In this document: in pieces, positions 1-64,000 of the stretch
How positions within the stretch are numbered: position 1 is the first letter of the stretch
Layout: the number at the start of each line of letters is the position of its first letter
Source of the DNA: Deltaproteobacteria bacterium
GTDB lineage: Bacteria; Myxococcota_A; UBA9160; UBA4427
NCBI GenBank assembly: GCA_029261855.1
Contig: JAJDAN010000032.1
Span: 186,001-250,000, forward strand
Direction: 5' to 3'
Length of the DNA stretch: 64,000 nucleotides
Position numbers and translations under genes: made by a program
Notes under the pieces: generated by a model
Databases searched by the model: none
What the model was told of the DNA's origin: nothing
Seen by the model: the letters and a program-made list of their open reading frames with translations, nothing else

Positions 1-1
1 A

Positions 2-694
2 CGCGCGCAACCGGCCGAAGACGTGAAGGTCCTGGCGGAGGGACCGGGCTGGCTGGCCGTCGACAAGCCGGCGGGTATGCCCGTCCACCCCCTTGCCGAA
101 GACGAGACCGGTAGCGTGCTGAACGCCCTGATCGCGAGCCATCCCGAGATCCACGGGGTCGGAGAGGGCGGACTTCGCAGCGGGGTCCTGCATCGTCTCG
201 ACGTGGACACGAGTGGTGCATTGCTATTCGCCACCGAAGAGTCGACCTGGCAGCGGTTGCGGGCCGCCTTCCGCGAGCACCGCGTCGAGAAGGTCTACCG
301 TGCGATCGTCGCCGGCGCCTTCCCGGAAGAGCAGGCCGGGCCCATGTCGTTCGAGCTGGCGGTGGCCCGGCATCGTCCGGCTCTCGTGCGCGTCGTGGAC
401 GAAAGCTGGTCGAAGCCCGGCCGTTCGTATCCCGTGCGTCAGCACGTGACCGTGCGCGAGCGCTTCGCCGCGACCACCTTGCTGGAGGTCCGGATCGAGA
501 CGGGCTTCCTGCATCAGATCCGCGCCACCCTCGCCCATCTCGGCCATCCGGTGCTGGGCGACGCCCTCTACGGCGGAGGCGATTCCCTGGCGCGGGGTGC
601 CCGGCGCCAGATGCTGCACGCGGCGCAGGTCCGCTTCGAGGAGGTCGCCGCGGACAGTCCGGACCCGGCCGACTTCGCGGAGGCGCTTGGCTAG
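2..694 (+). CDS. RluA-family RNA pseudouridine synthase (5' end possibly outside window)
   Basis: It isomerises uridine to pseudouridine in rRNA or tRNA. The family signature HRLDVDTSG is present near residue 57 of the part that starts at the GTG at 23; its Asp is the catalytic nucleophile. The opening VDKPAGMPVHP stretch and the later GFLHQIRATLAHLGHPVLGD block are also typical of RluA proteins. The frame is open to the window edge, so either GTG 23 is the start of a short form without an S4 domain, or the gene begins upstream. Which rRNA/tRNA site it modifies cannot be told from sequence. Confidence 0.9.
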   Translation, partial: RAQPAEDVKVLAEGPGWLAVDKPAGMPVHPLAEDETGSVLNALIASHPEIHGVGEGGLRSGVLHRLDVDTSGALLFATEESTWQRLRAAFREHRVEKVYRAIVAGAFPEEQAGPMSFELAVARHRPALVRVVDESWSKPGRSYPVRQHVTVRERFAATTLLEVRIETGFLHQIRATLAHLGHPVLGDALYGGGDSLARGARRQMLHAAQVRFEEVAADSPDPADFAEALG

Positions 695-727
695 AGTGCT
701 CGACCTGTCGCGCGGGGAGCAGATGGC

Positions 728-1273
728 TTGAGCGTCGTGAAGGTGCTGGTGGTGGTCGCGTCCCAGACCGGGCGCACCGCGCGCATGGCGGAAGCCGTGG
801 CGGAGGGCGCGCGCGAGGCCGGCGCCGAAGCCGTCGTCCTGCGCGCCGAGGACGCGGACCCTTCGGAACTCGAGACGGCCGACGCCGTGGTACTCGGGTC
901 CGGTGTCCACATGGGGGGCATGGAGTCGTCCATGCGCGCGTTCTTCGAACGGGCGGCCCCGCTCTGGATGCAGGGCCGACTCGTGGGAAAGCTGGGCGCG
1001 GCGTTCGTTTCGGCGGGAGCGGGCGCGCGGGGTGGTGCCGAGCTGGCGCTGCTCGGGCTGCTCGCGAACCTGGCCGAACACGGCATGCTGCTCGTGCCCA
1101 TGCACAACCGGATGGAAGGCTTCGCGAGCGCCGGCTGCCACTGGGGGCCGGTGGCGTGGACGAACCCCCGGTCCGGCAAGGCGGGGCCGACGGAAGACCA
1201 CCTTGCCGCGTGCCGCGCCCACGGCGGCTGGGTCGCCGAGCAGGCGGCCCGGATGGGAGCACCTGCGGCCTAG
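728..1273 (+). CDS. Flavodoxin-fold (WrbA-like) FMN protein
   Basis: It is a 181-residue flavodoxin/NADPH-dependent FMN reductase-like protein. The N-terminal VVVASQTGRTARMAEAV is the phosphate-binding loop that holds FMN. Residues around 55-70 (ADAVVLGSGVHMGG) and 97-110 (KLGAAFVSAGAGARGGAE) match the second and third flavin loops of WrbA-type quinone reductases. The likely start is TTG at 728, because the ATG at 723 runs into a stop two codons later; GTG at 737 is an alternative. Electron-transfer partner unknown. Confidence 0.8.
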   Translation: MSVVKVLVVVASQTGRTARMAEAVAEGAREAGAEAVVLRAEDADPSELETADAVVLGSGVHMGGMESSMRAFFERAAPLWMQGRLVGKLGAAFVSAGAGARGGAELALLGLLANLAEHGMLLVPMHNRMEGFASAGCHWGPVAWTNPRSGKAGPTEDHLAACRAHGGWVAEQAARMGAPAA

Positions 1274-1302
1274 CTGCGCCTGCGGCATCCAACCCGGCAG
1301 AC

Positions 1303-1914
1303 ATGGGCCAGTCGACGTCATCGGTCTCGTTGCTCGCAGAGGTTCGCGCCTGCCGCATCTGCGCCGCCGACCTGCCGGTCCCGCCGAGACCGGTGCTGCA
1401 GTTCCACCCGGATGCGCCCATCCTGATCGCGAGCCAGGCGCCCGGGCGCATCGTGCACGAGACCGGCATCCCCTTCAACGATCGCAGCGGGGACCGGCTT
1501 CGGTCCTGGTTGGGGGTCGACCGCGACCGCTTCTACGACGAGCGCTGCTTTGCCATCGTACCCATGGGCTTCTGCTTCCCCGGTACTGGCAAGGGCGGCG
1601 ACCTGCCACCGCGGCCCGAGTGCGCCGAGGCGTGGCGGGCCCGGCTCATGGACGAGCTGCGTTCGCCGCAGCTCGTCCTGGCCGTGGGTCGCTATGCGAT
1701 CGACTGGCACCTGCGCGAGCAGTCGCCCCGCAAGCGCAGCCTGAGCGAGATCGTGAAGGACTGGCGGGCGTGTCCGCCAGGTGTCCTGCCCACCCCCCAC
1801 CCGAGTCCTCGCAACACCAACTGGCTGAAGCAGAACGCCTGGTTCGAGAGAGAGCTGGTGCCCGAGCTGCGCGCCCGGGTTTCGCGCCTCCTGGGCCCCC
1901 GGCCCCGGGACTGA
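1303..1914 (+). CDS. Uracil-DNA glycosylase superfamily protein
   Basis: This 203-residue protein of the UDG fold probably removes uracil or a related damaged base from DNA. Motif A is the ASQAPG segment near residue 45. The second active-site motif is HPSPRN near residue 166, placed as in UDG-family proteins. An N-terminal CRICAAD pair of cysteines resembles part of the iron-sulfur ligands of family 4/5 enzymes, but a full four-Cys set is not evident. The ATG at 1303 gives the domain start; the open frame upstream overlaps the flavodoxin gene and is not protein-like. Confidence 0.78.
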   Translation: MGQSTSSVSLLAEVRACRICAADLPVPPRPVLQFHPDAPILIASQAPGRIVHETGIPFNDRSGDRLRSWLGVDRDRFYDERCFAIVPMGFCFPGTGKGGDLPPRPECAEAWRARLMDELRSPQLVLAVGRYAIDWHLREQSPRKRSLSEIVKDWRACPPGVLPTPHPSPRNTNWLKQNAWFERELVPELRARVSRLLGPRPRD

Positions 1915-1943
1915 AGGACTGAAGGACTGAGGGACCGGCCGGC

Positions 1944-2837
1944 TCAGGCCGGAAGGGTCCGTCTGCGGGCCAGCACGATGGGCGGCGTCGCGAACAGGAA
2001 GGAGACGCCGCCGTACAGCAGCGCCGTGAAGAACATGCCGTCGCCGATCGGGTCGACCTGGCCCGCCACCGCCGGAAACAGCGAAGCCTTCACGAGCACG
2101 GCGAGGTTGATGTTGCGGATGGTCGCCTCGATGACGACGGCGGTGCGGTCCCCTGCCGCCAGGCCCGCCGCCCGGCACGAGAGCCACGCGATGAGCTGAC
2201 AGGCGGCGGCCAGTGTGAAGATCGACGCGACGCCGATCACTCCCACGGCCTCGATGTCCACACGTCCACTGCCCCCGGCGGCAATGACCATCACGGCGAT
2301 GACGGCGATGCTGGCGCGGATGGACCAGCGCGACAGGCGGGCCCGGATCCCCACGAAGCGCGCGCCCACGAGCATGCCCGTGAACAGCGGCAGGAGCAGT
2401 GTGACGCCGATCTCCCAGGCGACGCGCCCGACAGGCATCTCGAAGTCGGGCGGCAGGAAGTCGCCGATGAAGAGCCGCAGGATGAGCGGAGTCATCACCA
2501 GGGCACCGACCGTCGTGATGCCGGTGAGTGCGATGGACAGGGCGATGTTGCCGCGTCCGAGATAGGTCACGACGTTCGACATCGTGCCACCCGGCACCGC
2601 CGCGACCAGCACCAGCCCGGCGGCGATGCCCGCCTCGATGGGGAAGGCCCGGCCGATCGCGAGTGCCGCCAGGGGTGCCGCGATCACCTGGACGGCCAGG
2701 CCCACCGTCAGCGCACGCGGACTGCGCACGACGGTGGCGAAGTCCTTGGGCGAGAGCAACGCGCCCATCCCGAGCATGGCGAAGGCGAGCTGCGCAGACG
2801 CCAGCTGGTATTCGTAGCTCGGGTACCAGTCGAACAA
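1944..2837 (-). CDS. Bile acid:sodium symporter (BASS) family transporter
   Basis: It is a 297-residue polytopic membrane protein with eight to ten hydrophobic helices. The AAVPGGTMSNVVTYLGRGN stretch near residues 80-100 matches the Na+-site region of the BASS family, and the late RNINLAVLVKASLF segment near 250 is also conserved there. The substrate is probably an organic anion; bile acid itself is unlikely in a free-living bacterium. The predicted start is TTG at 2837, preceded by a G-rich tract, about 12 bases after the upstream methyltransferase stop. It is probably the last gene of an operon with the methyltransferase and TPR genes. Confidence 0.85.
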   Translation of the reverse strand: MFDWYPSYEYQLASAQLAFAMLGMGALLSPKDFATVVRSPRALTVGLAVQVIAAPLAALAIGRAFPIEAGIAAGLVLVAAVPGGTMSNVVTYLGRGNIALSIALTGITTVGALVMTPLILRLFIGDFLPPDFEMPVGRVAWEIGVTLLLPLFTGMLVGARFVGIRARLSRWSIRASIAVIAVMVIAAGGSGRVDIEAVGVIGVASIFTLAAACQLIAWLSCRAAGLAAGDRTAVVIEATIRNINLAVLVKASLFPAVAGQVDPIGDGMFFTALLYGGVSFLFATPPIVLARRRTLPA

Positions 2838-2849
2838 GCGGGGGGCGGG

Positions 2850-3515
2850 CTACGGGACGCGGATCAAGGTCAGGCCGTCCGAGATCTGGAGCATCACCGC
2901 CTGCACGCGATCGTCTTCCGCGATGCGGTCGTTGAAGGCCCGGATGGCGAGTGTGTTCTCGTCGTCGCGCCCAGCGTCGATGACGGCGCCGCCCCACAAC
3001 ACGTTGTCGACGAGGATTACACCGCCGGGTTGCATGCGGGGCAGCAGGGCCTCGTAGTAGTTGCCGTAGTTGGTCTTGTCGGCGTCGATGAAGGCGAGGT
3101 CGATGTGGCGTTCGTCGGGCAGCGCATTCAGGGTCTCGAGCGCGGGCGCGATGCGCAGGTCGATGCGTTCGGCGACGCCCGCCTTTTCCCAGTAGGGGCG
3201 TCCGATGCTCGTCCACTCGTCGCTGACGTCACAGCAGACCAGCTTGCCGTCCGCGGGCAAGCCGCGCGCGATGCACAGCGCCGAGTAGCCGGTGAAGGTG
3301 CCGACCTCGACGGCGAAGCGCGCACCGATCAGCTGGGTGAGCAGGGTCATGAAGGTGCCCTGTTCCGGTGCGATCTGCATGAGCGCCATGCCGCCGACCT
3401 TCTCGCGGGTGACTTCCTGCAGCTCTTTCAGGACCGCGTCGGGGGGCGTGCCGTGTTCGACGACGTAGCGATGCAGTTCGGGGCTGAGACCGAGTGACTT
3501 GATGCTGTCAGACAC
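2850..3515 (-). CDS. SAM-dependent O-methyltransferase, catechol/caffeoyl-CoA type
   Basis: This 221-residue class I methyltransferase of the CCoAOMT/COMT family is soluble and would methylate a catechol-like hydroxyl using a divalent metal. The SAM motif is AVEVGTFTGYSAL near residue 68. The metal-binding DADKTNYGNYYE segment near 142-155 and VDNVLWGGAV near 169 are diagnostic. Length is normal for the family. It starts one base after the TPR gene stop, so the two are certainly co-transcribed. Confidence 0.92.
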   Translation of the reverse strand: MSDSIKSLGLSPELHRYVVEHGTPPDAVLKELQEVTREKVGGMALMQIAPEQGTFMTLLTQLIGARFAVEVGTFTGYSALCIARGLPADGKLVCCDVSDEWTSIGRPYWEKAGVAERIDLRIAPALETLNALPDERHIDLAFIDADKTNYGNYYEALLPRMQPGGVILVDNVLWGGAVIDAGRDDENTLAIRAFNDRIAEDDRVQAVMLQISDGLTLIRVP

Positions 3516-3516
3516 G

Positions 3517-3837
3517 TCAGTGAGAGCCCATCTGGAGGCGCGTGGCCTCGGCCATGGCGGCTTCGGCTTCCGGGACGAGGCCCTTCTGCTGCAGCAGCCG
3601 CGACAGATTCGTGTGACTCAGCGGATCGTCGGGCTCGAGCTCGACCAGGCGGTTGGCGGCGTCGATGGCCTCGTCCAGGTTCCCCTGCTGTGCGAGAGCC
3701 ATCGAGAGGCCGTTCCAGGCGATCGCGAGGCTCTCGTCGAGCTCGATCGCGCGTTGGTAGCCGGCGATGGCTTCCTCCAGCTCACCCTTGGCGAAGTGCT
3801 GGAAGGCTTCCCGATAGACGGTGCGGGCTTCGGTCAT
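3517..3837 (-). CDS. Small TPR-repeat protein
   Basis: It is a 106-residue protein built of about three tetratricopeptide repeats (for example FAKGELEEAIAGYQRAIELD near residue 15, then two more with the W/L-G-A-P spacing). It probably acts as a protein-protein adaptor. It is first in a tight minus-strand operon with the O-methyltransferase and the BASS transporter. Its start is divergent from the acetyltransferase gene, with 23 bases between them. Confidence 0.8.
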   Translation of the reverse strand: MTEARTVYREAFQHFAKGELEEAIAGYQRAIELDESLAIAWNGLSMALAQQGNLDEAIDAANRLVELEPDDPLSHTNLSRLLQQKGLVPEAEAAMAEATRLQMGSH

Positions 3838-3860
3838 GCCGGCAGTATACTCGGGCGGCG

Positions 3861-4898
3861 ATGGAGATCCGTACCCTCGAGGCTGGCGAGCGCGATGCCT
3901 GGCTCGATCTGCTCGATGGTTGGCCGCTGCCCGACGGCTGGGCGGGGCGCGATTACTTCGGCAGGTGGATCGAGCACGATCCCACCTGGGCCGACGACAA
4001 CGTCTGGGTCGCCGTGGACGACGGCCAGCTCGTGTCCACCGTCGAGATCTTCCCGCGCGAGATCCGCGTCTTCGACCAGCCGGTCCCCATCGGAGGCATC
4101 GGCAGCGTCTTCACCCGCGAGTCCCATCGCAAGCACGGCGTTGCCAGTCAACTGCTCGAAGGGGCGATCCAGTCGATGCGCGAACGCGGCATGGAGCTGT
4201 CGCTGCTGTTCGCGACACGCTTCGATTTCTACGGTCGCCACGGTTGGGCGTCCTGGAAGAACCAGCGCGCCTGGATGAGTCGCGTCGACGAACCGCGCGC
4301 CGAGATCCCCAGCACCGACCACCTCGAGATGACGCGCTTCGACGAGCAACGCGACCTGCGCGGCCTCAAGCTGCTGCAGGCCGACTACTCGCGCAGCCGC
4401 AGCGGGACGATCGTCCGCGACGATGCGCTCTGGGACGCGTCCTTCGACCTGGCCGGCAACCCCGACGAGGAGCTGATGGTGGCGCGCCAGGACGGTGAGC
4501 TCGTCGCGCATCTCCGGCTGGCGCGCATGTTCGGCAAGCTGCTCGTCACCGAGCTTTCTCGCGCCGACGACCCGGAGCCTCTCGCGCAGCTCATCGACGA
4601 CCAGCTGCGCCCGCGCGACCACGACGTGCTGTGCGAGGACGGCGAGGCGTCGGAAGACCTGCGCATGGAGCTGCTGCTTCCCTCTTTCGACGATCTTCCC
4701 CTCACGGTTTCCCTCGAGCGGCGAGGCATCGCCGCGCGCGTCGTGGACGACCCGACGAACATGCTGCAGTGCCTCGACGCCCAGGCCCTCGGCGCGCGAC
4801 TGGACGTGTCCGTCCGTTCGGACGAGACTCCCACGGAGTTCCTGCTTCGGGTGCTTCCGCCCGAGAGCTTCGTATTCTGGCCAGCGGACCGGTTCTAG
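3861..4898 (+). CDS. GNAT acetyltransferase, Eis-like
   Basis: The 345-residue protein begins with a GNAT domain. The acetyl-CoA pyrophosphate loop is the RKHGVASQLL region near residues 88-98, and FATRFDFYGRHGW near 118 is the signature stretch of Eis-type enhanced-survival acetyltransferases. A second GNAT-like half follows, so the acceptor may be an amine on a peptide, polyamine or antibiotic. ATG 3861 is chosen because upstream in-frame sequence overlaps the divergent TPR gene. The membrane phosphoesterase begins 5 bases after its stop. Confidence 0.82.
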   Translation: MEIRTLEAGERDAWLDLLDGWPLPDGWAGRDYFGRWIEHDPTWADDNVWVAVDDGQLVSTVEIFPREIRVFDQPVPIGGIGSVFTRESHRKHGVASQLLEGAIQSMRERGMELSLLFATRFDFYGRHGWASWKNQRAWMSRVDEPRAEIPSTDHLEMTRFDEQRDLRGLKLLQADYSRSRSGTIVRDDALWDASFDLAGNPDEELMVARQDGELVAHLRLARMFGKLLVTELSRADDPEPLAQLIDDQLRPRDHDVLCEDGEASEDLRMELLLPSFDDLPLTVSLERRGIAARVVDDPTNMLQCLDAQALGARLDVSVRSDETPTEFLLRVLPPESFVFWPADRF

Positions 4899-4903
4899 AA
4901 GAC

Positions 4904-6148
4904 ATGACGACCCAGGCGAGTGCACCTCCCGTCAGCGGCTTCGAGCTGCGCAGCACCCTGCGGCGCGTCTTCTTCGGGAACATGTGGCGCACCCTCGCCG
5001 GCCTGCTCGGCGTGATGCAGATCCTCGTGGTGGAATGGGGAGTGGTGGTGCTGCTGGGCCGCGACGGCCTGGACGCGGGTCTCGGCTTCGGGTTGGCGGC
5101 CGTCCTCGTCGTCGGCAACCTGGCCACGGTGCCCCTGCTGCGGCGTGCGCGCATGTACGGCGGCGAGGCACGCCGCGCTGCTCGCATCTACATGGCGGTG
5201 GGCATAACGACCCTGCTGGTGGGCCTGGCCGTCGCCGTTTCGTGGCTGGGGCTCTTCCCCGTGACGGCGGTACTGGGTTGGATCGGTCTCGGCGAAGAGA
5301 CCGCGTTCATGCTCTTCCGGGGGCTGTCCGTGGGGCTGGTCGGCGCGGTCGCGTTTTCCGCCGTGTGGGCCTTCACCGGGGGGCAGCAGCGGGTCGACCG
5401 CAGTCACGTCCGCGTGCCGATCCCCGGCCTGCACGAAGCGCATCGCGGTCTCGAGATCGTGCATCTCACGGACCTGCACATCGGCAACGGCCTCGAGGGC
5501 GAGCGTCTGGACCGCATGGTCGCGGACGCGAACGAGCTGGACGCCGATCTCATCGTACTCACCGGGGACATCTTCGATTTCGACCCGGCCTACGTGGAAG
5601 ACGGAGCGAAACGCCTCGCAGGCCTGCGGGCCCGGCTCGGTGTCTTCGCCGTGCTCGGCAACCACGACACCTACACGGGCACCGAGCACGTGGTCGACCA
5701 TCTCGCCCGGCTGGCGCCTGGCATCCGGCTGCTTCGCGACGAGTACGTGCGCTTGCCCGTGCCGGACCCGCTCTACATCGCGGGCATCGAAGACCCGGGA
5801 CGCGACTGGACGAACCGCAGCGTGCACCTCGAGGCCCTCGACACCCTGGCGGAGTCCATGCCGAAGGACGGCCCGGTGCTGCTGCTCGTGCACCGGCCCC
5901 AGGCCTTCCCCCAGGCGGCGGACCTGGGCTTCCCGCTGATGCTCGCCGGCCACACCCACGGCGGACAGCTGGCGCTTCCGTTCCGCCGGGGGCAGACCGT
6001 CAACCTCGCGCGGGTGATGACGACCTACACGCGTGGCCTGTATCAGATGAACGGAACGACCATGTACGTGAGCCGCGGCATCGGGGTGGCGGGGCCGGCG
6101 GTGCGCTTCAACTGCGCGCGCGAGATGGCCACCATCGAGCTGGTCTAG
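4904..6148 (+). CDS. Membrane-anchored metallophosphoesterase (YkuE/YaeI-like)
   Basis: The protein has 414 residues. The first 170 or so hold about four membrane helices. The rest is a calcineurin-like phosphoesterase with all the metal motifs: DLHIG near 190, GDIFDF near 221, GNHDTY near 252 and GHTHGG near 349. YkuE/YaeI relatives hydrolyse lipid pyrophosphates such as UDP-diacylglucosamine or act on membrane-derived phosphoesters; the substrate here is unknown. It follows the GNAT gene by 5 bases and is followed by two rhodanese genes. Confidence 0.88.
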   Translation: MTTQASAPPVSGFELRSTLRRVFFGNMWRTLAGLLGVMQILVVEWGVVVLLGRDGLDAGLGFGLAAVLVVGNLATVPLLRRARMYGGEARRAARIYMAVGITTLLVGLAVAVSWLGLFPVTAVLGWIGLGEETAFMLFRGLSVGLVGAVAFSAVWAFTGGQQRVDRSHVRVPIPGLHEAHRGLEIVHLTDLHIGNGLEGERLDRMVADANELDADLIVLTGDIFDFDPAYVEDGAKRLAGLRARLGVFAVLGNHDTYTGTEHVVDHLARLAPGIRLLRDEYVRLPVPDPLYIAGIEDPGRDWTNRSVHLEALDTLAESMPKDGPVLLLVHRPQAFPQAADLGFPLMLAGHTHGGQLALPFRRGQTVNLARVMTTYTRGLYQMNGTTMYVSRGIGVAGPAVRFNCAREMATIELV

Positions 6149-6175
6149 GCGCGTGCGCGGCAGAAGGAGACGTTC

Positions 6176-6577
6176 ATGAAGAAGGCACTGGATCTCGTCG
6201 CCGAAGCCAACGCCGAGATCGAATCGATCCCCGCCGCCGAAGCCCTCGCTCTGGCGGAAGACGCGGACGTTACGATCGTCGACCTGCGCGACATCCGGGA
6301 GCGCATGCGCGAGGGCTTCGTGCCCGGGTCCGTGCATGCGCCGCGAGGCATGCTCGAGTTCTGGGTCGACCCCGAGAGCCCCTATCACCGGGACGTCTTC
6401 GCCAGCGGCAAGCGCCTCGTCTTCTACTGTCAGAGCGGCTGGCGTTCCGCATTGGCGACCAAGGCCGTGCAGGACATGGGTCTCGAGCGCGTCGCCCACG
6501 TGAGCGACGGCTTCAAGGGCTGGGTGGACGCGGGCGGCCCGGTGCTGAAGACCGACGACGGCCGCGAGCCCAAATGA
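6176..6577 (+). CDS. Rhodanese-domain sulfurtransferase, cytosolic
   Basis: It is a single rhodanese domain of 133 residues with no signal peptide. The active-site loop is CQSGWRS near residue 83, with the persulfide-carrying Cys first. The VDLRDIRERMREGFVPGSVHAPRG region is the typical substrate-proximal segment. It is followed 34 bases later by an exported rhodanese paralogue, giving a cytoplasm/periplasm pair. The sulfur donor and acceptor are unknown. Confidence 0.87.
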   Translation: MKKALDLVAEANAEIESIPAAEALALAEDADVTIVDLRDIRERMREGFVPGSVHAPRGMLEFWVDPESPYHRDVFASGKRLVFYCQSGWRSALATKAVQDMGLERVAHVSDGFKGWVDAGGPVLKTDDGREPK

Positions 6578-6611
6578 AACGGCCCCGAGTTCAGACAAAG
6601 AGGAATCGAAA

Positions 6612-7031
6612 ATGACGAAATGGATCGCGATCCTGGGGATGCTGCTGTCGCTGCTGGTCGCCGCGAGTCTGGCGATCGCGGGCGACGTTCCGACCATCGC
6701 GCCCGACGAGCTGGTCGTCGAGCTCAAGAGCAAACAGGAGAAGATCCTGGTGCTCGACGTCCGCAGCCAGAAGGAATACGACAGCGGCCACCTGCCCGGT
6801 GCCCTGCACATCCCCCACGACGAGCTCGCCAGCCGCATCGACGAGGTGAAGCTGCAGGAAGCCGACAAGGTCGTCGTCTACTGCGAGGTCGGGGGCCGCG
6901 CGGGTAAGGCCGAGGCGACGCTGACGGAAGCCGGCATCGAGAACGTCTACGACCTCGAGGGCCACATGCGGGGGTGGCGCGCCGACAAGCGCCCGACCAA
7001 GCGGCCGCTCTCGAGCGCCCCGAAGGACTGA
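6612..7031 (+). CDS. Exported rhodanese-domain protein
   Basis: The 139-residue protein starts with a signal peptide (KW, then a 17-residue hydrophobic core, cleavage likely after SLAIAG). A single rhodanese domain follows. Catalytic Cys is in the CEVGGRA loop near residue 95. It resembles PspE-like periplasmic thiosulfate sulfurtransferases. It is close behind the cytosolic rhodanese gene and its stop is 10 bases from the convergent acetyltransferase-like gene. Confidence 0.86.
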   Translation: MTKWIAILGMLLSLLVAASLAIAGDVPTIAPDELVVELKSKQEKILVLDVRSQKEYDSGHLPGALHIPHDELASRIDEVKLQEADKVVVYCEVGGRAGKAEATLTEAGIENVYDLEGHMRGWRADKRPTKRPLSSAPKD

Positions 7032-7041
7032 ACCAGGCGGT

Positions 7042-8049
7042 TCAGCGCGGACGCGCGACGATCGTCAGCGTTCGCGGCCCGTCTTCGGCCCAGCGTCGCT
7101 TGTAGTCGGAACGGGTGCCCAGGTCGTAGCTGCGCGTGCCTTCGGCGCACAGCTTCTCGATCATCTCGCGTTGCATCAGATTGCCGACGGAAAGGTGCAC
7201 GACGGCCTGGTCGTAGCTGACCTGTAGGCCGCGGAAGCGGCCGCCCGTGAGTGCGCCGTGCAGGTAGCCCACGTCCTCGCCGTCCCGGGTCACGACCAGC
7301 ACCCGCAGCCCGCCGCGGTCGGCCACCCGCGGCAGCATGTCGGCGTAGAAGTCGCGCATGCTTCCCTGGTCGACGCCGCTGCCCGAGGCCGACTTCCAGC
7401 TCTTCGCCTCGATGGCGAGGATTCGGGGGTAGAGGGCGCGCGCGTCTTCCGCGTTGGCGACGTCGACGTGCTCGAACGCCAGCGCCTCGTCGGCCGCCTT
7501 GCGCTGGGCGGCCCGCAGGTTCTTGCGGAACGAAACCGAGCGGCGCGACAGCCAGCCGTCGAGGCCCCCCTCGAGCGAGGCCTCGAAGCGCAGGGTGGAA
7601 TCGACGGCCCGCAGCTCGTAGCGGCCGTCCAGGTGGTGGACGAGTCGCGCGAGCAGCCCGTTGGGGTCTCGCGATTCGGGCACGCCGGAAAGGGCGAGCG
7701 AGACACCCGGGTGGCCCGGGGCCTGCCGCTTCGAGACGTCGGCGATGGCCGCATCGAGGAGTGCCGGCGAATCCGCGCCGACGAGCGGACACGCGAAGCA
7801 CCACATGTTCTCCACGGCTTCGAGGTAGTGGCCGACGTCCGGATGCTCGCGTGCGGCCATCGCCGCGAAGGAACGGCCGTCGCCGCCGCGGTAGAGGTAG
7901 AGCTCACGGTCCGGCAGAAACGCGCGCTGGTAGGGGAGGATCCACTCGCTGCGTGAACAGAAGCGGTCGATGTCCGGCTCGGACTCGACGCACGCATCGA
8001 AGTCCGGCGCGCAGGCTTCGAAGGCTTCCGGGGACAGCCGCTCTTCCAT
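7042..8049 (-). CDS. FemAB/BioF2-like GNAT-fold acetyltransferase
   Basis: The 335-residue protein resembles the CelD/BcsL (BioF2-like) acetyltransferase family. The C-terminal half contains the RRSVSFRKNLRAAQRKA segment near 167-183 and the block ending in SYDLGTRSDYKRRW near 308-321. That Lys/Arg-rich end is seen in proteins that modify cell-surface polysaccharide or lipid precursors. The N-terminal half is less conserved. There is no signal peptide. It is transcribed alone, convergent with the rhodanese genes. Confidence 0.68.
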   Translation of the reverse strand: MEERLSPEAFEACAPDFDACVESEPDIDRFCSRSEWILPYQRAFLPDRELYLYRGGDGRSFAAMAAREHPDVGHYLEAVENMWCFACPLVGADSPALLDAAIADVSKRQAPGHPGVSLALSGVPESRDPNGLLARLVHHLDGRYELRAVDSTLRFEASLEGGLDGWLSRRSVSFRKNLRAAQRKAADEALAFEHVDVANAEDARALYPRILAIEAKSWKSASGSGVDQGSMRDFYADMLPRVADRGGLRVLVVTRDGEDVGYLHGALTGGRFRGLQVSYDQAVVHLSVGNLMQREMIEKLCAEGTRSYDLGTRSDYKRRWAEDGPRTLTIVARPR

Positions 8050-8112
8050 GCGGCTAGGCTACCCTTCTCGGACGCGCCTGCCCCGACCGCGCGTGCCCCC
8101 AGGAGACCCCCC

Positions 8113-9321
8113 ATGAACGACTGGCTTCGAGACATCTTCCAGGATCGACCGGGTTGGATGAACGCCCTGTTGATCTTCAGCGGTTTCATGGCGTTCATCT
8201 ACATGCCGTGGGACATCTTCTGGAAGCCCGTCGCCGAAGACAAAGAAGTCTGGTTCGGCATCCTGTTCAGCGGCTGGGCGGCAAAGGTGATGGCCTTTCC
8301 GCACTGGTTCGTCTACGGCGCCGCGGTCTACGGCTTCCGCCGCCGGCGGCCCTGGATGCGGACCTGGGGTGCGGCGTACAGCGCGCAAGTCGCCTTCGGG
8401 ATGTTCGTCTGGACGGTGGTTTCCGTCGGCGGTCTCGTGGGTCTCATCGGTGGCATCCTCGCCGCGTCTCCCTTCGCGCTGGTGGCCTGGGGCTTCTGGA
8501 AGTCCGAGGATCACTTCGCGGGAGGCGTCGCGTCCCTGGCCGAGCGCTACGGCGAATGGGGGCTGGTGACGGGCGCGTCTTCCGGCATCGGCGCCGAGTT
8601 TGCCCGGGCGCTCGCCCGGCAGGGCGTGTCACTGGTCCTTACCGCCCGCCGCGAAGAAAGACTGCGCGGTCTGGCCGACGAGCTCGAGAAGCAGTTCAAC
8701 GTGGCGACCCGCACGGTGGCCGTGGACCTCGGCTCGTCGGACGGCCCCGAGCGTCTGGCCGACGCCGTGCGCGACCTCGAGATCGGCATCCTCGTGAACA
8801 ACGCGGGGGTCGGGTACGCGGGACGGCTCGACAAGCAGGAAACCGAGCGGCTGCAGAGCCTGGTTGCCGTGAACTGCAGCGCCCCGCTGGTGCTGACGAG
8901 TCGGCTCGTACCGGGCATGGTCGAACGCGGACGCGGGGCCGTGATCTTCACCGGGTCTGCGGCGGGCCACCAGCCGATTCCCTTCCACGCCGTCTACGCC
9001 GCCACCAAGGCGTTCGATCTGTTCCTCGGCGAGGCGCTCTTCGTCGAGCTGCGCGGCAAGGGAATCGACGTGCTGGTGCTCGAGCCCGGCCCGGTACAGA
9101 CCGAGTTCCAGGACGCCGCCGACGAAATCAGTCACGGCGGCGAGCCGGCCGCCGAGGTGGTGCGCGTGGCGCTCGACAGCCTGGGCGGCCCGCCTTCGGT
9201 GGTGCCCGGCTGGTTCAACTGGCTGCGGGCCAACTTCGCGCAGCGCATCGGGACGCGCCCGCTCACGGCGTACATCGCCCGGGGCTTCATGGAACCGCGC
9301 ACCCCGCCGGACATGCGCTAA
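8113..9321 (+). CDS. Membrane-anchored short-chain dehydrogenase/reductase
   Basis: The 402-residue protein has an N-terminal region of about 140 residues with three or four hydrophobic helices, then a complete SDR domain. The domain carries the NAD(P) motif VTGASSGIGAEFA near 155, the NNAGVGYAG motif near 233, the catalytic Ser in FTGSAAG near 280 and YAATKAFD near 296. A membrane anchor upstream of an SDR domain suggests a lipophilic substrate such as a sterol, polyprenol or long-chain ketone. The stop is followed by a short palindromic repeat. Confidence 0.86.
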   Translation: MNDWLRDIFQDRPGWMNALLIFSGFMAFIYMPWDIFWKPVAEDKEVWFGILFSGWAAKVMAFPHWFVYGAAVYGFRRRRPWMRTWGAAYSAQVAFGMFVWTVVSVGGLVGLIGGILAASPFALVAWGFWKSEDHFAGGVASLAERYGEWGLVTGASSGIGAEFARALARQGVSLVLTARREERLRGLADELEKQFNVATRTVAVDLGSSDGPERLADAVRDLEIGILVNNAGVGYAGRLDKQETERLQSLVAVNCSAPLVLTSRLVPGMVERGRGAVIFTGSAAGHQPIPFHAVYAATKAFDLFLGEALFVELRGKGIDVLVLEPGPVQTEFQDAADEISHGGEPAAEVVRVALDSLGGPPSVVPGWFNWLRANFAQRIGTRPLTAYIARGFMEPRTPPDMR

Positions 9322-9324
9322 CCG

Positions 9325-9352
9325 CAGCAAGCCGGAGCCTGCGGCTTCGGCC
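9325..9352. repeat. REP-like palindromic repeat, type A, copy 1
   Basis: It begins CAGCAAGCCGGAGCCTGC and can fold into a GC-rich hairpin. The same 28-base sequence with four changes occurs at 20671-20698, also just after a gene stop. It probably acts as a transcription-attenuating or REP-type element. Confidence 0.6.
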
Positions 9353-9369
9353 GGTTACGAGCGTGCGCG

Positions 9370-10272
9370 TCAGTCGAAGACCGAGAAGTACTCCGCGAAG
9401 AAGCGCGCCGGGTCGACTTCCAGCGCGACTTCGTGGGGACCGTCGGCCTGGGCCTCGAAGTGGGTCATCCCGGGCACCACGTCGCTCGCGAGCTCGACGC
9501 GGACCCGACCCCGGGTGAACCGACAGATGTCGTCGTCGAAGATCGTGGTGGCCGCCAGCGGGTCGTGGAACACGATCTCGTCGATGCCGCCTGCGAACCA
9601 CACCTCGGCGAAATCGAGCACCGGCTCGAGTAGCGGCACCTGGAAGCGCTCGCGCACCTCGTCCGCCTTCATCCTCACCTGGCAGGTCACGTCGAGACCA
9701 ACCGAACGGTGGACCGGCACCCGCTGCTCGTAGACGACGGCGGTGGCGAAGCGGTCCTGGATGGCGTTCCACTCGAGGGGCCCGACCTTGGGCAGGCGAT
9801 TGCTGAAGACGCCGCCCATCAGCACCAGTCGTTCGAGCATGCCGGCGGCCTCGGGGTCCGCGGCGAAGAGCGCGGCGACGTTCGTCATGGCGCCGATGGC
9901 GAGCAGGGTCACCTCGCCCGGGTGCGCGCGGATGGTGCGCCGCATCTGCTCGACGGCCTCGCCGGGCGGGAAGTCCTTCTGGTGCGGCCAACGGTCCAGC
10001 TTCTCGGCCTGCTTGGCCCGGGCCTGGTACCAGCGACCGCGCAGCAGGGGCTTCTCGCGGCCCGGGTAGATGGGCACGTCCTGACCGGCGATGCGGCAGA
10101 GCACCGAGGCCATGCGCGCGCGTAGCACGGCCTCTCCGGACACGGTGGTGACACCCATCAGCTCGCAGGCGGGGTTCGCGAGCAGATACGCGAGGCAGAC
10201 CGCGTCGTCGATGTCGGACCCGATGTCGGTGTCGAGCAGCACCTTCGTCCGAGCGGGGCTCGTGGCCGCCAC
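9370..10272 (-). CDS. Inosine/uridine-preferring nucleoside hydrolase
   Basis: The ~300-residue enzyme of the IUNH family splits ribonucleosides into base and ribose. The N-terminal [12 protein letters not shown] supplies the Ca2+-binding aspartates. The [12 protein letters not shown] segment near 120 and FHDPLAA near 240 are other family motifs. The start is either GTG 10272 or TTG 10278. The latter overlaps the stop of the upstream MBL gene by 4 bases, so the pair is translationally coupled. Confidence 0.9.
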
Positions 10273-10274
10273 AC

Positions 10275-11222
10275 TCAATGTTCCACTGCCAGATAGCGGC
10301 CCGGTTCGACCTCCTCGACGCGGTCCTGGGCGATCAGGCGATCGATGTGCATCCCCATGGAACGTCGCTCGACGATCTCCACCATGGGCGGCGCGGGGCC
10401 CGGCCGGTACACGAAGCGGTGGGCCGCGATCTCGTCGAGGGTATGCGGGTCTTCGAGGTAGGCGAGCAGCTCGCTCTCGCGCAGGGCGATCTTGGTCTCG
10501 AAGCGATCGAGGCGTTCTTCGAACGCGTCCCGCTCGAGGACGCCGATGTGATGGAAGGTCGCGTACCAGGCGGCGTCCAGGTCGCGCACCAGACGCAGGC
10601 TGTGCTCGAAGTCCAGCAGGTCCGACCAGGCGTCGCCGTAGTAGGGGCCGAAGCTCGAAAGCTCGATGTCCCCGAGATAGACGAGCCGCTCGTCGGGCGA
10701 TTCGTCGCCGCCCCACTGGACGACGAACGCACAGTGGCCCCGGGTGTGTCCGGGGGTGTGGACGGCGCGGATGGTCACGCCGCCGAGGTCGAAGACGTGT
10801 CCGTCGACGAAGGGCACCACGTCATCGCGCGACGCGTAGTGGAAGCTGTCGACGCAGGTCTGGCGCCAGATGGTCTCGATTTCGGCGGGCAGGCCGTAGA
10901 TCTCCATCAGGCCGTCGAGGGAGCGGAAGCCCAGGGCGTCCGCTTCGTGACAGTGCCAGGGCTTGTCGAGCCAGAGGTGGTTGCCGGCGATGTGGTCTTC
11001 GTGACAGTGGCTGTTGAGCACGCGGTCGACGGCGGGCAGGCGGTCCGCGCGCGCGACGGCGCCGAGTGCGGGGTCGATGATGACCGTCTCGCGCGTGCCG
11101 CGAACGAGCAGCGAGTTGCCGTCCGGATACTTGCCGCCTTCGTTGCCGAACAGCACGGTGACGGGACCGATCTCCCGGTCTTCCAGGGCTGCAGCGCTCG
11201 CGTCGGGCTGGACGTCTGCCAT
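10275..11222 (-). CDS. Metallo-beta-lactamase-fold hydrolase
   Basis: The 315-residue protein has the zinc motif HCHEDH at residues 71-76 and a further metal His in TPGHTRGH. The C-terminal third is a helical extension with a [16 protein letters not shown] segment, as in some lactonase/thioesterase-like MBL enzymes. Substrate unknown. It is first in a two-gene unit with the nucleoside hydrolase, which overlaps its stop. Confidence 0.85.
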
Positions 11223-11269
11223 GGGCGAGTAGGTTACCCTACGCCGCTCTTTCGGAGGACCCGCGGCGA

Positions 11270-11713
11270 ATGGCGAAGCAGGCGACGAGCTACTGGCTGA
11301 TGAAGTCCGAGCCCTTCAAGTACCCCTGGGCGCAGCTCGTGAAGGACAAGAAGACGTACTGGGACGGCGTCCGGAACTACGAGGCGCGCAACAATCTCGC
11401 GGCCATGCAGGTCGGCGACCTCGCGCTCTACTACCACTCGAACGAGGGCAAGGAGATCGTCGGCATCGCCAAGGTCGTGAAGACCGCGTACCCCGACCCG
11501 ACCACCGACGACGATCGCTGGGTGGTGGTGGACATCGCGCCGGTCATGCCCGTGAACGAGCCCGTCACCCTCGCCGACATCAAGGCCGAGCCGAAGCTCG
11601 CGGACATGGCGCTGATCCGGCGCGGGCGTCTGTCAGTGGTCCCCGTCACCGCGGCCGAGTTCAAGCAGGTGCTCGAGATGGCGAAGACGAAGCTGCCCGC
11701 CGGGAAGAAGTAG
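11270..11713 (+). CDS. EVE (PUA-like) domain protein
   Basis: The 147-residue protein is a single EVE domain of the Thy28/YTH-like fold, which binds modified bases in DNA or RNA. Diagnostic stretches are YWLMKSEP at the N-terminus, WDGVRNYEARNNL near 32 and YYHSNEGKEIVG near 55. It stands 8 bases before the nitroreductase GTG, so the two are probably co-transcribed. Confidence 0.93.
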   Translation: MAKQATSYWLMKSEPFKYPWAQLVKDKKTYWDGVRNYEARNNLAAMQVGDLALYYHSNEGKEIVGIAKVVKTAYPDPTTDDDRWVVVDIAPVMPVNEPVTLADIKAEPKLADMALIRRGRLSVVPVTAAEFKQVLEMAKTKLPAGKK

Positions 11714-11721
11714 GCGGCCGC

Positions 11722-12387
11722 GTGGACTCCGGCAGCGATAGCGAGCCCCTGGACATCGAAGCCCTGGGCGAGGACCTGAAGCTCCTCGAAGGCATCCGCA
11801 CCACCCGCGCGATCCGGCGGCTGAAGCCCGACCCGGTTCCGAAGGAGCTGATCCGCAAGGTGTGCGAGGCCGGCACCTTCGCGCCCAGCGGCGGCAACCG
11901 TCAGCCCTGGAAGTTCATCGCCGTGACCGACCCGGAACGCCGGGTCTGGGTGGCGGATCGCTATCGCAAGGTGTTCCGTTCCTACATCGCGCCTGCGCTC
12001 GAAGCCGCGAAAGCGCCGGACTATCCCGCCCGCAAGCGCCGCAATGCGCTGGCGGCCCTGCACCTGGCCGATCACCTGCACGAGGCGCCGGTGCACTTGT
12101 TCGTCGCCGGCTGGAAGCGCCGGGGCACGGAACAGAGCCAGGCGCTCTTCCCGGCAATCCAGAACATCCTGCTCGCGTGCCGCGCGGTGGGGCTGGGGGC
12201 GTCGCTCACGACCCTGCACACGTCCTTCCGCGACGAGCTCGACCCCTGGCTCGGACTGCCGCCGGAGATCCCGACCTGCGCGCTACTGCCCATCGGCTGG
12301 CCGATCGGCAGGTACGGAACGCCGCCGCGAGAGTCCGTGGACGAGAAGCTCTACTGGGACCGCTACGAAGGCGAAGACCCGGCTTGA
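11722..12387 (+). CDS. Nitroreductase-family FMN oxidoreductase
   Basis: This 221-residue flavoprotein carries the RTTRAIRRLKPDPV opening near residue 25 and the FMN-contacting FAPSGGNRQPWKF segment near 53. The later ACRAVGLGASLTTLH block near 154 is also typical of the nitroreductase/BluB-like fold. It has a GTG start 8 bases after the EVE gene. It is the last plus-strand gene before the minus-strand cassette block; its stop at 12387 marks the left chromosomal flank. Confidence 0.88.
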   Translation: MDSGSDSEPLDIEALGEDLKLLEGIRTTRAIRRLKPDPVPKELIRKVCEAGTFAPSGGNRQPWKFIAVTDPERRVWVADRYRKVFRSYIAPALEAAKAPDYPARKRRNALAALHLADHLHEAPVHLFVAGWKRRGTEQSQALFPAIQNILLACRAVGLGASLTTLHTSFRDELDPWLGLPPEIPTCALLPIGWPIGRYGTPPRESVDEKLYWDRYEGEDPA

Positions 12388-12574
12388 TCGCGACGCTTGG
12401 CGATGAGGCAAAGCGCGAGGTTGCGGAATCGTACCTCGCCGGCCAATGGATCCGGTGCTCGTGCTTGCACCGAGTGTGAGCACCAGGTGGTTGAACGCAC
12501 CTGAGATCGCCATCAGGCACGAAGCGATGCCGATTGCCCAGGTGACCCACGTTTTCTTCCGTTTCGATTCCGGC
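12388..12574. other. Gene-free remnant at the left edge of the cassette block
   Basis: It lies between the nitroreductase stop and the first attC-like sequence. On the minus strand one frame encodes a hydrophobic stretch (WVTWAIGIASCLMAISGAF) after a basic lead, but it has no clear start and runs into low-complexity sequence. It may be a decayed cassette gene. No full attC right half is visible here. Confidence 0.4.
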
Positions 12575-12608
12575 AACGATTCTCTCCGCTGCAGCAGCTT
12601 GTCATGCG
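12575..12608 (-). repeat. Truncated attC-like site 1, overlapping the GFA gene stop
   Basis: On the minus strand the sequence GACAAGCTGCTGCAGCGG follows the GFA stop directly. It matches the left half of attC sites: a degenerate R'' box ending in AC, the AAG spacer and a GCTGCAGCGG L''-type arm. The matching L'/R' half was not found, so this would be a truncated site at the end of the array. Confidence 0.5.
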
Positions 12609-13063
12609 GAGCTGGACTTTGCGGTGGCCCAAAGACCCCGAAGTTCTTCGATCTCGGGCTGCTCGTCGTATCGAGGCAACTCGTCTGAGGGCGGGCACCA
12701 CGGGACTGCCCGCTTTGCCCATACATGAGCAACGGGAATGATCGATGTGGGATCGTCGAGGGCGAGCAATTTGACTGCTCGAAACTCGGGAAAGTCGGCA
12801 CCGCCGCTGAACAGGTGGGTGCCACACGAAGCGCAGAACTCCCGGAAGGTGGCCGCGCCCGAGTTCGCGACTGCTTCGTGGCGCGCGGGCGTGCTCCGTG
12901 TCAGAACGACACCGCCAGGCGGAACCAGGGCAAGAGCCGCAAAGGGCGCCGCGTGAGGTTGCTGGCAACCGCGGCAGTGGCAGCAGACGGCCGAGAGCGG
13001 CTCCTCGCGTATCTCGAAGCGGACGGCCTCACAGAGATACCCACCAGGCAACGACCAAGCCAC
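12602..13063 (-). CDS. GFA/CENP-V-type zinc protein (cassette gene)
   Basis: The 153-residue protein is of the glutathione-dependent formaldehyde-activating (GFA) family. The CCHCRGCQ zinc motif and the later FCASCGTHLF motif are intact. In the first motif, usually GGCLCGAVRY, the first Cys is replaced by Tyr (GGYLCEAVRF), so one zinc site may be lost. GTG 13063 gives the family-typical N-terminus; upstream in-frame sequence runs into the preceding attC-like hairpin. The gene is on the minus strand, 24 bases after that site, and its stop merges with site 1, as expected for a compact cassette. Confidence 0.75.
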   Translation of the reverse strand: MAWSLPGGYLCEAVRFEIREEPLSAVCCHCRGCQQPHAAPFAALALVPPGGVVLTRSTPARHEAVANSGAATFREFCASCGTHLFSGGADFPEFRAVKLLALDDPTSIIPVAHVWAKRAVPWCPPSDELPRYDEQPEIEELRGLWATAKSSSA

Positions 13064-13086
13064 GATCCAGACCTCACTGCAACGAA

Positions 13087-13113
13087 CGCCGCCCAACGGC
13101 TTGTTGGGCGGCG
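13087..13113 (-). repeat. Collapsed attC-like hairpin, site 2
   Basis: It is a perfect 11-base inverted repeat (CGCCGCCCAAC / GTTGGGCGGCG) around a 5-base loop. The arms contain the exact attC core consensus boxes RYYYAAC and GTTRRRY. On the minus strand it reads GCCCAACAAGCCGTTGGGC, i.e. R'', the AAG spacer and then R' with almost nothing between. It lies between the 135-aa gene and the GFA gene, the place an attC should be. Confidence 0.6.
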
Positions 13114-13118
13114 AGGCA

Positions 13119-13526
13119 CTACCTCGGCTGAAGTTCCAACCGAACGGGCACGACACCTTCATCGCATGGCGCCAAGAAACGGACCCAGCGATCTGCGATT
13201 CCGTACTTCTCGCGGAGAAGTCGGTCTATCTCCGGATGCGGCCCCACGCTCGCATGGGCGCTATACCGCCGCGTCTCGCCGTGACGTTGGAGTTCGACTA
13301 CTGGATCGCCCCCGAACCGGGCGAGCCAGGCCTCGCCCCCGCTGTGGACCCACGGCGCCCCGTCGTAGTCGACTACCCACAGTCGGGTCTCGTGCCATTC
13401 TCCATTGTCGAGCGGCGTCCGAAGCGTGACGACTTCTCGGCCGATCTCGATCAGCGCGAGATGGCCCAGAACGAGTGTGGCCAGAAGCGCGAACACAATC
13501 GCGAGCGCGAGCACAAGCAGCTTCAT
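13119..13526 (-). CDS. Membrane-tethered split-barrel (DUF385/Ddn-like) protein, cassette gene
   Basis: The 135-residue protein has one N-terminal membrane helix (about residues 3-25). A domain like deazaflavin-dependent nitroreductases follows: LWVVDYDGAPWVHSGG near 49-64, a central VELQRHGETRRY strand near 77-88, and KYGIADRW near 107-114. Known relatives bind F420 or FMN/heme, but the ligand here is uncertain. The ATG is 20 bases after attC-like site 3 and the stop is 5 bases before site 2, so the gene fills its cassette. Confidence 0.65.
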   Translation of the reverse strand: MKLLVLALAIVFALLATLVLGHLALIEIGREVVTLRTPLDNGEWHETRLWVVDYDGAPWVHSGGEAWLARFGGDPVVELQRHGETRRYSAHASVGPHPEIDRLLREKYGIADRWVRFLAPCDEGVVPVRLELQPR

Positions 13527-13540
13527 CTCGCCTCTCGACG

Positions 13541-13606
13541 GATCTGCGTTTCAGCGGCCAGCAACAGCGCAGCTGTTGATGGTCCGACTGCAACGGCTTG
13601 TTACCC
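13541..13606 (-). repeat. attC-like site 3
   Basis: On the minus strand it reads GGGTAACAAGCCGTTGCAG, then a 20-odd-base stem-loop, then GGCCGCTGAAACGC. The GTTGCAG...CGG arm pairs with CCGCTGAAAC, leaving unpaired bases as in attC L''/L' arms. The R'' box (GGGTAAC) is imperfect and R' is degenerate. It sits between the 170-aa and 135-aa cassette genes. Confidence 0.6.
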
Positions 13607-14113
13607 GGCAGGTAGCTCCTCGCTCGTGAGATCTCCGCCAGTCTTCAGGTTGCGAATCCGCGCATCAATCTTGGACCTGAACGAATCTGAGTAGGCGATT
13701 CTCTGCCGGGACCACCAATCCTGCACGCTTGGCCTGCGGAGCCAATGAATCTCCAGCCGCTCTATTCGGTCGCGAACGCACTCGTCGTGTTCGGAGAAGT
13801 TCTCTGCATCCTCGAGCGACATGAACAGCTTGTGGAGGATCATTCCATATCGTTCAACTACTTTGGGATCTCGATCCTCTTCGACGTTGAAGCCTGCCGT
13901 CCATACCTCGAAGAGTTCCGCATCTTTAGCGACCTCGAAGATCACATCACTACATCGCTCGCCGACAGATTGATGAGCTTGCAGTCCGAGCAGGCGACTG
14001 TTCTCTTCCACTTGTCGCGTGTTGGAACGAACTTGGATTGCGAGATAGACCAACGTCACCACGACGCCGATCCCTCCGACAAAGTCACCGAGATTTCCGA
14101 GATTTTCCAGCAT
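13601..14113 (-). CDS. Single-helix membrane protein of a cassette-associated hypothetical family
   Basis: The 170-residue protein starts with a hydrophobic helix (GGIGVVVTLVYLAIQV, residues 13-28) followed by RSNTRQVEENSR. This layout is common among small integron-cassette and marine-bacterial hypothetical proteins. The rest is a soluble, acidic helical domain rich in Trp and Glu. No catalytic motif is visible. ATG 14113 lies 13 bases past the R' box of attC site 4. Codon use is visibly less GC-biased than in the flanking chromosome. Confidence 0.75.
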   Translation of the reverse strand: MLENLGNLGDFVGGIGVVVTLVYLAIQVRSNTRQVEENSRLLGLQAHQSVGERCSDVIFEVAKDAELFEVWTAGFNVEEDRDPKVVERYGMILHKLFMSLEDAENFSEHDECVRDRIERLEIHWLRRPSVQDWWSRQRIAYSDSFRSKIDARIRNLKTGGDLTSEELPAG

Positions 14114-14125
14114 TCACGTCCTGCC

Positions 14126-14261
14126 GCACAACGGCGCAGCGTCAACCGGCGTGGGGGCAGCGCCACCGGTGATGGCCGAGCCAGCAAAGGTTGATGCCAG
14201 GAGTCTACCAGAGCGATTGGAGTGCGGTGTTTCCACGCCCGCGTTCAACGTCTTGTTGGGT
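14126..14261 (-). repeat. attC-like site 4
   Basis: It is 136 bases. On the minus strand it starts with the exact R'' box ACCCAAC, then AAG and ACGTTGAACGCGGGCGTGG. It ends with CCACGCCGGTTGACGCTGCGCC and GTTGTGC (R', one mismatch to GTTRRRY). GGCGTGG and CCACGCC form a 7-base inner stem. R' is followed by GGC, as in site 5. Confidence 0.72.
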
Positions 14262-14428
14262 GGCTGTTCGCGACTGGAAAACACAGATCCCAGTCTCGCG
14301 TCGGGCTCGCTCGGTGCAAACCGTGCGACCTGACTCCCGTTGACCATCAGCCCGAGCGCCTGCGCGATGTTGCCATCACCGCAAGGACCTTCTCCGGCCG
14401 GTGCCCCAGTAGAAGACCCCGGAAGTCT
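14262..14428. other. Non-coding or decayed-coding tail of the NDT-HEAT cassette
   Basis: It lies between attC site 4 and the small coupled ORF. On the minus strand coding-like sequence continues in other frames: HLGWRFTVTETSGVFYWGTG, then GNIAQALGLMVNGSQVARF. This suggests a longer gene broken by frameshifts. No intact ORF is seen. Confidence 0.35.
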
Positions 14429-14601
14429 CAGTCACGGTGAACCGCCAGCCGAGGTGGTCCCGGAATGTGGACCGAGATCAGCTTCCTGGAGGAGGCGGAC
14501 TCGAGGTAGCAAGCGCCCTGGAAGCGTTCGAGCCGACCGGGTTCGATCGTCGAAGACGACTCGCCCTCGATCAGCTCCTCAGGTGTCAACACGGTGGTCA
14601 T
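14429..14601 (-). CDS. Small 57-residue ORF translationally coupled to the NDT-HEAT gene
   Basis: Its ATG (14601-14599) overlaps the TGA of the upstream gene as ATGA. The peptide starts MTTVLTPEELIEGESSS and contains QGACYLESASSRKLISVHI. It has no recognised domain. The 3' part looks frameshifted: after about codon 48 another frame gives a more protein-like continuation of about 27 residues. It may be a truncated partner or immunity gene, or just cassette debris. Confidence 0.4.
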
Positions 14602-16397
14602 GAGTTCGGAAGCACCTCAAGTAGCGCCCGAGCCTGCTTTCCCCTTTTGCTGCGCTTGGCTGCGAGCGGCTCCAGTAGCGGCCGGGCCAAGGCACCGACC
14701 CAGCCATGCGCATCTCCTGCACTCTGAACGATGAAATCGATCCGTGTACCGTCACCGAGCTTCGCAAGGCAAATCGCCGCCAACACCCTCTCGGAGAGAT
14801 CGGCCGTTGCTTCGGTCAGTATTCGCTCACAAGCTTCAACTGCTTTCTTTGATGGACACTGGGCGAAGTACGCGAACGCCCAGAGAGAACCCTTCTCTGA
14901 GGGCTCGGCGAAGCGCAGCACGAAATCCTCGACCCCCGGCGCACGTAGGTGCTGGAGCTGCCATACAACTTCGCCCTCAAGCACCGGATCACCGTCGACC
15001 AACGCAACAAGCCTGACTCCGTCTTCTGGAACAAGCACCTCGGCATCGCCGGTCACGTTGTCAATGAACGCCTCGATTGCCTCTCTTCCACGGCCCGCGA
15101 CTATTTCCCACGCCTCATCCCGCCGAACTAGTGGTCCAAATTCTCGCTTTCCGAGGTTCAGCCAAGCGGATGCTGCGGATCCAAGGACCTTTGGGTGGGG
15201 GTCAGCGCGAGCGAGCTGGAGGATCTTCTGAGCTGCCGGCTTCACGTGGTCGTGTATGCGGAGGTCGTATGACTCAAGGTGGCTGATCGCCTCGACTAGG
15301 CTCACGCGGTCGGCCACTGCCAAGCTCTCAAAAAATCCATCCTCAAGCCCGAGCGACAGAAGGGGCTCGCGACTGAATTCACCGTAGTTGCCGCGTACAA
15401 CGCGGAACATGTCGCGACGAACTTGGCCGTCTTGCGCCGAAACAGCCAGGTCTCTACAGAGGTCGATCGTCTCGTCCTGCGCTCGCGATGACAAGGCGGC
15501 AACTATCGTCCGGCGCAGGTCATCTGGAATAGCCTCTCTCAGTCTGTCGAGCAGGAAACGTTCGGAGCTGGTGTCTCGATGGATTGAATTGACGACTGCC
15601 TTCCGAACCGCGGAGTCGCCATCATCAAGAAATGGATACAGAAGTGGCGTGTTCGTCCTGTCAATGTGGGCTTGGAGGAACTCAAGCGCAGCCAACTTGA
15701 TCTCTACCGACTCGCTCTCGAGAAGGGAGAGCGCTAGCTGAATGTCCTCGGGAGGGACAAGCTTCTTCTTCCCACGTTGAGACTTAAGCGTCTCCGAGTG
15801 CTGGCGGAGCGCCGTGACGACCTTCCAAGGTTCGTCGGTCGAATCGACCGAGAGTGCGACGACCTGACTCTTGCTTGGCTTCTGGCGCTGTGCAGGAGAG
15901 AGGACAATGTACTCCTGGAGACTGTCCTTTCTCCCCCGGCGCAGGTCATTGGCCAATTGACGCAGAGTTTCCGTAAGGTGGTCCGCGAGGAATCCGCGTC
16001 CCGTCCTGCTGTTCGAGTAGACGAGACACCGAATGGCCTTTAGGTCGAAAGGGACATCCTCCATACTCTGGGTAATCATCACCACAGGCTTATGCTTGGC
16101 ATGAGCCAATCCGAGCTCGTAGAGGACATTCGGATTTCGCCCGGTCAAGTCCGCAACCAAGATGTGAGCGTCGTTAATCGACCTCCAGATATCAGCCATT
16201 ATTGGCCGCGGACCATAGAGTTCATCTGCGCGCAGACAGGTGAAGCCGGAAATAGCGCTGATCGCTGGCTGAATGGCGTTCTCGTAGAGTGCGTCAAAAT
16301 CGGAACTGAAGGGCATTAGGACGAAGCAGGATCTCTGGTCACTTGCTGTTGCTGATCGCGGGCGGGCTCGCTTTCTGGCCGTCTTCTTCGCCGTCAC
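14598..16397 (-). CDS. NDT/TIR-like domain fused to HEAT-like repeats; candidate defence effector (cassette gene)
   Basis: The protein has 599-601 residues. Numbered from the upstream TTG at 16403, residues ~25-135 form a nucleoside 2-deoxyribosyltransferase/TIR-like domain: CFVLMPFSSDFDALYE, DIWRSINDAHILVADLTG, then NPNVLYELGLAHA with candidate catalytic Glu96, and DVPFDLKAIRCLVY. Residues ~215-600 are helical HEAT/ARM-like repeats (for example VEIKLAALEFLQAHI). In known systems such N-domains cleave NAD+ or nucleotides and the repeat part senses a trigger. Here this is inference. GTG 16397 and TTG 16403 both have the AAGGAAGGGG Shine-Dalgarno just upstream. The gene lies between attC sites 5 and 4, has low G+C and is coupled to a small ORF. 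Confidence 0.8.
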   Translation of the reverse strand: MTAKKTARKRARPRSATASDQRSCFVLMPFSSDFDALYENAIQPAISAISGFTCLRADELYGPRPIMADIWRSINDAHILVADLTGRNPNVLYELGLAHAKHKPVVMITQSMEDVPFDLKAIRCLVYSNSRTGRGFLADHLTETLRQLANDLRRGRKDSLQEYIVLSPAQRQKPSKSQVVALSVDSTDEPWKVVTALRQHSETLKSQRGKKKLVPPEDIQLALSLLESESVEIKLAALEFLQAHIDRTNTPLLYPFLDDGDSAVRKAVVNSIHRDTSSERFLLDRLREAIPDDLRRTIVAALSSRAQDETIDLCRDLAVSAQDGQVRRDMFRVVRGNYGEFSREPLLSLGLEDGFFESLAVADRVSLVEAISHLESYDLRIHDHVKPAAQKILQLARADPHPKVLGSAASAWLNLGKREFGPLVRRDEAWEIVAGRGREAIEAFIDNVTGDAEVLVPEDGVRLVALVDGDPVLEGEVVWQLQHLRAPGVEDFVLRFAEPSEKGSLWAFAYFAQCPSKKAVEACERILTEATADLSERVLAAICLAKLGDGTRIDFIVQSAGDAHGWVGALARPLLEPLAAKRSKRGKQARALLEVLPNS

Positions 16398-16495
16398 ACT
16401 CAATCCCCTTCCTTAGATCCTCGAACCGCCTTCCCGCGCTCACGGTCTATCTGAAGCGACTGCGCATTCCCCTTGAGCTGTCGACCCTCGTTGCC

Positions 16496-16661
16496 GCACA
16501 ACGGACCCGGCGCTCAGCGGCGAGCGCCGGCCGAGAAGTTGAGAACACAGTCGCAACCCCAAACCTACCACGGGCCGCCTGCGGGGCGAATGGCCCGTTT
16601 GGGCGCGGGTGCCGCGGTGCCCCACAGAAGGTGCTCGTCCGCTGCAGCGCCGATGTTAGGC
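16496..16661 (-). repeat. attC-like site 5 (best conserved)
   Basis: It is 166 bases. On the minus strand it starts with the exact R'' box GCCTAAC. Then comes ATCGGCGCTGCAGCGGAC, a classic L''-type arm. After a long central region comes GCCGCTGAGCGCCGGGTCC and R' GTTGTGC. GCGCT-G-CAGCGG pairs with CCGCTG-AGCGC over 11 bases, leaving exactly one unpaired G, the extrahelical base typical of attC. Confidence 0.82.
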
Positions 16662-16688
16662 GGCGAACGCGCGCACCCAGACTGAGCT

Positions 16689-16946
16689 CTACCGCGCGAA
16701 GTACAGGTAGGCGCATGACACGGCTGCCACGACGAGGCACCTACCGAACCAGGGGCTTCGCCGAGCGAGGTGGCCCCCCGGCCCCTTCTGAGTGCCCTGC
16801 AAGCCCCGATCGTTGTTCCGGGAAAACCCCCCGATCATTGAGTGTTCGAGCGTGGACGGCTGGTTTGTCGCAACCCAGAACACAAGCCAGCCGACGGAAG
16901 CAACTAGCGCGAGGACCGCGAGGACCTGATCCCAACGGATGTCCAC
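16689..16946 (-). CDS. 85-residue two-helix membrane protein (cassette gene)
   Basis: It has one hydrophobic helix near residues 8-26 (VLAVLALVASVGWLVFWV), a polar central part, and a second helix at the C-terminus (CLVVAAVSCAYLYF). No family is recognised. GTG 16946 is 18 bases after the R' core box at 16964-16970, and the stop is 28 bases before attC site 5. Confidence 0.6.
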   Translation of the reverse strand: MDIRWDQVLAVLALVASVGWLVFWVATNQPSTLEHSMIGGFSRNNDRGLQGTQKGPGGHLARRSPWFGRCLVVAAVSCAYLYFAR

Positions 16947-16963
16947 AAGACCGACCTCTCGCC

Positions 16964-16970
16964 GCCCAAC
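16964..16970 (-). repeat. attC/attI R' core box at the array's upstream edge
   Basis: It reads GTTGGGC on the minus strand, an exact GTTRRRY box, followed by GGCG as in site 2. It marks the start of the first visible cassette. The upstream sequence (16971-17200) shows no left half of an attC and no integrase gene. It could be an attI remnant or a truncated attC. Confidence 0.5.
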
Positions 16971-17200
16971 TAGTTATTGACCCGCGAGGCATTGTACCTC
17001 TGTTGCGTCCATCTTGGACGCTCCGTTCGGGTTCCGCGTGTGTCGAGTAGGGCTGCGCGGTTTCGGAGTCCCCATTCTTTTGGGGCTCGTCTTGGGGCGT
17101 GGTGGATGAGCTGCGCGGGGGTTCGAGTCGTGTCGCATGTCACCGGCGGATATCGGTGGCGGCGTGGCGGGGGTTCTCGGGGGCAGCCGTTCCCGTCTCG

Positions 17201-17866
17201 CTAGCGCGGGGTGCGCTTCAGCTCGATCACCTCTGCCAGGCTGCGGGTGGCCAGGGATTCGAGCACCAGGTCTGCGGCGTCGAAGCGCTGGTCGCGGGTC
17301 ATGGGGCCGGGTACGGCGACGGTGAAGATGCCTGCGGCTTTGGCGGCGGCGAGTCCGTTGGGTGAATCCTCGACGGCGATCGCGTCGCTGCACGCGACGC
17401 CTGCGTGGTCGAGGGCGTGTTGGTAGAGGGTCGGGTCCGGCTTCACGCGTTCGACGTCGTCGCTCGTCTTCATGAACTCGATCAGTCCGCGTAGCGCGAC
17501 GCGCTCGAGGTGCTGTTCGACCCACCAGGCGGGCGAGCTCGACACGATCCCGAGGGCCAGCCCGTCGGACCGGGCCGCGTTCATCCAGTCGACGACGCCT
17601 GGCAGCGGTCGCAGGGTTTCGAAGAGGCGGGTGCGGTGCACGCGGCGGCGCTCGGTCACGTCTTCTTCGTCGAGGGCCTTGCCGCGTAGCTCGCACAGGT
17701 GATCGAAGGGGCGGAAGCTGGCGCCGTCACCGCCGATGGACGCCACCCAGCGGTCGCGTGGGAGCAGGGCGTCGTGCTCCTCGTAGACGAGGCGCCAGGA
17801 TTCGTAGTCGGTGGTCTCGGTGTCGAGCACCAGACCGTCGAAGTCGAGGAAGAGTGCGCGGGCCAT
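17201..17866 (-). CDS. HAD-superfamily phosphatase, beta-phosphoglucomutase-like
   Basis: The 221-residue protein starts with the HAD motif DFDGLVLDTET (nucleophile Asp8, acid/base Asp10). Motif II is VSSSP near 110, motif III lysine is in VKPDPTLYQ near 141, and motif IV is VEDSPNGLAAAKAAG near 161. The helical cap suggests a small phosphorylated sugar or similar substrate. It is the first chromosomal gene on the right of the cassette block and follows the same strand. Confidence 0.9.
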   Translation of the reverse strand: MARALFLDFDGLVLDTETTDYESWRLVYEEHDALLPRDRWVASIGGDGASFRPFDHLCELRGKALDEEDVTERRRVHRTRLFETLRPLPGVVDWMNAARSDGLALGIVSSSPAWWVEQHLERVALRGLIEFMKTSDDVERVKPDPTLYQHALDHAGVACSDAIAVEDSPNGLAAAKAAGIFTVAVPGPMTRDQRFDAADLVLESLATRSLAEVIELKRTPR

Positions 17867-17943
17867 GGGACGCGGATTCTATGCTGTAAGCTCGCGCCCG
17901 TGAAGCCGCTGCACCCGCGAGGCGGGTTGCTGCGACGCCCGGG

Positions 17944-18438
17944 TCAACGACCTTCCCGCAGGTACGTAGTCGCGAGGGCGTCCGCGTACTCGTTCCACTT
18001 CGACCCGTCGTGGGCGCGGATCCACTCGAGCTTGACCTTGGGGTGGTCGCCGGCCAGCGCGTAGAGCTCCTTCACGAGCTCGAGGTTCTTGATGGGACCG
18101 GTCTTGCGCTTCCAGCCGCGCTTCTCCCAGCCCGCCGCCCACTGGTTGATGGTGTTGACGCAGAGCTGGCTGTCCGAGTAGACGCTGATCTCCGCGTCCG
18201 CAGGAAGGGTCTTGTAGGCCTCGATCAGGGCCTGCAGCTCCATCCGGTTGTTGGTGGTCTCCGGCGCGTAGCCGTGGCGTTCGACGCGAACCTCGTCGGC
18301 CTCCACCCACACGAACCCCCAGCCGCCCCGGCCCGGGTTGTTCTCACACGACCCGTCGGTGAAGACGCCGCTCTTGGGACCGCTCGAATGGCGGCGCAGC
18401 ACTTCGTCGGGCGTCAGGAAGCCTTCGTCTCGACCCAT
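17944..18438 (-). CDS. rnhA: Ribonuclease HI
   Basis: The 164-residue enzyme degrades the RNA strand of RNA-DNA hybrids. Catalytic carboxylates are Asp28 in VFTDGS, Glu67 in NNRMELQA, Asp89 in YSDSQLC and Asp153 in NEYADALA, with His143 in the RAHDG loop. Basic residues around KRGWKRKTGPIKN form the handle region. There is a 20-residue N-terminal extension before the core. Confidence 0.95.
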   Translation of the reverse strand: MGRDEGFLTPDEVLRRHSSGPKSGVFTDGSCENNPGRGGWGFVWVEADEVRVERHGYAPETTNNRMELQALIEAYKTLPADAEISVYSDSQLCVNTINQWAAGWEKRGWKRKTGPIKNLELVKELYALAGDHPKVKLEWIRAHDGSKWNEYADALATTYLREGR

Positions 18439-18510
18439 GATCTCTCTTCTGGAGCAGCGGAGGGGTGGTGGCGGCGTGATGTGGGAGGGGTGGCGCAGAA
18501 AGAGGGGCGC

Positions 18511-19677
18511 CTATGATTTCCGTTTCTTGCCGCGGCCGCCACCTTCCTTTCCGGTCTGGCCGGCCTCGGCGTACTGCGCGAGGAACTCGCGCTGGAAGTC
18601 CGCGTACGCGTCCGCGCGCACGGCTTCGCGGGCCTGGCGCACCAGCGACTGGTAGAAGTGCACGTTGTGGATCGAGCACAGGATCGCCGAAAGCACTTCG
18701 TTGGCGGCGAAGAGGTGGTGGAGGTAGGCGCGCGAGAAGCCGCCGGCGCACGCCCCGCAATCGCACGACGTGTCGATGGGGTAGCCGTCGCGGCGGTAGC
18801 GTCGGTTCGTGAGCCGCAGGCGTCCCCGGGACGTGAAGACCGTCGCCGAGCGCGCGTAACGGGTGGGGATCACGCAATCGAACATGTCGATGCCGAAGCC
18901 GATGGCCGCGACGATGTCCTCGGGGGTGCCGACGCCCATCAGGTAGCGGGGCTTTGCTTCCGGCAGTAGCGGCGCCGCGTGCTCGGTGACCTGGCACATC
19001 AGCTCGTGTCCCTCGCCGACGGACACGCCGCCGATCGCGTAGCCGGGCGCGTCGAGGGCGACGAGCGCCTCGGCGCAGGCCGCGCGCAGGTCCGGGTAGA
19101 CGCCGCCCTGGACGATGGGGAACAGCGCCTGGTCGTCCGGGCGTCGGTGGGCCTTGAGGCAGCGCTCGATCCACATCAGGGTGCGGCGCACGCCCGCACC
19201 GGCCTGCGCGTGGGTCGCGGGAAAGGGCGTGCATTCGTCGAACGCCATGATGATGTCGGCGCCGAGCGCGTTCTGGATCTCCATCGAACGCTCGGGGGTG
19301 AGGTCGACGGTCTCGCCGCTGACTTCGTTGGCGAAGCGCGCGCCGCGGTCCGTGATCTCGACATTGGGTAGGGAGAACACCTGGAAGCCGCCGCTGTCCG
19401 TTAGGATCGGGCCGTCCCAGCGCATGAATGCGTGCAGCCCGCCCATCTTCTCGACCAGCCCTTCTCCCGGGCGCAGGTGCAGGTGGTAGGTGTTCGACAG
19501 AACGATCTGCGCGCTCGTCGCGCGCACCTGGTCGGGGGTCATCGCCTTGATGGCGCCGTGAGTGCCCACGGGCATGAAGGCCGGTGTATCGAATGCGCCG
19601 TGTGGCGTGGTGACGCTTCCGGCACGCGCGCGCGCGGACGTTGCGTCGAGTGTGAAGCGGAACGCGGTCTCGGTCAT
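18511..19677 (-). CDS. tgt: tRNA-guanine transglycosylase
   Basis: The 388-residue enzyme inserts preQ1 at the wobble position of QUC-type tRNAs during queuosine synthesis. Visible motifs are TDSGGFQVFSL near 96-106, VQGG in the central barrel, and FDCVIPTRYAR carrying the catalytic Asp. The zinc-binding CDCGACAGG follows. The start at ATG 19677 removes a 132-codon upstream extension that is antisense to pyrF. The C-terminal GGGRGKKRKS tail is basic and unusual. It is divergent from pyrF, with 55 bases between the starts. Confidence 0.96.
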   Translation of the reverse strand: MTETAFRFTLDATSARARAGSVTTPHGAFDTPAFMPVGTHGAIKAMTPDQVRATSAQIVLSNTYHLHLRPGEGLVEKMGGLHAFMRWDGPILTDSGGFQVFSLPNVEITDRGARFANEVSGETVDLTPERSMEIQNALGADIIMAFDECTPFPATHAQAGAGVRRTLMWIERCLKAHRRPDDQALFPIVQGGVYPDLRAACAEALVALDAPGYAIGGVSVGEGHELMCQVTEHAAPLLPEAKPRYLMGVGTPEDIVAAIGFGIDMFDCVIPTRYARSATVFTSRGRLRLTNRRYRRDGYPIDTSCDCGACAGGFSRAYLHHLFAANEVLSAILCSIHNVHFYQSLVRQAREAVRADAYADFQREFLAQYAEAGQTGKEGGGRGKKRKS

Positions 19678-19732
19678 GGGCGCCGCCAAGGTAGCGGCTG
19701 TGCTAGGGTGCCGTCTTCGAGGAGGTAGACTC

Positions 19733-20656
19733 GTGATTCCCTCGAACACCCGAAGCTTCGCGGACGCCTTGATGACCCGTGTCCGCAGCCTGGGGCATCC
19801 CCTTTGCGTCGGACTCGACCCGCACCTGGACCAGGTGCCGCGGCTGTTCCGGTCGGGCTCGATGAAGCCCAGCGCACCCGAGACCGCGCGCGCGGTGCGC
19901 GACTTCCTGCTGGCGGTCGTGGACCGTCTCGAAGGGCGTGTCCCCATCGTCAAGCCGCAGATCGCCTTCTTCGAGCAGCTGGGCTCGCCGGGCATCGCCG
20001 CGCTCGAGGCCGTGATGGCCCGGGCGCGCGAATGCGGATTGCTGGTGCTGCTCGACGCGAAGCGCGGCGACATCGGCTCGACGGCGGCCGCCTACATGCG
20101 CGCCTATCTCGCCCCGGCGTCCTCGACCTTTGCCGATGCGCTCACCCTGAACCCGTATCTCGGTCTCGACACCCTCGAGCCCTTCGGCAAGGGTGCGGTC
20201 GAGTTCGGCGGCGGGCTCTTCGTGCTCGTTCGCACCAGCAACCCGGGGGCCGGCAGCCTGCAGGACCTCGAGGTGAAGGGCGCGCCCCTCTTCGAAGAAG
20301 TCGCGCGACAGCTCTCGCCCCTGGCCGAGACCCTGCGCGGTCCGGAAACGGGCTGGTCTTCACTCGGCGTCGTGGTCGGCGCCACCTGGCCCGCGCAGTC
20401 CATCGCGGTGCGCGAAGCCCTGCCGCATTCGATCTTCCTGGTGCCGGGCTACGGGGCGCAGGGCGGGTCGGCGGCGGAAGCGCTGAGCGGCTTCGTGCCC
20501 GGGCCCAGCGGCCTCGAGGGCGGCATCGTGAACTCGTCGCGCGGCATCCTGTTCCCGGACGGTGCCGACACGGACGACGCCAAGACCTGGGAACGGGCCA
20601 TCGACGCGGCCGTGGACCGGGCAGCCAACGAGCTGGGAGAAGCCGTCTCCCGCTGA
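19733..20656 (+). CDS. pyrF: Orotidine 5'-phosphate decarboxylase, subfamily 2
   Basis: The 307-residue enzyme catalyses the last step of UMP synthesis. The active-site DAKRGDIG holds Lys110 and Asp113. LVPGYGAQGG and NSSRGILF near the C-terminus bind phosphate. Length and sequence fit the longer subfamily 2, common in myxobacteria and actinobacteria. The GTG start has an excellent Shine-Dalgarno (GAGGAGG) 7 bases upstream. Its pyrimidine partner pyrE lies about 1.7 kb downstream. Confidence 0.95.
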   Translation: MIPSNTRSFADALMTRVRSLGHPLCVGLDPHLDQVPRLFRSGSMKPSAPETARAVRDFLLAVVDRLEGRVPIVKPQIAFFEQLGSPGIAALEAVMARARECGLLVLLDAKRGDIGSTAAAYMRAYLAPASSTFADALTLNPYLGLDTLEPFGKGAVEFGGGLFVLVRTSNPGAGSLQDLEVKGAPLFEEVARQLSPLAETLRGPETGWSSLGVVVGATWPAQSIAVREALPHSIFLVPGYGAQGGSAAEALSGFVPGPSGLEGGIVNSSRGILFPDGADTDDAKTWERAIDAAVDRAANELGEAVSR

Positions 20657-20670
20657 GGCCGCGCACCCCA

Positions 20671-20698
20671 CAGCAAGCCGGAACCTGTGGTTCCGGCC
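20671..20698. repeat. REP-like palindromic repeat, type A, copy 2
   Basis: It is CAGCAAGCCGGAACCTGTGG followed by TTCCGGCC. It contains a perfect 9-base stem (GCCGGAACC/GGTTCCGGC) with a 3-base loop, 21 bases after the pyrF stop. It is a near-copy of 9325-9352. It may also help terminate pyrF transcription, although no U-tract follows. Confidence 0.65.
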
Positions 20699-20703
20699 TA
20701 GCG

Positions 20704-20736
20704 GCTAGGAGGCCGACCCAAGACTCTGTCTTGGGA
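20704..20736. repeat. REP-like palindromic repeat, type B, copy 1
   Basis: GCTAGGAG is followed by a perfect 8-base stem CCCAAGAC-TCT-GTCTTGGG. Outer bases (GCCGA / TCGGC) extend the pairing. A diverged copy lies at 61374-61406. Confidence 0.6.
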
Positions 20737-20776
20737 TTTCGGCTTCCGTCGCAAGCGAAGCCCCTGGCTTCGCCAG

Positions 20777-20911
20777 CTAGCGATACGTGGCGCGCTCGCC
20801 CTTGCTGCTGCGCATCCGGGACCGGCGGTGCCGGGCCTTCTTCTGGGCCCGCAACTTCGCGGTCTTGCGGCGGTTCCGGTGGGTCATGTTCTTCTTCTTG
20901 GGCGCGCTCAC
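20777..20911 (-). CDS. Very small, highly basic protein (ribosome-associated type)
   Basis: It is a 44-codon ORF from GTG 20911 to TAG 20777 with GAAAGG about 9 bases before the start. The product has about 20 Lys/Arg, including PKKKNMTHRNRRKTAKLRAQ. Size and composition resemble small ribosomal or ribosome-associated proteins such as bS22/AURKAIP1-COX24-like or bTHX, but no family is certain. It lies between pyrF and the acyl-CoA dehydrogenase, where there is otherwise no gene. Confidence 0.5.
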   Translation of the reverse strand: MSAPKKKNMTHRNRRKTAKLRAQKKARHRRSRMRSSKGERATYR

Positions 20912-21118
20912 GGGGATGCCTTTCTCGTGCTTCGCTTGCGGCCCGCGTTTCGGGCCTGGGCTGCGGGTCTGGGCGGTCTGCCAGAAGTGCCTGGGGAGGC
21001 GGGACCTTAGCGACTGTCGCCGCCGAGGTCATCCCCCGCAGGTAGGCGATCCTGCTGGGCTATTCTGGCGCGTCCCTCATCCGTCCCGTCCCGTAGAGAA
21101 CGCGCCTCGGAGCCCCCA

Positions 21119-22297
21119 TTGAGCAGCCCCCTCGACCGCATGGCCGACTTCGACCTCACCGAAGAGCAGCGGCAGGTCCGCGCCAGCGTCCGTGAGTTCG
21201 CCGAGAAGGAAATCCTCCCCCACGTCGAGAAGTACGAGCAGGAAGAACGCTACCCGCTCGAGCTGATCGCCAAGCTTCCGCCCCTGGGCCTGATGGGCCC
21301 GATGATCCCCGAGGAATACGGCGGCTCGTTCTCGGACGTGGTCACGTACGGGATCATCTGTGAGGAGCTGGCCCGGGTGGACTGGGTGACGGCTTCGGTG
21401 GTCTCGGTCAGCAATTCTCTCTGCGCGGGCTCGATCCTGCGCTTCGGCACCGAAGACCAGAAGCAGCGCTGGCTGCCGGGCATCGCGGCGGGGGACGTCA
21501 TCTGTTCCGCGTGTCTCACCGAGCCCGGCGGCGGCACCGATCTCGGCAACATGCGCACCACCGCCAAGAAGGTCGACGGCGGCTACCAGCTGAACGGCAC
21601 CAAGGTGTTCATCTCCCACGCCGCCCACGCGAGCCTCTTCTTCGTGGTCGCGAGTATCGACCTCGACAAGAAGCACAAGGGCGTGACGGCGTTTCTCGTC
21701 GACCCGAAGGCGACGCAGGGCATCCACGTCGGCGACTTCCCGATGCGCACCCTCAAGCGCGACAATCTCGCCGAGGTCAACTTCGTCGACGCCTTCGTGC
21801 CCGACGAGTGCGTGCTGGGCGAGCCCAGCAAGGGCTTCCCGGTGCTGGGCGCCGCCCTCGACACGGGCCGCTTCTCGGTGGCCGCGCGCTGCGTCGGTCA
21901 GGCCCAGCGCTGCCTCGACCTGGCGCTCCCCTACGCGCTCGACCGCAAGGCGTTCGGCCAGGCCATCGGCGAGTTCCAGCTCATCCAGCAGAAGATCACC
22001 GACATGACCTGCCGGGTGCAGCAGGCGCGCAACGTCGTCTACCAGCTCGGGCGCATGAAGGACGCGGGCATCGCGCGTTGCTCGATGGAGTCGTCCATGG
22101 CGAAGCTGCTCGCCAGCCAGGCCGCCACCCAGAACGCCCTCGACGGCATGCAGATCTTCGGCGGCTACTCGTGCACGGCGGAATACGAGATCGGTCGTCT
22201 GTTGATGGAAGCCAAGAGCCTCGAGTTCGGCGAAGGCACCAGCGAGCTGCACACGAAGATCATCGCCGAGACCATGCTCGGCGCACGCAAGGGCTGA
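21119..22297 (+). CDS. Acyl-CoA dehydrogenase
   Basis: The ~392-residue FAD enzyme performs alpha,beta-dehydrogenation of an acyl-CoA. It has the ACAD signature near 130 (CLTEPGGGTDLGNM) and the C-terminal GEGTSELH with the likely catalytic Glu. Length fits the short/medium-chain group. TTG 21119 is preferred because a GGAG sits 6 bases upstream; ATG 21140 would give 385 residues. It lies directly before pyrE, probably co-transcribed. Confidence 0.93.
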   Translation: MSSPLDRMADFDLTEEQRQVRASVREFAEKEILPHVEKYEQEERYPLELIAKLPPLGLMGPMIPEEYGGSFSDVVTYGIICEELARVDWVTASVVSVSNSLCAGSILRFGTEDQKQRWLPGIAAGDVICSACLTEPGGGTDLGNMRTTAKKVDGGYQLNGTKVFISHAAHASLFFVVASIDLDKKHKGVTAFLVDPKATQGIHVGDFPMRTLKRDNLAEVNFVDAFVPDECVLGEPSKGFPVLGAALDTGRFSVAARCVGQAQRCLDLALPYALDRKAFGQAIGEFQLIQQKITDMTCRVQQARNVVYQLGRMKDAGIARCSMESSMAKLLASQAATQNALDGMQIFGGYSCTAEYEIGRLLMEAKSLEFGEGTSELHTKIIAETMLGARKG

Positions 22298-22326
22298 GAA
22301 CCAGAGAGCGAGGAAAGAGGAGAGTC

Positions 22327-22881
22327 ATGAGCGACGAGCGACGCCAACAGCTGCTCGACCTGATCCTCGACGTGTCGTTCGAGCGCCGCAAGGTGACCCT
22401 CGCGAGCGGACGCGAGAGCGACTTCTACCTCGACCTGCGCCAGACGCTGATGCGACCCCAGGGTGTCGCGCTCGCCGGCGAGCTGGCCCTCGAGAAGCTG
22501 CTCGAAGGCCCGGCCGTCGAAGCCGTGGGCGGCATGGCGGTGGGTGCCGTGCCGTTCGTCTCGGCGGTGCTGGCTGCCGCGGCGCGTCGTGAGCCGCCGG
22601 CAGACCTGGTCGGTTTCTTCGTCCGCAAGGAGGCCAAGAAGCACGGTCTCGGACGTCGCATCGAGGGCGCGTTCCGGGAAGGACAGGCCGTGGCCCTCGT
22701 CGAAGACACGACGACCACCGGCGGATCCACCCTCGAGGCCGTCGAGGCGGTGCGCGAGGCGGGGGGCAAGGTGGTGCGCGTGCTGTGCCTGGTGGACCGC
22801 GGGGAGGGCGCGCGTGACGCCTTTGCGGCTCGCGGCATCGAACTCGAGTCGCTGTACGGGAGACAGGATCTCCCCGTATAG
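22327..22881 (+). CDS. pyrE: Orotate phosphoribosyltransferase
   Basis: The 184-residue enzyme makes OMP from orotate and PRPP. The PRPP-binding motif [13 protein letters not shown] is at about 122-134, and the [14 protein letters not shown] loop near 101-114 is the flexible catalytic loop. ATG 22327 has a strong AGGAG Shine-Dalgarno. It lies 29 bases after the acyl-CoA dehydrogenase stop. Pyrimidine genes pyrF and pyrE are thus in the same strand neighbourhood but not adjacent. Confidence 0.94.
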
Positions 22882-22942
22882 AACGCGGCTGAACGCGCCC
22901 CTTCTTCCCGTATCCGAAAGCCTCAAGAAGGAACCGACGCTG

Positions 22943-23647
22943 ATGATCGAGCTGTATACGTCCCCCACGCCCAACGGCTGGAAGGCCTCCATCACCCTCG
23001 AAGAGCTCGAGATCCCCTACGAGGTGACTCCCATCCGTCTCGACAAGCTCGAGCAGAAGGAAGCGTGGTACCTGAAGCTCAACCCCAACGGTCGCATCCC
23101 CGTCATCGTCGACCATGACGCGGACGACTTCGTGGTGTTCGAGTCCGGCGCCATCATGGTCTATCTCGCCGAGAAGGCGGGTCGTCTTCTCGGCACCGAT
23201 GCCAAGAGCCGCTCGCTCGTGATGCAGTGGCTGATGTTCCAGATGGGCGGCATCGGTCCGATGCAGGGCCAGGCCAACGTCTTCTTCCGCTATGCGCCCG
23301 AGAAGATCCAGTACGCCATCGACCGCTACCAGAACGAGACCCGTCGCCTCTATGAGGTGCTCGACCGGCGACTCGGCGAGAGCGAGTGGCTGGCGGACGA
23401 CTACTCGCTCGCGGACATCGCGAACTGGAGCTGGGTGTCGATCCACAGCTGGGCGGGCGTCGAGACCGACGGCCTCCAGCACCTGAACCGCTGGAAGGAC
23501 GCCATCAGCGAGCGACCCGCGGTGCAGCGCGGGCGTGCGGTCCCCGCGGCGCCGGAACGGACCGAGGCCGATCCCGGGACCGGCGAGAACGCAGCCGCGG
23601 ACGCGGCCAAGGCGATCGCAGAGCAGGGCAGCAAGATCCTCGTCTGA
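22943..23647 (+). CDS. Glutathione S-transferase, Ure2p/YfcG-like
   Basis: The 234-residue protein has a thioredoxin-like N-domain ([20 protein letters not shown]; then [11 protein letters not shown] and [15 protein letters not shown], the GSH gamma-Glu-binding ES pair). An all-helical C-domain follows. The N-terminal PTPNGWK lacks Cys, as in nu-class YfcG-type enzymes with disulfide-bond reductase activity. The tail from about 205 on is a low-complexity Ala/Glu stretch. It is 61 bases after pyrE. Confidence 0.88.
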
Positions 23648-23701
23648 GCCGCGCGCATCGGTGATAGGCTCCGGGGGAACCCGTCCGAACAGGGGGATCC
23701 C

Positions 23702-25030
23702 ATGAGCTGGCGCGAACGCCTCGGTGCGAAGCTCGTTTCTCTCGAACAGGCCGTCGGCCACGTGCGGTCCGGGCAGACCGTCGGTGTGGCGCCGTTCACC
23801 GCCAGCCCGGTCACGCTCTGCGAGGGCCTCAAGGCGCGGGCGCGTGAGAAGGGCGACCTCGAGAACGTCCGCATCGAGCACCTGGCGGCCCTCGTCTGCT
23901 GGACGGACCCAGACCTGCTCGGCGCGTTCACGCTGCTCGACAACTACGCGACGCCCCCGAACCGCGCCGCCTGTCACGCGGGCGATTCCGAATACCTGCC
24001 GATCGGCCTGTGGCGCAGCCACGAGCTGCCCTGCGGCGTCACCTCTGATCCCGACGTGTTCCTGGTGCCAGTGTCGCCGCCGGACGCGCGCGGCTACTGC
24101 AGCTACGGGCCCGGCGTCTGGATGTCGCCGACCATCGTGAAGGGCGCGAAGCTCGTGATCGCCGAAATACAGGAAGACTTCATCCGCACCGGCGGCGAGA
24201 ACTTCGTGCACGTCGACCAGATCGACTGGTTCGTGGAAGGCGCACAGCCGCCCCCGCCGCCGCCACAGGCACCGCCCAGCGACGAAGAAGTCGCGCAGGT
24301 GGAAGCCATCTGCACCAGCGTGGCCGTTGAGCTGGTGAACGACGGTGACACCCTGCAGATGGGCGTCGGCACCGTTTCCGCGTCTCTCGGGCGCTTTCTC
24401 GACTTCCGCAACGACCTCGGCATCCAGACCGAGCTCATCACCGGTGGCATCGCCGACCTCGTGGCCTCGGGCAACGTGACGGGCGAACGCAAGACGATCC
24501 ACAAGGGCAAGGTGGTGGGCAGCGCGCTCACGTCGATGCCCCCCGAAGAGCTCGCGAAGATCGACGGCAACCCGACCTTCGAGCTGTACGACTTCGGCTA
24601 CACGGACGACCTGCGAAGACTCATTCACCTCGAGAACTTCGTGACGGTCAACAATGCCATGGCGGTCGACCTGACGGGCCAGGTTTCCGCCGAAGCCTTC
24701 GACCACCGCGCCTACACGGGCGTCGGCGGTCAGACGGTCTTCATGCTGGCGGGCGCCTACTCGCCGGGCGGCAAGTCGGTCTCGGTAGTGCCGTCGAGCT
24801 CGGTGCCGTCCACGGGCAAGGAACGCGTGACCCGCATCGTCTCGACCCTGGCCCCGGGCACCCCGGTCACGGTGCCGCGCACCTACGTGGACTTCGTGGT
24901 GACCGAGTTCGGCATCGCTGAACTGCGGGGCAAGACGGTGAAGCAGCGCGCCCGCGCGATGTGCGAGATCGCGCATCCGGACTTCCGGGACGACCTGCTC
25001 GACCACGCGAAGCGCATGTACGGGGCCTGA
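23702..25030 (+). CDS. Acetyl-CoA hydrolase/CoA-transferase family protein
   Basis: The 442-residue protein resembles the Cat1/4-hydroxybutyrate CoA-transferase family. It has two Rossmann-like halves. Conserved stretches include LQMGVGTVSASLGRFL near 219, TELITGGIADL near 241, and FELYD near 294, whose Glu is a candidate CoA-thioester nucleophile. VVTEFGIAELRGKTVKQRA near 400 is typical. A proline-rich linker (PPPPPPQAPP) at about 184-193 is unusual. With the acyl-CoA dehydrogenase it suggests acyl-CoA metabolism. Substrate unknown. Confidence 0.86.
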   Translation: MSWRERLGAKLVSLEQAVGHVRSGQTVGVAPFTASPVTLCEGLKARAREKGDLENVRIEHLAALVCWTDPDLLGAFTLLDNYATPPNRAACHAGDSEYLPIGLWRSHELPCGVTSDPDVFLVPVSPPDARGYCSYGPGVWMSPTIVKGAKLVIAEIQEDFIRTGGENFVHVDQIDWFVEGAQPPPPPPQAPPSDEEVAQVEAICTSVAVELVNDGDTLQMGVGTVSASLGRFLDFRNDLGIQTELITGGIADLVASGNVTGERKTIHKGKVVGSALTSMPPEELAKIDGNPTFELYDFGYTDDLRRLIHLENFVTVNNAMAVDLTGQVSAEAFDHRAYTGVGGQTVFMLAGAYSPGGKSVSVVPSSSVPSTGKERVTRIVSTLAPGTPVTVPRTYVDFVVTEFGIAELRGKTVKQRARAMCEIAHPDFRDDLLDHAKRMYGA

Positions 25031-25062
25031 TCGCGCATGCGGGCTCGGTTGCTCGTTTCCCG

Positions 25063-25169
25063 GCGCGGGCCGAGGGGGAGGCCCGCTCCACCCAGGGCGG
25101 CGCTGGTTTCCCCATGCCGGGTCATGGTCATGCCCAACGTCGTCGCAGGCCTCCCCCCTCGGCCCGCGC
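25063..25169. repeat. Long inverted repeat after the CoA-transferase gene
   Basis: Arms 25063-25082 (GCGCGGGCCGAGGGGGAGGC) and 25149-25169 are reverse complements with one extra C in the right arm. They are separated by 66 bases that include another CATGCCGGGTCATGGTCATG palindromic stretch. It lies in the gap between 25030 and 25243, which has no convincing gene. Confidence 0.5.
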
Positions 25170-25243
25170 CTCGGCCTGGTGGCGCGCGGCGACCCGCTGA
25201 TCCTTCTCGTAGGCGAAGGCTCAGCGGGAAGCAGCTTGGTGCG

Positions 25244-26032
25244 ATGGCCTGTTGCCTGGTCTTTCTCTGCGGAGCGGCTCGGCAGCAGGACCTGTGGGTT
25301 CCGCCGGACGAGTCACTGCTGGTTCAAGAGTACGTCCAGCTCGGAGTCCCCGAGCCGACGAAGCCCTGGTCTGCGTCCGAGTACCGGTCGGCGGTCGACG
25401 TGCTGGCGACCGTGTCTCCGTTCGCGCTTCCCCGGTTGGGTAGTGCGAAGTCGGGTGATCTCTTCGATCAGCTCATCGCGAGCTACGCGTTCTTCGATTC
25501 CGTGGTCGAGCCGGAACCTCGCCTGGGCAGTCTCTACGGTCCGTCGCGACCAGACGGGCTGCTCTTCGATCGAGAGCTGGTCGCCATTCATGCATTGCGG
25601 CTGGGTGCAGTGGGCGAGAGGTCGCCCACGATTTCCGAACTTGCCGGATGGGCGGAGAATTCGGAGCAGCTTGCCCGGGACGCAACATTGGACGAGGCCC
25701 GGGTCCGCCACGCGAAAACTGCCGGGCAATTCCTGAGTTCGTCCTCCCTCTTCTCAGCAGCGCTCGTCGAGGAGACCCAGGCCCTGCTGGCGCTCACACG
25801 CATTCGCGCGCTGGGAGACGCAGCGAGGCAACAGGTCCTGACCGCATTCGCGCCGCTGGTTGCGGCGTACCATGAACGGGTCGTGAGTGCCGACCTCGAG
25901 GTGGTTGCTGAAGCGTTTCGAAGCGCCGCGCAACTGGACTGCAACGCGGGCATTGCCGTTCCGCTCGAGGAGCTTGCGAGGGCGGTCGAGGCAAGGGAAG
26001 CGGCTGACATCGGCGCAGCTACCTCGCGGTGA
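25244..26032 (+). CDS. Exported protein of unknown function
   Basis: From ATG 25244 the product has 262 residues. It begins with a short hydrophobic segment (MACCLVFLCGAARQQ) that may be a signal peptide or a weak lipobox. The frame extends upstream through a basic, inverted-repeat region that I do not consider coding. The mature part is acidic, mostly helical, with no recognised domain. It is convergent with the toxin gene, 31 bases away. The start is uncertain. Confidence 0.5.
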   Translation: MACCLVFLCGAARQQDLWVPPDESLLVQEYVQLGVPEPTKPWSASEYRSAVDVLATVSPFALPRLGSAKSGDLFDQLIASYAFFDSVVEPEPRLGSLYGPSRPDGLLFDRELVAIHALRLGAVGERSPTISELAGWAENSEQLARDATLDEARVRHAKTAGQFLSSSSLFSAALVEETQALLALTRIRALGDAARQQVLTAFAPLVAAYHERVVSADLEVVAEAFRSAAQLDCNAGIAVPLEELARAVEAREAADIGAATSR

Positions 26033-26063
26033 TCGCGATCCGGCTCGGCGGCTTCTGGTACTG

Positions 26064-26477
26064 CTAGCGGGACCAGTCCTCGAGCTGGATCTCGCCGAAC
26101 CTGCGGAAGTCGCGGACATTGGCCGTGACGACGACGAGGTCGTTGACGTGCGCGATCGCTGCGATCTGGCTGTCCGCTGCGGAGGGTGCGCGCCCACGCT
26201 TTCCGAGCCGGGCTCGCTCGCTCGCATGCCAGGTAGCCGCCTCCTCGTCGTAGGGCAGGATCGGCAGGGCGCGCCGAACGGCTTCCTCGAGATACGCCTC
26301 GATCGCGTTGCGCTTCCTGGAAGCGGCCAGCCGCGAGACCCCGAAGCGCAGCTCGTGCCAGACGATCGAGCACGTCGCGAGCTCACCGTCGTGCTCTGCG
26401 AGCGCTTGCAGGACGCGTTCGTTTGGACGGGACTTGATCGGTTCGGACAGGACGTTCGTGTCGAGCAGAAACCGAAT
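26064..26477 (-). CDS. VapC-type PIN-domain toxin, non-canonical start
   Basis: The 137-residue product is a PIN-domain ribonuclease. Acidic metal ligands are all present: Asp6 in RFLLDTNVLSEP, Glu42 in VWHELRFG, Asp102 in SAADSQIAAIA and Asp123 in TANVRDFRRF. The reading frame has no ATG, GTG or TTG in the right place. It begins with ATT 26477 (giving the family-typical (M)RFLLDTNVL) or CTG 26483, overlapping the antitoxin TGA, so translation is probably coupled to the antitoxin. It would cleave RNA when freed from its partner. Confidence 0.9.
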   Translation of the reverse strand: MRFLLDTNVLSEPIKSRPNERVLQALAEHDGELATCSIVWHELRFGVSRLAASRKRNAIEAYLEEAVRRALPILPYDEEAATWHASERARLGKRGRAPSAADSQIAAIAHVNDLVVVTANVRDFRRFGEIQLEDWSR

Positions 26478-26479
26478 GC

Positions 26480-26761
26480 TCAGAGGGAAATCTCTCGTCC
26501 CGGCGCTCCGTCTCGCAGGCGGTCGAAGTCGTCCTCGCCGATCTCCAGATCGCCGACGCCCAGTCGATCGCGAACGCGCCGCGCAGCGTCGATGAAGGAG
26601 GGACGCTCACCAGACAGCGCCAGATAGTCGGCCGCGGATAGCAGCACTGCTACGGGCTCTCCGCGACGCGTGATCTCGATCGCTCGCCCCTTCTGAGTAC
26701 GTTGAATCAATCGCGCGAAGTTCCGTCGCGCCTCTGCGACCGAGACCTTGTCGGCGGCCAT
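26480..26761 (-). CDS. Phd/YefM-type antitoxin
   Basis: The 93-residue protein has the N-terminal SVAEARRNFARLIQRTQKG and RGEPVAVLLSAADYLAL of Phd/YefM antitoxins. This part binds the promoter DNA as a dimer. The acidic C-terminus (GVGDLEIGEDDFDRL) would wrap the VapC toxin. The toxin frame starts at its stop codon. A short AT-rich stretch with GTACACTC-like sequence lies upstream of the start (26770-26800) and could be the self-regulated promoter. Confidence 0.9.
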   Translation of the reverse strand: MAADKVSVAEARRNFARLIQRTQKGRAIEITRRGEPVAVLLSAADYLALSGERPSFIDAARRVRDRLGVGDLEIGEDDFDRLRDGAPGREISL

Positions 26762-26838
26762 CGGGAGCCCTCCGAGATGTACAAGAAGGTGTACACTCTA
26801 GCGGGCATGGCTCGTTCGCACCAGGGCGTCGACGGAGC

Positions 26839-27273
26839 CTACTTCACGGTGATCGTGATCTTCTTCGAGGTGACGGCGGGCTGGTGGGGGACGTGGTTCA
26901 TGTCTCCCATGATGAGCTGCAGGGTGTGCTTGCCGGGCGGGAGGTCGATCGTGGTTTCGGTCTGCCCCTTGCCGAAGTGGATGTTCTTGTCGCTCGTCGG
27001 GAACGGGGCGTTCAGGTCGGGGAGTTCGCCGTCGACCACCAAGTGGTGGTGGCCGGTGCCGGGCATGTCGATGCCGGCGGGGGCGACGCCCATGCCGCGC
27101 AGGCCGAACAGCACGGTCACCGGGCTCGTCACGGTCGCGCCGTCCTTCGGGCTGATGATGTAGACCTCGGCGCCGTCGGGCGAAGCGTGGCGGGGAAGCT
27201 CGTGGTGGGCCGCCCAGGCGAGGCCGGCGGCCGTCGTGAGGCAGAGGATCGTTGCCAGTAGGACCGTGCGCAT
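26839..27273 (-). CDS. DUF4399-type exported protein
   Basis: The 144-residue protein has a signal peptide (RTVLLATILCLTTAAGLAWA). The mature domain is an immunoglobulin-like fold of the DUF4399 family: VYIISPKDGATVTSPVTVLF, GTGHHHLVVDGELPD and the end block ending in LIMGDMNHVPH. The His-rich GTGHHH may bind metal. ATG 27273 removes a non-conserved lead. It is on the same strand as the SufR-like gene, 16 bases apart. Confidence 0.88.
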   Translation of the reverse strand: MRTVLLATILCLTTAAGLAWAAHHELPRHASPDGAEVYIISPKDGATVTSPVTVLFGLRGMGVAPAGIDMPGTGHHHLVVDGELPDLNAPFPTSDKNIHFGKGQTETTIDLPPGKHTLQLIMGDMNHVPHQPAVTSKKITITVK

Positions 27274-27289
27274 TCGATGGCTCCCTTGT

Positions 27290-27994
27290 TCAGGATCGCT
27301 CGCGAGACCCTGCAACGCTTTCGGTCCCGCGTCGACCCTCGGCACCGGATGCCCGCGTGATGCGGTACGCGCAGCGCCTGGCTCCCGCGAGCAGGTGTTC
27401 GCTGCGCTCGACTTCTGCGTCGGGTCCCAGGGCCTCGCGGAACAGCTCGAGCTCGTCGCGGCAGAAGCCCTGACACAGGGTTGCCGCAGCGCAAATCGGA
27501 CAGTGGTTCTCCACCAGCAGGAAGCTGCCGTCGGCTTCCTCGCTGAAGTCGGCCATGTAGCCTTCGTCCCGGCGCAGGGCGCTCAGCGCCGCCACGCGTT
27601 CGGGAAGCGGTGCGTCCGGGCCCGGCAGGCGACTGCGGTACGCGGCGCGCTGCTTCAGCGACCGGGCGTGGATCAGGCGGTCGACCCCTTCTTCGCCGAA
27701 GACCTCCCGCATGGCCGAGAGCAGCTCGACGGTGAGGTCGGCGTGGGTGTCCGGGAAGCGTTCGCTGGCCTGGGGGGTCAGGCGCCAGACCCGGGCCGGG
27801 CGGCCCACCCGGCGCTTTCTGGCGGTGTGGTCGACCAGGCCTTCCTCTTCCAGGACGGCCAGATGCTGCCGGACCGCCATCGGCGTGACGTCGAGACGTT
27901 CGGCGAGCTGCGCGGCGGTCTGCGCGCCCCGGGTCTTGAGCTGCAGCAGCACGCGATCCCGGGCGCGCGCCCTCTGGTCGGTTTCGTGTTGCAC
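27290..27994 (-). CDS. SufR-like winged-helix regulator with C-terminal Cys cluster
   Basis: The 234-residue protein has a DeoR/ArsR-type winged helix (AAQLAERLDVTPMAVRQHLAVLEEEGLV, near 27-54). The C-terminal domain has NHCPICAAATLCQGFCRDELELF near 163 and GARRCAYRI near 210, matching the iron-sulfur-binding Cys pattern of SufR repressors. It therefore probably senses Fe-S status or oxidants. No suf genes are in the window, so its targets may be the DUF4399 gene or the divergent antiporter. Confidence 0.82.
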   Translation of the reverse strand: MQHETDQRARARDRVLLQLKTRGAQTAAQLAERLDVTPMAVRQHLAVLEEEGLVDHTARKRRVGRPARVWRLTPQASERFPDTHADLTVELLSAMREVFGEEGVDRLIHARSLKQRAAYRSRLPGPDAPLPERVAALSALRRDEGYMADFSEEADGSFLLVENHCPICAAATLCQGFCRDELELFREALGPDAEVERSEHLLAGARRCAYRITRASGAEGRRGTESVAGSRERS

Positions 27995-28098
27995 GACGGC
28001 AGGTTAGAGGAGCGGTTCGTTTTGGCAACTTTTCGCTTTGGAAAGAATCTCATCGGTGCTCAGGACGTGTACCGATTTTCCCGCTACAGGGAGGACCG

Positions 28099-30018
28099 GT
28101 GGTAGACCTGCATCCCAACTTCACGATCGCGCTGGCCCTGGCCGCTGGCGTGCTGTCGCAATCCCTGGCGCGGCACCTGCGGGTGCCGGGCATCGTGGTG
28201 CTGCTGGTCGCGGGTGTCGGGCTCGGGCCGGATGGCCTCGGCTGGGTCGACCCCCACGCCATCGGGTCGGGGATGTACGCGATCCTCGACGTCGCGGTCG
28301 CGGTGATCCTGTTCGAGGGCGGCCTGAACCTGCAGTTTTCCCGCCTGCGTCGGGTGCAGTCGTCGGTCCGGCGGCTCGTCACCTACGGGGGTCTGATCAC
28401 CGTCGCCGGCGGCGCCGTCGCCGTCCACTACCTGCTGGGTTGGGACTGGAAGCTCGCGGTGCTGTTCGGGTCGCTGGTGATGGTGACTGGGCCGACGGTG
28501 ATCGGACCGCTGGTGAGCGAGCTTCGCTTGAAGGGTCGCGTGTCCACGGTGCTCGAAGCCGAGGGCGTGCTGATCGATCCCATCGGCGCCTTCTTCGCGG
28601 TGCTGGTGCTGGCGCTCGTGGTCGCCCCGGACGCGACTTCCGTGGCGGACGCGGGCCGCGACCTGATGGTGCGCCTGGGCTTCGGGCTCTTGATGGGCGG
28701 TGCTACCGGCGTGCTGCTGGCGGGGGCCCTGCGCGTGCGGCGCCTGGTTCCGGAAGGGCTCGAGAACATCTTCACCCTGGCGGGCGTGCTGCTGCTGTTC
28801 GAGACCAGCGAGCTCGTCATCGACCACAGCGGCATCCTGGCGGTCACCGTGGCGGGCACCGTGCTCGGCAACATGCCGACGCCGGTGGCGCGTGAGCTGC
28901 GTGAATTCAAGGACCAGCTGACGGTCATGTTGATCGGCCTGCTGTTCGTGATGCTGGCCGCGGACGTCCGCTACGACCACGTCGTCGCGTTGGGGGTGCC
29001 CGGCCTGCTGGTCGTCGTTGCGCTGGTGCTGGTGGTGCGTCCCATCGGCGTGTGGCTGTCGACCCTGGGCTCGGACCTCAGCAATCGCGAGCGGATGTTC
29101 ATCGCATGGGTGGCGCCGCGCGGGATCGTGGCCGCGGCCATCGCCTCGCTCACGGCCATCGCCCTGGAAAGCAAGGGCATGGCGGGGGGCACCGAGCTGC
29201 GGGCGTTGGTGTTCCTGACGATCGCGGGCACCGTGCTGCTGGCCGGGCTGACCGCGGGCTTCGTCGCGACCTGGCTCGGCGTGAAGCTGCCCGCCCGGGA
29301 GGGGGTCGCGATTCTCGGCGCGCACGGTCTCGGTATCGCCCTGGCCGAGCTGCTGCGGTCCAACGGCACGTCCGTCGTCTTCATCGACTCGAACCCGCAG
29401 AACTGCCGGCGGGTGGAGGAGTCGGGCTTCACGGTCGTCTACGGCAACGCCCTCGAAGAACGGATCCTGCAGCGTGCGCGCTTCGAAGAGGTGAAGACCG
29501 CCATCGGGCTCACGGCCAACAAGACGGTGAACGCCGTGTTCGTCGATCGTGCCCGAGACCTGTTCGGGGTCACCGAGGGGCTCGTGGCCGTCGACCGAAG
29601 GGACACGGGCTTCGCCAAGGAGCTGGTCGCGAACCAGCAGGCCAAGGTCGCCTTCGACGGTCCCCACGACATGGGCCGCTGGGACGTGCGCGATCGCCGC
29701 GGCGCGGTCACCGTGGAGAAGCGCCGCTTCAAGACGCCCACGGCGGCGGCGCCAGAACGCGCGGTGTCCGACACGCTTTCGATGGCGGAAGAGAGCTACG
29801 TGATCCTCGCCATCCAGCGCGGCACCCGGGTCTTTCCCATGTGGGCGTCGTTCGTCCCCAAGGACGACGACGTCGCCACCGTCGCGGTGCACGAGGTCGA
29901 AGCCGAGGACGCCAACACCCGTCTCGTGGCCAGCGGCTGGATGCCCGAAGCCGTCAGCGAGGACGATTCGGAACCCGCCGAAGAAACCGCGCAGGCGTCT
30001 CAGGCGTCTGCGACGTAG
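28099..30018 (+). CDS. NhaP-type cation/proton antiporter with TrkA-N domain
   Basis: The 639-residue protein begins with a CPA1/CPA2-type antiporter of about 12 helices. Membrane motifs include GPTVIGPLVSELRLKGRV near 130 and a conserved VAPRGIVAAAIASL near 338. A regulatory TrkA-N (RCK) domain from about 400 holds the NAD motif GAHGLGIALAE. The C-terminal part is a further cytoplasmic domain. It would export Na+ or K+ in exchange for H+, with nucleotide gating. GTG start with GGGAGG 4 bases upstream. Divergent from the SufR-like gene. Confidence 0.9.
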   Translation: MVDLHPNFTIALALAAGVLSQSLARHLRVPGIVVLLVAGVGLGPDGLGWVDPHAIGSGMYAILDVAVAVILFEGGLNLQFSRLRRVQSSVRRLVTYGGLITVAGGAVAVHYLLGWDWKLAVLFGSLVMVTGPTVIGPLVSELRLKGRVSTVLEAEGVLIDPIGAFFAVLVLALVVAPDATSVADAGRDLMVRLGFGLLMGGATGVLLAGALRVRRLVPEGLENIFTLAGVLLLFETSELVIDHSGILAVTVAGTVLGNMPTPVARELREFKDQLTVMLIGLLFVMLAADVRYDHVVALGVPGLLVVVALVLVVRPIGVWLSTLGSDLSNRERMFIAWVAPRGIVAAAIASLTAIALESKGMAGGTELRALVFLTIAGTVLLAGLTAGFVATWLGVKLPAREGVAILGAHGLGIALAELLRSNGTSVVFIDSNPQNCRRVEESGFTVVYGNALEERILQRARFEEVKTAIGLTANKTVNAVFVDRARDLFGVTEGLVAVDRRDTGFAKELVANQQAKVAFDGPHDMGRWDVRDRRGAVTVEKRRFKTPTAAAPERAVSDTLSMAEESYVILAIQRGTRVFPMWASFVPKDDDVATVAVHEVEAEDANTRLVASGWMPEAVSEDDSEPAEETAQASQASAT

Positions 30019-31226
30019 CTCCGTTCTTCCAGGCTGCCGAGGGCGAAGTGCTGGTAGCCGCCCTTGAAGAGACCGCGGCAGCGGGTGGAATGTTCGAGCG
30101 CCCGCCGCGACGGCGTGCGCCGTACCTCCTGCCGGAAGCTGCCGTCCTCGAACAACCGGTAGTGGCCGAAGCCGCCGGGGTAGTCCTTCGGGTTCGCGAC
30201 TTCCATGAAGGGCAGCGACCCGGTCCGGGGATAGCGCCGGATTCGATTGCGATGGGTGTGCCCGATCAGCATGCCCTTCACGTGAGGCGCCTCGGCCAGC
30301 AGGTCGAACAGGGCGAGCGAATCCTGCGGGTCCATTCCGATGCTGTTCGGGTAGCTGTCCCGGTGTTCGGGAGGGACGGGCTGGTGGTGTGACAGGAGCA
30401 GGGTCGGCATCCCGAGTCGACCGCTCTCGTTCAGCGCGTCTGCCAGCCAGTCCCGGCGCTCGGCGCCGAAGGCGCCGTCGTGCTCGCCCGGGATCACCGT
30501 ATCGAGCAGGATCAGGCGCCAGCCGGCAAGGTCGACGTGCCGGGGCGCCGGCTCGGCGCCGAGGATCCCGTAGCCGTCGACCTCCCTGCCTTCCCGGACT
30601 TCCAGGTAGTCGTGGTTGCCGAGGAAGGGATGGTGCGGCTTCTCGAAAGCCGCGAAGGTGCGCGCCGCGGTCTCGAACTGTTCGGGCAGGCCGCGGTCGG
30701 CGATGTCGCCCTTGATGATCGTGCAGTCGACGTCGAGGCGATTGATGGCGTCGATCGCGTCGGCGTTCATGAACTCGGCGTAGGGCAAGTCGTAGTCGGC
30801 GTCGCGCACCACCGGAAAGCCCGGCGCTTCGTCGCCGTACTCGTGGTCTTCGGTGAGGGTGCCGCCCATCTGCGACTCGCCGAAGTGCAGGTCGTTCATC
30901 GTGGCAAACGACCCCACCTGCTGTGCGCCCGGCGCGTCGTGGGTGCGCGCGTTGCCGGTGAAGTAGCGGCTGCCTTCCGCCTTCGTGTTGGAGTCGGCGC
31001 CCGCGGCTTCGATCCGGATCGCGTAGTCGGTGGCCGGGTCGAGGCCCTCGATGCGCACGAGGCGCGTGCCGGCTTCCTGGCTGCTGGCGCGCACCTGACC
31101 GTTCAGGCGCACCGTGGCGTCGGCTTCGATGAGCGCGCCGTCTTCGAGCACGCCAAAGACCAGGCTGATGGAGGTCTCGGTGACACCGAAGACCTTGGGC
31201 TGGGAGATCGTTCGTGTTTTCGGCAT
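30000..31226 (-). CDS. Metallophosphoesterase with N-terminal fibronectin-like domain
   Basis: The 408-residue protein starts with a domain of about 95 residues resembling a fibronectin type III/purple-acid-phosphatase N-domain. The phosphoesterase follows, with motifs MNDLHFG near 110, KGDIADRG near 171, LGNHDYLEV near 197, SHHQPVPPEH near 281 and IGHTHRN near 320. There is no signal peptide, so it may act inside the cell. Its stop overlaps the 3' end of the antiporter gene convergently by about 19 bases. ATG 31226 is chosen from the domain start. Confidence 0.86.
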   Translation of the reverse strand: MPKTRTISQPKVFGVTETSISLVFGVLEDGALIEADATVRLNGQVRASSQEAGTRLVRIEGLDPATDYAIRIEAAGADSNTKAEGSRYFTGNARTHDAPGAQQVGSFATMNDLHFGESQMGGTLTEDHEYGDEAPGFPVVRDADYDLPYAEFMNADAIDAINRLDVDCTIIKGDIADRGLPEQFETAARTFAAFEKPHHPFLGNHDYLEVREGREVDGYGILGAEPAPRHVDLAGWRLILLDTVIPGEHDGAFGAERRDWLADALNESGRLGMPTLLLSHHQPVPPEHRDSYPNSIGMDPQDSLALFDLLAEAPHVKGMLIGHTHRNRIRRYPRTGSLPFMEVANPKDYPGGFGHYRLFEDGSFRQEVRRTPSRRALEHSTRCRGLFKGGYQHFALGSLEERSYVADA

Positions 31227-31265
31227 CCCGGCAGTATAGACCGGTGGCGGGGTATCCTTCCCGCC

Positions 31266-32102
31266 ATGGGATCTGCGATGCGAGAAGGTCTGACACGCGT
31301 CGGCGTCTACGAGCGGTCGCTTCCGGTTTCGGGCGAGCGGGTCTGGGAGAACGTCCACGACTGGGAACACCTGCCCTGGCTGCACGCGGGCAGCTTCGCG
31401 GCCATCGACCTGGTGGATTCCGGCGACTGGGGTTGGCGGGCACACATCGGGCTGCACGGCGGAGGCCGCATCCTGCTCGAGCTGGTCATCGAGGACGATG
31501 CGCCCCGCTACGTGTCACGCACGGTGGAGGGTCCAGGCGCGGGCAGTGAGATCTGGACCGACGTGGACGCGCGCGGCGACGACGAGACGGCGGTGCGGGT
31601 GGAGTTCTGGTTGCCCGGCGTAGCTGCTGAAGCCGCCGATGCCCTCGGCGCCATGTACGTGAAGCTCTACACGCAGCTGTGGGACGAGGACGAGTCGATG
31701 ATGACGGACCGCGCCCGCGAGCTGTCGGCAAAGCGATCCGCAAGCGAGACACCCCGGGCGTCCGCGCCCGCGACGGTTTCGCTCGGGCGCCTCTCCGATC
31801 TGCGCCCCCAGCTGCCGTTGTCCGTCCGCTTCGGCGGTCGTGGGTTTCGCGTCGTCGAGCACGACGGCCGACTCGTCGCGTACTCGGCGGTGTGCCCGCA
31901 TCTGCTCGGGCCCCTCGGCGACGCGCCCGTCGAGGAAGGCCGCGTGGTGTGTCCGTGGCACGGCTACACGTTCGACATCGAGACCGGACGCGAGTGCAGC
32001 GGGCGACGCCTGAAGCTGCCGCCGCCGCCCCGGGTGCTGGTGGACCCGGAGAACGAGCAGGTCTATCTCGACGCGAAGCTCGACGCGAAGTTCGGCGGCT
32101 GA
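31266..32102 (+). CDS. START/SRPBCC - Rieske fusion protein
   Basis: The 278-residue protein joins an N-terminal lipid- or aromatic-binding SRPBCC domain (residues 1-150) to a C-terminal Rieske [2Fe-2S] domain. The cluster ligands are Cys/His in CPHLLG and CPWHGYTFD (about 205-230). The usual Rieske-oxygenase order is reversed: here the hydrophobic pocket precedes the ferredoxin part. It may be a redox or carrier protein for a hydrophobic substrate. It is divergent from the phosphoesterase and convergent with the sulfatase. Confidence 0.83.
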   Translation: MGSAMREGLTRVGVYERSLPVSGERVWENVHDWEHLPWLHAGSFAAIDLVDSGDWGWRAHIGLHGGGRILLELVIEDDAPRYVSRTVEGPGAGSEIWTDVDARGDDETAVRVEFWLPGVAAEAADALGAMYVKLYTQLWDEDESMMTDRARELSAKRSASETPRASAPATVSLGRLSDLRPQLPLSVRFGGRGFRVVEHDGRLVAYSAVCPHLLGPLGDAPVEEGRVVCPWHGYTFDIETGRECSGRRLKLPPPPRVLVDPENEQVYLDAKLDAKFGG

Positions 32103-32104
32103 CC

Positions 32105-33577
32105 CTACAGCTCGTCGGGGAAGCGCTCTTCCAGGGCGCGGGCGTGGTGCTCGCGGCCTGTGTCGCGCAGACGCGCCACGTATTTGGCGAGCTGACCGCG
32201 TGTGTGGAAGGGGCCGCCCTCGGCAAGCACCGTCTGCATCGGGTCGCCCGGTCGCGTCGCGGTGGCCTCCATCTCACCGTGCCAGTCCGCCAGCCGCCCT
32301 CGCGCCTCGTCGACGATGTCCGGGCGTTCGCCCGACAGGTCGCGGGTCTCGTGCGGGTCGTTGGCGAGATCGAAGAGCATCCACTCGGGGAAGGCGTGGT
32401 AGCCGTCGTGCCAGGTGCGGATGCCGATCCAGTCGTCCCAGCGCACCGCGCGCTGGCAGGTCCAGGCCGCCTGGGACAGCACTAGTGATTCGCGTCCAGC
32501 CGATTCGCCGGCGCGCAGGTCATGGGCGAAGCTGCGCGCGTCCCAGCTGCGCGGCACGCGCGTGCCGAGCAGCTCGAGCACGGACGCCGCCACGTCGAAC
32601 TGATAGTGGAAGGCGTCGTCCACCCGTCCCGCGTTGTCGGGGCCGAGCCCGGGCCAGTCCAGGATCATCGGGATGTGGGACGTGATGTCGTCGGCGGTCT
32701 GGTGGTCGCCGTAGACGTTGAGCTCGCCGAGGGTCTCGCCGTGGTCCGCGGAGATCATGATGGCGGTATCGCCGTCCACGTGGAGGTCGGCGAGCTTGTC
32801 GAAGAGCTGGCCGGCGTGCGCGTCGGCGTAGAGCACCCCACAGTCGTAGCCGTCGATCATGGCGCGCACGGCGGCCTCGTCCGGGCACTCGAGGGGCTGA
32901 CGTGGAAAGATGCGTCGCATGGCTTCGTTCACCGAGAAGCCTCCGACTTCCCGCGCGGAATGTGGGCCATAGCCGCGCCAGTGCTCGGCGCGCACCTCTT
33001 CCGAAAGCCAGTCGGGCAGCGGGTCGTTGGCGAAGGGGTCACCCAGTGAAGCCGGCGTGCGGTACGGGGTGTGCGGGTCCCAGTAGTGGACGTGCAGGAA
33101 CCAGTCTTCCTCGCTGCCGTGTCGATCGAGCCAGTCGAGGGCGATGGCGTTGACCTCGTCGGCGTTCTCGAGCCCGCCCTTGCCGACGTCGTAGCTCTCG
33201 CGGAAGCCGGCGAGCCAGTGGTAGGACGAATGCCGGGTCGGAAACGAGCTGACGGTCGCGGTGCGCATCCCGAGGTTCGCCATGCGCGTCGCGAAGCTCG
33301 CAACACCCAAGGTGTTGCGGAAGCCGCGCGGCTCGCCGTCCAGGGCAAGGTCGCCCGCGGTGCCGCCATGCCCGATGGCGCCGTTGTGGATGCCGAAGCG
33401 CCCGGTGATGAGCGCCGATCGACTCGGCAGGCAAGGCGTGTCCGACGCATACACGCGATCGAAACGGACGGCGCGCTGAGCGATGGCGTCGATGTTGGGG
33501 CTGGTGGCGCGCTCGTATCCGTAGCAACCGAGGTGGTCCGGGCGCTGGGTGTCGATGTCGATGTAGAGGAGTCGCAT
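32105..33577 (-). CDS. Sulfatase (arylsulfatase family)
   Basis: The 490-residue enzyme has the formylglycine motif CLPSR (Cys49) and metal-binding Asp in LLYIDIDTQRPDHLG. SADHGETLGE near 278 is the late metal/active-site motif. No signal peptide is visible. It would hydrolyse a sulfate or phosphonate ester. A cognate FGE gene is not in the window. ATG 33577 is chosen over upstream in-frame sequence. Confidence 0.93.
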   Translation of the reverse strand: MRLLYIDIDTQRPDHLGCYGYERATSPNIDAIAQRAVRFDRVYASDTPCLPSRSALITGRFGIHNGAIGHGGTAGDLALDGEPRGFRNTLGVASFATRMANLGMRTATVSSFPTRHSSYHWLAGFRESYDVGKGGLENADEVNAIALDWLDRHGSEEDWFLHVHYWDPHTPYRTPASLGDPFANDPLPDWLSEEVRAEHWRGYGPHSAREVGGFSVNEAMRRIFPRQPLECPDEAAVRAMIDGYDCGVLYADAHAGQLFDKLADLHVDGDTAIMISADHGETLGELNVYGDHQTADDITSHIPMILDWPGLGPDNAGRVDDAFHYQFDVAASVLELLGTRVPRSWDARSFAHDLRAGESAGRESLVLSQAAWTCQRAVRWDDWIGIRTWHDGYHAFPEWMLFDLANDPHETRDLSGERPDIVDEARGRLADWHGEMEATATRPGDPMQTVLAEGGPFHTRGQLAKYVARLRDTGREHHARALEERFPDEL

Positions 33578-33646
33578 GCTGGGAGGGTATCGCCGCGTGG
33601 TACGATCCGCCGAGCCACCCGCAGGCCAGGAACGCGGGAAGCGGAG

Positions 33647-34315
33647 ATGGCGATGGCAGATGGTCTGATCGGCAAGGAACTGTTTTCCTTCCTGCGCGCG
33701 CTGGCGCGCAACAACGACCGCGACTGGTTCAACGCCAACAAACAGCGCTACATCGACGACGTGCGCGACCCGCTGTGTCGCTTCGTCGAAGCCGTCGGTC
33801 CGAAGCTGCGCGACATTCATCCGGGCGTGATCGCGGACTCGCGGCCCAACGGCGGCTCGCTCTTCCGCATCTACCGCGACACCCGCTTCTCGAAGGACAA
33901 GACGCCGTACAAGACCCACGCCGCGCTGCACTTCCAGACGGCGCCGAAGAAGACGCCGTCGCCGGGCTTCTACCTGGGCCTCGAGCCGGGCTCGGTCATG
34001 GTCGCCTGCGGGCTCTGGCATCCGCCGAACGACGTACTCCTGCGCGTGCGCCAGGCCATCGTCGACGACGAAGCGGGTTGGAAGAAGATCCGGAAGCTCG
34101 GCTTGTGGGAAGATGACGAGGCGTTGGTGCGTCCGCCCCGGGGCTTCGATGCGGACCATCCCTTCATCGAAGACATCAAGCGCAAGAGCTTCACGGCGCG
34201 CACCTCGTTCAACGAGAAGGACGCCTGCGCGAAGGATTTCCCGGCGCGCTTCGTACGCGCGTGTCGGGGCTACAAGCCGCTGCTGGTGTTCCTCGCCGAC
34301 GCGGCAGGTGTTTGA
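33647..34315 (+). CDS. DUF2461 family protein
   Basis: The 222-residue soluble protein has the family-defining ELFSFLRALARNNDRDWFNANKQRY start, SLFRIYRDTRFSKDKTPYKTH near 70 and FYLGLEPGSVMVACGLWHP near 107. Biochemical function unknown. Its 3' end overlaps the convergent bactofilin-like gene by 46 bases, and a 12-base tandem repeat begins just after its stop. Confidence 0.9.
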   Translation: MAMADGLIGKELFSFLRALARNNDRDWFNANKQRYIDDVRDPLCRFVEAVGPKLRDIHPGVIADSRPNGGSLFRIYRDTRFSKDKTPYKTHAALHFQTAPKKTPSPGFYLGLEPGSVMVACGLWHPPNDVLLRVRQAIVDDEAGWKKIRKLGLWEDDEALVRPPRGFDADHPFIEDIKRKSFTARTSFNEKDACAKDFPARFVRACRGYKPLLVFLADAAGV

Positions 34316-35730
34316 CCCGGGCTCTGACCCAGGCTCTGAGAAGAGTTCTGAGAAGAGTTCTGAGAGGAGTTCTGGGAAGAGCTCTGAGACCGCAGCCAGG
34401 TCGCGAGTGCGCCGAGCCCAACCAGGGCGCCGACGAGCCCGACCAGCGGACCCAGCCACGGGACGACGCGGAGGCCCGCGTAGGCGGCGGCCCCGATCGC
34501 GATCGTGATCATGGCCGGGACGATCGCACTCACCTGTCCTGCGGAGGGCGCGACGAGGGAAGGAACGAAGCGCTCGACGAGCGCGCGTCCCAGGCCTGCG
34601 CTCGCCAGCACTGGCCCGACGTAGACGAGCGCGATGAGGAAGACCGTGAGGACAGCGGTCTGGGTGAGGGCGCCGGCGAAGATCGCGGTTACCGCGAGGC
34701 CCCCGAGGTCCGTCGCGATCCCGAGTGCGAGTAGCACCGCGAAGCCGAAGCCCAGCACCATCCCGGCCAGCAACGCGAAGGCGATGGCCGCGACCCCCCA
34801 GCCGAGCAGGTCGACGGGCCGGTTGCGGACGTCGTCACCTCGGGCAGTCAGAAAACCGGGCACGGTCACCGCGAGCCCCAGGCCGAGGATCAGCAGCAGC
34901 ACGAGTCGCTCGACGCCTCCGTTCGATGAGCCTTCGAACCAGCTCTCGATCCTGCTCTCGTCGTCGCTGGCAGACACACCGGTGGACGTCGCGCCGGCCC
35001 GCCAGGCTTCGTGCCGGACGGCGCCCGCGATGCTCGCGTCGGGTGAGATCCGGGCCGGTTCTGGCGAGCGGTAGTCGAGGTCGCCGCCGATGGCGGCGCT
35101 GCCCGTCACCGTGATGCCGTCGGCCACCGGCGGGATCTCGAGATCGATGTCGACGACGAGGGTCGAGTGCGTGACGCCTTCGAGCCCGCCGACCACCGTG
35201 TGTACGGACCCGCCGACGAGTCCCTGCAGCTCGAGCGCGCCGCTGCGCGCGCGCAGGTCTTCGACGATCTGGCCTGCCAGGAGCAGCTGCTTGGTTGCTG
35301 CGTACAGCGACCCGCCGAGGCCACTGCCCGGCTTGGCTTCGAGGCTGTAGCCCGCGGTCCAGAAATCGTCCGCGACCCGGGCGTCCTCTCCGAGAGCGAT
35401 GGCGAACGCCACCACCCGCGCATCGTCGTTCACCGATCCGTTCAGGTACAAGGTCTTCGCTACGACCAACAGGTCCTGCTCGACGATGCCTTCGACGACC
35501 ACGTCCTGGGCGAGGATCGTCAGATCCCCCTTCACGACTCCGTCCACGCGTACATACGGGGCCTGGACGAAGAGGTCGTCTTCGATGACCTCGTGTGCCT
35601 GGAGGACGACCTCGTCGTCGGCCACCAGGGTGACGGCCGCGCCTGCGGGCGCCCCTGCGATCGTGGCGACGGTGCCGATCAGAACGAGTGCGCTGGCAGG
35701 CAGACCGATGGGCCGAACAGGCGTTCGCAT
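34270..35730 (-). CDS. Bactofilin-like domain plus C-terminal membrane helices
   Basis: The 486-residue protein has a signal-like N-terminus. Then comes a long beta-helical region (many V/I-D/E repeats, for example VEGIVEQDLLVVAKTLYLNGSV), as in polymer-forming bactofilin-type domains, up to about 240. The C-terminal half has five or six membrane helices. The tail is a low-complexity SSQNSSQN repeat made by a 12-base tandem DNA repeat. Probably an envelope scaffold. ATG 35730 leaves a 34-base divergent promoter to the LolA-like gene. Confidence 0.72.
   Translation of the reverse strand: MRTPVRPIGLPASALVLIGTVATIAGAPAGAAVTLVADDEVVLQAHEVIEDDLFVQAPYVRVDGVVKGDLTILAQDVVVEGIVEQDLLVVAKTLYLNGSVNDDARVVAFAIALGEDARVADDFWTAGYSLEAKPGSGLGGSLYAATKQLLLAGQIVEDLRARSGALELQGLVGGSVHTVVGGLEGVTHSTLVVDIDLEIPPVADGITVTGSAAIGGDLDYRSPEPARISPDASIAGAVRHEAWRAGATSTGVSASDDESRIESWFEGSSNGGVERLVLLLILGLGLAVTVPGFLTARGDDVRNRPVDLLGWGVAAIAFALLAGMVLGFGFAVLLALGIATDLGGLAVTAIFAGALTQTAVLTVFLIALVYVGPVLASAGLGRALVERFVPSLVAPSAGQVSAIVPAMITIAIGAAAYAGLRVVPWLGPLVGLVGALVGLGALATWLRSQSSSQNSSQNSSQNSSQSLGQSPGQTPAASARNTSSGL
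34319..34390. repeat. 12-base tandem repeat (about six units)
   Basis: Units of the form GTTCTGAGAAGA repeat about six times with small changes. They encode the SSQN tail of the minus-strand bactofilin-like protein and start a few bases after the DUF2461 stop. Likely expandable by slippage. Confidence 0.8.
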
Positions 35731-35764
35731 CCAGGCTCCGTGGCAGGTGGTAGATTCCGGGTCG

Positions 35765-36613
35765 ATGCCCCGGCAGACGATTCTACTCGGCACGCTGGTG
35801 CTCGCCCTCGCGTGGTCCGGTCCCCCCGCCTGGTCGGCCGCGCCCGAACCCGGTAGCGCTGCCGCTCTGCTCGACCGCGCCTACAAGAATCTCTACGCCG
35901 AGGACTACATCCAGACCCTGGTCCTGGCGACCCGCTCGCGTGGCGGCAGCGAGATGCGCCGCCGGCTCCAGCTCACGCGCCGGCAGAGCGTGCGACCCGG
36001 CAAGGCGCTGCTGCGCTTCCTCTACCCCCAGTCGATCCGTCGCACCTCGGTGCTCGTGCTCGAAAACGAGGGAGCATCGGACGACTTCTACGTCTACCTC
36101 CCGGCGGTGCGCATCACGCGGCACCTGTCGAGCGCGCAGAAGGGCGACTCCTTCTTCGGTACGGACCTCAGCTACGAGGACGTCGAGCCCAAGAGTATCG
36201 AGGACTTCGAGGTGCGCTTCGTCGAAGAAGACGCCCCACCGCCGGGGGCTGCGCCCTGCGTGCGGGTCGAGATCACTGCCGCCCCCGGTTTCGATTCGGC
36301 CTACGAACGCCAGGTGTCCTGTCTCGAGCGCGAACGCGGCATCATCCTGTGGACCGACTATTACGTGAAGGGCCGCCACCTGAAGCGACTCACCGTCGAT
36401 CCGGCGGAGGTGCGTCGAGTCGGCGATCGCTGGATCCCGTTCCTGATCACCCTCGAGACGCCGCGGCTTCGTTCGTCGACGAAGGTGATCACCGAGGACT
36501 ACGAGCTGCGCGCCGAGATCCCGGACAACCTGTTCAACGCCTGGAATCTCGAGGCGGGCGACGCCAGGAGCGACCGTCGCAAGACAACCCCCGCGCCCGA
36601 CGACGATCAGTAG
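35765..36613 (+). CDS. Exported LolA-like outer-membrane lipoprotein-sorting protein
   Basis: The 282-residue protein has a signal peptide (ILLGTLVLALAWSG). The mature part is the LolA/LolB-type fold seen in DUF1329/outer-membrane lipoprotein-sorting proteins: RRRLQLTRRQSVRPGKALLRF near 63, DDFYVYLPAVRITRHLSS near 102 and DLSYEDVEPKSIEDFEVRF near 130. Probably carries a lipid or lipoprotein across the periplasm. Its stop overlaps the convergent ion channel gene by 7 bases. Divergent from the bactofilin-like gene. Confidence 0.85.
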   Translation: MPRQTILLGTLVLALAWSGPPAWSAAPEPGSAAALLDRAYKNLYAEDYIQTLVLATRSRGGSEMRRRLQLTRRQSVRPGKALLRFLYPQSIRRTSVLVLENEGASDDFYVYLPAVRITRHLSSAQKGDSFFGTDLSYEDVEPKSIEDFEVRFVEEDAPPPGAAPCVRVEITAAPGFDSAYERQVSCLERERGIILWTDYYVKGRHLKRLTVDPAEVRRVGDRWIPFLITLETPRLRSSTKVITEDYELRAEIPDNLFNAWNLEAGDARSDRRKTTPAPDDDQ

Positions 36614-37701
36614 AGCAAGAAGAAGTAGACGGCCGACAAGGCGTTCGCGCCGAAGAAGCAGAGCGGCACCAGCCAGCGGCAGGTCTGGTCCAGCTTGTCT
36701 CCCTCCGCACGTCGCCCCGCGCGGTCGAGCTTCGATACCGCGAGGTTCTCGATCACGCCGACGGCCAGCACGATGTAGGTCGAATACAGGAACCCGCTCA
36801 TGAGGGTGAAGTACGCGATGCCTGGCATCGCCTCACTGACGATGATCTGATACGCGACCACCGTCAGGATGCCGATGAACGAGATGTCCATGCGGTCGCC
36901 CAGGGACGAGTGATCCATCCAGAAGACCGAGAAGGTGAGCAGCACGAGCAGGGTCAGCGGCAGTACGACGACCTGCAGCATGTGCGCCGGGCGACGGGCC
37001 ATGTCGATCGTCGCTACGACCAGGGACAACTCGCCGCCGTGACCGTCGCCGTAGATCGGTCGATAGCTGCGCGAAGTGACCTCCAGCCCTTCGAAGTCCC
37101 ACTGGGCGATCCCGACACCGTCGTTGGCTCCGCCCGAGGTGGACGGGTCGGGAACCAGAACCACGCGGTCCTCGCCGAAGCCGAGAACCTCGAAGCGTGC
37201 CTCGAAGCCTTGACGATCGAAGGGGAAGCGGCGCAGACCCATCGGCATTTCGGCAGATGCGGCGATCTCGGAGATCAGGGTCATGCTTCCGTCGGGGGCG
37301 ATCCGCAGCAGCACCGCCTGTGAATCGAAGCCGCCCGATTCGTTGGTCAGGATGAGCTGTGGCCACCAGCCGTCGAAGACTTCCGAGAACTGGTAGCTGC
37401 CCTGGTAGGTCCGGAAGGGCGCGCCGATTTCGTCGGCGTCGAAGGCCTGGCGAGGGTCGTTCCATCGAAGCGTGACGATCGCTTCGAAGGAGAACGCTTC
37501 CAGCCGCTCGTCGATCTGGTTCACCTCGCTCAGGAAGAACCCGAAGGACACCTTTACCGGGCCGTCCGCGTCGGGTGGACCCAGCAGGAACGGTTCTGCG
37601 AAGACGATCCCGGGCGCAGCGATCAGCCCCCACAGGACGCCCACTGTCGTCGACAGAGCGAGGAAGGCCGATCGGAACCTCGTAGGAGTTTCGGGTTGCA
37701 T
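36607..37701 (-). CDS. Pentameric ligand-gated ion channel homologue
   Basis: The 364-residue protein has a signal peptide, an extracellular beta-sandwich (about 40-235) with the family RFPFDRQ motif at 158-164, and four membrane helices M1 241-261, M2 268-288, M3 297-318, M4 344-364. The M2 lining (DRMDISFIGILTVVAYQII) is polar/hydrophobic. The Cys loop has no disulfide pair, as in the prokaryotic GLIC/ELIC channels. It should gate ions in response to a ligand or pH; selectivity unknown. Confidence 0.87.
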   Translation of the reverse strand: MQPETPTRFRSAFLALSTTVGVLWGLIAAPGIVFAEPFLLGPPDADGPVKVSFGFFLSEVNQIDERLEAFSFEAIVTLRWNDPRQAFDADEIGAPFRTYQGSYQFSEVFDGWWPQLILTNESGGFDSQAVLLRIAPDGSMTLISEIAASAEMPMGLRRFPFDRQGFEARFEVLGFGEDRVVLVPDPSTSGGANDGVGIAQWDFEGLEVTSRSYRPIYGDGHGGELSLVVATIDMARRPAHMLQVVVLPLTLLVLLTFSVFWMDHSSLGDRMDISFIGILTVVAYQIIVSEAMPGIAYFTLMSGFLYSTYIVLAVGVIENLAVSKLDRAGRRAEGDKLDQTCRWLVPLCFFGANALSAVYFFLLY

Positions 37702-37713
37702 GCGGTGGGCCTG

Positions 37714-38496
37714 CTAGGCGGGCGGGTCGGTGAGGCGACGTCCGGCCGTGTAGCCACCGTCCACCGCGAGGGCGTGTCCCGAAACGAAGGACGCGTCGTC
37801 GGACACCAGGAAGAGTGCGGCGCCGGCCACCTCCTCGGGCTGTCCCGCCCGCCGCAGCATGTGACCGTCGACGAATCGCTGGCGGACGGCGACGAGCTCG
37901 GGGGACTTGAGCACTTCGGTCAGGGGCGTGTCGATCAGCCCCGGGCACAGGCAGTTGACCCGAATTCCGAGGTGGCCGTAGTCCACGGCCATGTTCTTGG
38001 TGAGCAGTACGACCGCGCCCTTGGATGCGTTGTAGGCGGCCTGCTGTTCCATCGCCTCGAGCCCTTCGATGCTCGAGAGGTGCACGATGCTGCCACGGCG
38101 CTGCTTCGCCATCTGCTGGACGACGAACTTCGACGGGACGAAGGTGCCCGTGAGATTGATGCTGATGACGCGCTCCCATTCGGCGAGGGCGAGCTCTCCG
38201 ACGGCCCCGGCACCGGCCACGCCCGCGGCGTTCACCAGCGAATCGATGCGGCCGAAGCGAGAGACGATCTCGGACACGACGCGTTCGATGGCGGCCTCGT
38301 CCCGAACGTCGGCCTGCCAGAACCCGCTGTCCGGTGCGACTGCCACGGCGCGACCCCAATCCCCCGCGTCGCCGGGTTTCGCGAGATCGATGCCGGCGAC
38401 GATCGCGCCTTCGCGCGCGAAGCGCGCCGCGCAGGCGGCGCCGATCCCCGACGCGGTCCCTGTGATGACGGACACCGTTCCTTCGAGACGACTCAT
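37714..38496 (-). CDS. Short-chain dehydrogenase/reductase
   Basis: The 260-residue enzyme carries TGTASGIGAACAARFA (cofactor loop), NAAGVAG and AYNASKGAVVLL (Tyr/Lys), with catalytic Ser in VHLSSIEG. It is a classical SDR, likely NAD(P)-dependent alcohol dehydrogenase/oxidoreductase. ATG 38496 is used. It stops 12 bases before the ion-channel start, so the two may be co-transcribed. Divergent from the MBL gene. Confidence 0.92.
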   Translation of the reverse strand: MSRLEGTVSVITGTASGIGAACAARFAREGAIVAGIDLAKPGDAGDWGRAVAVAPDSGFWQADVRDEAAIERVVSEIVSRFGRIDSLVNAAGVAGAGAVGELALAEWERVISINLTGTFVPSKFVVQQMAKQRRGSIVHLSSIEGLEAMEQQAAYNASKGAVVLLTKNMAVDYGHLGIRVNCLCPGLIDTPLTEVLKSPELVAVRQRFVDGHMLRRAGQPEEVAGAALFLVSDDASFVSGHALAVDGGYTAGRRLTDPPA

Positions 38497-38585
38497 GACG
38501 CGCTCCCGCAGTGGCTGTGGACGGCCGAGTGTGCCCCAGCCCGGCCGTCCAGCGCCCGCACTGCGTCTGCTAGCCTGACCGACCC

Positions 38586-39818
38586 ATGTCACAGCCCCAG
38601 GAAAAGACGACCGCCTCGGCGGCGGCGCAGAAGCCGACGCCCGCAGACCCCGCGGCGGGCGCAAAAGGCAAGAAGCCCCGCCGGCAGGAACAGGAGCCGG
38701 CCCGCAGCGAGGTCACCGAGCTGTCCGCTGGCGTCCTGCGGATGGAGCTTCCCATCCGCATGCCGGGCCTCGGCCACGTCAACTGCTACGCGCTCGTCGA
38801 CGACGAGGGCGCCACAGTGGTCGACCCGGGCATGCCCGGCCCCGACAACTGGCACGCACTCAAGAAGCGTCTCAAGCAGGCGGGGCTCGGGGTGAAGGAC
38901 GTTCACACCGTGATCGTGACGCACTCGCATCCCGATCACTTCGGCGGCGCTACGCGCTTCGCCAAGCAGTCCGGTGCGAAGATCATCGCCCACGACGCCT
39001 TCCGTTTCGGCGTCGCTCCCGATGCGCACGATCATGCCGAGGTTTCGGTCGACGACCTCGACGCGCACTCGAAGCAGCTGTCGGGCCAAGCGAGCCAGGA
39101 CGGGCGCCACGAAGGCGCGCCCGAGAAAGGCGCGTCCGGGGAAGGTGACTCTCCGCGCGGGGGCCACATGCCCAGCGTGCCGCGCGGAGCGCGCACGCCA
39201 TGGGGCGGCGACCCGCCGCGACCGCCGCTGCGCGCGCGTCTCAAGTGGGGAGCCATGCGCATGCTCGGCCGCAGCGGCTGGGTGCCCACGATCACGCACC
39301 CGACCCGGGCCGGAGAAGTCTTGCGCCTGGCCGGGCGTGAGTGGTTCGTCGTCCACACGCCGGGTCACACGGAAGACCACATCTGTCTCCACAACCGCGA
39401 GGACGGTCTCTTCCTCGCCGGCGATCACGTGTTGCCCACCATCACGCCGCACATCTCGGGCATCTCGAGCTTCGAAGATCCGCTCAAGGAATTCTTCGAC
39501 TCTCTCGATGAAGCCGCGGCGCTGCCCGACGTGAAGCTGGCGCTGCCCGCTCACGGTCATCCCTTCGACGACCTCGCCGGTCGTTGCGAGGACATCAAGG
39601 TCCACCACGCCGAGCGCCTCGACCGCGTGAAAGAGATCTCCCGAATGCTCGGCGGGCCGGCCAGCGTGACGGCTTTCTCCCAGCAGCTGTTCCGCAAGCG
39701 CAGCTGGGGGGCCATGGCGGAAAGTGAGACCTACGCCCACCTCGAGCACCTGCGCATCCTGGGTGAGGCCGAGCGGACGAACGATCCCAAGGGCAACTAC
39801 ACCTACCTCACCGCCTGA
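38586..39818 (+). CDS. MBL-fold hydrolase with low-complexity N-terminus and linker
   Basis: The 410-residue protein has an Ala/Pro/Lys-rich lead of about 40 residues, then a metallo-beta-lactamase domain with THSHPDH (His113, His115, Asp117, His118), VVHTPGHTEDH near 260 and FLAGDHVLP near 278. A Gly/Pro/Arg-rich linker of about 55 residues (about 160-215) splits the domain. The C-terminus is helical. Relatives hydrolyse acyl esters/lactones or act as flavin-linked hydrolases; the substrate is unknown. Confidence 0.83.
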   Translation: MSQPQEKTTASAAAQKPTPADPAAGAKGKKPRRQEQEPARSEVTELSAGVLRMELPIRMPGLGHVNCYALVDDEGATVVDPGMPGPDNWHALKKRLKQAGLGVKDVHTVIVTHSHPDHFGGATRFAKQSGAKIIAHDAFRFGVAPDAHDHAEVSVDDLDAHSKQLSGQASQDGRHEGAPEKGASGEGDSPRGGHMPSVPRGARTPWGGDPPRPPLRARLKWGAMRMLGRSGWVPTITHPTRAGEVLRLAGREWFVVHTPGHTEDHICLHNREDGLFLAGDHVLPTITPHISGISSFEDPLKEFFDSLDEAAALPDVKLALPAHGHPFDDLAGRCEDIKVHHAERLDRVKEISRMLGGPASVTAFSQQLFRKRSWGAMAESETYAHLEHLRILGEAERTNDPKGNYTYLTA

Positions 39819-39874
39819 CGGCCTGCGGCAGACAGGTGCACTCCCCCCGACATAGCGCTTGGGGAGGACGGATC

Positions 39875-41387
39875 GTGCCGCAGTTGAATGACGCGAAGAG
39901 CCGCTTGCAGATCCGGGGTGGCATCGTGGTGGCGGTGTGGGTCGTGACCATCGCCGCCTTCTACTGGGGGCTCGGCGGCTGGCTCGCCCAGGCGGTCGAA
40001 GGTCAGGACCGCTCGCTGCTCTCGTCGGTGCCTCTCGGCGTGACGCTCTTCTCCCTCATTGCCGCCCTCGTCGTCACCGTACTGTGGGCACGTGGTCTCG
40101 GCGCGAACGCGCCTGCGGACGCGCCGCCGGTCCCGGGGCTCGGCCGCCGCCGCTTCCTGGCGGGTTTTGCGGCGGGGCTCGGCGGCGTCGTCGCCGGTGT
40201 CGGCGCCACCGTCGGTCGCAACCTCGGTTGGATGACCATCACAGCGCCGAACATCACCGTCGACGTTCCCGTGCAGGCCGACATCGCCAAGCCCGAATGG
40301 CAGGGCTCCCGGGTCGTGTCCTATCGCCGGCTCGGTCGCACGGACTTCGAGGTGTCGGACATCTCACTCGGCTCCGGTCGCATCAAGGGCGAGATCGGTG
40401 AGAAGACCGCGCTGGCCGCCATCGAGCGCGGCATCAACTACTTCGACACGGCGCCGGACTATTCCGAAGCCGGCAGCGAAACGGCCCTCGGCCGCGCGAT
40501 GAAGGGCCACCGGGACAAGATGTTCCTGGCCACCAAGTTCTGCACGCCCCAGGGCGACCTCCCCACCGGCACCTCCGTGGCCCACTACATGGAGGCCGTG
40601 GACGAGAGCCTGCGTCGCCTGCAGACCGACTACGTCGATCTCGTGCACATCCATTCGTGCGACACCATCGCGCGCCTGATGGACCCCAACGCCCACGAGG
40701 CCTTCGACCGCCTGAAGCAGCAGGGCAAGGTGCGCTACCTCGGCTTCTCGTCACACACGCCGAACCTCGAAGCCGTCGCCAACAAGGCCATCGAGTCGAA
40801 TGCCTTCGACGTCATGATGCTCGCCTATCACCACGGCGCCTGGCCGACCCTGAACGACATCGTGCACCGCGCCCGCGCCATCGACATGGGCGTCGTGGCC
40901 ATGAAGACGCTCAAGGGCGCCAAGCACAAGGGACTCCTCGAGTCGCGCGACGAGCAGGACTCGTACACCCAGGCGGCCTTCAAGTGGGTCCTATCGAACC
41001 CCGACGTCTCGTGTCTGGTGGTGTCCTTCCGCGATCCCTCGAACGTCGACGAGTATCTGTACGCGTCCGGCAAGGCGGTGGAGGCCAGCGACCAGGCGAT
41101 CCTCGGGAAGTACGACGGACTGATCGCCGGCAAGCACTGCTACCAGCACTGTGGCGCCTGCCTCGGCAGCTGTCCCGAAGGTCTTCCCATCGACGACGTG
41201 CTGCGCTTCAAGATGTACTTCGAAGACTATGGGGACGAGCGAGAGGCCATGCGGCAGTACGCGAAGCTCGACGTCCAGGCCGACGTCTGCACGGGCTGCA
41301 GTGCACCGTGCGCGAACGCGTGCCCCCTTCGATCTGCCGATCCCGGTGGCGACCCGGGAAGCGCACCGCCTGCTGACCTTGGCGTAG
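39875..41387 (+). CDS. Aldo/keto reductase with membrane helices and C-terminal ferredoxin-like cysteines (frameshift at 41323-41327)
   Basis: From GTG 39875 (GGGGAGG 7 bases upstream) the protein has two N-terminal membrane helices, then a Tat-like RRRFLAGFAAGLGG near 90, then an AKR barrel (RRLGRTDFEVSDISLGSGR, NYFDTAPDYSEAGSE with Asp/Tyr, VDLVHIHS). The C-terminus has CGACLGSCPEGLP and CTGCSAPCANACP, a 4Fe-4S-type set. In the sequence as given the frame runs on past 41387. Removing one base from the C5 tract at 41323-41327 gives CPFDLPIPVATREAH and a stop at 41387, as in normal relatives. Confidence 0.8.
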
Positions 41388-41422
41388 CGCGCCTTTTCAG
41401 CTGCGTCTTTCAGCTGCGACTT

Positions 41423-42274
41423 TTAGCTGCGACTGCGGCGTCGGCGCGCGGCCAGGCCGACGAGGCCCAGGGCCACCAGTACCGCGGTCCCGGGCTCGGG
41501 CGTCGCGACGGCGTCGAAGTTCTGCTGGACCTGCGCGGGGGTCAGCACCTGGTTGCGATAGAAGCGCATCAGGCCCATCTCGCCCAGGAAGTCGCCGTAG
41601 CCGTTGAGGGTGCTGCCCTGGTTGCTGCCGAGCTGGCCCACGCGCGTGCCGATGCCGGCTCCGTTCGAGTTGCTCCAGTCGCTCAGGCCCGCGGCGGAGG
41701 TGCTGCTTCGCAGCAGGCCGTCCACGTACAGGCTGGCGGTGCCGTTCAGGGAGATGGTGATCGCTGCCTGAAAGAACTCGCTCGCGTCAGCGCCCAGGTC
41801 ATAACTGGTCGACACGGTGGTGCCGTTGTCCTTGGCGCGCAGGGTCAGGACACTGTCGTCGAGTAGCAACGCCAGGCCGTCCTGGTTGCCGCCGGTCTCG
41901 AACAGCACCTGCTCCCCGCCAGACATGCTGCTCGGACGGAACCACAGCTCGAGGCTCAGGTCTTCGTCCGAGGGGTCTCCGGCCGCGAGCGTGTCGAAGG
42001 ACACTCCTGAAATGACGTCGCCGGCGCCCATGTCGAAGGACCCGGTGATCCCGGGGAAGGTCGTCGTGGTCGGCGCCGAGCTCGTGCCGGACACGGTCCA
42101 CTGATTGTTTCCAACGGTGGCGTTCCACTGCGCGGGGTTCGTGCCCGGCGCGGACGCCCGCCAGTTGAAGGTCGGCGGCACGGGCAAAGCCTGAGCGGCC
42201 GCCGGTGCGAGCAGGACGAGCGTCGCCAGCAGCGCGAAGCCGAGCTTTCGTAGGGGGTCCGGGAGGGCAGACAT
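41423..42274 (-). CDS. PEP-CTERM protein with LamG-like domain
   Basis: The 283-residue protein has a signal peptide, a concanavalin/LamG-like beta-sandwich (LSLELWFRPSSMSGGEQVLFE near 106-126; FFQAAITISLNGTASLYVDG near 167), and a C-terminal sorting tag TPEPGTAVLVALGLVGLAA followed by RRRRSRS. It would be processed by the exosortase encoded about 10 kb away and end up at the surface or in the matrix. ATG 42274 fits the signal peptide. Confidence 0.9.
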   Translation of the reverse strand: MSALPDPLRKLGFALLATLVLLAPAAAQALPVPPTFNWRASAPGTNPAQWNATVGNNQWTVSGTSSAPTTTTFPGITGSFDMGAGDVISGVSFDTLAAGDPSDEDLSLELWFRPSSMSGGEQVLFETGGNQDGLALLLDDSVLTLRAKDNGTTVSTSYDLGADASEFFQAAITISLNGTASLYVDGLLRSSTSAAGLSDWSNSNGAGIGTRVGQLGSNQGSTLNGYGDFLGEMGLMRFYRNQVLTPAQVQQNFDAVATPEPGTAVLVALGLVGLAARRRRSRS

Positions 42275-42361
42275 CACCCTCCTATCGGCATATCGCCCCA
42301 ACAGAATGAGGGGCTCGCAGTTCGACGCGCAGCCGGTCGGCAGCCGGCGCGCAGCTCGCCT

Positions 42362-42766
42362 TCAATCGGACGCAGCTTCTCCCGAAAGGAAGGCCAGCAT
42401 CTGGGGTCCGACGATTTCCTGCAGCCGGATGACCGTGTTTACCGGGCGCATCAGGACGTCGATGTTGCGCACGCGCCCATCGTCGCCGAGGGTGATCAGG
42501 TCGATCCCCTGGACGTCGAGATCGCCGACGTGGCCCTGGAATTCGAGGGCCAACTCGCGACCCTGCTGCCACTCGCGGTAGTAGGTGAAGTCTTCGATGG
42601 TCTCGATGATGATGCCGAGCAGGTGGTGGACGATCCGCCGTCCCTCCAGGCGATTCCAGTAGGGCGGCGCGCCGATCTGCACCCCTTCTTCGAGCAGGTC
42701 GTGGAGCCCGGCGAGGTCCTTTTCGGCGACGATGCGGTGCCAGGTGTCGAGGAAGGCGTCGCTCAC
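42362..42766 (-). CDS. SnoaL/NTF2-like protein
   Basis: The 134-residue small fold resembles ketosteroid-isomerase/SnoaL-like domains (FLDTWHRIVAEKDLAGLHDLL, then RIVHHLLGIIIETIEDFTYYRE). GTG 42766 overlaps the LLM gene stop as GTGA, so the two are coupled. Possibly accessory to the flavin enzyme next to it. The open frame upstream is antisense or out of phase and not counted. Confidence 0.75.
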   Translation of the reverse strand: MSDAFLDTWHRIVAEKDLAGLHDLLEEGVQIGAPPYWNRLEGRRIVHHLLGIIIETIEDFTYYREWQQGRELALEFQGHVGDLDVQGIDLITLGDDGRVRNIDVLMRPVNTVIRLQEIVGPQMLAFLSGEAASD

Positions 42767-43605
42767 GCCAGCGCCTCGGTGGCCAGCGCGTCCACGTAGG
42801 CGAGCACGCCGTCGCGGTCGCGTCCGCGGATCATGGGGATCACGCGGTCGACGCCGAGCTCTTCCAGGCGGGCCAGGGTGTCGCGGTCCGGACTGGCGAT
42901 GGGTGTAACGCTGATCTCGAGGGTGCCGAGCGCATCCGGCCGTTCGACGCGCTTTGCGGCTTCCCGCAGGCCTTCGATCGCCTTGGCGGTGCCGTCGACG
43001 TCGAGAGCGAAGCCGTACCAGCCATTGCCCCGAGCCGTCGCCCGGCGGTAGGCGGCGTCGCTCATGCCGCCGATGATGAACGGAGGATGGGGCTGCTGGA
43101 CGGGGCGCGGCCGCGCCTGGATGCCGCCGAACTTGACGTAGCGACCGTCGAAGCTCGGCTCGTCCTGGGTCCACAGTGCCTTCATGGCGTCGATGTACTC
43201 GTCGGCGCGCGCGCCGCGCCCTTCGAAGGGAACGCCGAGAGCCCGGAACTCGGGCTCGAGGTAGCCCACACCGAGACCGAACAGCAGTCGTCCGCCGGAC
43301 ACCACGTCCAGGCTCGCGAGCTCTTTGGCGAGCACCACCGGGTTGCGCTGGGGGAGCAGCACGATGCCGGTCCCGAGCTTCACGCGCTCGGTCACGCCGG
43401 CGAGGTAGGCGAGGATCGTCGACGGGTGCAGCATCGGGAAGGCGGGCGGCGCGGGAGACGGCGGCGCTTGCGGGTCGGGGAGCACCACGTGCTCCCCCGT
43501 CCAAAGCGACTCGATGCCCGCGGCCTCCGCGGCGCGCGCTGCATCGCGCGCGACCTCGGGGTCGCCGCAGGGGCCCGAACCGATGCCGAACAGACCGATC
43601 TTCAT
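42763..43605 (-). CDS. LLM-class flavin-dependent oxidoreductase
   Basis: The ~280-residue TIM-barrel enzyme is of the luciferase-like family, many of which use F420. It has ESLWTGEHVVLPD near 31-43, LGTGIVLLPQRNPVVLAKELASLD near 77 and FGLGVGYLEPEFRALGV near 109. It has no membrane part. F420 or FMN dependence cannot be decided. ATG 43605 is preferred over 43632. It is coupled to the SnoaL-like gene and divergent from the thiolase. Confidence 0.87.
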   Translation of the reverse strand: MKIGLFGIGSGPCGDPEVARDAARAAEAAGIESLWTGEHVVLPDPQAPPSPAPPAFPMLHPSTILAYLAGVTERVKLGTGIVLLPQRNPVVLAKELASLDVVSGGRLLFGLGVGYLEPEFRALGVPFEGRGARADEYIDAMKALWTQDEPSFDGRYVKFGGIQARPRPVQQPHPPFIIGGMSDAAYRRATARGNGWYGFALDVDGTAKAIEGLREAAKRVERPDALGTLEISVTPIASPDRDTLARLEELGVDRVIPMIRGRDRDGVLAYVDALATEALA

Positions 43606-43718
43606 CGTGTACCTCGTCGTCTCGCGGGTCATCTCGCTGGGCCCTCTATGCCCAGGCTCTACGCCCGCGCCCTATGATAGTCTCGTTCGTCCGACGAAGT
43701 GAGAGCGAGGGTTCTGGC

Positions 43719-45236
43719 ATGGTGAGCGCTTCCGAAGACACACGCCCGGTCATCGTCGGGACCGCGCAGCTGACCGAACGCGACGTCGACCCGCGCGACG
43801 CCATGGGTCCGCTCGCGATGCTCGGCCAGATGGCCAACGAAGCGGCGTCGGACAGCGGTGCGGGCGCTCGCGCCCTGACGGCTCTCGACGCCATCGCCAT
43901 CGTCGACGTCGCCGCGTGGCGCGCCAAGAACCCGCCCCGGGTGCTTGCCGAAGCACTCGGCGCGCGCCCCGGTCGCGAGCTGGTTTCGGGCGTCGGCGGT
44001 GAAGCCGCGATTGCCATGTTCAATGACCTGGCGGTACAGATCGCCGCCGGACGCTCGCGAGTCGCCCTGCTCGCGGGTTGCAACAACCTGCGCACCCTGC
44101 GCCGGGCCCACCGGGAGGGTGTGTCCCTCGACTGGAAGACCGACGCCGGCAGCGACGCGTCACCCGAGGTCTTTCGTGAGACGCTGCCGGGGTCGTCGGA
44201 GACCGAGAAGCACTACGGCATGAAACAGCCGACGGACATCTATCCGATGTTCGAGAACGCCCTTCGCGGCCGCAGGGGCCTCGACCTCGAAGCGCATCGC
44301 AAGCGGATGGGCGCGCTCTTCGAGCCCTTCACGAAGGTCGCCGCGCGCAACCCCCATGCCTGGTTCCCCGTCGAGCGCAGCGCGGACGAGCTGACGACCG
44401 TGACCGATGCCAACCGCATGGTCGGCTTCCCGTACCCGAAGTACCTGAACGCCGTGCTCGAGACGGACCAGGCGGCCGCGGTGCTGCTGATGTCCGCGAG
44501 CGCGGCGCGCGAGCTCGGTGTTCCCGAGGACCTCTGGGTCTACTGGCGCGGCGGCGCGGATGCCATCGAAGCGGCGTGGTGGGCGAGTGAACGTCCGGAC
44601 CACGGCGAATGCCCCGCCATGAAGGCGTCGCTCATGGCCGCCCTCGACCGCGCCGGCGTCGCGCTCGCGGGTGTGGACCGGTTCGATCTCTACAGCTGCT
44701 TTCCGGCCGCCGTCGGCATGGCGTGCGAGATGCTGGGCCTCGAGATCGACGATCCGCGCGGGCTCACCGTGACGGGCGGCCTGCCCTACTTCGGCGGACC
44801 CGCGAACAACTACACGACCCACTCGCTGGCGCAGATGTGTCTCGAGCTGCGGGCGGGGCGGGGTCGCACGGGACTCGTGACCGGAAACGGCTGGTACCTG
44901 ACGAAGCACTCCGCCGCGGTGCTCTCGACCGAGCCGCCCGGAGCCGCGCTCGAGTCGGCAGGCGCTGCCGCCCTGCCGTCGGGCATGCCGAGCGAGGCGG
45001 TTCCGGTGGTCGCCGAGGCGGAAGGCGCCGGCACCGTCGAGACCTACACGGTGACCCACGGTCGCGCGGGACCCGAGCGCGGCATCGTCATCGGCCGCCT
45101 CGACGATGGTCGCCGCTTCCTTGCGAACACGCCCGACGACCGCGCGCTACTCGAAGCCTTCGTCGCCCGGGAAGAGCTGGGTCGCGGCGGCCGGGTGCGC
45201 TTCGACGGCGAGCGGAACGTCTTCGACCCGAGCTGA
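43719..45236 (+). CDS. Thiolase-family protein (SCP-x/acetyl-CoA acetyltransferase-like)
   Basis: The 505-residue protein is a thiolase-like protein of the SCP-x group. It has ALDAIAIVDVAAWR near 53, LETDQAAAVLLMSASAAREL near 247, DLYSCFPAAVGMACEMLGL near 326 and GGPANNYTTHSLAQM near 361 with the His. A further C-terminal domain from about 440 resembles an OB-fold/DUF35-like part. It is probably involved in acyl-CoA or sterol side-chain metabolism. ATG 43719 has GAGG upstream. Confidence 0.84.
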   Translation: MVSASEDTRPVIVGTAQLTERDVDPRDAMGPLAMLGQMANEAASDSGAGARALTALDAIAIVDVAAWRAKNPPRVLAEALGARPGRELVSGVGGEAAIAMFNDLAVQIAAGRSRVALLAGCNNLRTLRRAHREGVSLDWKTDAGSDASPEVFRETLPGSSETEKHYGMKQPTDIYPMFENALRGRRGLDLEAHRKRMGALFEPFTKVAARNPHAWFPVERSADELTTVTDANRMVGFPYPKYLNAVLETDQAAAVLLMSASAARELGVPEDLWVYWRGGADAIEAAWWASERPDHGECPAMKASLMAALDRAGVALAGVDRFDLYSCFPAAVGMACEMLGLEIDDPRGLTVTGGLPYFGGPANNYTTHSLAQMCLELRAGRGRTGLVTGNGWYLTKHSAAVLSTEPPGAALESAGAAALPSGMPSEAVPVVAEAEGAGTVETYTVTHGRAGPERGIVIGRLDDGRRFLANTPDDRALLEAFVAREELGRGGRVRFDGERNVFDPS

Positions 45237-45238
45237 AA

Positions 45239-45775
45239 TCAGTTGCTGGGGGTGTACTTCCGCAGCTTGCGCTGCAGGCTCTGACGGTGGAGCCCGAGTC
45301 GCCGGGCGGCCTGGCTGATGTTGCCTTCGCATTCCGCGAGCACGAACTCGATGTACTCGCGCTCGTGGCGATAGAGGCTCTGGAATTCGGTCGGGATCGG
45401 GACCGCGTCGTTCGCGAGGTCGGTGGTGTGCAGCGCTCGCTCGACCTCGTCGATGTCGATGGGCTTGGTGAGGTAGTGGGCGGCGCCGAGCTTCGTGGCC
45501 TGCACGGCGGTCGCAATGCTGCCGTAGCCCGTGAGTACGACCACATGGGTTCCCGGGCTGCGGCTCTTGATGGCCTGGATGACGTCGAGGCCGCTGTCCT
45601 GGCGAAGGCGCAGGTCGACGATCGCGAACTCGAAGAGCGTGACGTCCGCATCCCTGACGGAGGACAGGCTGTCGAGAGTCTGGACCGCGTAGCCGCGGTC
45701 CGTCATCTCGGTGGCGAGGGTATCGGCGAAGCGCGCGTTGTCCTCGACGATGAGGAGTTTGGGTTGCTCAGTCAT
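45239..45775 (-). CDS. RegA/PrrA-type response regulator
   Basis: The 178-residue protein has a receiver domain (phosphoacceptor Asp54 in AIVDLRLRQDSG, Lys104 in YLTKPID) and a C-terminal Fis-type helix-turn-helix (GNISQAARRLGLHRQSLQRKL). This two-part plan is the RegA/ActR/PrrA family, controlling redox- and respiration-related genes. It lies directly downstream of the RegB-like kinase on the same strand, 16 bases apart. Confidence 0.92.
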   Translation of the reverse strand: MTEQPKLLIVEDNARFADTLATEMTDRGYAVQTLDSLSSVRDADVTLFEFAIVDLRLRQDSGLDVIQAIKSRSPGTHVVVLTGYGSIATAVQATKLGAAHYLTKPIDIDEVERALHTTDLANDAVPIPTEFQSLYRHEREYIEFVLAECEGNISQAARRLGLHRQSLQRKLRKYTPSN

Positions 45776-45791
45776 GCACGGCTCGATGCGG

Positions 45792-47084
45792 TCACTGGAC
45801 TCCGGCCTCGAGGACGGCGCTGACGCGGGGGAAGCGTATGCGCGCGACGGCTCCGCCCTCGCTGCGGTCTTCGAGTAGCAGCTCGGCGCCCACGGCTGCC
45901 GCCAGGCTGTGGACGAAGTAGAGCCCCAGGCCCACGCCGTCCGCCTTGGTGGTGACGAAGGGCTCGCCGAGGTGCCTGCGGACCACGTCCGGCCAGCCCC
46001 CTCCCCGGTCCAGCACCGCGACCTCTGTGTGGCCCTCGTGCTTGTCGATGATGACCTCGACGTCCGTGTTGCCGCCGGACTCGATGGCGTTGTCGATGAG
46101 GTTCATCAGCGCCTGGGAGAACGCGACGGGGGGGATCACCGCCCGGCGTGGTGCGGGGCCGTGGGTGTGGATGTGGATACCGACGTCTTCGTGCTCGAGC
46201 TGCACGCCCGCACAAACCTGACTGACGATCTCGTCGACGTCCACGACTTCGAGGAGTAGCCGGTCCGGATGCAGGGGTGCGCCCGCCATGTGTCGCAGAA
46301 CGTCGCGGCAGTGCTCGAGGGCCTCGGCCGCGGTCTTGAGATCGGCGTCGCTTTCCAGAGCGTGGGTGCGACCCAGCCGGGCCAGCTTGAGCTGCGCGGT
46401 GTTGAGCGGCGTCGCCAGCTCGTGGGACAGGCCGGCGGCGAGTGCGCCGACCGCGCGCAAGCGGTCGATCCCCGTCTTCTGCTCGCGCAGGAACGTGAAG
46501 TGCGCGGTCATGGCCGACAAGGTGCGGGACAGCCAGGCGGTCAGGATCCAGAACACACCGGCAACCACCAGCTGCGCGGGGAACAGGATCCGCTTCGGGA
46601 TCAGCGACCCTTCGAGACCGGGCGGAATGTTCGAGAACGCCTGCAGCAACAGCAAGCATCCGATCAGCAGGCCGAAGAAGAACAGGCTCCGCTTGCCTTC
46701 GAGCAACAGCGCGCCGAGCCCCGTGTGCACGAACAGGATCGGGACCATCGGGTTCCAGGCGCCGCCGGTCAGCGCCAGCATGCCGGAGAGTGCTGCGATG
46801 TCACACGAGAGCTGGAAGAGCAGACGGCCGGGTGTCGCGGACGCGCCCCGGCGCAGGGCCGCCCAGGTGACGATGTTCATCGTGGCGAGCAGGATGATCA
46901 CCGACGCGAAGTGCGGCAGCAGGCGCGGTTCGAGCAGGCCGAACTCGAGCGCCGGGACGATCGTCGCGCACTGCGCCGCGATGGCGAGCCAGCGCAGTCG
47001 CACCACCCAGACGAGCTTGCCGGTGCTCTCCTCGGGGTCGGCGGAGATGGGGGGTGCAAAGAAGGAACGAAAGGTGGCCAGCAC
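45792..47084 (-). CDS. RegB/PrrB-type redox sensor histidine kinase
   Basis: The 430-residue protein has about six N-terminal membrane helices. Between two of them lies GGAWNP (residues 107-112), matching the GGxxNP quinone-binding motif of RegB. The kinase core has GLSHELATPLNTAQLKL with phosphoacceptor His221. N-box LIDNAIESGGN near 329 and GLGLYFVHSLAA near 389 follow. It probably phosphorylates the adjacent RegA-like regulator. The redox Cys of RegB is not certain here. Confidence 0.9.
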   Translation of the reverse strand: MLATFRSFFAPPISADPEESTGKLVWVVRLRWLAIAAQCATIVPALEFGLLEPRLLPHFASVIILLATMNIVTWAALRRGASATPGRLLFQLSCDIAALSGMLALTGGAWNPMVPILFVHTGLGALLLEGKRSLFFFGLLIGCLLLLQAFSNIPPGLEGSLIPKRILFPAQLVVAGVFWILTAWLSRTLSAMTAHFTFLREQKTGIDRLRAVGALAAGLSHELATPLNTAQLKLARLGRTHALESDADLKTAAEALEHCRDVLRHMAGAPLHPDRLLLEVVDVDEIVSQVCAGVQLEHEDVGIHIHTHGPAPRRAVIPPVAFSQALMNLIDNAIESGGNTDVEVIIDKHEGHTEVAVLDRGGGWPDVVRRHLGEPFVTTKADGVGLGLYFVHSLAAAVGAELLLEDRSEGGAVARIRFPRVSAVLEAGVQ

Positions 47085-47093
47085 CGCGGAAAT

Positions 47094-49172
47094 CTAGCGC
47101 GTCGCCGCCAGTCCGAACGCGTCGAGCAGGAAGGCCAGCACGAGTGCTTCCTCGTGCCACGCGTCGTAGCGCCCGGAGGGTCCGCCGTGTCCGGCACCCA
47201 TCTCCGTCTTGAGAAGGATCGGCTCGCTTCCGGTCGTCTGGTCTCGCAGCGCCGCCACCCACTTGGCGGGCTCCCAGTAGGCGACGCGCGGGTCGTTGAG
47301 GCCCGCCGTCGCGAGGATGCGCGGGTAGGGGCGCGCCGCGATGTTCTCGTAGGGGCAGTAGGCACGGAGCCACGCGTACTGCTCGGGAAGTGCCGGGTTG
47401 CCCCATTCTTCCCACTCCGTGACGGTCAGCGGCAGGGTCTCGTCGAGCATGGTGTTGACCACGTCCACGAAAGGCACCTCGGCGACCACCGCACGGAACA
47501 GATCGGGGCGTTGGTTGAGGGCGGCCGCCACGAGCAGGCCCCCAGCGCTGCCGCCGCGGATCGCGAGCCGGTCCGCGCGGGTGTAGTCCCGTTCGATCAG
47601 GTGCTCGGCGCAGGCGATCAGGTCACCGAAGCTGTTCTGCTTGTTGGCGAGCTTGCCGCCTTCGTACCAGGGTCTTCCCAGCTCGCCGCCGCCGCGCACG
47701 TGTGCAATGGCAAAGCCCACGCCCCGTTCGAGCAGGGACAGCCGCCCGGCGGAGAACCACGGGTCGCTGTTCGACTCGTAGGCGCCGTAGCCGTAGAGGA
47801 CGAGAGGCGAGCTGCCGTCCACGCGTGCGCCCTTCGGACGCACGAGGGAGATCGGGATGCGTGTCCCGTCGTCGGCGACCGCCCACTCGCGCAGGGATTC
47901 CCAGTCGTCGGGCTGGTATCCGCCGAGCACGGGCTGCTGCTTGAGCAGGCGGCGCTCGCCTGAATCGAGGTCTTCTTCGTAGATCGAGCTGGGGGTGACG
48001 AGGGACTCGTACTCGAAGCGAAGCAAGCCGGTCTCGAACTCGAGATTGGTGCTGGCGTCGACGGTGCGCACCGGTTCTGGGAACGAGAGCTCGCGCGTCG
48101 TGCCACCGTTCGTCGGCAAGACCGTGATGCCGCTCGTCCCGTCGGTGCGCGACCACGCGACCAGGTGGGCCTCGAAGGCGTCGAGGCCGTCGAGCTTGAC
48201 GTCGTCCCGGTGCGCCAGGATCTCCTTCCACGCGCCGGGGTTGCCCACCGGTGACTCGACGAGGCGGCCGTTTGGCGCATCCAGGGTGGTGAGGATCACG
48301 AGGCGGCCGCCATCCCCTGGATCTGCCGCGTCGCCTCGAAGGTGCTCGGCCCAGTACTCGACGCCCTGCTCGCGCGGCCGCACGCAGCGTGGCGCTGCCG
48401 CCGCGTCGGCGGCGTCGATCATCCACACCTCGCTCGTGACCTGGCTCTGCAGGGTGACGAGGATCCAGTCCTCGCTGCGCGTGGAGCCGACATCGAGAAA
48501 GAAGCGCTCGTCGTCCTCCTGGATCACGACCGCGTCGCTTTCCGGTGGCGTCCCCAGTTCGTGGCGCCACAGCTGGTAGGGGCGCATGGCGTCGTCCGGG
48601 CGCGTGTAGAAGAACCAGCTCGCATCCCGCGACCAGGCGCCGCCGTAGTAGGTGCCCGGAATGACGTCCGGGAGCTCGCGCCCGGACGCGAGGTCGCGGA
48701 AGCGCAGGGTGTACTGCTCGGACCCGTCGTAGTCCGTCGAGTAGGCCACGATGCCATGGTCCGGGCTGACCTCGAACAGGCCGAGCGCGAAGTAGTTCGA
48801 GTCTCCCGCCAGCAGGTTGCCGTCGAGCAGCACTTCCTCGGGCCCGTCGGCGCTCCCCGACCGACGGCAGGACAGGGGGTACTGCTTTCCCTCTTCGGTG
48901 CGACTCAGGTACCACCAGTTGCCCTTCGGCGCGGGCACGCTGAGGTCCGTCTCCTGGATCCTCGACTTGATCTCCTGGAAGAGTGTCTCCCGCAGGTCGG
49001 CGAGGTGTGCGACACGGGCGTCCGTGTAGTCGTTCTCGGCGCGCAGGTGCGCCAGGACTTCTTCGCTTTCCTTGTCCTGCATCCAGCGGTAGGAGTCGAC
49101 GACGGTGTCGCCGTGGAGGGTCCGGGGAACGGGCCGCGCGAGGGGCCTGGGCGGTTTCGGGGGTTTCTGCAT
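47094..49172 (-). CDS. ptrB: Oligopeptidase B (S9A family)
   Basis: The 692-residue serine peptidase has an N-terminal beta-propeller (VVDSYRWMQDKESEEVLAHL; many DW/F repeat strands) and a C-terminal hydrolase. Catalytic Ser in RGGSAGGLLVAA near 529, acid in GLNDPRVAYWEPAKW, and His in MGAGHGGPSGR near 664. Cytosolic; cleaves short basic peptides. Length is normal. The kinase gene begins 10 bases after its stop. Confidence 0.94.
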   Translation of the reverse strand: MQKPPKPPRPLARPVPRTLHGDTVVDSYRWMQDKESEEVLAHLRAENDYTDARVAHLADLRETLFQEIKSRIQETDLSVPAPKGNWWYLSRTEEGKQYPLSCRRSGSADGPEEVLLDGNLLAGDSNYFALGLFEVSPDHGIVAYSTDYDGSEQYTLRFRDLASGRELPDVIPGTYYGGAWSRDASWFFYTRPDDAMRPYQLWRHELGTPPESDAVVIQEDDERFFLDVGSTRSEDWILVTLQSQVTSEVWMIDAADAAAAPRCVRPREQGVEYWAEHLRGDAADPGDGGRLVILTTLDAPNGRLVESPVGNPGAWKEILAHRDDVKLDGLDAFEAHLVAWSRTDGTSGITVLPTNGGTTRELSFPEPVRTVDASTNLEFETGLLRFEYESLVTPSSIYEEDLDSGERRLLKQQPVLGGYQPDDWESLREWAVADDGTRIPISLVRPKGARVDGSSPLVLYGYGAYESNSDPWFSAGRLSLLERGVGFAIAHVRGGGELGRPWYEGGKLANKQNSFGDLIACAEHLIERDYTRADRLAIRGGSAGGLLVAAALNQRPDLFRAVVAEVPFVDVVNTMLDETLPLTVTEWEEWGNPALPEQYAWLRAYCPYENIAARPYPRILATAGLNDPRVAYWEPAKWVAALRDQTTGSEPILLKTEMGAGHGGPSGRYDAWHEEALVLAFLLDAFGLAATR

Positions 49173-49211
49173 GCGGGCCGGAGACTAACCGATTGAGGTA
49201 GAGTTCTGACG

Positions 49212-50408
49212 ATGCGTCAGATCGACTATCGGTTCTTCGACAGCGACAACCACTACTACGAGCCGCGGGACTGCTTCACTCGATGCATCGATCCGCGTCA
49301 TCGCGAGCGGGCGGTGCGCGTGGTCCGGGACGACGAAGGCCGCGAACGCATCCTGGTGGGCGACAAGCCGTTCACCTTCCTCGGCAACTTCGACTTCGAT
49401 CACAACGCGAAGCCCGGCGCCCTGCGCGAGATGCTCCGCAAGATGGGTACCCCGGACTACGAGGGCCAGGTCGTCCAGGAAAACGAGCGCGCCTTCCAGG
49501 ACCGGGACGCGCGGCTCGCGCGCATGGACGAGCAGGGCCTCGAGAGCTGCCTGCTGTTTCCCACCCTGGCGGTCTGCGTCGAGCAGTTCATGACCGATGA
49601 CCCCGTCCAGCTCTATGCGAACTTCGAGGCCTTCAATCGCTGGCTCGAGGAGACCTGGGGTTTCGACTACCGCGGTCGCATCTACGCTGCGCCGCTGCTG
49701 TCCCTGCGCGACCTCGATCTCGCCGTCGCCGAGCTCGAACGGGTGCTCGCGAGCGGCGCTCGCGTCATCGGCCTGCGCCCGGGCCCGGCCTACGGAAGGT
49801 CTCCCGCGGACCCGTACTTCGATCCCTTCTGGTCGCGGGTCCACGAAGCCGGGGCCAGTGTGGCGTTCCACATCGGGGAATCGGGCTACAACGAGATGAT
49901 GAGCGTGTGGTTTGGGGAAGAGCCGAATCCCTCCGCGCACCGGCAATCGGCCCTGCAGTGGAGCTGCTTCTACGGGGACCGACCCATCATGGACACGATC
50001 GCGGCGCTGGTCTTCCACAACTTGTTCGGCCGCTATCCGAACCTGAAGGTCGTCTCCGTCGAGAACGGCTCGCTCTTCGTCCCCTACCTGATGAAGTTGA
50101 TGGACAAGATGGGTGGCATGGGGCGCAACGGACCGTGGATCGGCGGGCGCATTCGCGAGAAGCCCAGCGCCATCATGCGCCGTCACGTGTTCGTGTCGCC
50201 CTATCACGAAGAGGACATCCCGGCCCTCGTCGGGCAGCTCGGCGCGTCCCAGGTGGTCTTCGGTTCCGATTATCCCCACCCCGAAGGCCTGGCCGAGCCG
50301 CGAGACTTCCTGGACGGGATCGCGAAGCTGTCGGACACGGAGGTCCGGATGGTGATGCGCGACAACGCCCGGGGCCTGGTGGGTCAGCCCCCGGAGTGCG
50401 CCGCATGA
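49212..50408 (+). CDS. Amidohydrolase-family metalloenzyme
   Basis: The 398-residue TIM-barrel amidohydrolase_2-like enzyme resembles the ACMSD/uronate type. The N-terminal DSDNHYYEP supplies metal residues. AFHIGESGYNE and VFGSDYPHPEG near 345 (Asp) complete the site. Typical action is decarboxylation or hydrolysis of a ring acid. It is first in a four-gene operon: TetR, DUF35 and thiolase-like genes follow with 4-base overlaps. It is divergent from ptrB (39 bases). Confidence 0.87.
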   Translation: MRQIDYRFFDSDNHYYEPRDCFTRCIDPRHRERAVRVVRDDEGRERILVGDKPFTFLGNFDFDHNAKPGALREMLRKMGTPDYEGQVVQENERAFQDRDARLARMDEQGLESCLLFPTLAVCVEQFMTDDPVQLYANFEAFNRWLEETWGFDYRGRIYAAPLLSLRDLDLAVAELERVLASGARVIGLRPGPAYGRSPADPYFDPFWSRVHEAGASVAFHIGESGYNEMMSVWFGEEPNPSAHRQSALQWSCFYGDRPIMDTIAALVFHNLFGRYPNLKVVSVENGSLFVPYLMKLMDKMGGMGRNGPWIGGRIREKPSAIMRRHVFVSPYHEEDIPALVGQLGASQVVFGSDYPHPEGLAEPRDFLDGIAKLSDTEVRMVMRDNARGLVGQPPECAA

Positions 50409-51034
50409 GCGATCGCGACTCTGTCGACCAGACCGGACGACAGCTGGGGCCGCGGGCGATGGAGACCCGCCGCCGGCTGCTCGAGGCCACCGAGAAGCTG
50501 CTCGCGCAGACGAAGCTCCGGGACCTGCGCGTCATCGACATCGCCCGGGAGGTCGGCACGTCGGCGGCCACCTTCTATCAGTACTTCCGCGACGTCGACG
50601 ACGTGGTCGTCTGCGTCGCCGAGCAGGTCTCGATGGAGATCCCGGGCATGCTCGAGCTGATCGCGGGGCCCTGGCACGGCCAGGAGGGGCTCGCGAAGGC
50701 GCGGACCATCGTCGAGGCCTTCATCGAGCACTGGGACGCCCACCAGGCCGTGTTGCGTGTCCGCAATCTGGCTTCGGACGAAGGCGACGAGCGCTTCCAG
50801 CGCCTGCGGGCGAAGACCATGAGCCCCCTCTTGCTGCAGCTCGCCAAGGTGATCGAAGAACACCGGGGCGCAGACGATCCACAGGGTCGTCCCGCGGCGG
50901 CGGCCGCCGCCATGGCTGCCATCCTCGAGCGCCTCGCCGCCTATCATCGCGAACTCGAGTTCGTCGGCGTTTCCCGGGAGGACCTGGTCGAGAGCTCGGC
51001 GCACATCCTGCACCGGACGGTCACCGGCGAGTGA
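50405..51034 (+). CDS. TetR-family transcriptional regulator
   Basis: The 209-residue protein has the N-terminal helix-turn-helix (RVIDIAREVGTSAATFYQYF). The C-terminal ligand-binding half is typical. It overlaps the amidohydrolase stop as ATGA and the DUF35 start as GTGA. It probably represses this operon in response to a CoA-thioester or related ligand. Confidence 0.9.
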   Translation: MSDRDSVDQTGRQLGPRAMETRRRLLEATEKLLAQTKLRDLRVIDIAREVGTSAATFYQYFRDVDDVVVCVAEQVSMEIPGMLELIAGPWHGQEGLAKARTIVEAFIEHWDAHQAVLRVRNLASDEGDERFQRLRAKTMSPLLLQLAKVIEEHRGADDPQGRPAAAAAAMAAILERLAAYHRELEFVGVSREDLVESSAHILHRTVTGE

Positions 51035-51441
51035 CGAAGCCCTCTCGTCTGCTGCCGCTCGTCACGCCCGAAAACGAGCACTACTGGCAGGGGGGCGCCC
51101 GCGACGAGCTGTGCTTCCTGTGCTGTCAGGACTGCAGCCACTACGTGCACCCGCCGGCGCCCCTGTGCCCCGAGTGCCTGTCCCGCAAGCTCGCGCCCCG
51201 GGCGGTATCCGGTCGCGCCGTCGTCCACACCTTCACCGTCAACCACCAGCCCTGGATCCCGGGCTTCGACCCGCCCTACGTAGTCGCGATCGTCGAGATC
51301 GAAGAGCAGCCGTCCTTGCGGCTGACCACGAACGTGAAGAACTGCGCCATCGAGGACGTGAGCATCGGCATGCCAGTGCAGGTGTGCTTCGAAGATCTCG
51401 GCGACGGGGTCTTCCTGCCGCTCTTCGAGCCGCGGGCATGA
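51031..51441 (+). CDS. DUF35 Zn-ribbon/OB-fold protein
   Basis: The 136-residue protein carries a four-Cys rubredoxin-like zinc ribbon (CQDC at ~33 and CPEC at ~46) followed by an OB fold (VVAIVEIEEQPSLRLTTNV). DUF35 proteins bind acyl-CoA and partner with SCP-x-type thiolases. Here the thiolase-like gene follows with ATGA overlap, so the two almost surely form one complex. Confidence 0.92.
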   Translation: MTKPSRLLPLVTPENEHYWQGGARDELCFLCCQDCSHYVHPPAPLCPECLSRKLAPRAVSGRAVVHTFTVNHQPWIPGFDPPYVVAIVEIEEQPSLRLTTNVKNCAIEDVSIGMPVQVCFEDLGDGVFLPLFEPRA

Positions 51442-52649
51442 CGGTGCCCGGCAAGGCGACGACTCGTCTCGAACGCAGCGCGGCGGTGACGGGCATTGGC
51501 CAATCGGCGGTGGGCCGGCGCCTGAACGTCGACCCCCTGGCCTTGACGGCGGACGCCTGTCTCGCGGCCATCGAGGACGCCGGGCTGCGTCGCGAGGACA
51601 TCGACGGTCTCTCGACCTATCCCGGCAGCATGCCGACTCCCGCGGGCTTCAGCGGCGCGGGGATCACCGAAGTGCAGGAGATGCTGCGCTTGAAGCTGAA
51701 CTGGTTCTGCGGTGGCCCCGAGCTGCCGGGTCAGCTCGGCTCGGTGGTGAACGCGGTCATGGCCGTGGCCACGGGTCTCGCGAAGCACGTGCTCTGCTTT
51801 CGCACCGTGTGGGAGTCGACCGCCCAGGGCGGCGGCGGACGACAGGGCATCGGCTCGGGGGGAGGTGGACGCTTCCGGGCCAGTGGCTTCATGCAGTGGA
51901 CGCTGCCCTACGGCGCGGCGTCCGCGGCGGTGTGGATCGCCATGATGGCGAAGCGGCACTTTCACGAATTCGGCACGACCCGCGAGCAGATGGCGTGGAT
52001 CGCACTCAACGCGAGGCGAAACGCCGGGCTGAACCCGAACGCCGTCTACCGCGACCCGATGTCCATGGACGACTACATGGCAGCCCGCATGATCTCGTCG
52101 CCCTTCTGCCTGTACGACTGTGACGTTCCGGTGGACGGTTCGACGGCGATCATCGTGTCGTCGGTCGATGCCGCGAAGGATCTCCGCAAGCCGCCGCTCG
52201 TCGTCGAAGCCGTCGGCACGGCGGTCCACGGTCGTCCGTCGTGGGACCAGTGGGACGACCTCACCACCATGGCCCTGCGCGACGCGGGCGCCATGTTGTG
52301 GCAGCGCACGGACCTCACGCCGGCGGACGTCGACTGCGCGCAGCTCTACGACGGCTTCAGCTTCATCACGCTCGCCTGGCTCGAAGCCCTGGGCTTCTGT
52401 GGCAAGGGCGAGTCGGGTCCGTTCGTCGCGGGCGGATCGCGCATCGCGCTCGACGGCGAGGTCCCGGTGAACACCCACGGCGGGCAGCTTTCGGGTGGCA
52501 GGCTCCATGGTTATGGGTTCCTGCACGAGGCGGCCACGCAGCTGTGGCGGGAAGGTGGCGATCGCCAGGTCGCCGGAGAACCCCGGGTCGCCGTTGCGGC
52601 GGCGGGCGGTGGGCCCCTGGGCGGGTGTCTGCTGCTGCGGCGGGACTGA
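51438..52649 (+). CDS. Thiolase-like (SCP-x/lipid-transfer) protein
   Basis: The 403-residue protein lacks an obvious thiolase Cys. It has AAVTGIGQSAVGRRL at the start, CAQLYDGFSFITLAWLEALG near 302 and NTHGGQLSGGRLHGYG near 345 (His). It fits the family that forms a heteromer with DUF35 for steroid or acyl-CoA retro-aldol/thiolytic cleavage. It is last in the operon with amidohydrolase, TetR and DUF35. Confidence 0.88.
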   Translation: MTVPGKATTRLERSAAVTGIGQSAVGRRLNVDPLALTADACLAAIEDAGLRREDIDGLSTYPGSMPTPAGFSGAGITEVQEMLRLKLNWFCGGPELPGQLGSVVNAVMAVATGLAKHVLCFRTVWESTAQGGGGRQGIGSGGGGRFRASGFMQWTLPYGAASAAVWIAMMAKRHFHEFGTTREQMAWIALNARRNAGLNPNAVYRDPMSMDDYMAARMISSPFCLYDCDVPVDGSTAIIVSSVDAAKDLRKPPLVVEAVGTAVHGRPSWDQWDDLTTMALRDAGAMLWQRTDLTPADVDCAQLYDGFSFITLAWLEALGFCGKGESGPFVAGGSRIALDGEVPVNTHGGQLSGGRLHGYGFLHEAATQLWREGGDRQVAGEPRVAVAAAGGGPLGGCLLLRRD

Positions 52650-52791
52650 GCGCTTCGCTCGAGCCGGTCCGCCCACGAGTCCACTCCCGGCAAGCGGCGT
52701 CCACGCCTTGCACGGGTCCTGCACGATTCGGCCCTGACCTTGCCACGTCCTGTCGATTCCCCTGGCACGGTCGGTCGGGATCCTCCCGACC

Positions 52792-54357
52792 ATGGACATC
52801 AGCCCGATCGGCTCGGCAGCATCGACAGCAGGCGCGGTCCGCGACCGGATCGTCCGGCTCGGCTGGCCCGCCGTCGTTTCGGGGGTGGCCGCGATCGCGC
52901 TGGTGATGGATCCCGCCCGGTGGCTCGTCGAGACCTGGCGGGATCCGTCCTACCAGAGCGAGGGCGGCTTCGTCGCGCTGGGCATCGCGGCGCTGCTCGC
53001 CGTGTCCGTCGCGAGCGGACCGGCCCAGCCGGACCCGCGCGCGGTTCGGGTCGCCTGGCGACTGCTGCTGGGGACGGCCGCGGTCCGGGTCGTCGGGCAC
53101 CTGCTGGCGGTGGACACCATCGGAGCCCTGGCCCTGGTCGTCGACCTGGGCGCGCTCGCGGTTGCACTGGGCGTCGACCGTCGGCCGTTCGCGCTGCGGC
53201 CCCTCGCCGTCGCCGGGCTGGGCGTCCTCGCCCTGCCCCTCGAGAACCTGTTGCAGCGTCTACTCGGACATCCTCTGCAGCTCGCGGCCGCAGCCGGTGC
53301 GGAAGCGGTGCTCGCGCCGTTCCGTCCGGACGTCGTCCGGGAAGGCGTGCTGCTGCTGCATCCCGATGTCCTGCTGGCCGTCGACCTGCCGTGCAGTGGC
53401 GCCCGTGGTCTGCTGCTGCTGTGCGGGTTGGCGCTCGGCTTCTGGTGTCGTCGACAGGTGTCGCTACCCCGGGCGCTACTGGGCGCCGCGGCGGTCGTCG
53501 GTGGCGCCTTCGTGGCGAACGCCTCGCGGGTGATCGTGCTCTTCGAAGGCGCGCGCGCCGGCTGGCCGCTGCACGACGAGCCCTGGCACACGCTGCTGGG
53601 ATGCGGGGTCCTCGCGATCGGCGCGCTGCCGGTCTTCGTGGTGGCACTTCGGTCGACGCCGCGGCAGCCGCGTTGGCAGCGCCCCTTCGGTGTTGCGAAG
53701 CCCTCGTTCTCGCCGGGTCGACTGTCGCCGGTCCTGGCTTCGACGCTCGTCTGCGCCGCCGCCCTGGTCGCCTGGACGCCCGCGCGGCCTCTCGACGTCT
53801 CGGAACCCGTTGCCGGACGCCGGCTGCCGGCGGCGATCGGGAACCGGGTCGGCACACCGCTTCCGCCTTCGGGCCAGGAACGCCTCTATTACGAACGCTA
53901 CGGCGGGTCCCTCGAGAAGCGCGTCTACGGCGATGGCCGCGATTCCCACGCGGTGCTGCTCGTCCGCACGGGCGCGCCCCTGCGCCACCTGCACGGTCCC
54001 GATCGCTGTCTCATCGGCGCCGGACACACGGTGACGCGCCTCGGGGTTCGTCACGGTGCGACGCCCTCGATCATCTACCGCAGCGTCGCGCCGGACGGGA
54101 GCCTGTGGCGGGTCGAGGCGTCGTTCGTCGACGACGCCGGACGCAGCGCCGCCAGTGTGTCCGAAGTGCTGTGGCGTTGGCTCGACGAGCCCCGTGCCTG
54201 GAGCCTGGTCGAACGCATCGCTCCGTGGTCGCTGTGCGAAGCGGACCCGGAACGCTGCAGCGCGTTCGACGCCGAGCTCTTCGCCGCCTTGGATCTCCCC
54301 TCCTCCATTTCTGACCGATCGCTTCCCGATCGCTCTCTCCCGGGACCGCGCTCGTGA
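52792..54357 (+). CDS. Exosortase with fused EpsI-like domain
   Basis: The 521-residue protein starts with about eight membrane helices of the exosortase/archaeosortase family. Active-site residues are Cys201 in VDLPCSGARG, Arg246 in VANASRVIVLF and His266 in EPWHTLLGCG. The C-terminal ~200 residues form an EpsI/DUF3485-like domain. It should cleave and transfer PEP-CTERM proteins at the inner membrane. It is first of a unit: VIT/VWA PEP-CTERM protein, response regulator, kinase. Which XrtX subtype it is cannot be told. Confidence 0.9.
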   Translation: MDISPIGSAASTAGAVRDRIVRLGWPAVVSGVAAIALVMDPARWLVETWRDPSYQSEGGFVALGIAALLAVSVASGPAQPDPRAVRVAWRLLLGTAAVRVVGHLLAVDTIGALALVVDLGALAVALGVDRRPFALRPLAVAGLGVLALPLENLLQRLLGHPLQLAAAAGAEAVLAPFRPDVVREGVLLLHPDVLLAVDLPCSGARGLLLLCGLALGFWCRRQVSLPRALLGAAAVVGGAFVANASRVIVLFEGARAGWPLHDEPWHTLLGCGVLAIGALPVFVVALRSTPRQPRWQRPFGVAKPSFSPGRLSPVLASTLVCAAALVAWTPARPLDVSEPVAGRRLPAAIGNRVGTPLPPSGQERLYYERYGGSLEKRVYGDGRDSHAVLLVRTGAPLRHLHGPDRCLIGAGHTVTRLGVRHGATPSIIYRSVAPDGSLWRVEASFVDDAGRSAASVSEVLWRWLDEPRAWSLVERIAPWSLCEADPERCSAFDAELFAALDLPSSISDRSLPDRSLPGPRS

Positions 54358-54403
54358 TGCGTCCCGCCCGCTTTCTCAACCCCGGCAAAACGAAGGAACC
54401 GTC

Positions 54404-56617
54404 ATGAAATCTGCTCGCGCCCGAACGGGTCCCGTCTTTTTCGTCCTCGTTCTCTGGACGCTCGCCCTGTTGGCGAGCGCCTGGAATGCGCCCTCGGCCC
54501 GGGCCGACGCGGCCGGGGTCTCTCTCGAGGCCGAAGTCGACGGCCATCGCACGCCGCTTCCCCTGCTCGAAACGGTGATGGACGCTCGCATCCAGGGCGA
54601 CCTGGCAACCGTGCGGCTGACCCAGGTCTTCGCGAACCCCCACGACCAGCCGCTCCACGCCCGCTATGTGTTCCCGTTGCCCTCCGATGCCGCGGTGTAC
54701 GCGATGCGCATCACGAGCGGCGACCAGGTCATCGAGGCAGAGATCCACCGCAAGCAGGAAGCGCGCGCGATCTTCGAAAACGCGAAGGAGCGGGGCAACC
54801 AGGCAGCACTGCTCGAGCAGCACCGTCCGAACGTCTTCAGCCAGGAAGTGGCGAATCTGATGCCCGGCCTTCCCGTGCGAGTCGATCTCGAGTACGCCCA
54901 CGTGGTCGAGCGCGGCGCCCGCAGCCACGACGGGGACTACGCGTTCCATTTCCCGATGGTCGTCGGCCCGCGCTACCTGCCGCCCGTCCCGCACGGCGGG
55001 TCGGAAGGCGCGCCGACGAGCCGACCCGGCGAGCCTGAGGGTCTCGAGATCGGCCGTTGGAATCTGCCGGCCTCGGCCCCGGTGGCGGCGCCGGACGAGA
55101 TCGATCGCGACCGCGTGCGCTTGAAGATCACTCTCGATGGGGGGCTGCCCATCCGCCGGGTCGAGAGCCCCACCCATCACATCGCCGTCGATCGCAAGTC
55201 GCCGCAGCTCTACGAGATCGGACTCGCCGAGGGTCCGACCATCGACAACAAGGACTTCATCCTGCAGTACCGACTGGCCGGCGAAGACGTCGCCGCGGGC
55301 GCCACCGTGCACGCCGACGATGGCGACGGTTTCGTGAGCCTGCTCCTCGAGCCGCCGGCGGACGCGAGCGACGACCGCATCACGGCGCGCGAGCTCGTCT
55401 TCGTGCTCGACTGCTCGGGAAGCATGTCGGGCATCCCGATGGACGCCTCGAAGCGCTTCATGCGCCGGGCCCTGCCCCAACTGAGGCCTGGCGACTCCTT
55501 CCGCATCATTCGCTTCAGCGAGACCGCAAGCGAGTTCGGCGAGCGACCGCTGCCCGCCACAGCGGAGAACGTCCAGCGGGGTCTCGCCTACGTGGACGCG
55601 TTGTACGGGACCGGCGGCACCGTCATGACCAGTGGCATCCGCACGGCGCTCGCACCGCCGGTGCCCGAGGATGCCGTGCGTCTGGTGGTCTTCCTCACCG
55701 ACGGCTACATCGGCAACGACGTCGAGGTGGTGCGGCTGATCGAATCGCGCCGCGGAGATGCGCGTTTCTTTTCCTTCGGCATCGGGCACGGCGTGAACCG
55801 CTATCTGCTCGAAGAGATGGCCCGGGTCGGCCGCGGCGCCGCGCGCATCGTGCTGCCCAATGAAGACGCCGAGCAGGCCGCCGACGAGCTGGCCGCGCGG
55901 CTGGCTTCTCCCGTCCTCACGCATGTGTCGATCGATTGGGGGGACGCGCCCGTCACGGATGTGTTCCCGGCGCAGATCCCAGACCTGTTCCTGGGGCAGT
56001 CCCTGCGCGTGATGGGTCGCTATTCCGGTGACGGCACGCATCGCATCGCCGTGAATGGCCGGATCGCGGGGCGACCGGTGACCCTGCCCCTCGATGTCAC
56101 GCTCCCGTACGAGACGGGCGACGGCGCCGGCGACGCGCTTCCGATTCTCTGGGCCCGCGCCTGGGTCGAAGACCTCATGACGACGTACCGGAGTCCGGGC
56201 CTTCCCGCCGACGAACGCGACGCCCTCGAGGAAGAAGTCGTGCGGCTCGGCCTCGAGCACCGCCTGGTGACTCAGTGGACTTCGTTCGTAGCCGTCGCGA
56301 AAGAGATCGTGAATCCCTTGGGCATCGGGCAGGACGCCGACGTTGCGGTGCCGCCGGTCGCGGGCGTCTCGCCCCTCGCGTACCCGCCGGGCGCCCTGCG
56401 TCGACGGGTTCCGACGCCCGGCGGGAAGGCAACTCTCGTCGCAAGCGCGCAATCCTTTGGGGGAAGCGCGGCGCCCGAGCCCGGCACCTGGGCCGCGGTG
56501 GCGTGCCTGGTCGCAACCGGGGCCGGAGTCGCCGCGTGGAACCGTCGTCGCGCACGAGGGATCCAAGCTTCTAATGGCCAGGATCCTCGTCGTCGACGAC
56601 GACCCGCACATTCGTGA
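54404..56617 (+). CDS. VIT + VWA domain protein with PEP-CTERM tail
   Basis: The 737-residue protein has a signal peptide, a VIT domain (about 38-165: VRLTQVFANPHDQPLHARY, RKQEARAIFENAKERG), and a VWA domain with MIDAS FVLDCSGSMSG (Asp336, Ser338, Ser340). The C-terminal APEPGTWAAV near 691, a hydrophobic stretch and RRRARG form a PEP-CTERM tag. It is expected to be the main local substrate of the adjacent exosortase. An extra 18-residue basic tail overlaps the response regulator gene by 44 bases; a single-base shift would give a TAATG overlap instead. Confidence 0.9.
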   Translation: MKSARARTGPVFFVLVLWTLALLASAWNAPSARADAAGVSLEAEVDGHRTPLPLLETVMDARIQGDLATVRLTQVFANPHDQPLHARYVFPLPSDAAVYAMRITSGDQVIEAEIHRKQEARAIFENAKERGNQAALLEQHRPNVFSQEVANLMPGLPVRVDLEYAHVVERGARSHDGDYAFHFPMVVGPRYLPPVPHGGSEGAPTSRPGEPEGLEIGRWNLPASAPVAAPDEIDRDRVRLKITLDGGLPIRRVESPTHHIAVDRKSPQLYEIGLAEGPTIDNKDFILQYRLAGEDVAAGATVHADDGDGFVSLLLEPPADASDDRITARELVFVLDCSGSMSGIPMDASKRFMRRALPQLRPGDSFRIIRFSETASEFGERPLPATAENVQRGLAYVDALYGTGGTVMTSGIRTALAPPVPEDAVRLVVFLTDGYIGNDVEVVRLIESRRGDARFFSFGIGHGVNRYLLEEMARVGRGAARIVLPNEDAEQAADELAARLASPVLTHVSIDWGDAPVTDVFPAQIPDLFLGQSLRVMGRYSGDGTHRIAVNGRIAGRPVTLPLDVTLPYETGDGAGDALPILWARAWVEDLMTTYRSPGLPADERDALEEEVVRLGLEHRLVTQWTSFVAVAKEIVNPLGIGQDADVAVPPVAGVSPLAYPPGALRRRVPTPGGKATLVASAQSFGGSAAPEPGTWAAVACLVATGAGVAAWNRRRARGIQASNGQDPRRRRRPAHS

Positions 56618-57260
56618 GGTGCTGCGCTTCGCGCTCGCCAAGGCGGGGCACGTGGTCGACGAGGCGGCCGACGGCAGCGCCGCACTTCACGTCTTCGAGG
56701 CGCACGCCCCCGATCTGGTGGTGCTCGACATCGGTCTTCCCGAAACCGACGGCTTCGAGGTCTGTCGCGTGCTGCGACGGTCGAGCGACGTCGCGATCCT
56801 CTTCCTGTCGAGCCGGGACGACGAACTCGACCGCGTGCTCGGCCTGGAGCTGGGTGGCGATGACTACGTGGTCAAGCCCTTCAGTCCGCGAGAGCTCGTG
56901 GCACGAGTGAAGCGGATCCTGTGCCGCGGGCGCGCAACTCCCGTGTCCCCCGCGGCAGGGCGCGCCATCGAGCACGGCTCCCTGTGTCTCGATCTGGACC
57001 GTCATCGCTGCACCTGGGAAGGCGACACCGTCGCGTTGACGGTGAGGGAGTTCGGTCTGTTGCAGTCCCTGTGCGGCATGCCCGGCAAGGTCTATACCCG
57101 CGACGAGCTGGTCGAGCGCGCCTACGGAGCCGGGCATCACATCACGGACCGCACCATCGACAGTCACATCCGTCGCATCCGCCGGAAGCTGCGCGACGCC
57201 GGTGGGGATCCGATCGAGACCATCTACGGCCTCGGCTACCGGCTGCGCGAGAGTGCATGA
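56574..57260 (+). CDS. OmpR-family response regulator
   Basis: The 228-residue protein has a receiver domain (Asp52 in VVLDIGLPETDG; Lys in DYVVKPFSP) and an OmpR/PhoB winged helix (DRTIDSHIRRIRRKL). Its start lies inside the 3' end of the VIT gene, and the kinase gene overlaps its stop as ATGA. It probably controls this exosortase locus or envelope genes. Confidence 0.93.
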   Translation: MARILVVDDDPHIREVLRFALAKAGHVVDEAADGSAALHVFEAHAPDLVVLDIGLPETDGFEVCRVLRRSSDVAILFLSSRDDELDRVLGLELGGDDYVVKPFSPRELVARVKRILCRGRATPVSPAAGRAIEHGSLCLDLDRHRCTWEGDTVALTVREFGLLQSLCGMPGKVYTRDELVERAYGAGHHITDRTIDSHIRRIRRKLRDAGGDPIETIYGLGYRLRESA

Positions 57261-58810
57261 TCGGCATCCGCGGGCTGCTGCTCATCGTCAACGCCTTCGC
57301 GCTCGCGCTCCCGCTGCTCACCATCTTCGGCCTGCGCTTCTTCGACGATCAGCTCATCCGGCGGACCGAGGCGCAGCTGATCTCCCAGGCCGTCCTGATC
57401 GCGGAGACCTGGCGCGAGGCGTGGTTGTTCGAAATGCAGATCGCGCACGCCGACGCGCCGCGCTGGATGCCCGAGGCCGCGGGGGACGATCGCTATTTCC
57501 CCATCGAGCCCCGGGCCCGCCTCGGCCAGGGAGTCCTGGCCGGGGCTCCCGCATCCACCCGCTACCGCGGGGACGAGGACGGGCCGGCCTGGCGCGCCGG
57601 GCGCGCCGTCCAACCCGTGCTTGCCCGCGCCGTGCGCATGAACCTCGCCGGCGCGCGCGTGCTCGACGCGCGGGGCTGCGTGGTGGCGTCGAGCGGGTCG
57701 TCCCTCGGCGCCTGCCTCGATCACCTCGAAGAGGTGCAGACCGCCCTCGCTGGGGACTATGGGGTCGTTCTGCGCGAGCGCGAAGAAACCGGCCCGACGC
57801 CCGCACTCGAGAGCGTCAGTCGTCGTGGTCGCGTGCGAGTCGACGTCGCCCTGCCCGTGCACGCGGACGGCGCCGTGATCGGGGTCGTCCGCATGTCGCG
57901 CACCGCGATCGATCCGGCCAAGGCGCTGTGGTTCGATCGGGACCGCCTGCTGGCTGCGAGTGGCGGCTGCCTGCTGCTGATCGTCGGTCTCAGCTTCATC
58001 CTCTCGCGCAGCATCGAGCAGCCCCTGCGCGCCATGACGCGGGCCGCGAGGCGCACCGGGCTTCGCACGGAAAGAGGCGGTGCGCACCGTCCGGCCCGAC
58101 TCTCACGCTTCTCTGCGGCAGAGCTGCGCGAGGTCAGTGCGACCCTCGACCACACCCTCGTCCAGCTTGCGGACCGCGCCGATTCCATCGCCGAGTTCGC
58201 GGCCAACGTGAGCCACGAACTGAAGACGCCCATTGCCGGCATCCGCGGTGCCGCGGAGCTTCTCGCCGACGAGTGGGACGGGATGAAGTGCGAAGAACGG
58301 GACCGCTTCATCGCCAATATCGACGCCGACGCCCAGCGGATGGAGCGACTGGTCTCGGAGCTGTTGCACCTGGCGCGCATCCAGAGCGCCAGCGACGCCC
58401 CGGATGCCGTCGACCTGGCGAAGACCCTCGAGGATCTCGTCGGGGGCTACCGCGGGTCGGTCCGTCTGCAGCTGGGCGCGCTTCCCGACCGCATGCACAT
58501 CCGCCGGGACCATCTCGACTCGGCGCTGCGCAATCTGCTCGACAATGCCGTCCGTCACGCCGCGGGCAAGCCCGTGGATCTCGAAGTGAACGCGCGCCGC
58601 GGGCGCGTCGTGTTCCGGGTGCGCGACCGCGGGCCCGGTATCCGTCCCGGCAATCGCGACCGCATCTTCGAGCGGTTCTTCACGACGGAACGGGAGCGCG
58701 GCGGCACGGGCCTCGGCCTCGCGATCGTCGAAGCCGTCGCGGAGCGCCGGGGTGGCAGCGTGCGCTGTGAGACCGGTCCGGACGGCACCTGTTTCGAACT
58801 CGTCCTCTAG
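57257..58810 (+). CDS. CreC-like sensor histidine kinase
   Basis: The 517-residue kinase has an N-terminal helix, a periplasmic sensor part of about 200 residues, a second helix (SGGCLLLIVGLSFILS), a HAMP-like linker, and a HisKA core with FAANVSHELKTPIAG (phosphoacceptor His320). N-box RNLLDNAVRHA and GTGLGLAIVEAVAERRGG follow. Coupled by ATGA to the response regulator. The input signal is unknown; location suggests envelope or sorting status. Confidence 0.93.
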   Translation: MIGIRGLLLIVNAFALALPLLTIFGLRFFDDQLIRRTEAQLISQAVLIAETWREAWLFEMQIAHADAPRWMPEAAGDDRYFPIEPRARLGQGVLAGAPASTRYRGDEDGPAWRAGRAVQPVLARAVRMNLAGARVLDARGCVVASSGSSLGACLDHLEEVQTALAGDYGVVLREREETGPTPALESVSRRGRVRVDVALPVHADGAVIGVVRMSRTAIDPAKALWFDRDRLLAASGGCLLLIVGLSFILSRSIEQPLRAMTRAARRTGLRTERGGAHRPARLSRFSAAELREVSATLDHTLVQLADRADSIAEFAANVSHELKTPIAGIRGAAELLADEWDGMKCEERDRFIANIDADAQRMERLVSELLHLARIQSASDAPDAVDLAKTLEDLVGGYRGSVRLQLGALPDRMHIRRDHLDSALRNLLDNAVRHAAGKPVDLEVNARRGRVVFRVRDRGPGIRPGNRDRIFERFFTTERERGGTGLGLAIVEAVAERRGGSVRCETGPDGTCFELVL

Positions 58811-58891
58811 TCTGGAACGTTGCAAATATTTGAAATTACTGGCGAATAATTTTATGGACAGTGTTTATTATTTGTTGTTACTTTAACGGCC
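58811..58891 (+). promoter_or_regulatory. AT-rich promoter/operator region before the TetR-Rieske pair
   Basis: It contrasts strongly with the GC-rich flanks. It contains a perfect 10-base palindrome CAAATATTTG at about 58823-58832 and further A/T tracts (GAATAATTTTATGG, TTTATTATTTG). It is the probable promoter and TetR operator of the downstream two-gene unit. Confidence 0.55.
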
Positions 58892-59536
58892 ATGGGTCGG
58901 CCGGCTCTCCAGCCCGACGAGATCAACGAATTTCGCGAGCGTCTCTGCGAGGCGGCGCTGCGGCTCTTCGCCGAGCATGGCTACGACGGTTTCACCTTGC
59001 GGGCCCTCGGCAGCGCCCTCGCCTGCAGTCCCACCACGCCGTACCGCTACTTCGAGAACAAGGCCGAGATCTACGACGCCGTCTGCGCCCGAGCCTTCGA
59101 AGACCTGTGTGAAGCGCAAGCAGCGGGACGCGCGGGTGCGGACACGCCCTGGGAAGGTATCCGGGCCCAGGGTCGCAGCTACGTCGGCTTCGCCCGCGCG
59201 CATCCCCATGCCTATCGGGTCATGTTCGATCTGCGTGCGGATGACAAGCCCCGCGCCTTCGCCAAGAAGGGTCGTCACGTCGAGCCGATCATGCGGTCCT
59301 GGCGCTTGTTGTCGTCGGCCTTCGAGACGGCGGCAGACGCGGGCGAGCTCGAAGGCGACCCGCGACGGCTGGCGCTTTCCTTCTGGTCATCGTTGCACGG
59401 TGTCCTGTCCCTCGAGCTTGCGGGATGCCTCTTCGAAGACGTCGCCGCGGATGATCTCGTGGCTGACGTCTTCGAGCGTTTCGAACGCACGTACCGTTCG
59501 CGCCCCCCCACCCGAGACCCGGGAGAATCGCCGTGA
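58892..59536 (+). CDS. TetR-family regulator
   Basis: The 214-residue protein has the N-terminal HTH (FTLRALGSALACSPTTPYRYF) and a typical C-terminal TetR_C-like domain (GYARAHPHAYRVMFDL-like stretch near 100). Its stop overlaps the Rieske gene start as GTGA, so it probably regulates that oxygenase, and itself via the AT-rich region upstream. Confidence 0.9.
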   Translation: MGRPALQPDEINEFRERLCEAALRLFAEHGYDGFTLRALGSALACSPTTPYRYFENKAEIYDAVCARAFEDLCEAQAAGRAGADTPWEGIRAQGRSYVGFARAHPHAYRVMFDLRADDKPRAFAKKGRHVEPIMRSWRLLSSAFETAADAGELEGDPRRLALSFWSSLHGVLSLELAGCLFEDVAADDLVADVFERFERTYRSRPPTRDPGESP

Positions 59537-60705
59537 AGCAGGACGAACAGATCCGCCTCGTCAGACAGCTCATCCACCAGCTCGACACGGGCACCAACCT
59601 CGACGCGGGCGTGGTGCTTCGGAATCCGGCCAACGCCTACACCTGCCGGGACCGCGCCGCCCAGGAATGGGAGACCTTCTTCCAGAAGCAACCGCAGATG
59701 GTCGGGATGAGCGGCGATCTGCCGGAGAACGGCTCCTTCCTGACCCGCGAGGACTGGGGGGTGAAGATCCTCGCCACTCGCGACAAGCACGGGAAGTTCC
59801 GCGCCTTCTTGAACGGCTGTCGGCATCGCGGCGTGCAGGTCGAGTCCGCCGAGCGCGGCAAGCGCACACGTTTCATGTGTCCCTTCCACGCCTGGACGTA
59901 CTCGAGCGAGGGTGAGCTCGTCGCGATCCCGAAGGCGGATCACTTCGGCAACATCGACAAGAGCTGCCACGGGCTGATCGAGTTGCCCGCGGTCGAAAAG
60001 TACGGGGTGCTCCTGGTTCACCCCGATCCCGGGGGCGAGATCGACGCCGAACGGCTGCTCGAGGGCCTGGGCCCGGACTTCGACAGCTGGGGCTTTCAGG
60101 ACTACAGCTACGTCGGCTCGGACGTCTACGACATGCCGCTCAACTGGAAGCTCGCCATCGACACCTTCGGCGAGACCTACCACTTCAGCTCGCTCCACAA
60201 GAACACGCTGTTCCCGATCTTCCACGGCAACGTGCAGTGCTTCGACCACTGGGAGCGCAACCACCGCATGATCCTGTGCATGCGCGACATCGACGAGATG
60301 CGCGAGCGCCCCGAGTCCGAGTGGAACGTCCGCGAGGGCGGCTTCCCGGTCTACTACCTCTTCCCGAACGTCGTCTTCAATGTCGGGCGGCACTCGATCA
60401 CCGTGGTGCGCGTCTATCCGGACCCCCAGACGCCGGGTCGGTCCGTGTCCCAGGTGTCGTTCTACTACGACCCCAACGAGCTCGGGAATCCCACGCTCGC
60501 AGGCACGCCCCAGCAGTTCTTCGAGACCTTCGCGTCGATCATCCGCGACGAGGACTACGCGGCGGCGTCTCTCTCCCAGAAGAGCGCCGAGTCCGGCTTG
60601 CAGGACTGGTTCCTGTTCGGCCGCAACGAGCCGACCCTGCACCACTACCACAACACCTACCGCAGGGAGCTCGGCCTGCCGCCCCTCGAAGCGATGCCAA
60701 GCTGA
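59533..60705 (+). CDS. Rieske aromatic-ring-hydroxylating oxygenase alpha subunit
   Basis: The 390-residue enzyme has the Rieske ligands CRHRG and CPFHAW (about 97-120) and the mononuclear iron site DTFGETYHFSSLH (Asp, two His, about 213-225) with a C-terminal Asp-containing helix. It should hydroxylate an aromatic or quaternary-amine substrate; the reductase partner is not in the window. GTG start overlaps the TetR stop. Confidence 0.93.
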   Translation: MKQDEQIRLVRQLIHQLDTGTNLDAGVVLRNPANAYTCRDRAAQEWETFFQKQPQMVGMSGDLPENGSFLTREDWGVKILATRDKHGKFRAFLNGCRHRGVQVESAERGKRTRFMCPFHAWTYSSEGELVAIPKADHFGNIDKSCHGLIELPAVEKYGVLLVHPDPGGEIDAERLLEGLGPDFDSWGFQDYSYVGSDVYDMPLNWKLAIDTFGETYHFSSLHKNTLFPIFHGNVQCFDHWERNHRMILCMRDIDEMRERPESEWNVREGGFPVYYLFPNVVFNVGRHSITVVRVYPDPQTPGRSVSQVSFYYDPNELGNPTLAGTPQQFFETFASIIRDEDYAAASLSQKSAESGLQDWFLFGRNEPTLHHYHNTYRRELGLPPLEAMPS

Positions 60706-60796
60706 CGGGCAGCTCGCACGGATGACTCGCGCGCCTGGTTCGCACGAGTCATTCGCGCCACCGGGCAGCAGTGTCTACCCTTTGCGCGTGGCTGGC

Positions 60797-61318
60797 ATGG
60801 ACCCGATCGAAGACGATATCGTCGTCGCGCTGAGACGAATCGTGCGCGCCATCGACCTCCAGTCCCGACGGATGGTCGAAGCCTGCGGGCTGACCGGACC
60901 TCAGGTCGTCGTGTTGCGCGAAGCGGCCCGGTGCGAGGCCGCCTCGGTCGGCGTTCTGGCCCGCGCGGTCAGCCTGAGTCAACCCACCGTGAGCGGCATC
61001 ATCGAGCGGCTCGAGAAGCGCGGTCTCGCCCGGCGTGAGCGCAGTGACCAGGATCGGCGCTCCGTGGTCGTAACCGCAACTGACGAGGGTCGCCGCGTTC
61101 TGGCGGAAGCTCCGTCGCTGCTCCAGGATCGCTTCCGGCGAGAACTCGCGCATCTCGAACAGTGGGAGCAGACCCAGATCCTCTCGATCCTGCAGCGTCT
61201 CGCCGGCATGATGGACGCAGAGTCGATCGACGCGGCGCCGATGCTCGAGACCGGCGCCATCGGTGGTCGACCGGGCGATCCGCGATCCGGCTCGGACAGC
61301 GACGGCGAAGGCGGCTGA
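60797..61318 (+). CDS. MarR-family regulator, EctR-like
   Basis: The 173-residue protein has a winged helix (SVGVLARAVSLSQPTVSGIIERLEKRGL) preceded by VVALRRIVRAIDLQSRR and followed by LEQWEQTQILSILQRLAGMMDAE. The MMDAE...DAAPML end is characteristic of MarR proteins encoded next to ectoine genes (EctR). A second ATG at 60722 would add 25 poorly conserved residues. The ectoine gene ectA and an aspartate kinase lie within 3 kb, supporting the assignment. Confidence 0.82.
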   Translation: MDPIEDDIVVALRRIVRAIDLQSRRMVEACGLTGPQVVVLREAARCEAASVGVLARAVSLSQPTVSGIIERLEKRGLARRERSDQDRRSVVVTATDEGRRVLAEAPSLLQDRFRRELAHLEQWEQTQILSILQRLAGMMDAESIDAAPMLETGAIGGRPGDPRSGSDSDGEGG

Positions 61319-61373
61319 CCCGCGCGACGGTGCCTGCTACCCCTGGTGAAGCGCGACCAACGACGGATCGGTA

Positions 61374-61406
61374 GCTAGGAGCGTGACCCAAGACGCAGTG
61401 TTGGGA
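61374..61406. repeat. REP-like palindromic repeat, type B, copy 2
   Basis: It is GCTAGGAGCGTGACCCAAGA then CGCAGTGTTGGGA. It is a diverged copy of 20704-20736; the stem keeps CCCAA/TTGGG with one mismatch inside. It lies in the gap between the EctR-like and MarC genes. Confidence 0.5.
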
Positions 61407-61448
61407 CGCGACGACGCAAAGGTCGCTGACCGCAGCTAGGATGGGCGC

Positions 61449-62057
61449 ATGCAAGCCATCCTCGACTCCGCCCTCTTGATGTTCGTACTGCTCAACCCGT
61501 TCCTGATGAGCGCTTATCTCATCGAGTTGATTCGCGACACTCGCATGACTGAGTTCACGGCCATCCTGATCCGTGCGTCGCTCATCGCCGGCGCCGCGTT
61601 CGTGGGCTTCGCGGCCGGCGGAGAGGCGCTGTTCCGCGAGGTCCTTCAGGTCCGTTTCGAGTCGTTCATGATGTTCGGGGGGATCGTATTTCTGGTCATG
61701 GGTCTGCGAATGATCCTGTCCGGTCGCGTGGCTCTCATGCGGCTTCGCGGCTCGCCGGCGCAGATCGCGGGCTCGATCGCGATGCCCTTCCTGGTTGGAC
61801 CCGGGACGGTCAGTGCAGCCGTCGTCGTCGGAAATCGCCTGCCGCTCGTTTCCGCATCTTCCGCGATCGCGGCCGCGGTCCTCGCGTCTCTCGTGTCGGT
61901 CCTGGCCTTCAAGTGGCTCCACGATTTCGTCAAGGAGCGGAACGAAGCCCTGGTCGAGCGCTACGTCGAGATCGCCGGTCGTGTCACCGCACTCTTCGTC
62001 GGGACCTACGCGGTCGAGATGTTGATCACCGCCTTCGAACGGATGACCGACGCGTAG
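61449..62057 (+). CDS. MarC-family inner-membrane protein
   Basis: The 202-residue protein has about six helices and the family PFLVGPGTVSAAVVV segment near 116-130. MarC/YhgN proteins are of unclear function. In other genomes they occur beside amino-acid or osmolyte genes. It lies between the EctR-like regulator and the aspartate kinase, 41 bases before the latter's end. Confidence 0.86.
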   Translation: MQAILDSALLMFVLLNPFLMSAYLIELIRDTRMTEFTAILIRASLIAGAAFVGFAAGGEALFREVLQVRFESFMMFGGIVFLVMGLRMILSGRVALMRLRGSPAQIAGSIAMPFLVGPGTVSAAVVVGNRLPLVSASSAIAAAVLASLVSVLAFKWLHDFVKERNEALVERYVEIAGRVTALFVGTYAVEMLITAFERMTDA

Positions 62058-62098
62058 GAGGCAAACCGCGCGAGCCGAACCGGCCCTGGCCCGGTCTG

Positions 62099-63517
62099 CT
62101 AGGCCGCGCCGGACCGGGGGTCACGCAGCTCCCGGAGGTCGTCATGAAGGGTCTGTACGACCTGGTGCGCCCGGTCATCGTTCACCACGAAGGTCAAGCT
62201 GTGGTCGTGGGCCGCGTGCGAGATGAGGTGCACCTCTTCGTTCTCGAGCGCCCGGAACAGGGACGGCATGTCGTGGAGGACGCAGCGGAGATGAGTGCCG
62301 ACGACGCTGATCGACGCGGCGGGGGAGATCAGACTGGGTCGGCAGAACTCGCGAAGGTCCGCCAGCAACGCCAGCAAGATGTCGTCGTTTAGTGGGTGGG
62401 CGGCCGGATCGAGAGACACCGTGACCCGGGTCTGGGACGAGGCGATCGAGTCGATCGAAAGCCGATGGCGTGCGAAGCAGGCGGTCAGCTCCGCGATCAC
62501 ACCGACCTGCTGCCACGTACCCTCCACGTCCATCGAGATCACGGTCATCCCCGTGCGCGACGAGATGGCCAGTACGGAGGGGACGCCTCCCCCGGCCGCG
62601 TCGATGACGGTGCCTGCGTCCGTCGGATCGGCGGTGTTGCGCACGTGGATCGGGATCCGCGCCTCGCGGGCCGGTGCGAGACTGCGCGGGTGGAGCACCT
62701 TCGCGCCACGCGTGGTCAGCTCGCTCGCCTCCTCGTAGCCGACACGCTCCAGCTTGACGGCGTCCTCGACGCGTCGCGGGTCTGCGGAGAACAGGCCCGG
62801 AACGTCGGTCCAGATCTCGACGTGCTTGGCTCCGATCTTGGCACCGAGACTGGTCGCCGAGGTGTCGGATCCGCCTCGCCCGAGCAGCGCGGTCTCTCCG
62901 TCCGGGGCCCTCGCCACGAAGCCCTGCGTCAGGAGGACGGCCTCGGGGAAGGCCTGCAGGCGATCGCTCAGCTCCGGGTCGGGGGTGTGGTCACAGCTGG
63001 CAGAGAGATACTGGTGATGATCGCTGTCGTGAACCGGCACGGCCTCGAGCAGGTCGAGGACATCCAGCCAGCGGGTTGGCAGCCCCTGGCCGCTCACCCA
63101 GGCGGCGCCGATGCGGGTGGAGAGAAGCTCTCCGACCGCGAGCACCTGCGCCTGCAGCCGGGGGCTCGCCTCGCGCACCAGTGAGATCCCGACGAGCTTC
63201 TCTCGCAGGAGCTCGAACTCTCGCCGCACCGCCTCGGGCAGCTCGATCCCGAGCTCGCGGCACAGGGCGAGGTGACGCTCTTCGAGTGCGGCCACGCCCG
63301 CCGACGGATCCTTGCCTGCCAGGGACCGGTCCAGAAGCTCCTCGAGTCGGTTCGAAACCTGGGAGACTGCGGAGCAGACCACGAGCGGCCGCAGTCCCTC
63401 GGAGATCCGTTGCCGGAGCACCTTGGCGATGGCCTCCCAGCGGTCCGCGCTCGAGACACTCGTCCCGCCGAACTTCAGAACCACCAGACCCGAGGGGAAT
63501 TCACCTACATTTTGCAT
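62099..63517 (-). CDS. lysC: Aspartate kinase (ectoine-linked or lysine pathway)
   Basis: The 472-residue enzyme phosphorylates aspartate. The N-terminal KFGGTSVSS is the ATP/aspartate loop, LGRGGSDTSA near 215 binds nucleotide, and TDVPGLFSADPR near 240 is typical. The C-terminal ACT domains are present. It resembles the kinase half of bifunctional LysAC but has no decarboxylase part here. It supplies aspartyl phosphate to ectoine via aspartate semialdehyde and diaminobutyrate. It is divergent from ectA. ATG 63517 is preferred over GTG 63526. Confidence 0.88.
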   Translation of the reverse strand: MQNVGEFPSGLVVLKFGGTSVSSADRWEAIAKVLRQRISEGLRPLVVCSAVSQVSNRLEELLDRSLAGKDPSAGVAALEERHLALCRELGIELPEAVRREFELLREKLVGISLVREASPRLQAQVLAVGELLSTRIGAAWVSGQGLPTRWLDVLDLLEAVPVHDSDHHQYLSASCDHTPDPELSDRLQAFPEAVLLTQGFVARAPDGETALLGRGGSDTSATSLGAKIGAKHVEIWTDVPGLFSADPRRVEDAVKLERVGYEEASELTTRGAKVLHPRSLAPAREARIPIHVRNTADPTDAGTVIDAAGGGVPSVLAISSRTGMTVISMDVEGTWQQVGVIAELTACFARHRLSIDSIASSQTRVTVSLDPAAHPLNDDILLALLADLREFCRPSLISPAASISVVGTHLRCVLHDMPSLFRALENEEVHLISHAAHDHSLTFVVNDDRAHQVVQTLHDDLRELRDPRSGAA

Positions 63518-63666
63518 AGAATTCACCGATATAATTCGGCGTCGGTAGATAGCCTAGAATGGACCTATTTCAACGATTTTCTCAACAAGTAGGAACTTAT
63601 GACCATTTCTTGCGGATATTCTTCATTCCTCTAGATTGATTCCATCCGATGGATACAGTCGAAGCT
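63518..63666. promoter_or_regulatory. Divergent lysC-ectA promoter region with palindromic operator
   Basis: It is AT-rich against GC-rich flanks. It holds a consensus-like TATAAT at about 63530-63535 and the palindrome TCCATC-C-GATGGA at 63641-63653, 13 bases before the ectA ATG. An EctR/MarR dimer could bind there. Confidence 0.5.
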
Positions 63667-64000
63667 ATGCATATTCCGGATCCCTTGGGGGATTTCGAGA
63701 TCCGTCCGCCGGCCCCTTCGGACGCCGAGGCAATCTGGCGCATGGTCGACGGCACCCCTGACCTCGACTCGAACTCGCCGTACGCCTACCTGCTGCTGTG
63801 CAGCCACTTCGCGTCCACCGGACTCGTCGCCCATGCGGGAGACGGTCTCGCGGGTTTCGTGCTGGGCTACGTGCGCCCGGACGACGTTTCGACCGCCTTC
63901 GTGTGGCAGGTGGCCGTAGCGGAGACGGCGCGGGGCCAGGGACTCGCGCGGCGGCTTCTCGACCAGTGGTTCGCCCGCTGCGTCCGGGGATCACAAGTCC
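63667..64000 (+). CDS. ectA: L-2,4-diaminobutyrate acetyltransferase (partial, cut by window end)
   Basis: The first 111 codons give a GNAT of the EctA family: FEIRPPAPSDAEAIWRMV, DLDSNSPYAYLLLC near 32, FVWQVAVAETARGQGLARRLL with the acetyl-CoA loop. EctA acetylates 2,4-diaminobutyrate in ectoine synthesis. ectB, ectC and perhaps ectD would be expected just beyond 64000. Confidence 0.93.
   Translation, partial: MHIPDPLGDFEIRPPAPSDAEAIWRMVDGTPDLDSNSPYAYLLLCSHFASTGLVAHAGDGLAGFVLGYVRPDDVSTAFVWQVAVAETARGQGLARRLLDQWFARCVRGSQV

Follow-up and report, generated by a model that had tools for sequence, protein, structure and literature searches.

The minus-strand gene considered here lies in a 64,000-nucleotide stretch of DNA (the window) from a deltaproteobacterial genome and is real and intact, and its product falls in the same ion-channel family as the nerve-signal receptors; domain, sequence and fold support this product as a bacterial pentameric ligand-gated ion channel (pLGIC) of the GLIC/ELIC type. 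What sets this channel apart is mainly a predicted ring of acidic residues at the narrow inner end of the pore, where position 2' of the pore helix M2 is an aspartate, a residue that is uncommon in the subfamily and precedented in the solved channel sTeLIC.

The open reading frame begins with ATG and ends with a TGA stop at 36607–36609, and it is the one pLGIC copy that we found in its genome; its parts and the adjoining genes are collected in Table 1. Two Pfam domains exceed their curated cut-offs, namely the ligand-binding domain PF02931 (residues 44–238, E 3.6e-16) and the transmembrane region PF02932 (residues 246–325, E 1.9e-7), and GLIC entries (about 1e-29) head the solved relatives that a phmmer search of the PDB gives for the protein, the M1–M3 part alone retrieving sTeLIC (1.3e-7) and ELIC as its best solved relatives. 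The NCBIfam model LGIC_1 (NF033918), which we take to represent the ELIC-like family, is matched at E 4.2e-74 with 249.7 bits, which against a curated cut-off of 500 bits places the protein as a relative of that family below its threshold. AlphaFold2, run as a monomer on a 76-row alignment, gave a model with pLDDT 91.1 and pTM 0.82 that consists of an N-terminal helix, a beta-sandwich domain and four further helices (Table 1). The top Foldseek match to this model is GLIC (4npq_H, 2.1e-27), the GLIC rows having TM-scores, normalised to the target, of 0.86–0.91 and sTeLIC entries standing at ranks 23 and 29, and among the matches listed by VIA-align are GABA-A, GLIC, glycine, GluCl and RDL subunits with Z 27.3–28.6 (314 residues at rmsd 2.5 for Z 28.6). 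The protein thus has the features of the Pro-loop receptor superfamily, that is, a beta-sandwich ligand-binding domain with a PFD Pro-loop, four transmembrane helices with the M1 proline, a basic residue at 0' and a leucine at 9', and the whole-subunit fold as judged by Foldseek and VIA-align; the disulfide-forming cysteines that flank the loop in animal Cys-loop receptors are absent, residues 140–170 containing no Cys. Five residues (P160, D162, P248, R270 and L279) are invariant in all 76 aligned sequences. An earlier sequence-only reading had proposed a GLIC/ELIC-type pentameric channel with a four-helix plan and an RFPFDRQ loop, and had named a missing M1–M4 topology as the finding that would speak against it; Pfam, phmmer and Foldseek agree on the type, with the pentamer itself inferred, the loop is present, and a check of the model for absent helices found all four, so that objection falls away.

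Table 1. Features of the channel gene and its immediate neighbours (positions in the window; residues numbered in the channel protein)
Feature	Position	Strand	Basis and remarks
pLGIC subunit, 364 aa, intact	36607..37701	-	ORF; PF02931 + PF02932; PDB GLIC relatives; AlphaFold2 pLDDT 91.1
Probable Sec signal peptide, residues 1–35	37597..37701	-	Sequence and model helix 8–27, then ...VFA/EP; cleavage site placed by eye
Extracellular (periplasmic) beta-sandwich ligand-binding domain, residues ~43–236	36994..37575	-	PF02931; model strands
Pro-loop RFPFDRQ, residues 158–164	37210..37230	-	Sequence, alignment; without Cys-loop cysteines
Loop C, residues 213–225 (YRPIYGDGHGGEL)	37027..37065	-	Between model strands 201–213 and 225–236; alignment
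M1 helix, residues 238–261, conserved P248	36919..36990	-	Model, alignment
M2 pore helix, residues 264–289	36835..36912	-	Alignment, model
D272 codon (2' Asp)	36886..36888	-	Aligns with sTeLIC D227, GLIC T226
M3 helix, residues 300–327	36721..36804	-	Model
M4 helix, residues 331–363	36613..36711	-	Model
SDR-family oxidoreductase	37714..38496	-	Likely start 38496; ORF extends to 38664
LolA-like outer-membrane lipoprotein-sorting protein	35399..36613	+	PF17131 E 1.8e-33; start as in the ORF list, the gene itself probably beginning near 35770

For comparison we used GLIC of Gloeobacter violaceus, which is proton-gated (PDB 3EAM, 4NPQ), ELIC of Dickeya/Erwinia, which is amine-gated (PDB 2VL0, 3RQU), sTeLIC of a Tevnia symbiont, which is alkaline-gated (PDB 6FL9, 9EX6), and DeCLIC of Desulfofustis, which is activated by calcium depletion. 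With GLIC, its best PDB sequence match, the window protein shares the fold, the four transmembrane helices, the PFD Pro-loop, R192, A13', I16' and the acidic residues E35 (E68 in the window protein, Glu in 74 of the 76 rows) and E26 (E59); the two differ in that they are only about 25% identical, that several additional residues precede W112 in the window protein, that GLIC has A-1' and T2' in place of D-1' and D2', and that GLIC E222 (-2'), H235 (11') and E243 (19') are replaced by G268, V281 and S289. E35 is described as a proton sensor of GLIC (PMC5760087), and sTeLIC has a matching glutamate (E28). At about 24% identity, sTeLIC shares Asp 2' (D227), R0', L9' and A13' with the window protein and differs from it at -1' (Lys against Asp), 6' (Gly against Ile) and 16' (Phe against Ile); it also has a similar insertion ahead of W75, the residue aligned with W113 of the window protein. 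Since the vestibule of sTeLIC is described as binding brominated amines and bromocinnamate, with W75 among the vestibular residues shown (PMC11988449), this tryptophan match is at most a hint to the ligand of the window protein. ELIC resembles it in the motif SVFW...(E/D)R..SF...LTVVAY across M1–M2 and through the LGIC_1 match (E 4e-74), and has Gln 2' and Thr 6' where the window protein has Asp and Ile. DeCLIC shares the pLGIC fold and the 9' Leu and is described with extra N-terminal domains and a 16' Phe (PMC9897478), whereas the window protein has no extra domains and a 16' Ile.

The M2 pore segment that the sequence-only reading had recognised could be placed in register by alignment with GLIC, ELIC and sTeLIC, and reads G-2' D-1' R0' M1' D2' I6' L9' A13' I16' E20', the last being residue 290, just beyond the end of the helix; against its relatives the alignment of M2 is gapless. 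Across the 86 subfamily rows most of these positions are strongly conserved (0' is Arg in 83, 9' Leu in 83, 13' Ala in 81, and -1' Asp in 71 and Glu in five, an acid in 76 altogether). Position 2' is variable, with 36 Ser, 25 Asn, 12 Asp, five Arg, three Ala, three Gly and two Thr, and more distant relatives from the phylum have Glu (L148) or Gln (L141, L147, L149) in this column. Cation-selective Cys-loop channels are described as carrying an acid in the intermediate ring where anion-selective ones have Pro-Ala (PMC4055736). The window protein, with an acid at -1' and no Pro-Ala, is cation-selective by that sequence rule, subject to the caution in PMC4795631 that M2 charge-ring positions are in general insufficient for selectivity calls in prokaryotic sequences; I6' and much of the remaining M2, which make for a rather hydrophobic pore, count against the cation-pore reading. 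The expectation that the pore lining would yield new selectivity data holds as far as the Asp 2' is uncommon, and falls short of what was hoped because sTeLIC already has it, so that the gain from the window gene alone is modest. Taken with its near homologues, in which this place is taken by Ser, Asn, Thr, Ala or Arg, it forms a natural series in which the 2' ring could be set against charge and divalent selectivity.

Relatives of the gene were recovered from named genomes with an alignment as query (152, of which 80 were kept), the window protein alone finding no matches in a separate scan, and they come from at least Myxococcota, Acidobacteriota, Pseudomonadota (Halieaceae, Methyloceanibacter, Thiohalocapsa), Planctomycetota and Verrucomicrobiota. 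Matches at E <= 1e-10 occur in 22 of 79 genomes of the window's order, and a broader profile finds 25 of 377 sampled genomes of its phylum at 1e-60. The description of the lineage as sparsely sampled is thus apt in that the subfamily is patchy, and overstated in that 152 relatives from at least five phyla in one scan do not make a tiny group. The nearest relative, L020 (probably the same genus; MAG Myxococcota bacterium IP29b_bin.86), is 60% identical to the window protein, and the pair gives pS 0.533 and pN 0.275, or dS 0.93 and dN 0.34, a dN/dS of about 0.37; the ratio is about 0.09 to 0.25 for five other family pairs and about 0.24 to 0.37 for four pairs of the Arg-2' clade discussed below, some of the dS values being close to saturation. 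From the excess of synonymous over non-synonymous changes against L020 the window gene looks maintained, and the subfamily is maintained by selection; two homologues (L032 and L067) have in-frame stops. On a quickly built tree from which the 2' column was left out, and with sTeLIC counted among the Asp-2' rows, the distribution of Asp 2' needs five changes, of which at least three are forced by the starred branches, and none of 500 shuffles was as low; a single origin of the residue is therefore unsupported. Ten of the 12 Asp-2' rows of the subfamily fall in two places, the pair of the window and L020 and a clade of eight rows (seven Halieaceae and L026), the other two being L021 and L072, and the position of sTeLIC is unsure because its long branch joins that of L013. 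The loop C motif Y-x-P-x-Y-x-D-G-H was considered as a marker of the Asp-2' channels and rejected: it is exact in three of the 13 Asp-2' rows (window, L021 and L039; sTeLIC counted), and, with L020 lacking it, it was not taken as a ligand signature. An origin from mobile elements likewise found no evidence, with no relative in a pattern scan of IMG/VR or in 50,697 phage records and a single match of 24%, on a Legionella plasmid, in 72,556 plasmid records.

The surroundings of the channel gene agree with the sequence-only reading, which had placed it behind an SDR gene and convergent with a LolA-like gene, with no obvious ligand-synthesis gene nearby. A gap of 12 bp separates the channel gene from the upstream SDR gene, which has the same orientation and is possibly co-transcribed with it, SDR homologues occurring near four other channel loci (L044, L062, L079, L090) and adjoining the channel gene in none of them; the 3' ends of the LolA-like and channel genes overlap by 7 bp (36607–36613), and no ligand-synthesis gene is evident. 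When open reading frames up to five places from the channel were clustered over 81 loci (the window and L020–L099), with gene calls that are longest-ORF guesses, no gene family was common to more than eight loci, and the neighbours indicate no ligand. The window's sulfatase, which is an enzyme of a common type, falls in one of the two largest clusters; the clustering did not cover the LolA-like gene, whose place in the gene calls had gone to a spurious antisense ORF. At the same-genus locus L020 the channel gene is preceded by a MlaC gene and followed by one for a glycosyltransferase. Homologous downstream neighbours are seen at six loci of the Asp-2' clade (L026, L029, L034, L041, L042, L045), those checked by Pfam (L026, L041) being Amidohydro_3 amidohydrolases, with the one at L026 on the opposite strand, and in a Thermoanaerobaculia MAG (L021:1-978) a gene for a ZnuA-type metal-binding protein (PF01297, E 2e-40) lies upstream and overlaps the start of the Asp-2' channel by 4 bp. 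Elsewhere in the window, a Na+/H+ exchanger fused to a TrkA-N domain (28099–30018) lies some 6.6 kb away from the channel, and a membrane protein (34270–35793) has a bactofilin-like stretch below threshold (PF04519, E 0.0093). An exosortase EpsH gene (52792–54357), an ORF that overlaps it and has VIT and VWA domains (54056–56617) and a separate PEP-CTERM lectin-like protein (41423–42301) are signs of an exosortase sorting system.

We consider it quite probable that the window gene codes for the subunit of a homopentameric, cation-passing pLGIC of the inner membrane that is gated from the periplasm, the pentamer, its orientation, its selectivity and its gating route being what we infer from the evidence above. 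On removal of the signal peptide the beta-sandwich domain would face the periplasm, where it might sense a small molecule or an ion, at the subunit interfaces or in the vestibule; the signal would then pass by way of the Pro-loop, loop 2 and the M2–M3 loop to open the hydrophobic gate at L9', and the pore, with its acidic ring at -1', the additional 2' Asp ring and the 20' Glu, would pass cations, which would change the membrane potential or the cation content. As of 2016, PMC4795631 gives no known biological role for the pLGICs of unicellular organisms; few bacterial members are known to have been recorded since.

Control by protons or alkali in the manner of GLIC and sTeLIC, in place of a ligand, is a possibility that we regard as somewhat unlikely. 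It would draw on acidic residues at the interface of the extracellular and transmembrane domains and on the Asp 2' ring, and both E68 and E59 are acidic in the window protein, which has its Asp 2' in common with sTeLIC; yet H235, E222 and E243 of GLIC are all unmatched, and the identity to either channel is low. GLIC and sTeLIC, moreover, respond to opposite pH changes and both keep the E35 residue, which consequently predicts nothing about gating. That the 2' ring is instead a divalent site, with Ca2+, Mg2+ or Zn2+ either conducted or blocking and a role in metal sensing or homeostasis, we find distinctly unlikely. Such a ring would bring five carboxylates together close to the inner constriction, and ELIC is described as inhibited by divalent ions (PMC3502511) and the family as commonly inhibited by calcium (PMC9897478), but the divalent sites that these sources give for ELIC and DeCLIC are in the extracellular domain and not in M2; the ZnuA-type gene that overlaps the start of an Asp-2' homologue was identified at that one locus only, and no metal gene adjoins the window channel. 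As for a non-functional gene, decaying or transferred, to which the patchy distribution within the order and the two stop-broken homologues might point, the intact reading frame, the synonymous excess against L020 and the retained signature residues make it highly improbable, and a cation-passing, periplasm-gated channel remains our preferred reading.

The charge-reversed relatives of this channel are, in our view, a more interesting lead than its precedented Asp 2'. Five of the 86 rows (L008, L009, L010, L011 and L111), whose genomes are of the family and order to which the window belongs, make up a clade with 99% SH-aLRT support that has Arg at 2' and Gly, Ala or Ser at -1' in an ungapped register with the window protein. 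An arginine introduced into M2 of the muscle acetylcholine receptor is described as giving chloride conductance at positive potentials (PMC6800317), and the Arg-2' clade is, on its residues, a candidate for anion-selective bacterial pLGICs, of which our literature search found no report. That one order evolved opposite charges at the same constriction, Asp 2' with D-1' against Arg 2' without the -1' acid, is an idea that we hold to be unlikely; if true, the window's clade would select strongly for cations and might pass divalents or be blocked by them, and the Arg-2' clade would be anion-selective. A profile of the Arg-2' clade matches six of 377 sampled genomes of the phylum at 1e-129 or better, and one of these, a genome of the order (G065; loci L120, L124, L156 and L108/L128), holds two pLGIC genes, of which the one assigned to Arg-2' by profile is broken by an internal stop codon.
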